From Candidatus Desulfatibia vada (GTDB lineage Bacteria; Desulfobacterota; Desulfobacteria; Desulfobacterales; UBA11574), in NCBI GenBank assembly GCA_014383215.1, contig JACNIG010000287.1, forward strand, positions 1 through 38,869: a stretch of 38,869 nt of DNA, written 5' to 3'. Of the stretch, positions 1 through 38,869 are shown piece after piece. The notes beneath the pieces are model-generated. The model searched no databases. It saw only the letters and a program-made list of their open reading frames with translations, and was not told where the DNA came from. Positions within the stretch are counted from its first letter, which is position 1. The number at the start of each line of letters is the position of its first letter. The translations under genes and the position numbers were made by a program.

Positions 1-431
1 TGGGTCTGCTGGCGGAGTTCCTGAACCGTATCACGCCGTTTGGTAAAATCTTTGATCTTGTCACCGGTGATGTCCAGTGTCAGCCGGTTTGCATCGAAAG
101 CTTTTTCCAGGTAAGTGACGGGTGTCGTCGGTTGGAGGAGAAGATTGCTGAGGGCCGAATTTTGGATATTGTAGGCATTAATTTCTATATAAACGGCTTT
201 CTGTATGATGTCGAGACGACCAATTCGTTTATTTAACTCCTCCAAGGCGCCGGTTTCCACCTGAACAGCGTTATTGATGGCTTGCAACAGCTCGGTGCTG
301 CTGTATTCCGGGCCTTTCCCCAACGTCTCTTTGTCTGCCTCCGTTCCAGCCGTAACGGCTGGGGCAAACAACAACAAAAATAAAAGATACGCCCACAGAA
401 TTCCGTATTTAAATCTTTGACGCTGAACCAT
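1..431 (-). CDS. N-terminal part of an exported/membrane protein, possibly mechanosensitive-channel-like (truncated by window edge)
   Basis: Open minus-strand frame running off the window. Starts MVQRQRFKYGILWAYLLFLLLFAPAVTAG (signal peptide), preceded by AAGGAG RBS. Family assignment is weak. Confidence 0.6.
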   Translation of the reverse strand, partial: MVQRQRFKYGILWAYLLFLLLFAPAVTAGTEADKETLGKGPEYSSTELLQAINNAVQVETGALEELNKRIGRLDIIQKAVYIEINAYNIQNSALSNLLLQPTTPVTYLEKAFDANRLTLDITGDKIKDFTKRRDTVQELRQQT

Positions 432-676
432 TACCGCAACTCCTTGTTTACCCGCAAATCCGGTGAATAAATTATCTTGTTTTTAAAGTCATTAAAACCC
501 TTATGGCGTCAGAACTCGATTATAGCGGTTTCCATAAATATGTTCCGATTAATTCATTTCCTGCAAGTTTGTTAGAGTTCAGCGGAAATCTCGCATCAGC
601 GGGGCTGCCTGCAGGGAGCTTCAAAATCGCTATAGCTGTTATACTACAGCCGCAAACGGTTGATGAAAAATCCGGG

Positions 677-1741
677 TTAGAGCCATTTTTTGCGCTTGAA
701 GAAAAAGATCATGCCAAGCACGGTGCCGCCGATAAGGCTCCAGACAGCCGGATATCCCCATTTCCAATCGAGCTCCGGCATGTATTTGAAATTCATGCCG
801 TAAATGCCGGCCACAAAGGTGATCGGAATAAAGATGGTGGCCATAATGGTCAGAACCTTCATGACCTCGTTCATCCGGTTGCTGACGGTAGAAAGATATA
901 GATCCAGCATACCCGAAAGAACGTCTCGATACGATTCAATCGTATCGACAATCTGAATGGTGTGGTCATAAACGTCTCTGAAGAACACGCCGGTGTCTTC
1001 TTGCATCAGAGTCAGTTCTCCCTTTGCAACCGTGTTGATCACTTCGCGGATCGGCCACACTTGCTTGCGCAGGTAGATCAACTCGCGCTTCAAATCATGA
1101 ATGCTCTGCATGGTGTCCGCTGTGGGTTCCGCCAGCAGGTCTTCTTCCAGAGATTCTATGGTTGCACCGACGGTTTCCAAGATTACGAAGTAGTGGTCCA
1201 CAACGGCGTCGATCAGCGCATAGGCCAGATAGTCGACGCCGCTTTTGCGAATGCGGCCCCTGCCCTTGCGGATGCGTTCCCGGACGGGCTCAAACACGTC
1301 TCCCGGGGCTTCCTGAAAGGATATCAGAAAATTGTTTCCGACCACCAGGCTGACCTGTTCGGATCGAATTTCATCGGTCTCTTTGTCCACATGGAGCATC
1401 TTGAGGACGAGGTAGATGTAGTCAGCGAACTCTTCCACCTTGGGTCGCTGCCCGGTGTTGACGATATCCTCCAGGGTTAAGGGGTGGATATTGAAATGGC
1501 GACCGATCTTTTCAATCAGCTCGATATCGTGCATACCGTCGATATTGAGCCAGGTCGTGGTCGGGAAATCTTTGAAAGGAAACGCATCCTCAATGATTTC
1601 AAGTTCCTGCTCGCGGAGCTGATCGGCAACATAATCCACAACGGTGATGCGGGCCCGGTCGGTTTTTTTTTCGCCGATGTGCACCAGCGTGCCCGGGGCC
1701 GTTCCTGATTTTTTGGATACTTTCTTGGTGAATTTGAGCAT
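677..1741 (-). CDS. corA: CorA family magnesium/cobalt transporter
   Basis: C-terminal YGMNF motif (FVAGIYGMNFKYMPELDWKWGYP) plus two TM helices. Start at MLKFTKK with GGAGG RBS. Confidence 0.95.
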   Translation of the reverse strand: MLKFTKKVSKKSGTAPGTLVHIGEKKTDRARITVVDYVADQLREQELEIIEDAFPFKDFPTTTWLNIDGMHDIELIEKIGRHFNIHPLTLEDIVNTGQRPKVEEFADYIYLVLKMLHVDKETDEIRSEQVSLVVGNNFLISFQEAPGDVFEPVRERIRKGRGRIRKSGVDYLAYALIDAVVDHYFVILETVGATIESLEEDLLAEPTADTMQSIHDLKRELIYLRKQVWPIREVINTVAKGELTLMQEDTGVFFRDVYDHTIQIVDTIESYRDVLSGMLDLYLSTVSNRMNEVMKVLTIMATIFIPITFVAGIYGMNFKYMPELDWKWGYPAVWSLIGGTVLGMIFFFKRKKWL

Positions 1742-1802
1742 TTGAATACACCTCCAGTTAGCGTTCATACCACAAAACTATTTTTTTCCGCTTCCGAGGC
1801 AA

Positions 1803-4358
1803 TTAATTGTCACCCGTGTCTGTCTTTACACCTAAGGCCGCTGCGTCTTTGGCGGCATCCCGGACCTTGGCACCGGCCTTGGCCGCTTTCCGGAAAGCTT
1901 TTTCCGCTTCGACTTCGGCCCTGTGTGCTTCGTCTTCCAGGCGGGACAATTTTTCCTGATTTTCTTTTGACGATTCGGCCGCTTGGAACTCCATCACTTT
2001 AGCTTTGGCCGCTTCAGCGATCTTAAGGGCGGCTTCGGCATCTTGTTGAGCCTCTGCGGCCTTTTTATCGGCCTCAGCCAGGGCATCTTGGGCTGCCGCC
2101 ATCTCTGCGGCGGTTCCCTCTTCGGGTTCGGCATCCAGTTCGATGTCTTCGGACGCCAGCACCATTGCGGCCGTGGGTAGCCGCAGCAGCAGTTCCTCCA
2201 CGGGGTTGCTGACAGGGCCGGCGATGCGATCACCCTTGAGACGAAACGGGAAATATACCAGCGAGGCGTCCGCCGAAATGTCCGCTACTTTATCAAGATC
2301 TGAATTTGAAACAATTATTGATTCAGCTTCGATACGCGCCTCATCCAGAATCTCCATCAGATGTTGGGTGTTTTCCTGAGAATCGTTTTCATAATTTATC
2401 GCCAGAACCCGAATCGCGGCCTCATCCCAGGGTTCGCTGCGCGTCATCAAATAGGCGAGCAAGAGCATCAGCCGGCTGGTGGCATCCCCCTGCCACCAGA
2501 CGTCAATGCGGCGGCTTTCCGGGGTCTTCTCCATCAGGGTCTGCCACCTTTTTTCATCGGTGTGAAGGACAACGATGTTGCAGCCAATCCGGTAGACCAT
2601 CCGCAGGTGGCGTCCGAATAAAATTTCTTTGAACCTGAAAGCAAACGGTGAATCCTGATTAAGCCAGTTCAAAAGGATGGTGTTGGCTCTTAATGGGCCG
2701 ATGCCATAGGCTTGAAGCAGTGCATTCAAACCCATATCAAAATCCGGAGCGACCATTACCAGGGGGAAAGCAGGCAGACCGGTTGTTTGAATATCCCGGC
2801 GAAGCTCGTTTTCGACCTCCATGCGCTCCCTGAAAGCTTTAGCGCCGGTTCCTTCAAGGATGTGGACCACTGTGGTCATCCCGCTGCGCCCTTCGAGCCA
2901 GGAGGAAAAACGAACCAGCCGGGTGCGTCGCTGGGGTTCGCTGGTAAAAGCCAGAATCTGGGGACGCCAGTCGCGCGGATGCTCGGGTTCGGCTGCCGCC
3001 GCCAATATGTTCTCCCGTATGCGCTGAAGGCTGTGGGCCCGGCGGCTGTCGGCCCAGCGCGCCGGGCCGGCCGTGCGCTTCAGGTACTGATGGATGGCAA
3101 ACAGGATGGACACGGCAACGATGCCGGTCTTGAGGTCGATGGCCAACATGGCAAACAGGCAGGCCAAAAATCCCAGCAGGCTGAGACGCTGGTCGAACCA
3201 TTTGAATCTGGGCCGGAACGAAGGGCTGGCCGCCCTTGCTTCGAAATAAGTGGCATAATTCAAAAGGCCATAGGATATGAGAAAGAACATGGACACCACT
3301 GCGGCGACAACATTCAGGCTGCCCATTGAAATGGTTAACAAAGCAATGCCGGCTGCCAGCAGTACCCCGCGGCGCGGGTTGCCGGAGGGGCCCGCGCCCT
3401 TGGCAAACGGAAGCAGGAAAAGGAAAATGCGATCTGCGGCCAAAGATTGCAGAATGCGCGGCGCACCCAGAAACGATGCCATGGCCGATGAAAGCGTTGC
3501 CGCAATCACGCCGGCATCGATCAGCGGTTCGAATAGGGCAATCCGCTGCATGGCACCGGTGTTCGCCAAAGTCTCGTTGGACAAGACGCCCGCATACACC
3601 AGCGCCACTCCAAAATAAACCAGAATCGACACTCCCACCGCCATAAACGTTCCCAGAGGAAGGCTTTTGCCCGGGTCTTTTAACTCGCCGGACATGCTGA
3701 CCCCTTGCGTAAAACCGGTTACGGCCGGAAAAAAAATGGCGAACAACAACCAGAAATCAGGGCTGCCGGCCGGTGCCGCCCAGTTCTGGACAAATCTTGC
3801 ACTTTCCCATCGTGGAATGCCCCCGGCAAAAAAGGATAACAGGGCGGCTGCCAGCAGCGCCATGACTACGTACTGGAAGCGGGTAGCCCAGTCAGCCCCC
3901 AGCCAGGCAAAGATGAACAGAAAACAAACCGCAGCAACAGCAACCATTTGCGGCGTTAAAAGAATCTCTTCGCTCGGCAGCATGTCAACCATAACCTCTC
4001 CAAACCCGATGCAGTAAAATGCAATGGATACGGACTGCGCCAGGAATAGGACGAGGCCGATGGCACCTCCGAACTCGAGTCCCAGTGTGCGTGATATCAG
4101 GTAATAATCGCCGCCGCCTTTGACCTTGAGGTTGGTGGCGATGGCCGACAAAGAGACGCTGGTCAATACCGAAATCACATTGGCCAGGCCGATGATAAGC
4201 AGCGCCCGACCGAATCCCGCATTACCCACAACGTAATCCAGCCTGAGAAAAAGGATGATGCCCAGAATAGTCAGCACGCTCGGGGTGAACACACCGGCAA
4301 AGGTTCCCAGCGTACCGGTTGGCTGCTTTGCTACAGGCTTTTGAGAACTGCGCGACAC
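1803..4358 (-). CDS. APC-superfamily (SLC12/cation-chloride cotransporter-like) permease with Ala/Glu-rich C-terminal coiled coil
   Basis: TLGTFAGVFTPSVLTILGIILFLR and GGGDYYLISRTLG resemble the KCC/NKCC-like family. 851 aa with multiple TMs. Confidence 0.85.
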   Translation of the reverse strand: MSRSSQKPVAKQPTGTLGTFAGVFTPSVLTILGIILFLRLDYVVGNAGFGRALLIIGLANVISVLTSVSLSAIATNLKVKGGGDYYLISRTLGLEFGGAIGLVLFLAQSVSIAFYCIGFGEVMVDMLPSEEILLTPQMVAVAAVCFLFIFAWLGADWATRFQYVVMALLAAALLSFFAGGIPRWESARFVQNWAAPAGSPDFWLLFAIFFPAVTGFTQGVSMSGELKDPGKSLPLGTFMAVGVSILVYFGVALVYAGVLSNETLANTGAMQRIALFEPLIDAGVIAATLSSAMASFLGAPRILQSLAADRIFLFLLPFAKGAGPSGNPRRGVLLAAGIALLTISMGSLNVVAAVVSMFFLISYGLLNYATYFEARAASPSFRPRFKWFDQRLSLLGFLACLFAMLAIDLKTGIVAVSILFAIHQYLKRTAGPARWADSRRAHSLQRIRENILAAAAEPEHPRDWRPQILAFTSEPQRRTRLVRFSSWLEGRSGMTTVVHILEGTGAKAFRERMEVENELRRDIQTTGLPAFPLVMVAPDFDMGLNALLQAYGIGPLRANTILLNWLNQDSPFAFRFKEILFGRHLRMVYRIGCNIVVLHTDEKRWQTLMEKTPESRRIDVWWQGDATSRLMLLLAYLMTRSEPWDEAAIRVLAINYENDSQENTQHLMEILDEARIEAESIIVSNSDLDKVADISADASLVYFPFRLKGDRIAGPVSNPVEELLLRLPTAAMVLASEDIELDAEPEEGTAAEMAAAQDALAEADKKAAEAQQDAEAALKIAEAAKAKVMEFQAAESSKENQEKLSRLEDEAHRAEVEAEKAFRKAAKAGAKVRDAAKDAAALGVKTDTGDN

Positions 4359-4379
4359 ATCATTATCCTTAAATTTGCA

Positions 4380-4976
4380 TTACAACTCGTTCAACCACGG
4401 CACCAGCTTTATTCGCGGGCGAAATGTTCCCAAGGTTTTATGAAAAATTTCCCGGTAGTTTTCGTAATAGGTCTGGTTGACATACATCAAGCGAACGTAG
4501 TGGGGGCTCAGTTTTTGCAGCTCAATGTAAAAGGAAGCCTGCTGCCACAAAGCATACGCGTAACTGACGGATGAATCTTCGCCCATCAAGCTGTCTTTAA
4601 CCAAGTTATACTTCCGGTTGAGTTCGGCCTTAACGTCCGGAAGCACTCGGGGCTCCAGCCCCGCAATGACGGCTTCCAGTATCATTTTGTCGTTAAAAAA
4701 CAGGTAAAGGGTTCTGAGTCCTTCCTTTTCGCGGGGTTTTACCCTCAGAAAGGTGTTGCGTCCGGCCTGTGGAGAATTTTTTTTGACCGGGGCATCCCCC
4801 TTTTTTTCGAACTCCTCATAACCCCATGCCCTTTGTTCCAGCAGGTTTAAGACATCATTGTAAAGCGCCTGATCCAACGCCAGGCCGAAAGGTTTCGGTG
4901 GACCGGCGGCAATGACAGGGCTAAGAGAAATCAACAGAACCGACAATCCTAAAAGTAATGAAAAGAACTTTTTCAT
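4380..4976 (-). CDS. Hypothetical exported protein
   Basis: 198 aa ORF with N-terminal signal peptide MKKFFSLLLGLSVLLISLSPVIAA. Confidence 0.75.
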   Translation of the reverse strand: MKKFFSLLLGLSVLLISLSPVIAAGPPKPFGLALDQALYNDVLNLLEQRAWGYEEFEKKGDAPVKKNSPQAGRNTFLRVKPREKEGLRTLYLFFNDKMILEAVIAGLEPRVLPDVKAELNRKYNLVKDSLMGEDSSVSYAYALWQQASFYIELQKLSPHYVRLMYVNQTYYENYREIFHKTLGTFRPRIKLVPWLNEL

Positions 4977-5013
4977 GCTGTCAATCCTTTATCAATGGAT
5001 AGGTTGATTGTTT

Positions 5014-5044
5014 GAAAAAACCGTCCCGCTCTGTGAGCGGGACG
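5014..5044 (-). terminator. Rho-independent terminator
   Basis: Perfect 10-bp stem CGTCCCGCTC/GAGCGGGACG with TGT loop, followed on the minus strand by a T-run. Lies downstream of the 198 aa gene. Confidence 0.8.
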
Positions 5045-5107
5045 ATGACTAACGCTACGATTAAAGCACTGACGTGCTTTTGAGGGGATATTGAACAACA
5101 CGGTCCT

Positions 5108-6193
5108 TTAATCCAATCCCATCACGAGGCATTCCACCCGCCGGTTTTGCTGACGACCTTCAGGCGTGTCGTTGCCGGCAACCGGATCGAGTTCTCCGTA
5201 CCATTGGGTGACAATCCGGCCAATACCAATTTTAAAGTTGGCGATCAGATACGCTTGAACGCTTTCAGCTCTTCGTCGCGACAGCCCCAGGTTATACTCG
5301 GCAGGGCCAAAACTGTCCGCAAAACCGGTCAAGACGGTATAGGTTTTGGGGTTGTCCTGGAGAAATTTTCCCAGTTCATTCAGTTCCTGATATTTGTCCG
5401 GACGAACCTCGGCACGGTCGAAATCAAAAAGAATGTGATTTATCTCAAAATCGGCCACACGCTCCAGTGTTGAAACATACGGTATGGCCTCCGTATCGAT
5501 GACAAAAAGCGCCCCGGCCAAATAAACGGGATTGGCAAATACCAGCTCAAAAGGAACCACGCGTGAACACTCGTTGACAGAAGCTACTGCTTTCAAGATC
5601 TTTTTCTGGAGGTCGCCTTCGGCCAAACTGACAATGAAAAAGCATACATCATACTTTTCAGCCAGTTCTTTGGCTTTAACCCACGGCTTCTTGGATCCCG
5701 ACATATCGCTGTAAGTGCCGTCCGTGAATAAAAACACCACGGTTTCTCCTGAAAGTCCCGCCAGGACCTTATCCAATTTATGAAGCCCCTGCTGAAGCAA
5801 CGTCGGCCCCTTTGGTCCCGGCGGCAACTGCTCTATGGCCTTGGCAAATTTCTCCCGGTCGTACGGCTGCATGGCATAAACCGCTTTGAACGGTGTGAAC
5901 AGATACAGGCCGCCCATGTACCCCAGATCCGGAAGCATCTCGTTTTTTTCTTTTAGCAGCTCTATAGCGGCTTCATATCTTGTCAAATTGGTGTTTTTAT
6001 ACGATTTTTTCATCGAGCTGGAGCTGTCAAAGATAACGATAAAATTGTCGGCCGTTTGAATAATCTTCTCGGTTACGGCAACGACGGACACTTCTTCCTT
6101 TTCAATCTTAACTTCGGCCGCAAAAGTGTTTACAGCAAAAATACTTAAAAAAAGCATGACAACAACCAGCGAAATCTCCAATAAATTTTTCAT
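5108..6193 (-). CDS. VWA domain plus OmpA-family C-terminal domain protein
   Basis: FIVIFDSSSSMKKSY (MIDAS DxSxS), then an OmpA peptidoglycan-binding domain (ILFDFDRAEVRPDKY ... LSRRRAESVQAYL ... GRQQNRRVECLV). Confidence 0.9.
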   Translation of the reverse strand: MKNLLEISLVVVMLFLSIFAVNTFAAEVKIEKEEVSVVAVTEKIIQTADNFIVIFDSSSSMKKSYKNTNLTRYEAAIELLKEKNEMLPDLGYMGGLYLFTPFKAVYAMQPYDREKFAKAIEQLPPGPKGPTLLQQGLHKLDKVLAGLSGETVVFLFTDGTYSDMSGSKKPWVKAKELAEKYDVCFFIVSLAEGDLQKKILKAVASVNECSRVVPFELVFANPVYLAGALFVIDTEAIPYVSTLERVADFEINHILFDFDRAEVRPDKYQELNELGKFLQDNPKTYTVLTGFADSFGPAEYNLGLSRRRAESVQAYLIANFKIGIGRIVTQWYGELDPVAGNDTPEGRQQNRRVECLVMGLD

Positions 6194-6436
6194 AATCTCT
6201 CCCTTCTTATCATATTGAAAAATGTTTAAATCCCCAAAAAAGTTGTGTTGTTATTAATCTATGCTCCCTTCTGAAGGTCAACAGGACTTGCCCGGATATT
6301 TCACGCGCCTGATGCATTCATTTGCAAGGCATTCTGGAGCGCAGCTGTAGCTTTCTAACACCAGGACCTGATAACGTGGCAAATGTATGCATCAGGCAGC
6401 ACCCCAAGGGTGAAAATTTTTCATGAAATATTCGGG

Positions 6437-7732
6437 TTAAACTTCCATGCCGAAAAAATTGGTCATCAGGGTATTCAGCCATCTTTTAAGGACCGCATAA
6501 GAATAATATCGGGTGGCCACCTGGTAGTTGTGGTTGACCATTTGTTCTTTGAGCTCGGGAGAAGAGAGCACTTCTTTTACTCTCTGCACGGTTTTTTGGG
6601 TCAGAAAACCGTCCATGGCAATCAGGTCAAAACCCTTGGGCTCGATGTCGCGCACAAATGTGGCATAGCGATTGATGAGCATCGGTTTTTTGCAATAAAC
6701 GGCTTCCAGAAAGGCATTGCCGAAGCCTTCATACAGGCTGGGATAGGTTACAAAGTCGGCACAAGGATACACATCAAAAAGCGTATATTCCGATTTGATT
6801 CCACCCAGCTCGTTCCATGGATCCCGCATGCACATGCCCAAGAAACGAAGATCCACACCGCTTTCTTGGGCCTCTGCTCTGAGCCATTCGGCATATTCAT
6901 AGCCCTCGTCGCCGGCTTCGTGGGAAATAACCAGCTTGCAGCGCGGGTCTTGCAAATCTTTGACCAACTCAATAGCATGCTCGATTCCCTTGCGCTGGAC
7001 GATGCGGGTGGGCTGTAGAATCATAATATCATCGGTGTTTAAGCCGATGGTTCGTCGCAGGTTTAGGGTTTTTTCTTTATCTATCCGGAGTGGGTTGTCA
7101 AAATCGAGAATATTGGGAATGATGATAGACGCAATGCCGGTGCGCAGCGCAAGCTCTTCCTGGGCTGCGGAGCTTATGACCACATGTTCCATGTTGGGCA
7201 GATTCGGCGGAAAGGACATGCGCAGATAGTCTCCCACGGCACTAACGGCAAACCTCGTCCGCTCCCAGTAAAAATCATGATGGTGGGCAATGGTGGGTAT
7301 CTGGGTTTCGGCAATAATTTCGGTGATGGCAATCCCCAGGGGAACATGCATCGGAATGGTCAGTGCATTTTGGGGTACCAGCAGATCGATGGAAAACTTT
7401 TCGATGAATTCTTTGATGCGGTTTTTAAGTAGTATTTTCAGACTATGAATCTTGTCGGTGACCTCAGATGATCGTGCTTTTTTTCCTATGATGCGGTTAT
7501 TGATCCATTGGTTCTGTTCGTTCTGAAAAAAGGCTTCGGGTACCAGCATGCTCCTGTTCTGAGCCTTGTCCAACTGGCCGGCAAACCAGAAGCATTGGTG
7601 CCCCATCTGCCTGAACACCTGAGCCCATTTGCTGGCTTCCAGGGTGACGCCGTCGGTTCCGGCAAACCGCGTGGAGATAAATCCGATATTTTTACTCATG
7701 CCAAATTCTCCTTGCTGCCAAATTAATCTCAA
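6437..7732 (-). CDS. Glycosyltransferase family 1/4-like
   Basis: GT-B fold signatures: ILQPTRIVQRKGIEHAIELV and YPSLYEGFGNAFLEAVYCKKP. Confidence 0.85.
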   Translation of the reverse strand: MRLIWQQGEFGMSKNIGFISTRFAGTDGVTLEASKWAQVFRQMGHQCFWFAGQLDKAQNRSMLVPEAFFQNEQNQWINNRIIGKKARSSEVTDKIHSLKILLKNRIKEFIEKFSIDLLVPQNALTIPMHVPLGIAITEIIAETQIPTIAHHHDFYWERTRFAVSAVGDYLRMSFPPNLPNMEHVVISSAAQEELALRTGIASIIIPNILDFDNPLRIDKEKTLNLRRTIGLNTDDIMILQPTRIVQRKGIEHAIELVKDLQDPRCKLVISHEAGDEGYEYAEWLRAEAQESGVDLRFLGMCMRDPWNELGGIKSEYTLFDVYPCADFVTYPSLYEGFGNAFLEAVYCKKPMLINRYATFVRDIEPKGFDLIAMDGFLTQKTVQRVKEVLSSPELKEQMVNHNYQVATRYYSYAVLKRWLNTLMTNFFGMEV

Positions 7733-7801
7733 TCAGCCATAGAATTCAGCATAGTAACAAAATGTTAAATATTCAACTACCGATAGATAGTTTATCATAA
7801 T

Positions 7802-7831
7802 AAAAAATGCCGGAGGTCATCCGGCATTTTT
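7802..7831 (-). terminator. Rho-independent terminator
   Basis: TGCCGGA-ggtca-TCCGGCA flanked by A and T runs. Lies downstream of the 97 aa minus-strand gene. Confidence 0.75.
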
Positions 7832-7885
7832 CATTTCAAGGCACCAACCGGTTTTCGTGGGATGCAGGTTTTGCAATCCTTCCGG

Positions 7886-8179
7886 CTATTCTGCTTGTTT
7901 ATCTTCCAGTACCACATACGAGGTGACTTTAATGATTTTTACCTCGTCTTCCTCCGCAACAGTGCCCGTTACCTCCACCTTTTTGCCGGTTTGCTCCAGC
8001 AGTTCGTTTCCCATATCAGTGTCCGCAACCTCGTAAACTACACCCATATCTGTTACGACCTGGTAGCTATCGGTGACCTCGCCGATAAACGTCATTTCCA
8101 CCTCCACGGCCAAGACCGGAGCTGCCAACATCAGGACCAATATTGATACCGCCAAAATCCTAAAAGCTGTATTTTTCAT
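7886..8179 (-). CDS. Small exported protein, possible OB-fold (BOF-like)
   Basis: Signal peptide MKNTAFRILAVSILVLMLAAPVLA. Beta-rich body KKVEVTGTVAEEDEVKIIKVTSYVVLE. Confidence 0.75.
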   Translation of the reverse strand: MKNTAFRILAVSILVLMLAAPVLAVEVEMTFIGEVTDSYQVVTDMGVVYEVADTDMGNELLEQTGKKVEVTGTVAEEDEVKIIKVTSYVVLEDKQAE

Positions 8180-8255
8180 TGTCTCATTCCTTTCCTAAGT
8201 AAAAAATGGTTTTTCCTCCAAAGAGAGTCCTCTCTCTTGACGTATTTAAAGTAAA

Positions 8256-8271
8256 AGCAAAGTGCGTGCCA
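8256..8271 (-). promoter_or_regulatory. Sigma-54 (-24/-12) promoter
   Basis: Reverse complement reads TGGCACG-CACT-TTGCT, matching the consensus TGGCACG-N4-TTGCW. Points toward the 97 aa gene. Confidence 0.8.
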
Positions 8272-8412
8272 AAGCGTAACCATCTTAATTAACATCAATA
8301 TTTTATACATCCCCTGGATGTCGGAATTTAATGTTCCGATTGTACTCAAATGATGTGAATAGTTTTGGCTTAAATCCATATATATTCCATGATTAAAGGG
8401 ATATAGCTATAA

Positions 8413-8455
8413 GAACCGGCAGTTCTTGGTTTGTGTTTGCCGGAACTTCAAGTTC
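8413..8455. promoter_or_regulatory. Paired inverted-repeat candidate activator sites
   Basis: GAACCGGCAGTTC (8413-8425) and GAACTTCAAGTTC (8443-8455), both GAAC-N5-GTTC, 30 bp centre to centre. Confidence 0.4.
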
Positions 8456-8594
8456 ACTTTTGGAGCTTTAATATGTGTTTTTTGTTGAAATTTGCTGTTT
8501 CCAATACTATATGCTTAATCAAAATCGATTCATGCTTTTTTGTATGCTGTGCATACCACGACTCCGTTATTTTGTTTAATTGGAAAGGTCCGTC

Positions 8595-10007
8595 ATGGAA
8601 GGATTAATAAAATCTGCTTTGGTTGTTTCAAAGGATATGCAGGTTGTTGAAACGATCAAAGGCTGCGCTCATTCCGATTTCCGATTTTATAGTGCCGCCT
8701 ATAAATCCGGTGCCTTGGAAAAACTGCGGGAGGTGCGCTATGATATTGTTTTCATTGACCTTAATCTTCTAATAGAAAATGGCCGGCAAGGTTCGTATGA
8801 AAAAGAACTGGAACCGTTTAAACATCTGCACCCAACCATACAAATTGTTGTTATGTCGTCAGACAAAGATGTTCAGTATGCTGTCCGGGCCGTAAATGCC
8901 GGAGCAAGTCATTATCTCACCTATCCGATCATTGCCGAAGAGGTCCGTCTTCTTTTTCATACAATTTCTACATCCGTTACTCAGCAAGCGGAACTTGACT
9001 ATTTGAGGGATAAATTCTGGAAAGCAGATGCTCTTGATGTTGCCCAGACCATCAATCCTGTCATGAAAGAAGTGTTTAACAAGGTTCGAGCGGTAGCCCC
9101 AACGAAAACGACCGTTTTACTTATGGGGGAAACCGGTACCGGCAAAGGTGTTTTGGCAAAACTGCTACATAGCCATAGCCACCGGGAGAATGCCCAGTTT
9201 ATTAGTGTCCATTGCGGGGCCATCCCGGACACTCTTTTGGAAAGTGAGCTTTTCGGCCACGAAAAAGGTGCTTTCACCGGTGCCCTGCGCAAGAAATTGG
9301 GAAAATTTGAAATCGCCGGAAAGGGAACCATTTTTCTTGATGAAATCGCAACCATAACCCCGTCGGCTCAGGTTAAACTATTACAGGTGCTCCAAGACGG
9401 CCTTTTTAGCCGCGTCGGCGGTGAAGAAATACTTACAAGCAATGCACGCGTCATTGCGGCAAGTAACTCCAACTTAAAGCAGATGGCTGAAAACGGTGAG
9501 TTCAGAAAAGACCTGTTTTACCGGTTGAATGTTTTTCCCATCGAAATTCCCCCCTTAAAAGACCGCATTGAAGACATACCGGTGTTGATTCGCTTTTTTA
9601 TAAACAAATTTAACAAAGAATTTGGCAAAGAAATCAAAGATATCCATCCGGACGTCTTAGAAGCACTAAGGTGCTACTCCTGGCCGGGAAATATCAGGGA
9701 ACTGGAGAATCTTCTGGAGCGCTCTTATATTTTAGAAACCTCCTCGATGTTGACTCCCAAATGCTTTCCCAACGAACTGTTCGAGGGTCAATCCGCTACT
9801 GCTTTCCGGCCGATAAACTCCACCGTATCACTGGCCGAGGCAAGACGTAAAGCGCTTGAGGATTTTGAAAGAGAGTATCTTAAAGATCTTTTAGCCCGTC
9901 ACACAGGCAGCATTAAAGAATCGGCCGAAGAAGCCGATATCAGTACTCGCCAGCTTCACAAACTCATGTCTCGCTACGGTATCCGGAAAGAGGACTTTAA
10001 AGCATGA
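8595..10007 (+). CDS. Sigma-54-dependent enhancer-binding regulator with degenerate receiver domain
   Basis: Walker A GETGTGKG, GAFTGA loop, AAA+ domain and C-terminal Fis-type HTH (AEEADISTRQLHKLMSRYGI). Confidence 0.93.
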   Translation: MEGLIKSALVVSKDMQVVETIKGCAHSDFRFYSAAYKSGALEKLREVRYDIVFIDLNLLIENGRQGSYEKELEPFKHLHPTIQIVVMSSDKDVQYAVRAVNAGASHYLTYPIIAEEVRLLFHTISTSVTQQAELDYLRDKFWKADALDVAQTINPVMKEVFNKVRAVAPTKTTVLLMGETGTGKGVLAKLLHSHSHRENAQFISVHCGAIPDTLLESELFGHEKGAFTGALRKKLGKFEIAGKGTIFLDEIATITPSAQVKLLQVLQDGLFSRVGGEEILTSNARVIAASNSNLKQMAENGEFRKDLFYRLNVFPIEIPPLKDRIEDIPVLIRFFINKFNKEFGKEIKDIHPDVLEALRCYSWPGNIRELENLLERSYILETSSMLTPKCFPNELFEGQSATAFRPINSTVSLAEARRKALEDFEREYLKDLLARHTGSIKESAEEADISTRQLHKLMSRYGIRKEDFKA

Positions 10008-10155
10008 GCTTTTTTTTGATTGCAGTTGATCGATCTTTGTCCATCAGAAAAACTCGTTAGGGGTATTGACAATTCACATCGATACGGATAGATACGCTTG
10101 ACCACTTTCTTTGGCAACACCGAATACCTGTTCTTTTAACATGGAGGATCTATCA

Positions 10156-10713
10156 TTGAACAAATTAACTCCCAAGCGCCTGTTTTTTACTAAAGGTGTC
10201 GGATATCACCGCAATAAATTACAAAGCTTTGAGCTGGCTCTGCGACACGCCGGTATTGAAAAGTGCAATCTTGTCTATGTGTCCAGCATATTCCCGCCGG
10301 ATTGTAAAATTATCTCAAAAACTGCCGGGATAAATAAATTAAACGCCGGTCAGATTACCTTTATCGTGCTTGCTCGAGAAGATACCAACGAGCCCAATCG
10401 CCTGGTTTCAGCCGCCATCGGCCTGGCGCGGCCCAAAAACAGCAAACAGCATGGATATCTCAGTGAACACCATGCTTATGGTGAAACCATGAGAAAATCT
10501 GCCGATTTTGCTGAAGATCTGGCGGCCACCATGCTGGCTTCGACCCTGGGAATCGAGCTGGACCCGGATGTAGCTTGGGATGAACGCAAGCAGGTATACA
10601 AAGTCGGCAAGCGTTTATTTAAATCTCGCAGCGTGGCCCAATCGGCCAAAGGTCATAAAGACGGATTGTGGACAACGGTTATCGCCGGTGCGGTATTGTT
10701 GCTGGATGAATGA
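10156..10713 (+). CDS. Pyruvoyl-dependent arginine decarboxylase
   Basis: PvlArgDC pattern: [30 protein letters not shown] ... [10 protein letters not shown] (self-cleavage Ser-Ser). TTG start with GGAGG RBS; an ATG at 10141 is the alternative. Confidence 0.88.
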
Positions 10714-10784
10714 ACAGACAAGGTTGGATTGCCATTATGTTACAACGCAAAACCTAATTCAATGAAATTTTAAGACGATTCACA

Positions 10785-11855
10785 ATGCCAAAAAAATCCA
10801 TCTTCAAAGACTTCCCTGATATTATCCCGCCGTCGATTTCTAAGGGAATGTCGATTTCAGAACTGATCAATGCCTTCGGAAAGACATCTTTTGAGGCCAG
10901 AAATGTCTATCGCGGAAGCCGGCTTTATAAACGCATGCTCGAGGATAACGATACAATCTGGCTTGGTCTCGCCGGGGCAGGTGTCGCTGGTGGTATGGGC
11001 GGAATGTTGATTGCTTTGCTGGAAGCCGGATTTGTTGATGTGATCTGTTCAACCGGAGCCCAGGTGTACCATGATTTGCATTTTGCTTTTGATCTGCCGG
11101 TTAAGGCCATATCACCTTTTTGCGACGACGATGTTCTGCGGCGTCACGGTGATACCCGCATATATGATATCGGCATCCGCGAAAAAGAAACCCTTGATGC
11201 CCAGGATGAGATCATACGTAACTTTATCAGAGCAAGCTATAAACAGCATTTGTCCAAGGAACCGCTTGCAAGCTGGGAATTCAATTTCTACTTGGGAAAC
11301 TGGGTGTTGGAAAACAGCAAATATCCGGAACGCAGTTTTGTCGCCAAAGCAGCCGAGTTGGGTGTTCCAATATTCTGGGATTCATTGGCCAATCATTCCA
11401 TTGCCATGAATTTAGTCCTCACCGATCGGAAAGGATTTCCCATAACCTTATCAGCGCAAAAAGATATATTTGATTCGGCGGCCATTGCTTTTTCATCCGG
11501 GAAAACCGGTTTTATGGTTCTTGGGGGGGGGGGGCCCAAAAATTTCATTCAGCAAACAAGCCCAACGATCAGTCAAATCCTTAAAATTAAATTTGAAGGC
11601 GCAGAGCGCGGGATTCAGATCGGTACAGCGATTGAAAAAGAGGGAAGCTTATCCGGATGTACCTTCAGCGAATCGGTAACATGGGGTAAATACCGCTCGG
11701 CAGATGAAGAGATGTTGGTCCAGATCTGGGGTGAATACAGTGTTATTTTCCCTATTTTGGCGGCGTATTTATTGGACAATTGTGAAACAAGACCTTCCAA
11801 AAAGATTGTATCTCGAATGCCGGAGTTCATCGAAAAATTAGAGCATACTCAATGA
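10785..11855 (+). CDS. Deoxyhypusine synthase family protein (possible homospermidine synthase-type enzyme)
   Basis: DHS-like: LAGAGVAGGMGGMLIALLEAGFVDVICSTGAQVYHDLH ... FMVLGGGGPKNFIQQT, with catalytic-type Lys after the glycine motif. Confidence 0.88.
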   Translation: MPKKSIFKDFPDIIPPSISKGMSISELINAFGKTSFEARNVYRGSRLYKRMLEDNDTIWLGLAGAGVAGGMGGMLIALLEAGFVDVICSTGAQVYHDLHFAFDLPVKAISPFCDDDVLRRHGDTRIYDIGIREKETLDAQDEIIRNFIRASYKQHLSKEPLASWEFNFYLGNWVLENSKYPERSFVAKAAELGVPIFWDSLANHSIAMNLVLTDRKGFPITLSAQKDIFDSAAIAFSSGKTGFMVLGGGGPKNFIQQTSPTISQILKIKFEGAERGIQIGTAIEKEGSLSGCTFSESVTWGKYRSADEEMLVQIWGEYSVIFPILAAYLLDNCETRPSKKIVSRMPEFIEKLEHTQ

Positions 11856-11904
11856 AATTATATTGGTACGGCTATAAAAGCCCCCTTTGGCTGTGTGTGG
11901 TTAT

Positions 11905-11933
11905 GGCAGGTTCTTTTAAGAACCTGCCTTTTA
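11905..11933. terminator. Rho-independent terminator between convergent genes
   Basis: GGCAGGTTCT-TTTA-AGAACCTGCC followed by TTTTA. Confidence 0.8.
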
Positions 11934-11948
11934 TTGAATCAAGTTGTG

Positions 11949-12218
11949 CTAGTTGACGGCTTCCTTTAAAGACTTCCCCGGTACAAATTGGGCGACTTTT
12001 TTTGCTTTGATTTTGATCTTTTCACCGGTTCTGGGATTTCTTCCTTCTCTGGCCTTGCGCTTAGAGACTTTAAATGTGCCAAAGCCGGTGAGGGTCACCA
12101 AATCACCTTTTTTTAATGCAGCGGTGATGGTTGAAAGCAGGCTTTCTATTGCTGCCTGAGCTTCTTTGGTTGAATTTAGGGCCGTTGACATTTCATTGAT
12201 CAACTCTGTTTTCGTCAT
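11949..12218 (-). CDS. HU family DNA-binding protein
   Basis: MTKTELINEMSTALNSTKEAQAAIESLLSTITAALKKGDLVTLTGFGTFKVSKRKAREGRNPRTGEKIKI. Confidence 0.95.
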   Translation of the reverse strand: MTKTELINEMSTALNSTKEAQAAIESLLSTITAALKKGDLVTLTGFGTFKVSKRKAREGRNPRTGEKIKIKAKKVAQFVPGKSLKEAVN

Positions 12219-12298
12219 TCCTTCTTTCCTTTCGCTTAGAAAAATTTGTTTGCATTCAGGTCGTTGATAGAAAATACCGGCTTGGAACGTCGGACAGT

Positions 12299-12517
12299 CT
12301 ACAAATTAAAATATTCGTCTGATTTTATACGATATTGCTTTTTTTTGTCTTTGAACTTTTTTTTCTCCAAAGCTTCGGTTTTTTTGGCTTTGTTTTTGCG
12401 GCATTTAAGGCAGCGCAAAGGGGGATCGAATCCTTTTTGATTGTATTTTTTCTGTTCGTAGACACTAAATTCGAAATCATCGTCACACTGGATGCAGGTT
12501 AGAATTACAGTTTCCAT
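12299..12517 (-). CDS. Small zinc-ribbon protein
   Basis: CxxC...CxxC: LTCIQCDDDFEFSVYEQKKYNQKGFDPPLRCLKCRKNK. Confidence 0.8.
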   Translation of the reverse strand: METVILTCIQCDDDFEFSVYEQKKYNQKGFDPPLRCLKCRKNKAKKTEALEKKKFKDKKKQYRIKSDEYFNL

Positions 12518-12580
12518 AACATTTTTTTTGTTTTTTCGTCTTGGTTAATTACGGGAATTACGATTTTTCGAAGCCGTATT

Positions 12581-12847
12581 TCAAACAGTATTGTTGTGTT
12601 CCAAAATCTCAAATTGATTTACTTGGATCAATTCTTTTCCGTCCAAGCGTTCAAACACCTTGCCGTTAACCTTCACTTTTTGATTGATGAAATCGCGCAA
12701 TTCCTTCCCGCGTTTGTAAGCCCTGACAATATATTCGCTTTCATCAAATGCCTGAATCGACACACCGGTTACGTTACCGTTATCATCCCATTGTTGCGGT
12801 ATGATAATACCGGTAACGGTCCGTTTGAGAGTTCTTTTTGATTTCAT
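12581..12847 (-). CDS. Hypothetical protein, possible OB-fold
   Basis: 88 aa ORF with coding-like composition: QKVKVNGKVFERLDGKELIQVNQFEIL. Confidence 0.65.
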   Translation of the reverse strand: MKSKRTLKRTVTGIIIPQQWDDNGNVTGVSIQAFDESEYIVRAYKRGKELRDFINQKVKVNGKVFERLDGKELIQVNQFEILEHNNTV

Positions 12848-13101
12848 GTTACTATCCTCATGGGAACGATATGTATCCGCTGGTTGACCATATCAGACGT
12901 CATCAATAATTAAGCAACGAACATGCCAGAATGTCATTGCATATGGAGTTAATGAACTTTTTATCACCACCACAGTCTCTTTTATGAGAAATCAGGGATG
13001 GTTCTCTTGCACCGACGGCGGGACAGGCATTAGCTTTTTAATGCTGAAAGTAATATCAGCGTTTTGCTGCAACAGAAGTCGGCTGTGTGCATACCAAACA
13101 A

Positions 13102-13145
13102 GAATTGCAGGTTCCGACTTTATTTAAAATCGGAACCTGCAATTC
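13102..13145. repeat. Long perfect hairpin in intergenic region
   Basis: GAATTGCAGGTTCCGA - 12 nt - TCGGAACCTGCAATTC, 16-bp perfect arms. Confidence 0.85.
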
Positions 13146-13434
13146 TGACAAACACACCGGTTAAATATAAATTGCGGTTTAATTTCCTTTTGCTTGTTTA
13201 AAAAATGACGCCATTAATAAAAACTCTCGTTGGTTAGTCGGAACCAGCCGGCAAAACCGGATTTTCAGGCTCTTTGGCAATAGTAATTCTATTAAAGTCC
13301 TTTTGTTTTCTAAATATGGTATGCATGTTGCATTTCATCCACTGGTTTAAGATCAAAAGACAGCCCCTGTCTTCAGGCTCCCCTTATAATTCCTTGGGTG
13401 CTGCAAAGATAGAGCTTTAACAGGAGCGCGATCA

Positions 13435-13794
13435 ATGCACCAAAAAGACCTTGCTTTTTTTAAAAAACTGCTGACTGAACAACTGAACGAGCTTATGGGC
13501 CTGGCAAACCACACGATTAGCAGCCTGTTAGATGTTGTGGATAGAGCCCCCGACCCTCTGGACCGGGCAACATTAGACTCAGACCGTACTGCACTGCTGC
13601 GGATCAGAGATAGAGAGAGCAAACTTATCCGCAAGATTAAAAGAACACTTGAAAGCATACACGATGGTACTTTCGGGATCTGTGAAATGTGCGAGGAAGA
13701 AATCAGCCTTGAACGCCTCAAAGCCAGACCGGTTGCATCGCATTGTATTAAATGCAAAACAAAAACGGAGGCTCAGGAAAAAGCGTATGGATAG
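13435..13794 (+). CDS. dksA: DksA/TraR family zinc-finger protein (paralog 1)
   Basis: Four-Cys finger CEMCEEEISLERLKARPVASHCIKCK; coiled-coil tip region DPLDRATLDSDR. Confidence 0.9.
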   Translation: MHQKDLAFFKKLLTEQLNELMGLANHTISSLLDVVDRAPDPLDRATLDSDRTALLRIRDRESKLIRKIKRTLESIHDGTFGICEMCEEEISLERLKARPVASHCIKCKTKTEAQEKAYG

Positions 13795-13894
13795 GCTTTT
13801 AAAAACCGCCCTAAATTTAAAATTGTTTTGTTTGTTTTCATGAAATAGACGCGTAAACATTACATTCGCTGCAACCTGCAGGAGTTGAACCGAA

Positions 13895-14083
13895 ATGATT
13901 CCTTTAGCAAGACCGAACAAGAATTCTGAATTCTCAGAAACCGACGCCTTGCAGGATAAGGACTGCCGAAAAAAGAGAACCCGTACCGGCAGAAAATGCC
14001 AAATTTGTGGCAAAGATCCTTATCCAAATTACTTTTTTTGTCGCAGCTGCCATCATAGAATCGAGACTTTTGAGGAACAATAA
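13895..14083 (+). CDS. Very small zinc-ribbon protein
   Basis: 62 aa: GRKCQICGKDPYPNYFFCRSCHHRIE with AGGAG RBS. Confidence 0.65.
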   Translation: MIPLARPNKNSEFSETDALQDKDCRKKRTRTGRKCQICGKDPYPNYFFCRSCHHRIETFEEQ

Positions 14084-14544
14084 GAATTTTGGAATCGCTT
14101 GGTTGTTTTACAGGCTGCAACAAAGATACTATAATTCCCATACACTCGTGTAGTGCCGTTAAGATCGTTTTCTTTTTTGATACCCCGCAAGATGTTGCAT
14201 TGTATTCCCTTCACATTCCCGAATATGGCTTTTCGATTTATTTTCAACCGCATCTGAGCACACGGCTTACTTTGCAATCCCAATGATCTTCTATAAATTA
14301 TGTCCGACACGCAAACCGCTCAAGACGGAGCGTTTTGCATAATCCCCGAACAGGTTTGACATCAGGTGGTCCATGTTTATTTTTTAGCACAATCAAACAT
14401 TGATGAATTCGTAAAATCTTGAATTCATAACGCTATTGGTTTTAGGTGTCAGGTTGTGGTATGACACAATAGATACAAATGCTTAAAACTGAAAGCTCTC
14501 GTGAAAAATAAAAACATTGCTTTTTGCGAGCACAGGAGTCCCTA

Positions 14545-17133
14545 ATGCGATTTGATAAATTTACCATTAAATCACAGGAGTTGGTTCACAATGCTCAAGC
14601 TCTGGCATCAGAGCATCATAACCAGCAAATCGAACCTGAACATTTTTTAAAGGCCATGCTGAGTGAAAAGGAGGGGGTCGCCGGGGCCATGCTGAGCAAG
14701 TTAGGGGTTTCACCGAATGCTGTTGTCCAGGAACTGTCACTGGCCCTTGACAGGCTGCCCAAGGTCAGCGGAACGCAAGAGGTCTATCTTTCTTTCCGGG
14801 CAAAGGCCGTACTGGATACGGCTTTTCAAGAAGCGACCAAAATGAAGGATGAATATGTAAGCATCGAACACATATTGTTGGCCATTGCAGACCACAAAAA
14901 AGGTGAGGCCGCTAAAATCCTTATCCGAAACGGTATTAACAGAGAATCGATTTTAAAGGTTTTGATGGATATCCGCGGGTCCCAGCGCATCACAGATCCC
15001 AATCCCGAAGAAAAATACCAGGCCCTTGACAAGTTCAGCCGCAACCTTACCGACTATGCCCGTCTGGGCAAGCTCGATCCGGTTATCGGCCGGGATGATG
15101 AAATCCGGCGGATTGCACAGGTCCTTTCAAGGCGTACCAAAAACAATCCCGTCCTCATCGGCGAACCCGGTGTCGGCAAAACCGCCATTGTCGAAGGCCT
15201 GGCTCAACGCATTATTGAAGGAGATGTTTCCGAATCTCTTAAAAACAGACGGCTGGTCGCCCTTGATATGGGGGCACTCATCGCCGGTGCCAAATACAGG
15301 GGCGAATTCGAGGATCGCTTGAAGGCGGTATTAAAAGAGGTCGAGAAAGCCGAAGGCGAGGTCGTTCTTTTTATCGATGAATTGCACACTTTGGTCGGCG
15401 CAGGTGCCGGCGAAGGCGCTATGGATGCATCCAACATGTTAAAACCCGCCCTTGCCAGAGGAACCCTGCGGTGTGTAGGAGCAACCACCTTAAATGAATA
15501 CAGAAAATATATTGAAAAAGACGCTGCGCTGGAAAGGCGGTTTCAGCCCGTTCTGGTGGCGGAGCCCACCGTTGAAGATACTGTTTCCATACTGCGGGGG
15601 CTTAAAGAAAAATACGAAGTTCACCATGGCGTCAGGATTAAAGATTCCGCCATTGTTGCCGCTGCATCCCTTTCCAACCGCTACATTACGGACCGCTTTT
15701 TGCCTGACAAGGCCATTGATTTAATTGACGAATGTGCCTCCAAGCTCAGAATCGAAATCGACAGCATGCCCGTTGAAATCGATGAAATGCAACGCAAGAC
15801 CACTCAGGCTGAAATCGAGCGCGAAGCATTAAAAAAAGAGACCGATGATGCCTCCCAAAAACGCCTTGCAAAACTTGATGCGGATATCGGCAGGATGAAG
15901 GATGAAATCCTGGTAATGAAAGCCCACTGGCAGCATGAAAAAGATTTGATCCAGACCATCAGAACGATCAAGGAACAGCAGGAACAGCTGGGCATTGAAG
16001 AACAGCAAGCTGAAAGAGATGGTAATCTGGCGCTGGTAGCGGAAATCAGATACGGCCGGGCTACAGCACTGCAAAACCGCCTGGCTGCAGCCAACGAAAA
16101 GCTCGCTAAGCTTCAGGAAAAGAGCAAAATGCTCAAGGAAGAGGTCGACGACGAAGACATTGCCGAAGTCATATCCAGGTGGACCGGTATTCCGATAAGC
16201 AAAATGCTTGAGGGTGAAAGAGAAAAGCTGGTCCATATGGAAAAGCGCCTTGCCGGGCGGGTGATTGGCCAACATAATGCCATATCGGCGGTCTCAAACG
16301 CCGTGCGCCGTGCACGCAGCGGGCTGCAGGACCCCAACCGGCCCATCGGATCATTTATTTTCATGGGACCTACCGGAGTCGGCAAGACCGAACTGGCCAA
16401 GGCGCTGGCGGAGTTTCTTTTTGACAGCGACCAGGCCATCGTCAGGATTGACATGTCAGAATATATGGAAAAACATGCCGTCTCAAGGCTTATCGGAGCA
16501 CCCCCGGGTTACGTGGGATACGAAGAAGGCGGATACCTCACCGAGGCTGTACGCAGGCGGCCTTATTCGGTCGTATTGTTTGACGAAATTGAAAAAGCGC
16601 ATCCGGAAGTATTTAATGTATTGCTCCAAATATTAGATGACGGCCGCATGACGGACGGTCACGGCAAAACCGTCGATTTTAAAAACGCTCTCATTATTAT
16701 GACATCCAACATAGGCAGCCAGTGGATACAGGAGCTTGGAGCATCAAAGCGCCAAGAGATGGAATTAAGAATAACAGAAGCCCTGCGGGCAAATTTCAAG
16801 CCTGAATTTTTAAACCGCATTGATGAAACCATAATATTTGACAATCTTACCTTACAGCAGATAGGCGACATCGTGGATATACAGATGCAGCATATAGGGG
16901 CCCGGCTGGCGGAAATGAATATCAAGCTGCTCTTATCCGAGCGTGCCAAATCATTTTTGGCCAAGCAAGGCTACGATCAGATCTACGGTGCCCGTCCTTT
17001 AAAGCGGGCCATTCAAAAATATATCGAAAATCCACTTTCCATGGAGATTATTCAGGGTAATTTAAAAGAAGGCTCTGCAATAGAGGCTGATGTGGAAGAC
17101 GAACACATGGTTTTTAAGCCGGTTTTATCATGA
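14545..17133 (+). CDS. clpB: ATP-dependent chaperone ClpB
   Basis: Two AAA+ modules ([35 protein letters not shown]), Clp_N domain and middle coiled coil. RBS ACAGGAG. Confidence 0.97.
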
Positions 17134-17183
17134 AGAATTTATTTTGTCCTGAAAAACCTGGTTCTCTGGGCCGGGATTCTTTA

Positions 17184-17768
17184 CTAGACTTTGGTGCTGG
17201 TCAGGTATGCACTCACAAATTTTTCATTATCGACAGCAGTAATTTCTTGGGGCAGCCTTTCCATGGCCAGGTCAATGGCCGCATCTATCAGTTCGCCTTT
17301 GACAGTGTTACGGGCCTGTAATATAGAGGCATCAATCCTGCGGTTGGCATCTTCCAGCATCGCCCGGCTTTGCTGCTGAGCCGATTCAACAATTTTAAGC
17401 TTTTCCCTTTCTCCCTGTTGCACAATCCTTGCTTTCAACTCAGCAAGACGGACATCGCTTTCGTCAATGGTTTTTTGAGTCTCGCTTATTTTTGCATTAG
17501 CATCTTCTTTTTTTTCTTCAAGCTCATCAATTTCCAGGGCCAGGCCTTCTTTCTTGCTCCGCAAAAAGTTCTTGAGCGGAGTTTTGGCATACCTGTTGAG
17601 CACGAAAACGATAATTCCGAAATTAACCCACCTCATAATCAGATCATAGGTGGGTCGCCAGTTGCTTGTTTTTTCGGCAGCAAAAGCTTCATGCCCGCCT
17701 AAATGCAGGCCCAAAATACCCAGCGATATCCCACCGCACACCCATAATAGTTTAGCAACGTATTTCAC
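17184..17768 (-). CDS. atpF: F-type ATP synthase Fo subunit b
   Basis: N-terminal TM (LIMRWVNFGIIVFVLNRYAKTPLKNFL) followed by a long charged coiled coil. Overlaps the upstream b' gene by 4 bp. Confidence 0.9.
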   Translation of the reverse strand: MKYVAKLLWVCGGISLGILGLHLGGHEAFAAEKTSNWRPTYDLIMRWVNFGIIVFVLNRYAKTPLKNFLRSKKEGLALEIDELEEKKEDANAKISETQKTIDESDVRLAELKARIVQQGEREKLKIVESAQQQSRAMLEDANRRIDASILQARNTVKGELIDAAIDLAMERLPQEITAVDNEKFVSAYLTSTKV

Positions 17769-18220
17769 GAACCCAGCCTCCGATCCAGCATTTTTTCCAT
17801 GATATTGACCGCCAGAGTTTCTGCTTCTTGCCGGAGTTTTTTTCTGGCTTGGGCAATTTGAGCGTTAACTTCTGTTTCAACTTTTGCTTTAATCGAAGAT
17901 ATTTCTTGCCTGGCAGACTCTAATATCTCACCTGCCTCCCGGCCGCCTTGTTCTTCAATTGCACATCGAACGTCCTGCGCTTCCGCTCGAACCGCTGATT
18001 CCTTGGCTTTCAAAGTAGCGGTCAGCTTCTCAAATTCTTTGGTCGCATCAACGGTATCCAGCCTGATTTTTTCCATAAAGCTTTCGCGTTCACCCATGAC
18101 ACTGCGTAACGGGCGAAACATGATACGGTTGATGATAAACAGAAAAACCAAAAAAGCGATCAGCTGGTGAAACATGGTTGCATTGATACTGATAAGCGCT
18201 ATGTTGCTGACTATTTCCAT
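17765..18220 (-). CDS. atpF': F-type ATP synthase Fo subunit b'
   Basis: NATMFHQLIAFLVFLFIINRIMFRPLRSVMGERESFMEK plus coiled coil. Confidence 0.88.
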   Translation of the reverse strand: MEIVSNIALISINATMFHQLIAFLVFLFIINRIMFRPLRSVMGERESFMEKIRLDTVDATKEFEKLTATLKAKESAVRAEAQDVRCAIEEQGGREAGEILESARQEISSIKAKVETEVNAQIAQARKKLRQEAETLAVNIMEKMLDRRLGS

Positions 18221-18251
18221 ATACCGACATCCATTTTAAAAACTACGGGCA

Positions 18252-18500
18252 TTAAACAACAAATAAAAGCAGCAATGCAATCACCAGTGAGTAAATACCG
18301 GTGGACTCGGCCACCGCTTGACCCACCAGCATGGTTCTGGTGAGAAGGCCTGCCTCCTTGGGATTTTTACCGATGGCCTCACATGCTTTTGCGGCGGCCA
18401 TACCTTCACCAACACCGGGCCCGATGGCGCCAAAGCCCATGGAAATACCTGCGCCTATGTATGCTGCCGCTTTGACAATATCTACACCTTCGATTGCCAT
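18252..18500 (-). CDS. atpE: F-type ATP synthase subunit c, single hairpin (82 aa)
   Basis: [91 protein letters not shown]. Confidence 0.95.
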
Positions 18501-18562
18501 TTGATTCCTCCTAAACAATTTTTGGGTTAATCGTTTGTGTTTTGTATGAAAAACTTTTTTCT

Positions 18563-18631
18563 GCCACCAGGCCACCACGGCACAAAGACAAAAAATTAAA
18601 TGCTTCCTTGGTGCCTTAGTGTCTTAGTGGC
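18563..18631. repeat. Imperfect palindromic intercistronic element between two atpE genes
   Basis: GCCACCAGGCCACCACGGCACAAAGACA pairs with TTCCTTGGTGCCTTAGTGTCTTAGTGGC; most positions are complementary. Confidence 0.75.
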
Positions 18632-18652
18632 TAATATTCTTTTTGGTTATAA

Positions 18653-19624
18653 TTACACTACAAAAATCAGGATCAGCGCGATGACCAGAGAATAAATTCC
18701 CGTTGATTCTGCCACCGCCTGACCCACCAGCATCAATCGTGTCAAATCCGCAACGTGCTCCGGGTTGCGCGCGATCCCCGCTACGGCGCTCCGGCCCGCA
18801 ATACCTTCGCCGATGGCCGGACCGATGGCCCCGATGCCCATACATATCCCCGCCGCTAACAAGGCCATGGGCGGTGCTATCAAATCGGTGGCCGGAAAAG
18901 TTTTGAACATGAGGATAAAGCTGACCAGCAGGGCATAGATGGCGGTGGTCTGCGTAACCGCCTGTCCCAGCAGCATCACATTGGTCACCGGCGTGGCCGT
19001 CAAAGGCTGCCGGGCGATGCCTTCACAACTGGCTTGCGCAACCAGACCGCCCCCCAGCCCGGAACCGATGGCACCAAAGCCGGCTGAAATTCCTGCGCCC
19101 AGAATGGCCGCCCATGTCGGTGAAACCGGGCTTTGTGAAAAATCCGTAAACAATAAAATAAAGGCTACCACCAGGGCAAAGATGGCCGGAGTCTGGCACA
19201 CCGCCGAACCAATCAGCATGTTGGTGGTTAAACGCCCGCCCATGGCCGGCTGCCGGGCCATACCTGTGCAACAGGCTCCGGCAGGATATCCCGCGCCCAC
19301 ACCGGCGCCGATGGCCCCCATCCCCATAGCCAAGCCGGCACCCAGCAGAACGGGCACCATCAGAATATGCGCCGCAAAGTTCGTGAACAGAAGCATCATG
19401 GCGATAACCAGCGCAAAAATGGAAGCAGACTCGGCAATCGCCTGTCCCACCAGCATGGTTTTGAAAATGTCGCCTGACAGCTCCGGATTGCGGGAGATGG
19501 CTTCATTGGCACTGGCGGCTGTATATCCTTCTCCGATCGCCGCTCCAATAGCGCCGAATCCCATGGCCATTCCGCCACCGCTTAACGCCGCTACACTTAC
19601 CCATGTTTGTACATCGTATGCCAT
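18653..19624 (-). CDS. atpE: F-type ATP synthase subunit c, fusion of four c-hairpins (323 aa, predicted 8 TM)
   Basis: Four in-register repeats of about 80 aa, each with Gly-rich TM1 (GAIGxxxGxG), polar loop ([AS]R[NQ]P) and TM2. Confidence 0.95.
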   Translation of the reverse strand: MAYDVQTWVSVAALSGGGMAMGFGAIGAAIGEGYTAASANEAISRNPELSGDIFKTMLVGQAIAESASIFALVIAMMLLFTNFAAHILMVPVLLGAGLAMGMGAIGAGVGAGYPAGACCTGMARQPAMGGRLTTNMLIGSAVCQTPAIFALVVAFILLFTDFSQSPVSPTWAAILGAGISAGFGAIGSGLGGGLVAQASCEGIARQPLTATPVTNVMLLGQAVTQTTAIYALLVSFILMFKTFPATDLIAPPMALLAAGICMGIGAIGPAIGEGIAGRSAVAGIARNPEHVADLTRLMLVGQAVAESTGIYSLVIALILIFVV

Positions 19625-19627
19625 AAG

Positions 19628-20302
19628 CTAATTTACCTGCACTGCAATATATACCAACGTTAGCATGGTAAACACAAAAGCCTGAATCGTACCGACAAAC
19701 GCTCCGAAAAAGGCATTCAGAAAAGGTGGTGTAATAAGATTGAACGTCAGATAAGACACCACCAGAATGATAATCGAGCCGCCCATAATGTTGCCGAAGA
19801 GACGAAAGGATATGGAAACAACTTTGGCCATTTCTCCGATAATATTCAACGGTGCCATAATAAACATCGGCTCGCAGTAGTCTTTCAGATACCGCTTTAA
19901 TCCTTTGGCCTTGATCCCGGCATGATGGGCCAGAACAAATCCCATAAGTCCGTAGCTCAAAGGCGTGTTGAGATCCTTGGTGGGCTCTTCAAGGTGGGGA
20001 ATGATCCCCAGCCAGTTGCAGAGCAGCAGGAACATGAACAGGGCGCATATCATGGGAGCGTATTTCTTGGACATTTCCTCTCCCAGCGCATCCTCGGTCA
20101 GGCCGTAAAGAAAGTTGATAAATAGTTCACCGACAACCTGAACGGGCCCTGGAATGATGCTTTTTTTTCTGGCGGCCAAAAACCCGAAGCATAGCAGCGC
20201 TGTAATGGCGATCCAGGTCATTACAATAACTTCAAGGTTAAACGTCAAATCACGACCCATAACATGAACGATCAGCTGGTGGATTCTACCTAAATCTTCC
20301 AT
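19628..20302 (-). CDS. atpB: F-type ATP synthase subunit a
   Basis: Conserved Arg helix VVSISFRLFGNIMGG; PTKDLNTPLSYGL. Confidence 0.95.
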   Translation of the reverse strand: MEDLGRIHQLIVHVMGRDLTFNLEVIVMTWIAITALLCFGFLAARKKSIIPGPVQVVGELFINFLYGLTEDALGEEMSKKYAPMICALFMFLLLCNWLGIIPHLEEPTKDLNTPLSYGLMGFVLAHHAGIKAKGLKRYLKDYCEPMFIMAPLNIIGEMAKVVSISFRLFGNIMGGSIIILVVSYLTFNLITPPFLNAFFGAFVGTIQAFVFTMLTLVYIAVQVN

Positions 20303-20315
20303 AACTCCTTATTCC

Positions 20316-20702
20316 CTATACCTGCTTTCCACGGGCAGACGATATCAGACCAAACACATGCTCCGCCAGAATAAAAAACTGAATCAAAAAGATCCCGAGC
20401 ATAGTTGAGAAAAGGTTGTATTGTTCAAGTTTAATCGCCATTACCAATGGCACGGCGATAATTATGTATCTGAAAAATATCGATCCGAAAGAAAACAAAT
20501 AGGTTTTACCCTTTGATTTTCCCAGTCTTAACGGGAGCGTTTCTCCCATTAAGACAAAATTGACGATGCCAAATACCGTTCCCAGGATCAAACCTTTCCC
20601 CACAGCCTGTTGACCGATCAGAATTAAGAAAAATCCGGCAAAAATAGCCGTCGTTATGGCCCTGGAACTGTATTTCTTCTGGGTCTGCCTAAGCGCTTCC
20701 AT
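20316..20702 (-). CDS. ATP synthase subunit I-like membrane protein
   Basis: Four predicted TMs, immediately upstream of atpB in the Fo operon. Confidence 0.75.
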   Translation of the reverse strand: MEALRQTQKKYSSRAITTAIFAGFFLILIGQQAVGKGLILGTVFGIVNFVLMGETLPLRLGKSKGKTYLFSFGSIFFRYIIIAVPLVMAIKLEQYNLFSTMLGIFLIQFFILAEHVFGLISSARGKQV

Positions 20703-20955
20703 TGTCGGAATCGTTATTATCCTCTATTTCGACGTCCGTTACTTCAAGAATTTGACGGTACACCACGACACCGCCGCCAATTACTCCTAAAATCGTAAAG
20801 ATCGCTACAAAAACACCTTTGGTTCCAAGCAGTCTGTCCAAATATCTTCCAACAAAAAAACAAAAAAAAATACAACCGGCCATTGTAAGGCCAAGTTGCG
20901 TTACAATCGAAAGGTTTTCAATCCAAGCGCGATTCTTTTTAAAGTCAAAAAACAT
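20689..20955 (-). CDS. AtpZ/AtpI-family small membrane protein
   Basis: LGLTMAGCIFFCFFVGRYLDRLLGTKGVFVAIFTILGVIGGGVVVYR is typical of AtpZ/FoF1 assembly-associated proteins. Confidence 0.8.
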   Translation of the reverse strand: MFFDFKKNRAWIENLSIVTQLGLTMAGCIFFCFFVGRYLDRLLGTKGVFVAIFTILGVIGGGVVVYRQILEVTDVEIEDNNDSDNGSA

Positions 20956-21322
20956 CTTGCCGCAATCGGCATCGGCCGCATCAATAAGCTTTTAAAATTG
21001 ATAAGTTATTTAATTTTCATGGACAATTCCACAAACAAAACGTAAGTCCCATAACAGAAATGATTCTACACTGTCAAGCAGATAAGTATTTTTTTGCGCA
21101 AGTCTGCCTAAAAATCTCATCTTGCGTTTAAGCGGTATTGTTCCGCTTTTAAGATGCATATTCACAACCGGTTTTAGTGCACGCTGCCGCACCCTCGCAC
21201 CCAAGCGTCTGGTCCTGATTCTTCATTGGATTTGCGAGTTAAAACTTCTAATTGCATTAAATAGCATTCTACTATATCGTAACGGCTAAATTGTAAGCAC
21301 TGAAATTACAAAAGCTTTTATT

Positions 21323-22312
21323 ATGCCACTATCTGCTGCTGAAAGATTGCGCCGCTTTTACAAGCGGTTTTCGGGCGATGACCACGTTTTGATTGTGATC
21401 AATGCCGATCCGGATGCCATTGCCAGTGCCAAGGCGGTCAAGAGATTGCTGTGGCGCAAAGTCTCAAGCGTAACCATATCCAACATCAATGACATCAAGC
21501 GCCCGGATAACATTGCCATGATCCGGCTTTTGGGAGTCGCCCTCGTTCCCATCGATGAAATCGACATAAGTCGCTATAGCCGTTTTGTAATCGTCGATTC
21601 TCAGCCGGACCATAATGAAATTTTTAAAACAATCAACCCGGACGTGATTATCGATCATCATCCTGAAACCGGTGTCCGGGCACCCTATCTGGATATCCGC
21701 CCAAAATACGGTGCTACTGCCAGCATAATGACCGAGTATTTAAGGGCCGCCAGAATCAAACCTGCGGCTAAACTGGCAACCGGCCTATTTTATGCCATTA
21801 AAACAGATACGGGTAATTTTGAGCGGCAAACGCAGCTTGAAGATTTGCGGGCCTTTCAGTTTCTTTACCGGCACGCCAATATACATCTTGCCGGCAAAAT
21901 TGAGAAATCCGACCTTAGGCTCGATTTCCTCGAATATTTTGAAATCGCTCTTGCTAAGATGCGCAGGCGCAAAAGCAGGATATTTGTTCATCTTGGTCCG
22001 GTAATAAACCCGGATGTATGTGTGATCATCGCAGATTTTTTCATGCGGATCGATTCTGTCAACTGGAGCATCGTCTCCGGTTTTTATAATAAAACTTTGA
22101 TTGTTGTATTCAGAAACGACGGAGTTCGCAAAAACGCCGGGGAATTGGCCCACAAGAGTTTTGGCCTTTACGGCTCTGCCGGCGGCCATAAAAACATGGC
22201 GCGTGCCGAGATTCCGGTTGAAAACCTAAAGCCGCCGGTTGACCCCCAGGATGAAAAAAAAGTGCTGCAGTGGATTATCAGACAGGTAGAAAAAAGAGCC
22301 GATCAAAAATAG
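21323..22312 (+). CDS. DHH family phosphoesterase (NrnA-like)
   Basis: INADPDAIASA, VIVDSQPDH, VIIDHHPETG and C-terminal DHHA1-like GSAGGHKNMARAEIP. Confidence 0.85.
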   Translation: MPLSAAERLRRFYKRFSGDDHVLIVINADPDAIASAKAVKRLLWRKVSSVTISNINDIKRPDNIAMIRLLGVALVPIDEIDISRYSRFVIVDSQPDHNEIFKTINPDVIIDHHPETGVRAPYLDIRPKYGATASIMTEYLRAARIKPAAKLATGLFYAIKTDTGNFERQTQLEDLRAFQFLYRHANIHLAGKIEKSDLRLDFLEYFEIALAKMRRRKSRIFVHLGPVINPDVCVIIADFFMRIDSVNWSIVSGFYNKTLIVVFRNDGVRKNAGELAHKSFGLYGSAGGHKNMARAEIPVENLKPPVDPQDEKKVLQWIIRQVEKRADQK

Positions 22313-22340
22313 TTTTGGGGACTAAATACAAGAATCAACA

Positions 22341-23126
22341 ATGACTTCTCAAGATGTCGAAATATATGTCTCCATTTTAGGTTCGGGTACATGCGTACCT
22401 TCCCTGCGGCGCAGTTCGTGTTCGGTCCTTATGCAAATTAACGACAATCTGCTGCTGTTTGATTCCGGCGCAGGCACCATGCGGCGCCTGCTTGAAGCCG
22501 GTAAAACTATTTTTGATATCTCGCATATTTTTTACAGCCACTTGCACCCTGACCATACCGGTGAACTGGCCTCTTTTTTGTTTGCCAACAAATATTCGGG
22601 GACAACTCGCCGGCAAATCCCCATTACTTGCGTAGCGGCTGAAGGTTTTGCAGCCTTTTATAAAAACTTAACAGCGGTATATGGAGACTGGATAGAACTT
22701 GGTCCGCAATTATTCAGCATTGTCGAATTAGACAAAAGCGCTGTTGATACTCGTCGTTTTAATGATTTTACAGTTACATCATGCCCCGTGGAACACATTG
22801 AGTCCAGCATCGCTTACAGGATTACCAGCGCCGGCGGCAAAACGGTCGTCTATTCGGGAGATACGGACTTTTCCGAAGAACTTGTTACGCTTTCTGAAAA
22901 TGCCGATATTCTGATTTGTGAAGCGGCCAACCCCGACGACCTCAAAGTTAAAGGGCACCTGACACCGTCTCTGGCCGGAGAAATAGCAACCCGTTCAAAT
23001 GTCGGCCAACTGGTCCTGACCCACTTTTATCCCGAATGCGATCAGGTCGATATTGAAAAAGAATGCCGGAAAACTTATACCGGTCCCCTGGTTCTGGCAG
23101 AAGATCTCATGAAAATCGAATTATAG
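22341..23126 (+). CDS. MBL-fold metallohydrolase (RNase Z-like)
   Basis: IFYSHLHPDHTGEL, KTVVYSGDTDFSEEL, LVLTHFYP. Confidence 0.88.
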   Translation: MTSQDVEIYVSILGSGTCVPSLRRSSCSVLMQINDNLLLFDSGAGTMRRLLEAGKTIFDISHIFYSHLHPDHTGELASFLFANKYSGTTRRQIPITCVAAEGFAAFYKNLTAVYGDWIELGPQLFSIVELDKSAVDTRRFNDFTVTSCPVEHIESSIAYRITSAGGKTVVYSGDTDFSEELVTLSENADILICEAANPDDLKVKGHLTPSLAGEIATRSNVGQLVLTHFYPECDQVDIEKECRKTYTGPLVLAEDLMKIEL

Positions 23127-23183
23127 CCAAATACCTTCAACCTGCATTTTCAAGAATACCTTTCCGGAAACAATGCTCTTTTT

Positions 23184-23388
23184 TTATTTTTCTCCAATGC
23201 AAAGAACCTTCTCCAGCTTGGCTGCAGCCTGCCTGCGCTTGACCGGATTCATGCGCGCCAGATTGAGCATCTTCCACTGGACGGCGGGCAGCCGCGCCGC
23301 CTTTCAAGGCAAAGCACGGCTGCTTGGCCACACTTGGCAGAAGGGCGACCAGCAGGCGCACCTGTTCAGTAAAGGGGTTGGCTTCCAC
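23184..23388 (-). pseudogene. Remnant of AbiEii-type nucleotidyltransferase toxin with internal deletion
   Basis: N-terminal fragment (GTG)EANPFTEQVRLLVALLPSVAKQPCFALKGG joined out of frame to C-terminal-like LPAVQWKMLNLARMNPVKRRQAAAKLEKVLCIGEK*. Confidence 0.65.
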
Positions 23389-23570
23389 TAGGCACCACCT
23401 TTGATCAGCATGCGCTTGCCCCGGCCCAAATCGATATGGTCGGTTTCAAGCGCCTGGCGCCAGGTGTGCCCATGGCGGTCGCTGAACCACAAAAAGAGGC
23501 GCTTGGCCTTTACCTGGGTGCAGGCTCGCAGCAAGGCGTGGAGCAGGTCCGGCCCCCATTCCAGGAATCA
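23388..23570 (-). pseudogene. Remnant of AbiEi-type antitoxin (C-terminal fragment)
   Basis: Minus-strand frame FLEWGPDLLHALLRACTQVKAKRLFLWFSDRHGHTWRQALETDHIDLGRGKRMLIKGGA*. Its TAG overlaps the GTG start of the toxin remnant. Confidence 0.65.
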
Positions 23571-23590
23571 ATCGTAATGTGTGACCGCTT

Positions 23591-23906
23591 TCAAATTGTT
23601 GAACTTTCTTCTGTAAAATTGCATCCTCCTCGGATGCGTTTCCGTGCCTTTGTCGCCCGTTTGCTTACAGACGAGTAGGACAGCCCGAACAACTCTCCAA
23701 TCTGCTGGCTGGTGTAAAAACCAGAGTTCCACAGAAGATAAAGCATCAGGTCCCGGTTCATCTTATCTAACATGGAAACGCGCAATGAATCTATGGTGTC
23801 CAGAAAAAAATGACGATCAGCATCACCTATAAAAATATCTTGCCCCTGATTACCTCAAGACAGAATGTGATACAAGGCACCTTTAAATTCAATCCGCGAC
23901 CCCAAA
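23591..23906 (-). pseudogene. Remnant of REP-associated tyrosine transposase (RAYT / Y1_Tnp), internal deletion plus nonsense codon
   Basis: Continuous minus frame SRIEFKGALYHILS*GNQGQDIFIGDADRHFFLDTI fused to the C-terminal HTH region DKMNRDLMLYLLWNSGFYTSQQIGELFGLSYSSVSKRATKARKRI. A TGA sits where CGA (Arg of the SRGN motif) is expected. Confidence 0.75.
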
Positions 23907-24000
23907 TTTCGGCAACAGACAGGGCAAAAAGGACTTTCAGTTTGGCACGACCGCCCTGGCTGTCTGCTGAAGTGACATGTTCTGCCACGTCTATCCTAAT

Positions 24001-24405
24001 TTACCAAAGACTTTGAACATATTGATAATTTAAGATTCTTTTGTCTTTTGTAAGAATCGTGGCATTCTCTTCTCGCGCCGTTGCCACAATTATCTGATCT
24101 GCCGGATCGTCATGGAAAGGCTCTGGGAGTATTGTTGAGCGGTAGGCTATCACGGGTGTAAGATGGACAAATCTGAGTTTTGGCATTTCCAAAGCGGCAT
24201 TGATCCACTCCTCCGGGTTGTAGGAAATACCAAGCTTCTCTTTTTCTAAAAGCTTACTGAATTCCCAAGGTGAAATTGCAGATAATAGAAGTTCATCATA
24301 TCTATCTGTGTTTTCAATCAGTTTTGTGACTTTCGGCGACAGATTTTGAGGGCGCATATTCCACCAAACCCAGGTATGAGTATCAAGCAGGTATTTTATT
24401 GACAT
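24001..24405 (-). CDS. PIN-domain toxin, VapC-like
   Basis: YLLDTHTWVWW ... SAISPWEFSKL ... DPADQIIVATAREENATILTKDKRI. Confidence 0.9.
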   Translation of the reverse strand: MSIKYLLDTHTWVWWNMRPQNLSPKVTKLIENTDRYDELLLSAISPWEFSKLLEKEKLGISYNPEEWINAALEMPKLRFVHLTPVIAYRSTILPEPFHDDPADQIIVATAREENATILTKDKRILNYQYVQSLW

Positions 24406-24629
24406 GCTTCCCACAACCCTTCGCCAAGCGGAGTGATTATATCCTTTTCGAAAACAAAAGCATCTGAAAGCATTCCTGCTGTGGGTTTCATGACGGATTT
24501 GCGATAGGGAACGACTTGAGCAAGGGGCTTACCTCTTTTCGTTATGACGATGGTTTCTTGGGATTTTGCGACCTCGTTTAATACCTTTAACGCATGTGCC
24601 TTAAATTCACTTATGGCCATTGTTTTCAT
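24396..24629 (-). CDS. Phd/YefM-family antitoxin
   Basis: MKTMAISEFKAHALKVLNEVAKSQETIVITKRGKPLAQVVPYR. Overlaps the toxin gene. Confidence 0.9.
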   Translation of the reverse strand: MKTMAISEFKAHALKVLNEVAKSQETIVITKRGKPLAQVVPYRKSVMKPTAGMLSDAFVFEKDIITPLGEGLWEACQ

Positions 24630-25012
24630 TCGACCACCCCCTTTTTTTTCAAAAATAGTCAATTAAAATGGTCAAGTCAAGAGGAAATGTCAAAAGTTAT
24701 ATTGGGCAGAACGTGCCGGTGAGCAGCGGCATTAAAAGTTGGAAAGCTAAAAGCTGCTTTTGAAATCAGAAATTATTAAATAGCTTGAACCGCAGGATAA
24801 TTGCCGCCTGCCCCACTTGTTGATTATGCTAACATGTTGAATTAACGAATAATATATCTTTTATTCACTATTCAAGATTTGACACCATTTGCCAACGATT
24901 ATGTCGTGAATATTGCTTGTGTTTTTTGATTAGGGTGGCTATTTTGATATGAAAATGCTATTTGGAGGCCAGGGAATACTTGGTCTTGGGTCATTGTTTC
25001 TTCTGAGGTTGC

Positions 25013-25672
25013 ATGAGATATTATCCAATCTGTCTTGACATACAAAATCGTAATTGTTTAGTGGTGGGAGGGGGCTCCGTCGGCACTCGCAAGGTGATTA
25101 CCCTTTTGAGCTGCGGGGCCAATGTAACCGTCGTCAGTCCGGCCCCAAGCGCACACTTGCAGGAACTGGCCAATAACGGATCAGTCATGATGAAAAATCG
25201 ACCTTTCCGATTTGCTGATCTGGCCGGCATGTTTCTGGTTTGCAGTGCAACCGACGACCAGGAGCTGAACCGACAAATTCATGCAAACGCAGAAGATCTT
25301 GGTATGCTGTGCAATGTAGCGGATCGCCCTGAAGTGTGCAATTTTATTCTGCCTTCGATTGTAAACCGCGGGGATTTGATCATTGCTATCTCTACTTCGG
25401 GCCAAAGCCCTGCTTTTGCAAAAAAACTGCGCAAGGATCTCGCAAAGGTTTTCGGAAACGAATATGCCGAATTTCTAAAATTAATGGGTGCTGTCCGCAA
25501 AAAGCTGTTAAGCCGGGACCACCGGCCGGAGGCCCATAAGCATCTTTTTGAACAGCTGATCAACGGGGATCTTGTTGCTATGATTAAAGAGCATCAATAC
25601 GAAGCTATCAATGCCCTGTTGTTTAAAATTCTTGGCAAAGGGTACGAGTTCGAATCATTAATGAACGAGTAA
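25013..25672 (+). CDS. Precorrin-2 dehydrogenase/sirohydrochlorin ferrochelatase-like (siroheme synthase N-domain)
   Basis: YYPICLDIQNRNCLVVGGGSVGTRKVITLLSCGANVTVVSP ... CNVADRPEVCNFILPSIVNRGDLIIAISTSGQSPAFAK. Confidence 0.92.
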   Translation: MRYYPICLDIQNRNCLVVGGGSVGTRKVITLLSCGANVTVVSPAPSAHLQELANNGSVMMKNRPFRFADLAGMFLVCSATDDQELNRQIHANAEDLGMLCNVADRPEVCNFILPSIVNRGDLIIAISTSGQSPAFAKKLRKDLAKVFGNEYAEFLKLMGAVRKKLLSRDHRPEAHKHLFEQLINGDLVAMIKEHQYEAINALLFKILGKGYEFESLMNE

Positions 25673-25705
25673 GCCTCGTGAAAACGCGCACCAATGGTGG
25701 CATAA

Positions 25706-26527
25706 GTGGAAATTATTATTCTCATTACAATCATTTTCTACCTGCTGAGCACAGCCGGCTACTTTGCCTATCTTTTCCGGCAAAAAAACTATCTTCAGCA
25801 AACAGGCTACTACCTGCTCGCCGCCGGTTTTGTGTTGCATACCATGGCGCTTGCATACGGGTTTATTCAATCCGAACAGATCCCCGTTAAAAACCTTTTT
25901 GAAACGCTCTCGATAGCCTGCTGGGCCATTGCCGGTGTTTTTCTGATCTTGCAATATAAATTCAAGCTTAAGATTCTGGGGATATATGCTGCTCCGCTTT
26001 TGACCATTGTCATGGCGCTTGCATCCCGGCTGCCCAAGGAACCGGTGCAGGTTGAAAACATTTATAACAACCTCTGGTTTATTGTTCATATTATCGCAGT
26101 GTTTATCGGTGAAGCCTCATTTGCTCTGGCTTGCGGAGTGGGGCTTTTATATCTCGTCCAGGAACACGCCATTAAGACCAAACATCACGGTTTTTTTTTC
26201 AGACGACTCCCTTCTTTGGAGCTGCTTGATTCCACCGGGTATGGATGTATCGTCGCCGGTTTTACCATGCTCTCTTTAGGCCTTGTGTCCGGTTTCGTGT
26301 ATGCCAAATTGGTCTGGGGTAAATTCTTGAGCTGGGATCCCAAAGAGGTCTGGGCGGGTATAACCTGGCTTTTGTATGCTGCTTTGCTCCATCAGCGCCT
26401 TATCGCCGGGTGGCGCGGACGCAGAGCGGCAGTTATGGCCATAATTGGCTTTGCAGCCGTTTTATTTACTTTTTTTGGTGTCAACTTCCTGTTAAAGGGG
26501 CATCACGGAGAATTTACCCGCTGGTAA
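25706..26527 (+). CDS. Cytochrome c biogenesis protein CcsA/HemX-like
   Basis: Multi-TM with WGKFLSWDPKEVWAGITWLLYAALLHQRL (CcsA tryptophan-rich motif). GTG start. Confidence 0.9.
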   Translation: MEIIILITIIFYLLSTAGYFAYLFRQKNYLQQTGYYLLAAGFVLHTMALAYGFIQSEQIPVKNLFETLSIACWAIAGVFLILQYKFKLKILGIYAAPLLTIVMALASRLPKEPVQVENIYNNLWFIVHIIAVFIGEASFALACGVGLLYLVQEHAIKTKHHGFFFRRLPSLELLDSTGYGCIVAGFTMLSLGLVSGFVYAKLVWGKFLSWDPKEVWAGITWLLYAALLHQRLIAGWRGRRAAVMAIIGFAAVLFTFFGVNFLLKGHHGEFTRW

Positions 26528-26533
26528 AGCGTC

Positions 26534-27802
26534 ATGGATGAGATTGTTTTATTAGGCATAAATCACAAAACAGCACCTATAGAACTCCGGGAATGCCTTG
26601 CTTTCTCGAATGAAGAGACCCTTGCCGCCCTGGAAACATTTAAAGCATCGCCGGTAATCAGTGAAGTGATGGTTATTTCCACCTGCAACCGGGTTGAAAT
26701 TTTACTTGCCACCGAAAACCAAACCAAAGCTGCGGAAACCGCCAAAACGTACCTGTCTGCTTCCAAAAAACTGCCGGTAGCTAAATTTGAACAAGCCCTT
26801 TATACCCACTGCGGCGATGAAGCTGTGCGCCATATCTTCAAGGTCGCCGCCAGTCTCGATTCAATGATGGTGGGAGAACCCCAGATCCTGGGACAAATCA
26901 AAGAAGCTTATCATACCGCCTCCTTAAAAAAGACTTCCGGTGTTCTTTTAAACCGACTGCTGCATCGCGCTTTTTTCGTAGCAAAGCGTGTGCGCTCTGA
27001 AACCGGAATCGGAGACCATGCCGTATCGATAAGTTATGCAGCTATCGAATTAGGTAAAAAAATATTCGGTTCCCTTGAAGGCAAAAAAGCGTTGCTCGTC
27101 GGAGCTGGCGAAATGGCTGAACTGGCCGTGGAACACCTGCTTCGAAACAAATCCGGTGATATCTTTGTTGCCAACAGAACTTTCGAGCGCGGGGTAAAGC
27201 TGGCTCAAAAATTCAACGGCCAGGCCGTTCGATTTGAAGAAATCGTAGACTGTCTGCAGATTGTGGATATTATCATCAGCTCAACAGGGTCGCCTGATTT
27301 TATTATCACCCGTGATCAAGTCAAAGGAATCATGCGCATCCGGCGCAACCGCCCTCTTTTCTTTATTGATATTGCCGTGCCGCGCGATATCGATCCGGCC
27401 ATAAACCGGCTTAACAATGCTTATGTGTATGATATTGATGACTTACAAGGGATCATCGAAGAAAATATTGAAGAGCGCAACCGCGAAGCGATCAAAGGTG
27501 CAAGAATTGTCGATGAGTCTGTAATTCATTTCCGGCAGTGGTATGAGAACCTGAGCGCGGTTCCCACCATCGTTGCGTTGAGGGAAAAAATGAATTCTAT
27601 TGCAGAAACGGAAATCAAAAAAACCCTCCAGTCTTTAAGCCATTTGTCGGATCAAGATCACCAGGCTATTACAAAGATGGCGAACGCCATGGTCAATAAA
27701 ATCCTGCATGACCCGACCCGCTTGCTTAAAAGCAATGAGGACCATGGTGAAAAATCTGATCATCTTGATATTACAAGAAAACTTTTTGGACTGGACGAGT
27801 AA
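26534..27802 (+). CDS. hemA: Glutamyl-tRNA reductase
   Basis: GINHKTAPIELRE, STCNRVEI, SLDSMMVGEPQILGQIKEAY. Confidence 0.97.
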   Translation: MDEIVLLGINHKTAPIELRECLAFSNEETLAALETFKASPVISEVMVISTCNRVEILLATENQTKAAETAKTYLSASKKLPVAKFEQALYTHCGDEAVRHIFKVAASLDSMMVGEPQILGQIKEAYHTASLKKTSGVLLNRLLHRAFFVAKRVRSETGIGDHAVSISYAAIELGKKIFGSLEGKKALLVGAGEMAELAVEHLLRNKSGDIFVANRTFERGVKLAQKFNGQAVRFEEIVDCLQIVDIIISSTGSPDFIITRDQVKGIMRIRRNRPLFFIDIAVPRDIDPAINRLNNAYVYDIDDLQGIIEENIEERNREAIKGARIVDESVIHFRQWYENLSAVPTIVALREKMNSIAETEIKKTLQSLSHLSDQDHQAITKMANAMVNKILHDPTRLLKSNEDHGEKSDHLDITRKLFGLDE

Positions 27803-27853
27803 AGAATCCTGGCCCAAAGGACCAGGTTGTTAGGACTAAAAAAGGAGGTTGTT

Positions 27854-28792
27854 TTGAAAAAAACCGTGTTTTTATTTCCCGGCCAGGGATCTCAGGCTGT
27901 TGGTATGGGTCAGGACTTTTACCAGGAATTCGATTTTGTTAAAGAAATTTTCGACATGGCAGAGGAAATTGCCAAGATAAACCTCTCGAAGCTGTGCTTT
28001 AATGGACCCCTCGAAGATCTTACCGCAACGGTCAACCTGCAGCCGGCCATCACCGCAGTTAATCTCGCTTGTCTGGCCGCCATTGAAAAAGAGGGCATAA
28101 AACCTGATATCACCGCCGGCCACAGCCTCGGCGAATACAGTGCACTATGTGCCTCCGGCGTTGTTTCAAAACCGGATACGTTCAGGCTTGTCTTTAAAAG
28201 AGGTCTGCTAATGCATCGGGAATCAACCAAGCATAAAGGAGCTATGCAGGCTATTGTCGGACTGCCCATCGATGCTGTTCAACAGATAGTCGCCGAGGCT
28301 CAACAGGACGGTGTCATTGCCGTGGCCAACCACAACGCCGAACTACAGATTGTTATTACAGGTGCCCCGGATCCGGTCAAGAAAGCTGCATCGCTGGCAG
28401 TATCACAACGCGCGCGAGCCATACCTTTAAAAGTGAGCGGAGCCTGGCATAGCGATTTGATTAAAGGAGCCGAAGATGAGTTCACAGATTTTCTGAACAC
28501 ATTTACGTTTATCGCTCCGGAAAGGCCCGTTATTATGAACGTTACGGGCGCTTTGGTCGAAAATCCCGATGCAATAAAAGCGCTTATGGCCCAACAACTG
28601 TGCAGCCCCGTCAAATGGTATGACACCATATGCAAACTTATCGAGGACCGGGTGGAATACTTTGTCGAAGTCGGCCCGGGCAAAGTACTAACCGGTTTAT
28701 TAAAAAAGATTTTGCCCAAGGATTATCCTTGCAAAATTTATAACATCAACAGCATGCGGCATCTGGAACAATTTTTTAAAGAAATCACGTGA
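27854..28792 (+). CDS. fabD: Malonyl CoA-acyl carrier protein transacylase
   Basis: VFLFPGQGSQAVGMGQDF, AGHSLGEYSAL, VGPGKVLTGL. TTG start with AAAGGAGG RBS. Confidence 0.93.
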   Translation: MKKTVFLFPGQGSQAVGMGQDFYQEFDFVKEIFDMAEEIAKINLSKLCFNGPLEDLTATVNLQPAITAVNLACLAAIEKEGIKPDITAGHSLGEYSALCASGVVSKPDTFRLVFKRGLLMHRESTKHKGAMQAIVGLPIDAVQQIVAEAQQDGVIAVANHNAELQIVITGAPDPVKKAASLAVSQRARAIPLKVSGAWHSDLIKGAEDEFTDFLNTFTFIAPERPVIMNVTGALVENPDAIKALMAQQLCSPVKWYDTICKLIEDRVEYFVEVGPGKVLTGLLKKILPKDYPCKIYNINSMRHLEQFFKEIT

Positions 28793-28935
28793 CTTGCATC
28801 TGGGGCATAATTGTTTATATTGTTCTAACGGACGTAATAACGGAAACTTTTTTTCTTTACATAGCAATTCTTGTGATGTAATATTAGCTTTTCAGTAAAA
28901 ATAGATGCAATACAGTAACAGTTAAAGGTCTGATT

Positions 28936-29298
28936 ATGAAAAATAAAGATGTCGAATACTTTAAAGAGCTTCTAACCAACCACTTGGAAGAGCTTTTTGC
29001 CCAGGCCGGTGATACTGTCTCGGGCATGACCGCCCCCAAAGAGAATTTTCCGGACCCGACCGACAGGGCTGCCTTAGAATCTGACCGTAATTTTATGCTG
29101 CGGATCAGGGACCGTGAGAGTAAGCTGATCAAAAAAATTAAGAAAGCTCTTGAGCGCATTGAAAACCAGACTTTCGGACTCTGTGAAAAATGCGGTGATG
29201 ATATTTCAATAAAACGCCTTAAAGCAAGGCCTGTAACTGCCCATTGCATTGGCTGTAAAACCAAAGAAGAGGCTTTTGAGAAAGCCCTTGGATTGTAA
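28936..29298 (+). CDS. dksA: DksA/TraR family zinc-finger protein (paralog 2)
   Basis: CEKCGDDISIKRLKARPVTAHCIGCK; DPTDRAALESDR. Confidence 0.9.
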   Translation: MKNKDVEYFKELLTNHLEELFAQAGDTVSGMTAPKENFPDPTDRAALESDRNFMLRIRDRESKLIKKIKKALERIENQTFGLCEKCGDDISIKRLKARPVTAHCIGCKTKEEAFEKALGL

Positions 29299-30157
29299 AG
29301 AAAATCTGAAAATCGACCTTCACATACACTCTACCGCTTCAGATGGAACCCTCTCGCCCATAGAAATCCTCCGCCTGGCTCGCCAACTTAACCTCGGAGC
29401 TATTGCTATTACGGATCATGACACCATGGCCGGGGTAAAAGACGCACTTGCACACGGGATTCCTCCTGCTTTAAAATTTTTAACCGGTGTCGAAATCAGC
29501 GTCCTGCCGCCGCCGGCTTTTTCTTATCTGGGAAGTTTTCATGTTCTGGGCTATTCCATCGACCCTGACAATACCCTTTTGAATCATACCCTTGACGAAC
29601 TCCAGCAGGCCAGAAAAAACCGCAATCCGCGCATTTTAAAGATCCTCAACGAGCTGGGCTTCAACATTACCTTAACCCAGGTTCAGAAAGAAGCCGGGGA
29701 GTGTCAACTTGGAAGACCTCACATTGCACAGCTCATGATAAAAAAAGGTTATGTAAAATCTATTAATGAGGCCTTTGACAGATACTTAAGCCAAGGTAAG
29801 CCGGCGTATGTTGATAAATACCGGCTTGACTGTGCCAAAGCTATCGAAATTATCCTGAGTGCCGGCGGCGTTCCGGTACTGGCGCATCCATTTCTTATCC
29901 AAACACAGAATGCTAAAATCCTTGAAGATCTTGTTGTCACTTTAATGGAAATGGGCCTGAAGGGGCTGGAGGTCTATTATCCTGAACAAACGCCTGAAAA
30001 AACCGCTCATTATACTGACATTGCAAAGCGCCATGGTTTATTAGTGACTGGCGGCACTGACTTTCACGGTTCTTTAAAGCCGGAAATACAAATGGGGTCC
30101 GGCAGGGGCAACCTTTCCATCCCTTACGCCATCTATGAAAAACTAGTCGGCATATAA
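29288..30157 (+). CDS. PHP-domain phosphoesterase
   Basis: IDLHIHSTASDGTLSP ... AITDHDTMAG ... GGTDFHG. Exact start uncertain; overlaps the dksA paralog end. Confidence 0.9.
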   Translation: MDCKENLKIDLHIHSTASDGTLSPIEILRLARQLNLGAIAITDHDTMAGVKDALAHGIPPALKFLTGVEISVLPPPAFSYLGSFHVLGYSIDPDNTLLNHTLDELQQARKNRNPRILKILNELGFNITLTQVQKEAGECQLGRPHIAQLMIKKGYVKSINEAFDRYLSQGKPAYVDKYRLDCAKAIEIILSAGGVPVLAHPFLIQTQNAKILEDLVVTLMEMGLKGLEVYYPEQTPEKTAHYTDIAKRHGLLVTGGTDFHGSLKPEIQMGSGRGNLSIPYAIYEKLVGI

Positions 30158-30209
30158 TAAATTCGTAAAAAATCGTATTCATCTTTCAAAAGCCTCGAAA
30201 GGAACATAA

Positions 30210-30908
30210 ATGTTAAGCGCAGACCGTGCCGAACTGCAGCGTAAACTTCTGTATGAGTTTGAAAATACAAGTCTTTTAGAAGAATCCCTGCGGCATAGCT
30301 CTTTTGTAAATGAGCAGGCCGATATTGGCATGCGGGATAATGAGCGACTTGAGTTTCTGGGTGATGCGGTATTAAACCTTGTTGTCGGAGACATACTCAT
30401 GCAGCGCTATCCGGACTCTGAGGAAGGAGATCTTTCCAGAATGCGTGCCACCCTGGTGAATGAAACTCAGCTGGCTGCGATTGCCCGCAGCCTAAACCTC
30501 GGTTCCTACCTGCAACTGGGCAAAGGAGAGATCCAGACAAACGGCCGGGAAAAGAATTCCATTTTGGCTGGCACCCTTGAAGCCGTCATGGCTGCTATGT
30601 ATTTAGATGGCGGTTTTGAAGCCGCATTTAATGTCATTGACAGGCATTTTTCACCATTAATCGTTGCCGGCGCAACACCCATGGTAAGCTTTGATTACAA
30701 AAGCCAGGTTCAGGAATTCGTCCAGGTAACTCAACAAGAGATGCCGCTTTATACTGTTATCCACGAAAGCGGACCGGATCATGACAAGACCTTCCAGGTG
30801 CGGCTGCAATTGCAACAGCTCCATGCTGAAGGAGTAGGCAAAAGCAAAAAGCTGGCTGAACAGGATGCTGCCCGCAACGCCCTGGAACTATTAAAAGCTG
30901 GAACTTGA
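30210..30908 (+). CDS. rnc: Ribonuclease III
   Basis: NERLEFLGDAVLNLVVGD signature plus C-terminal dsRBD. Confidence 0.97.
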   Translation: MLSADRAELQRKLLYEFENTSLLEESLRHSSFVNEQADIGMRDNERLEFLGDAVLNLVVGDILMQRYPDSEEGDLSRMRATLVNETQLAAIARSLNLGSYLQLGKGEIQTNGREKNSILAGTLEAVMAAMYLDGGFEAAFNVIDRHFSPLIVAGATPMVSFDYKSQVQEFVQVTQQEMPLYTVIHESGPDHDKTFQVRLQLQQLHAEGVGKSKKLAEQDAARNALELLKAGT

Positions 30909-30911
30909 TAC

Positions 30912-31033
30912 TGGATGCTTGTTTCTTGATACTTATTCCTTGATACTTGTTCCTTGATACTTGTTCCTTGATACTTGTTTCTTGATGCTTGTTTCTTGAT
31001 GCTTGTTTCTTGATGCTTGTTTCTTGATGCTTG
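30912..31033 (+). repeat. 14-bp direct tandem repeat array
   Basis: About 8 units of TTGATACTTGTTCC / TTGATGCTTGTTTC plus a partial unit. Confidence 0.95.
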
Positions 31034-31061
31034 ATAATTTTAAAAAAAATCAAAGGTTTGC

Positions 31062-32198
31062 ATGACAAACAACATCCTCAAGGATGCCGGTCAAAGTGGC
31101 CCGCCAAGTAATATCCAGAAATCCGGCATCCCCGAAGAATCGGGATTTCCGCTTCGCTCCAACCAGCATCCAGCATCCAGCACCCGACCATTCATCATTC
31201 CTGTGTTTTTACCCCACCACGGGTGTCCCCACCGCTGCCTTTTCTGTAACCAGATGACGATAACAAGTATCAAAAAGAATCTGCTGGATACGGAACAGCT
31301 TCACCTGTGGATCAATGAATTTCTAAAATATAAAAAAAAACAGCGGTATCCGGTTCAAATTGCTTTTTACGGCGGCAATTTTCTGGGGCTGAAAACAGAT
31401 GATATCAAGCGTCTGCTTCACGAAGCCGCCAAGTTCGTCAGGGACGGACAGGTCGACAGCATCAGGTTCTCTACGAGGCCGGACACCATCAACAATCAGA
31501 GGCTGGATGCCATCAAACAATATCCGGTGGCAGCCATAGAGCTGGGCGTCCAGTCCATGGACGACCAGGTGCTGGCCACTGCCAACCGGGGGCACACCGC
31601 CCTTGACACCGAACAAGCGGTAGAACTCCTCAAGGCTCGCAAATATACAATCGGTCTGCAGATGATGGTGGGTTTGCCCGGTGATGATGAAGCCAAAGCT
31701 CTTGCCACCGGTCGCAGAATTGCCGGCCTGGGCCCTGATTTTGTCAGAATTTATCCTACGGTGGTGCTGGCCGACAGCCCCCTGGCCGCGTGGTATCAGC
31801 AAGGAGAATATGCGCCCTGGCCTCTCAAGCAATGCGTCACTGTTGTTAAAAAGCTTTATCTGATGTTTACAAACAATAAAATTCCGGTCATCCGCATGGG
31901 GCTGCAGTCTTCGGAAGCTCTCGAAGAAGGATCAACCATTTTGGCCGGCCCCTATCATCCGGCCTTCGGACATCTGGTGCATTCGGAGATCTTTCTTGAC
32001 AGGGCTGCGGCCGCTATCAAGCCTGCAACAAGCAATCATGATGCCGTCACTTTAAAGGTTCATCCGCACAGCCTTTCCAAAATGAGAGGCTTGAACAATC
32101 AAAACATTGAAATTCTAAAAAGAAAATTTCACGTCAAGGATCTTCAAATTATACCGGACTCCGCCCTTTCCCAGAACAAGCTGGTTGTACTGCAATAA
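31062..32198 (+). CDS. Radical SAM protein (Elp3-like)
   Basis: FIIPVFLPHHGCPHRCLFCNQ (CxxxCxxC), AFYGGNF, GLQMMVGLPGDD. N-terminus extended by a repeat-like segment. Confidence 0.9.
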   Translation: MTNNILKDAGQSGPPSNIQKSGIPEESGFPLRSNQHPASSTRPFIIPVFLPHHGCPHRCLFCNQMTITSIKKNLLDTEQLHLWINEFLKYKKKQRYPVQIAFYGGNFLGLKTDDIKRLLHEAAKFVRDGQVDSIRFSTRPDTINNQRLDAIKQYPVAAIELGVQSMDDQVLATANRGHTALDTEQAVELLKARKYTIGLQMMVGLPGDDEAKALATGRRIAGLGPDFVRIYPTVVLADSPLAAWYQQGEYAPWPLKQCVTVVKKLYLMFTNNKIPVIRMGLQSSEALEEGSTILAGPYHPAFGHLVHSEIFLDRAAAAIKPATSNHDAVTLKVHPHSLSKMRGLNNQNIEILKRKFHVKDLQIIPDSALSQNKLVVLQ

Positions 32199-32248
32199 AG
32201 ATAGCCTCTAAAGTATTTTTTTAAAATGTCGATATATGATTTAGTGTT

Positions 32249-32391
32249 AGTGTCTATCCATAAATGAGGATTTTTGTTCAAGATCAAGGCATGCGAAAAA
32301 AATAACCACAGGCATATAGTTGATATTCCGAGGATTATTTTTTGAGCATAACGCAGATATTGGGCAAAAAGACCATTGATGGATGGGCACT
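32249..32391. repeat. About 143-bp imperfect palindromic intergenic element
   Basis: Ends AGTGTCTATCCATAAATG and CATTGATGGATGGGCACT are reverse complements at 15/18 positions. Inner arms ATGCGAAAAAAATAA / TTATTTTTTGAGCAT match 13/15. Confidence 0.8.
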
Positions 32392-32477
32392 AGCTATATA
32401 ATTACGCTTTCGGAAGCAACATGGGGCCTTATGAAATCTAAAGGGCTGGACGTTGGTTTTACAGTGGCAAAAGTATC

Positions 32478-33065
32478 ATGATTGAATCGAAATACTTAAA
32501 AGATGATGTAAAAAATATTCGGCAACTTTGCACAATCCCGGCTTTAAAGAGCTTTGAAACCGGGGATCTCGCAAAGCTGTTGAAACTGAGCAAAATAAGA
32601 CAATATGCGGACAAAGAAAGTATCATTCAGGAAGGTGCCACGGATCAATGGCTTTATTTTCTACTTTCAGGCAAAATACGAATTTCAAAAAATGGGGTTC
32701 TTATTTGCACCATTGATAATACGGGTGAAGTTTTTGGTGAAATGAGAATTATAGATGGGTTAAGCAGATCAACATCTATACACGCAGAGGGCCAAACAAC
32801 CTGTCTGGCGGTTGACACATCCGCAAAGCATAGGCTTGATACTGATGAGGAATCAGAAAACTTATTAACATTATTATATAAAGTTATGATGGAGTATATA
32901 TCGGTGCGCTTGCGCTTATCAAACGAGAAACTGATTGAAGCCCAACAGGAAATTGCAAGATTGAAAAAATGTATTCCTGCAACAAAACCAAAAGATCAAA
33001 AAAAACAAGCTGCTCATAAAGAGTTCGTATATACGGGGATCATAGAAACGGCAACCGGAGGCTAG
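32478..33065 (+). CDS. Cyclic nucleotide-binding domain protein (Crp-like sensor domain)
   Basis: IIQEGATDQWLYFLLSGKIRISKNG ... GEVFGEMRIIDGLSRSTSIHAE. No HTH recognised. Confidence 0.85.
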   Translation: MIESKYLKDDVKNIRQLCTIPALKSFETGDLAKLLKLSKIRQYADKESIIQEGATDQWLYFLLSGKIRISKNGVLICTIDNTGEVFGEMRIIDGLSRSTSIHAEGQTTCLAVDTSAKHRLDTDEESENLLTLLYKVMMEYISVRLRLSNEKLIEAQQEIARLKKCIPATKPKDQKKQAAHKEFVYTGIIETATGG

Positions 33066-33066
33066 G

Positions 33067-33309
33067 ATGGGTAATGAATATCTTACTTATAGATTTGGAT
33101 TTATGGCTGTGCAAAAAGGATTTGTTACACCAGAGCAAGTTTCCAACGCTCTGGAGGTTCAGTTTGATGAGAATGTAGGAGCAAAAAAGCACAGACTAAT
33201 CGGGGAGATTTTGGTCGACATGGGCTTCATGGACACATCTCAAGTCAATAAAGTACTTGAAAGCATGTCGGAAAAACCCCTCCCTCTGTTATTCGATATG
33301 CGGGTCTGA
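33067..33309 (+). CDS. Small protein resembling a GspE/MshE N-terminal helical domain
   Basis: YRFGFMAVQKGFVTPEQVSNALEVQ ... LIGEILVDMGFMDTSQVNKVL. Starts just after the preceding CDS. Confidence 0.65.
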   Translation: MGNEYLTYRFGFMAVQKGFVTPEQVSNALEVQFDENVGAKKHRLIGEILVDMGFMDTSQVNKVLESMSEKPLPLLFDMRV

Positions 33310-33441
33310 TTCGTCCATTGGCAAGTCGAAGATCCCGTTATCGGGGGCATTCAGGTGTGAAGCTGTACGACTACCGCGAACTCCTTATAACGCAGCCAAT
33401 GGATCAAACAGGCTCGTGAAAATGCACGTAAATCCATTATC

Positions 33442-34875
33442 TTAGCCCTTGACCACTCCTATCGGTCTCAATTTAGCCACCTTTAATGAGATCCCCGCTC
33501 CATGGACCACCTCAACAACTTGAGAGACATCCTTGTAAGCTTCAGGCATTTCTTCGGCCAGGGTGGCCCTGCCGGTCCACCGTACTATTATACCCCGATC
33601 TTCCAGTTCACGGTTGATGGCTCTGCCTCTGCTTGCTTTTTTAGCGGCTGTGCGGCTCAAAACACGCCCGGCACCATGACAGGTCGAGCCGAAAGTCTCT
33701 TCCATGGCTTTCTGTGTACCGACAAGGACATAAGAAGCCGTGCCCATGTCTCCCGGTATGATAACCGGCTGTCCCACCCGGCGATATTCATCATTCAGCG
33801 CATCATGGCCCGGCGGGAAAGACCTGGTCGCTCCTTTTCGGTGAACACAGACTGTCTGCATTTTTCCATCGACGACATGCTCTTCTTGTTTGGCGATGTT
33901 GTGACATACATCGTAAACCAGCTGCATATTAAGAGCTCTGGGACCGACTCCCAGCTCTCGTAAAAAAATCTCACGGGACATGTGCATCATAATCTGCCGG
34001 TTGGCCCAGGCATAATTGGCGGCACAGGCCATGGCATTATAATAACGCCTGCCCGCTTCAGACTGAATCATGGCGCAGGCCAGCTGTCTATCCGGCAAAT
34101 CAAACCCTAATTTCTTGACATGTTTCGACATAAAAGCCAGAGAATCATCGCAAACCTGGTACCCTAAGCCCCTTGAACCTGAATGAATCATCAGGGTTAC
34201 CTGTCCCTCAAACAGCCCGAAAACGCGGGCAGCTTCAGGCTCATAAACCGCTTCAACCACACCGATTTCAATAAAATGATTCCCGGAACCCAGGGTTCCA
34301 AGCTGCTTGCGCCCCCTCTCCAGAGCCCTCTTGCTGATCACTTCCGGATCGGCATTGGCCATACAGCCCCCATCTTCGGTGTGCTCTAAATCCGCTTCTT
34401 CCCCAAACCCCTGGCGAATGGCCCACCTGCTGCCCATGCGCAGAACCTTTTTTTCCTCTGGGATTGAGAGGTTGATGGACCCCTTGGAACCAACGCCTGC
34501 AGGGATGCCCCTGAAAAGCGCATTGACAAGACCTTCAAGTTTCGGCCTGATTTCTTTTTCAACCAGTGACGTTGTCGCCAGCCGAACCCCACAGTTAATA
34601 TCATAGCCGACCCCGCCCGGAGATATAATGCCCGATTCCCAGTCAAAGGCCGCCACTCCGCCGATGGGAAATCCATAGCCCCAGTGCATATCCGGCATGG
34701 CCAGCGATGCCTTTATAATCCCCGGAAGCGTGGCTACGTTGGCCACCTGCTTTAAAGGTTCCTGCTGATCGGAGCTCTTTAACATCGCTTCCGTGGCGTA
34801 AACCATCCCCGGCACACGCATGGCACCGCTTTTGGCAACTTCCCATCGGTATTTGTCTATTTGTTTTAGTTTCAT
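33442..34875 (-). CDS. rtcB: RtcB-type RNA ligase
   Basis: MPDMHWGYGFPIGGVAAFD, GGVGYDINCGVRL, GSGNHFIEI, HSGSRGLG. Confidence 0.97.
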   Translation of the reverse strand: MKLKQIDKYRWEVAKSGAMRVPGMVYATEAMLKSSDQQEPLKQVANVATLPGIIKASLAMPDMHWGYGFPIGGVAAFDWESGIISPGGVGYDINCGVRLATTSLVEKEIRPKLEGLVNALFRGIPAGVGSKGSINLSIPEEKKVLRMGSRWAIRQGFGEEADLEHTEDGGCMANADPEVISKRALERGRKQLGTLGSGNHFIEIGVVEAVYEPEAARVFGLFEGQVTLMIHSGSRGLGYQVCDDSLAFMSKHVKKLGFDLPDRQLACAMIQSEAGRRYYNAMACAANYAWANRQIMMHMSREIFLRELGVGPRALNMQLVYDVCHNIAKQEEHVVDGKMQTVCVHRKGATRSFPPGHDALNDEYRRVGQPVIIPGDMGTASYVLVGTQKAMEETFGSTCHGAGRVLSRTAAKKASRGRAINRELEDRGIIVRWTGRATLAEEMPEAYKDVSQVVEVVHGAGISLKVAKLRPIGVVKG

Positions 34876-34900
34876 GGCCTTGTCGCTTTGTTCAGTTTAA

Positions 34901-35314
34901 TTATACATCAAAAATAATTTTCGCTTCCCAGCCTTTAGGCCCTTCGCTGACCTGAATCTGGTGGTAGGTTACCGCCTTGATTTCAATTTTGATCTCATGG
35001 CGGTCAGGATCAAAAGGATCGAGTTCGACGTTGGCAGACAACTCATTTTCAGAAAGGGCCAGAATCTGTGTTTTTTTTACCAGCAGTTCTTTACCGTTCC
35101 ATAAATACAACAGCTCTCTGAGCCAGTTTACCATCAGATCAGGCCAGTCATCGCCGGTTACCCGAAGTTCGGTGGTATCCAGACCCTTCAGTGTGTCGAT
35201 TTCCGTAAGCATGTCGAACATGGCGTAAGCGGCGTTGGCAAACAACTCCACAGGGTCTGTTCCAAAGACATGTATGCCGAAATCTGCGGTGTGGTCAATC
35301 AGTCGGTATCGCAT
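34901..35314 (-). CDS. Archease
   Basis: RYRLIDHTADFGIHVFG ... LMVNWLRELLYLWNGKELLVKK. Directly upstream of rtcB. Confidence 0.93.
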   Translation of the reverse strand: MRYRLIDHTADFGIHVFGTDPVELFANAAYAMFDMLTEIDTLKGLDTTELRVTGDDWPDLMVNWLRELLYLWNGKELLVKKTQILALSENELSANVELDPFDPDRHEIKIEIKAVTYHQIQVSEGPKGWEAKIIFDV

Positions 35315-35333
35315 CAACTTACAGGTATTATAT

Positions 35334-35409
35334 CCACAGATTACGCTGATTTTCACAGATTATTAATTAACCCTATTAGGATAATCCGTGCAATCTGTGC
35401 GATCCGTGG
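35334..35409. repeat. Imperfect palindromic intergenic element (CACAGATT type)
   Basis: CCACAGATTACGCTGATTTTCACAGATTATTAATTAA pairs with TTAGGATAATCCGTGCAATCTGTGCGATCCGTGG. Confidence 0.8.
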
Positions 35410-35411
35410 TT

Positions 35412-37313
35412 TTAAATTTCTATTATTTTTCCGGTCTTTGCTGTGCTGTAGCCGCCCAAGGCTTCCACCCGTTTTCTAAACTCTGCAGAATTGATGGTTT
35501 CAAGGAGGATCCGGATGTTTTGCGATTCAAAATGCGCCTCAGGAATTACAAGATCGTACTGTTCGGTTACAACGGGAATAAAATCCAGGTTCAAGGCCTT
35601 GGCCGCGGCATATATCCCTAAACCCACATCAGCGGTACCGCTGAGCACACCCACGGCTACCGACATGTGGGTAAATTCTTCATTTTCATACCCGTTTACC
35701 TTGGCAGGGTTTATACCGAGCTGCTGCAACCGGTAGTCTAACAAAATTCTGGTACCGGATCCGCCTTGACGGTTTATGAATGTGATGTCCTCGCAGACAA
35801 GATCCTCAATTCCTTTGATTTTTTTAGGGTTATCCCGGGGTACAATCAAGCCCTGATCCCGCAAGACCAGATGCACCAGCCTTACCCTGATATCGAGAAG
35901 ATACTTTTTTATATAGGAAACATTGTAAGTGCCGTCCTCGGTATCCAGAAGATGTGACCCGGCCACATGACACACCCCTTTTTTAATGGCCATCAGCCCG
36001 CCCATGCTGCCGACATGGCTCGAAGAAACAACGACGTTGCTGTGGACGGCCCTGATGCGGTCAGCCAAAATATCCAGCGTGTTGTCATGGCTGCCGACGA
36101 CAACAATGGTGTTGTTAACAGCCGACAGGGGGCGCAGCAGTTCGGCCGTCACGGGCTGGTGAATTTCGAGACCCTCGAGATGGTTGGGTATCCGCACGAT
36201 ACCATCGGCCTCGGTAAAGGTGGTGATGCAGCCCGCCCCTCTGGGCAGAGGCGTTGCCACAATCTTGTTGTCGACGGCCCCCAGCTTTACCCTAACAAAT
36301 TCTTCAACACCAAGCTTGGATGCGATTTTTCTTGTGAGTTCAACTTGAACCAAGGGCCTTTGCTTTTCGGGCTGCCCTAACATCCTGCAAATCAGCGGCC
36401 CGACAAACTGCTCAAAGGCGATGATGGCCGATACCGGGTATCCCGGGATTCCAAATGCGGGTTTGCTGTTTACGGCACCGATCAGAATCGGTTTTCCGGG
36501 CATAATCGTAACGCCGTGGACCAGTATCTCGCCCAGGTCGTCGATAACGCCTCTGGCATAATCTTCGGACCCTGCCGATGACCCGCCCAAAACCAGAACC
36601 ATGTCGAAATCACTGCTAATCGCTCTGTCAATTGTCTGTTTAATTTGATCATGATCATCTATCAGTATTTCGTTGCGGACAAAATCTGCACCACACGATT
36701 CAATAAGTTTCCCCAGCACAAAAGAATTGGTTTCAAACACCTGGCCGGGTTCAAGCTCTTCGGCGGCGGTGCGTCGCCAGTCAATAAGCTCTGAACCTGT
36801 TGGAATAATAAGTATTTTTGGTTTTTTGCGGGCTGAAACCTTAAAAACACCTCCGGAAAGCAGGGCGCCGACGCAATAGGGAGTGACAACATGGTTCTGG
36901 GGAAATAAGAGTTCCGTAGCGACAATGTCTTCGCCCATTTTTCTAACGTTCTGCCATGGAAACGCCGGCGCCTCGATTTCAACACGGTTTTCGTCCAGAG
37001 TGTTGACATGTTCGATCATGATCACCGCATTGGTGCTTGCAGGCATTACATGACCGGTATTGATAAAAAAAGCATCCTTGGCGATCACAAGTTCTTTTGG
37101 TTTTGTTTCCGAGGCGCCAAAAGTAGTTTCAGCTTTGACGGCGATGCCGTCCATTGCCGCTGAGTGGAAATTGGGAGAAGAAAGCTCAGCGAAAATTGGT
37201 TCGGCAAGTACCCGGCCAACAGCGTCCGGCACCGCAACCGCCTCGCTTAAAAGCACTCCGCTGGGCGCAAACCTTTCAAAGAGGATTGCGCGAGCTTCTT
37301 TCAGGGTTTTCAT
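35412..37313 (-). CDS. MoeA-family molybdopterin biosynthesis protein fused to a periplasmic-binding-protein-like (PBP/LysR substrate-binding) domain
   Basis: MoeA core (GGSSAGSEDYARGVIDDLGEILVHGVTIMPGKP, FGIPGYPVSA) plus C-terminal INRQGGSGTRILLDYRLQQLGI. Confidence 0.92.
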   Translation of the reverse strand: MKTLKEARAILFERFAPSGVLLSEAVAVPDAVGRVLAEPIFAELSSPNFHSAAMDGIAVKAETTFGASETKPKELVIAKDAFFINTGHVMPASTNAVIMIEHVNTLDENRVEIEAPAFPWQNVRKMGEDIVATELLFPQNHVVTPYCVGALLSGGVFKVSARKKPKILIIPTGSELIDWRRTAAEELEPGQVFETNSFVLGKLIESCGADFVRNEILIDDHDQIKQTIDRAISSDFDMVLVLGGSSAGSEDYARGVIDDLGEILVHGVTIMPGKPILIGAVNSKPAFGIPGYPVSAIIAFEQFVGPLICRMLGQPEKQRPLVQVELTRKIASKLGVEEFVRVKLGAVDNKIVATPLPRGAGCITTFTEADGIVRIPNHLEGLEIHQPVTAELLRPLSAVNNTIVVVGSHDNTLDILADRIRAVHSNVVVSSSHVGSMGGLMAIKKGVCHVAGSHLLDTEDGTYNVSYIKKYLLDIRVRLVHLVLRDQGLIVPRDNPKKIKGIEDLVCEDITFINRQGGSGTRILLDYRLQQLGINPAKVNGYENEEFTHMSVAVGVLSGTADVGLGIYAAAKALNLDFIPVVTEQYDLVIPEAHFESQNIRILLETINSAEFRKRVEALGGYSTAKTGKIIEI

Positions 37314-37423
37314 CTGCAGATATATATTACGTTTATGTTTCATTTTTTTCGTTTTCCATTTCCACCGCAAAGACGCAGAGGGCGCAAAGAAAAATATCCA
37401 TATAGAATTCTATCCCAGACTGC

Positions 37424-38653
37424 TTACAAAAGGAGAACTTCCACCTTGGTGCCTTTATCCAAGCCTTCCGAGTTGATATTGATTTCGATCAAGCCATCGG
37501 CCTGTACCATTGTACGAATAAGGCCTGATTTGCCCAGAAGCGGTTCCGCCCATAGCACGCCCTCTTTTTCAACCAGTCGCACCCGGACATAATCAATGCG
37601 CCCTTGCGCAGAGGAGAGGTTCCTGCTGAGCATAGCAGAAGGTTTGACAACTTTTTTGTGTTGCGCAGAAAGGCCGGCGATATGTTCAATAAACGGCCGC
37701 ACAACAATTTCAAAAACGACCATAGCGGATGCCACATGACCGGGCAAACCCCACAAGGCCTGATTCCGCGACCTGGCCAGGATTGTGGGCTTGCCGGGAC
37801 TGATGGAAATACCGTGCACCAGGATGCCGGCATCCGGCAGTGCCGCGAGAACCTCGATGGTAAAATCCCGTGTACCTACACTGCTTCCCCCTGAAATAAG
37901 CATCATGTCTGATTGGGCCAAAGCCTTGGTACACGTTTCTAAAAGGTCATTAAAATTGTCTCGAACAATCCCTAGCTGCAGCGGTACACCTCCGGCAGCC
38001 CGCACCAGGTTCGCCAGCGTATACGTGTTAATATCACGGATCTGGCCGGGTCCTGGAATTTCATTGACCGGCACGATCTCATCTCCGGTGGAAATAACAG
38101 CAATGACCGGCCGGCGGTAAACACTAATGGCTTCTTTACCCAAGGCTGCCAAAAGACCTGTTTCCTGGGATCGGAGTTTCCGGCCGCAAGCAAGGATAGT
38201 CTCTCCTTGGCGGACGTCTTCGCCTTTTTCCAGAACATTCTGCCCCGGAGCAACGCTTTTATATACTTCTATAGTAGCATCGTCGATCGCCTCGGCATGT
38301 TCTATCATAACAACACTGTCGGCACCATGGGGCAACATACCGCCTGTAGATATTTTAGCGGCTTCCCCGGATGCGATTGAAAATAGCGGAGATTCCCCCA
38401 TCTCTACAGCACCTTTTATGCTAAGATAACCGGGATTTCCTTCTGTGGAGCCAAAAGTCGATGACGCCTTGACAGCATAACCGTCCATTGTAGCGCGCAC
38501 AAAATCGGGTAGATCGACGTTGGAAACTATATTTTCCGCCAGGACCCTGCCGGCGGCTTTTTCCAGCAAAATTTCTTCCGTTCCCACCCGGGGAAAATCA
38601 GATGCATAGGCAAGGACCTGTTCTAAGTCCGTAACCTTAAAAAATTCTTTCAT
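37424..38653 (-). CDS. moeA: Molybdopterin molybdenumtransferase MoeA
   Basis: DGYAVKASSTF, STGDEIV, SGGSSVGTRDFTIEVL, SPGKPTILAR, GLPGHVASAMVVFE. Confidence 0.95.
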   Translation of the reverse strand: MKEFFKVTDLEQVLAYASDFPRVGTEEILLEKAAGRVLAENIVSNVDLPDFVRATMDGYAVKASSTFGSTEGNPGYLSIKGAVEMGESPLFSIASGEAAKISTGGMLPHGADSVVMIEHAEAIDDATIEVYKSVAPGQNVLEKGEDVRQGETILACGRKLRSQETGLLAALGKEAISVYRRPVIAVISTGDEIVPVNEIPGPGQIRDINTYTLANLVRAAGGVPLQLGIVRDNFNDLLETCTKALAQSDMMLISGGSSVGTRDFTIEVLAALPDAGILVHGISISPGKPTILARSRNQALWGLPGHVASAMVVFEIVVRPFIEHIAGLSAQHKKVVKPSAMLSRNLSSAQGRIDYVRVRLVEKEGVLWAEPLLGKSGLIRTMVQADGLIEININSEGLDKGTKVEVLLL

Positions 38654-38673
38654 AATATATAATCGCTCCGCTA

Positions 38674-38696
38674 ATAGAATCGCTTCGCGATTCTAT
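38674..38696. repeat. Perfect hairpin upstream of moeA
   Basis: ATAGAATCGC-TTC-GCGATTCTAT, followed by GCGGC-TTC-GCCGC (38702-38714). Confidence 0.85.
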
Positions 38697-38869
38697 ATAA
38701 CGCGGCTTCGCCGCTAACTACAATGGATAGTTAGCATTCAAATACCATAAAGGTCGGCGCAGTGCAAACAGATGGGCGGAATGTTACCGTTCGAGCCGCC
38801 TTATAAGTTCTCAACAGCTGTCAGCGCCATCTATAGTTGCATTCGTGACTTTTTACGAGATCATCACTA

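Follow-up and report, generated by a model that had tools for sequence, protein, structure and literature searches.

A sigma-54 promoter before the gene of a predicted small exported OB-fold protein in Candidatus Desulfatibia vada, and its probable activation through upstream palindromes by a divergently encoded enhancer-binding protein

In a contig of 38,869 nucleotides from Candidatus Desulfatibia vada (the whole stretch analyzed here, hereafter the window), genes for a small exported protein of 97 aa and for a sigma-54 activator diverge from a region that contains a -24/-12 element. The question raised by this locus is whether the element is a genuine sigma-54 promoter and, if so, whether the neighboring regulator drives it. 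On the evidence below, we consider it very likely that positions 8256-8271 are the sigma-54 promoter of the gene for the predicted small exported OB-fold protein, that the divergent neighbor activates it via palindromic sites, and that this forms part of a wider stress regulon. Features of the window are listed in Table 1.

Table 1. Positions of predicted promoters, palindromes and genes in the window
Feature	Coordinates	Strand	Remark
Terminator-like inverted repeat 3' of the 97-aa gene	7800..7834	-	absent from consensus terminator scan list
Small OB-fold protein (predicted), 97 aa, Sec-exported; predicted target	7886..8179	-	
Sigma-54 promoter (97-aa gene)	8256..8271	-	-24 TGGCACG, -12 TTGCT; predicted +1 8245
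Proximal enhancer palindrome UAS3 (predicted)	8320..8340	.	centre 59 nt above -24 T; score 20.3
Enhancer palindrome UAS2 (predicted)	8409..8429	.	centre 148 nt above -24 T; score 16.1
Enhancer palindrome UAS1 (predicted)	8439..8459	.	centre 178 nt above -24 T; score 14.3
Sigma-54 enhancer-binding protein, predicted activator	8595..10007	+	degenerate REC, AAA+ GAFTGA, Fis HTH
88-aa OB-like protein, without signal peptide	12581..12847	-	distant relative of 97-aa protein, profile E 4e-6
Second sigma-54 promoter TGGCATGTTCGTTGCT (88-aa OB-like gene)	12913..12928	-	
Enhancer palindrome pair (predicted)	13098..13149 (13098-13118, 13129-13149)	.	31 bp apart
Third sigma-54-like promoter TGGTATGCATGTTGCA (variant) before dksA	13317..13332	+	
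DksA, predicted target	13435..13794	+	TIGR02420 above cutoff

The 16-mer TGGCACGCACTTTGCT (8271-8256 on the minus strand) has zero mismatches to TGGCACGN4TTGCW, for which 0.009 exact matches are expected by chance in the 38.9-kb window, and it contains TGGCAC-N5-TTGCW with the GG and GC at the fixed spacing of sigma-54 promoters. By a hand-set sigma-54 weight matrix it ranks first in the window (score 19.5 of 19.9), and only two other sites pass, at 12913 (-) and 13317 (+). The exact consensus occurs 11 times genome-wide and the reversed control pattern 0 times; the other exact matches precede a response regulator, flagellar-type genes, a ZraP-like protein and a GlnD-like protein, as named from reading the sequences. 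RpoN is encoded in the genome (PF04552 at G000:C31, E 1.4e-59), and a sigma-70 consensus scan of 7700-8700 gave nothing above chance. With the C of GC taken as -12, +1 is predicted at 8245, which leaves 66 nt of leader before the ATG at 8179. At the level of sequence, 8256-8271 is confirmed as a real sigma-54 promoter, as the first-pass annotation had proposed from the consensus; its estimate of about 65 nt between transcription start and start codon agrees with the computed value, and the conservation in relatives that it had suggested checking is found, with sites before homologues in L054, L055, L056 and L062-L065.

The exported protein of that annotation is likewise recognizable downstream of the promoter, its open reading frame having a ribosome site (AGGAAAGGA) and a Sec-type signal that ends VLA/VE. 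A consensus terminator scan of 7700-8700 gave nothing above chance. For the 70-residue domain no Pfam or NCBIfam match above cutoff was obtained, and membership in DUF5818 (PF19135) was rejected at 13.5 bits against a gathering cutoff of 27. The AlphaFold2 model (mean pLDDT 80.6, core above 90) has a confident beta-rich core whose best PDB matches are OB folds (RPA32 and SSB), although weak ones (E about 3e-3, TM-score about 0.5); the predicted structure is a small OB fold. This predicted fold is what the protein would have in common with DUF5818 and the BOF/YgiW OB-fold proteins; YgiW (1nnx) is weakly present among its PDB fold matches (rank 28, E 0.022), and there is no BOF Pfam match. YgiW-type proteins are exported and stress-linked. 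Beside the gene lies a glycosyltransferase gene (6437-7732, minus strand), whose top-scoring NCBIfam model (score below cutoff) is that of the compatible-solute enzyme mannosylglucosylglycerate synthase; in L054, L056 and L057, too, a glycosyltransferase of this type adjoins either the small OB gene or the activator.

Three predicted enhancer palindromes lie above the promoter, with the consensus aTCGGAAc-N5-gTTCCGAt and with UAS1 and UAS2 spaced by 30 bp. Short 9-mers such as AATCGGAAC recur upstream of homologue promoters far above shuffles, and an unsupervised palindromic EM search of 58 promoters of the order yielded one motif from repeated random starts, aTCGGAAct-NNN-agTTCCGAt, which is present in 40 of the 58 promoters versus about 0.02 expected per 300 bp. 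Across the order there are typically three sites, with their centres at about 195, 164 and 62 nt upstream of the -24 T. As a held-out test, 71 loci were fetched via the activator, not via the target; a broad protein alignment had proved too heterogeneous for pattern scanning, and a clade-specific stretch of 87 residues of the activator took its place. The palindrome was found at 53 of 74 sigma-54 sites in these loci (reversed control, 0/3), with sharp peaks at 60-69, 160-169 and 190-199 nt above -24. Outside Desulfobacterota, close homologues of the activator stretch were also met in L292, L294 and L298, whose MAGs bear the labels KSB1, Candidatus Euphemobacter and Aminicenantes; transfer or a binning error may account for them.

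The joint pattern of proximal palindrome plus promoter had 40 matches in 30 of 390 genomes and 0 in the control, and its sole match in the source genome of 4.8 Mb is the promoter at 8256-8271. Tandem pairs occur at three places in that genome (8412-8455, 13101-13146 and C401:7018). The palindrome by itself has no genome-wide enrichment there (17 sites vs 25 in the control) and was rejected as too noisy a predictor of the regulon; enrichment is limited to its combination with sigma-54 sites or to tandem pairing. Comparison among genomes shows, in this form, the predicted promoter together with its enhancer geometry.

The neighboring gene product contains a receiver, an AAA+ domain with GAFTGA (PF00158, E 8e-64) and a Fis-type HTH (PF02954, E 8.6e-6), which places it in the NtrC family and agrees with the sigma-54 activator previously read at 8595. 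Its best NCBIfam match is PrsR (TIGR02915, PEP-CTERM-box response regulator), an identity rejected by its score of 346.9 against a cutoff of 502.6. The REC-AAA+-Fis HTH order is common to PrsR and NtrC-family regulators, whereas the receiver differs from theirs in lacking the acidic residue and the lysine. Among 71 regulators of this clade, the Asp is kept in all 71 and GAFTGA in 67, the acidic position is S/T/A in 68 and D in 3, and the lysine is replaced in 68 (mostly by Tyr) and kept in 3. The receiver thus has the Asp (Asp55) of a phosphorylation-controlled response regulator and has lost the acidic residue and Lys required for ordinary phosphorylation, and it is therefore probable that a signal other than the usual phosphorelay switches the activator. 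No obvious kinase gene adjoins it in the window. Clade members in relatives are 51-65% identical. Cultured relatives with a clade activator include Desulfonema magnum 4be13 (L234), Desulfatitalea alkaliphila (L272) and Desulfoferrobacter suflitae (L250). The divergent layout reported earlier holds in the window and fails as a conserved feature: the genes are convergent in L055 and L063 and far apart in some relatives.

The palindrome is present in 20 of 21 promoters of loci with a full-length clade regulator and in none of 10 beside canonical YLTKP regulators; in three cases that look like exceptions the regulator gene is truncated, and another regulator was unclassifiable. By this comparison of predicted sites, the palindrome is associated with the activator clade. 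These counts bear on the strongest alternative, that 8256-8271 is a true sigma-54 promoter driven by another activator, for example the G000:C197 paralogue or a canonical two-component response regulator, the neighbor being incidental. Since the source genome has 34 matches to related activators, another of them could bind; the paralogue is 54% identical to the activator and could share its specificity, and in other genomes sigma-54 sites occur at homologues of the 97-aa protein that adjoin canonical kinase/regulator pairs (L069-L076). We regard this explanation as unlikely, because the palindromes are absent beside canonical regulators and present beside the degenerate-receiver clade, and reappear with the same spacing in independent loci fetched via clade activators. 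The pairing of regulator and target, which the first-pass annotation had called likely, is supported by the enrichment of sigma-54 sites at homologues and by the palindrome tracking the clade.

It is less probable still that the palindromes are operators over sigma-54 promoters, bound by some other DNA-binding protein such as a LexA-like or other repressor, rather than enhancers. GAAC-N5-GTTC does resemble dyad operators of unrelated repressors, and the missing genome-wide enrichment of the palindrome alone would fit such a role; against this, the sites are fixed relative to -24 in the far-upstream zone of sigma-54 activators, which is unusual for a repressor operator, and their presence follows the activator clade.

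Within the order, 66 of 243 genomes have homologues of the 97-aa protein. Among the 94 with enough upstream DNA, a strong sense-strand sigma-54 site lies within 300 nt upstream in 47 and an antisense site in 1, and the control of unrelated genes in the same loci gave 12/509; sigma-54 control therefore appears to be a feature of the protein family. The chance explanation, in which the -24/-12 match is accidental and the 97-aa gene is read from another promoter, draws on the half or so of the family having no recognizable sigma-54 site and was rejected as practically negligible, given that chance would yield about 0.01 exact matches per window of this size, and given the conserved sites in relatives, the homologue enrichment and the joint pattern. 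Some family members adjoin canonical two-component pairs, and the family is therefore not tied solely to the divergent activator. A second exported small-OB subfamily was observed near canonical histidine kinase/sigma-54 response regulator pairs (L069-L074, L076), where the promoters have mostly good or near-consensus sigma-54 sites without palindromes; it would represent the same protein family under a separate regulator.

The divergent activator is also predicted to act at a second place in the window. The palindrome pair at 13098-13149 occupies the middle of the interval between two divergent sigma-54 promoters, that of the 88-aa OB-like gene and that of dksA, approximately 180 and 210 nt above each, and the -24 element of the dksA promoter is a TGGTA variant. 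Promoters of the same type precede dksA in relatives (L053, L266, L273 and L283), and the arrangement of OB gene, dksA and activator recurs in L053 and L063. The promoters at 12913 and 13317, the enhancer palindromes, the degenerate receiver and the IHF-like site described below are additions to the earlier reading of this DNA.

Of a further 16 strong sigma-54 sites inspected in the source genome, one has the palindrome, and it adjoins the activator paralogue. The paralogous cluster (L059, G000:C197:10000-21951) encodes this 54% identical activator and OB-like genes, and has several variant sigma-54 sites (TGGCATCCTTGTTGCA, TGGTACAAAGATTGCT and TGGCATAAAGATTGCT) with a strong palindrome at one only. 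Another sigma-54 site lies 162 and 192 nt below the tandem palindromes at C401:7018. This composite promoter (L332:900-1346, minus strand, in G000:C401) precedes an apparent groEL 3' end with the rest of the gene absent, possibly a chaperonin remnant or an assembly artefact; the enhancer pair is also found in a genome of the same genus (G001:C399).

Genes after composite promoters give the predicted regulon, shown by comparison of such promoters among genomes, several of its members being known from relatives and not from the source genome. In the held-out set, small OB proteins follow directly in 19 of 52 cases. In other genomes the genes include DksA, GroES, Hsp20, HU, S-adenosylmethionine decarboxylase and lysine-2,3-aminomutase-like proteins, as well as a PLP enzyme, HAD hydrolases, a saccharopine-dehydrogenase family protein, a universal stress protein and acidic exported proteins. 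The mixture of OB proteins, DksA, chaperones, HU and polyamine enzymes points to stress or stationary phase. The regulon may include polyamine synthesis: in L220, L221 and L223 a composite enhancer and a sigma-54 promoter precede S-adenosylmethionine decarboxylase. The window has, 3' of the activator (10111-11855, plus strand), genes for a pyruvoyl-dependent arginine decarboxylase and a deoxyhypusine-synthase-family protein, the latter with its best NCBIfam score, below cutoff, to a homospermidine biosynthesis model; these genes are consistent with a polyamine link.

Between enhancer and promoter, an IHF-like 13-mer (at most one mismatch to WATCARNNNNTTR) was found in 23 of 36 promoters with the proximal site versus 1 of 37 other sigma-54 promoters of the same loci, and in about 6% of shuffles. 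It spans about -45 to -33, and 16 of the 23 start exactly 19 nt above the -24 T. The site is clear in these relatives and weak at the 8256-8271 promoter, with at least two mismatches.

From these patterns we infer the following mechanism. The AAA+ enhancer-binding protein encoded at 8595-10007 would activate the sigma-54 promoter of the 97-aa gene by binding the palindromes, a distal pair on the same helix face (30-31 bp) often with a proximal third about 60 nt above -24. Once bound, it would loop onto the sigma-54 polymerase, probably aided by IHF just above -24, and its action would be independent of ordinary phosphorylation. The same activator would drive the divergent pair of 88-aa OB gene and dksA at 12.9-13.4 kb, and across the order its clade would drive chaperones, HU, polyamine enzymes and other small proteins as a stress or stationary-phase regulon with a stress-protective output. 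More speculative, and in our judgment rather doubtful, is the extension of this scheme to a sigma-54 stress or stationary-phase response of Desulfobacterota and neighbors in the place of RpoS, defined by the clade with a non-phosphorylatable receiver, the fixed two- or three-site enhancer, IHF, and a co-induced set of exported and cytoplasmic small OB, DksA, HU, GroES, Hsp20, polyamine and compatible-solute genes.

For sulfate reducers and syntrophs, a large group that has been little studied, the analysis provides a sequence-defined regulon: its activator is named, its binding motif and targets are listed, and its geometry can be tested. A small OB-fold family with no curated model above cutoff gains its first context, stress-linked sigma-54 control. 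Since the clade lacks the phosphorylation residues and is yet tied to a conserved regulon, the question arises of what the activator senses. In open-licence papers we found no description of this activator clade, palindrome or target set, and searches there for DUF5818, a sigma-54/DksA/polyamine regulon and degenerate-receiver activators gave no account of the system; the proposed switch, found across sulfate-reducing bacteria and relatives, is apparently undescribed.

Sigma-54 regulons with adjacent activators and IHF are themselves well known, including in Desulfovibrio vulgaris (PMC4641369, PMC3897727). The study of its sigma-54 and enhancer-binding-protein regulons lists 37 activators (PMC4641369), and the likeness lies in an activator adjoining its target, palindromic upstream sites above -24/-12 and a small regulon per activator. 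None of the 37 is assigned OB-fold proteins, dksA, HU and polyamine genes, and in the sections compared, by their text, neither these targets nor a fixed two- or three-site enhancer is described. The orp operons of D. vulgaris are controlled by DVU2106, IHF and sigma-54 from divergent promoters, with IHF needed for activation (PMC3897727). DVU2106 is an activator of a different type, a single-component regulator according to PMC4641369, and the orp targets are cell-division genes. Both systems have divergent sigma-54 promoters with a common enhancer region, a predicted one in the present case. The IHF-like 13-mer of the relatives resembles in its position the orp IHF sites, which lie at about -42/-43 between enhancer and promoter and where the role of IHF was proved by mutation and gel shift (PMC3897727).
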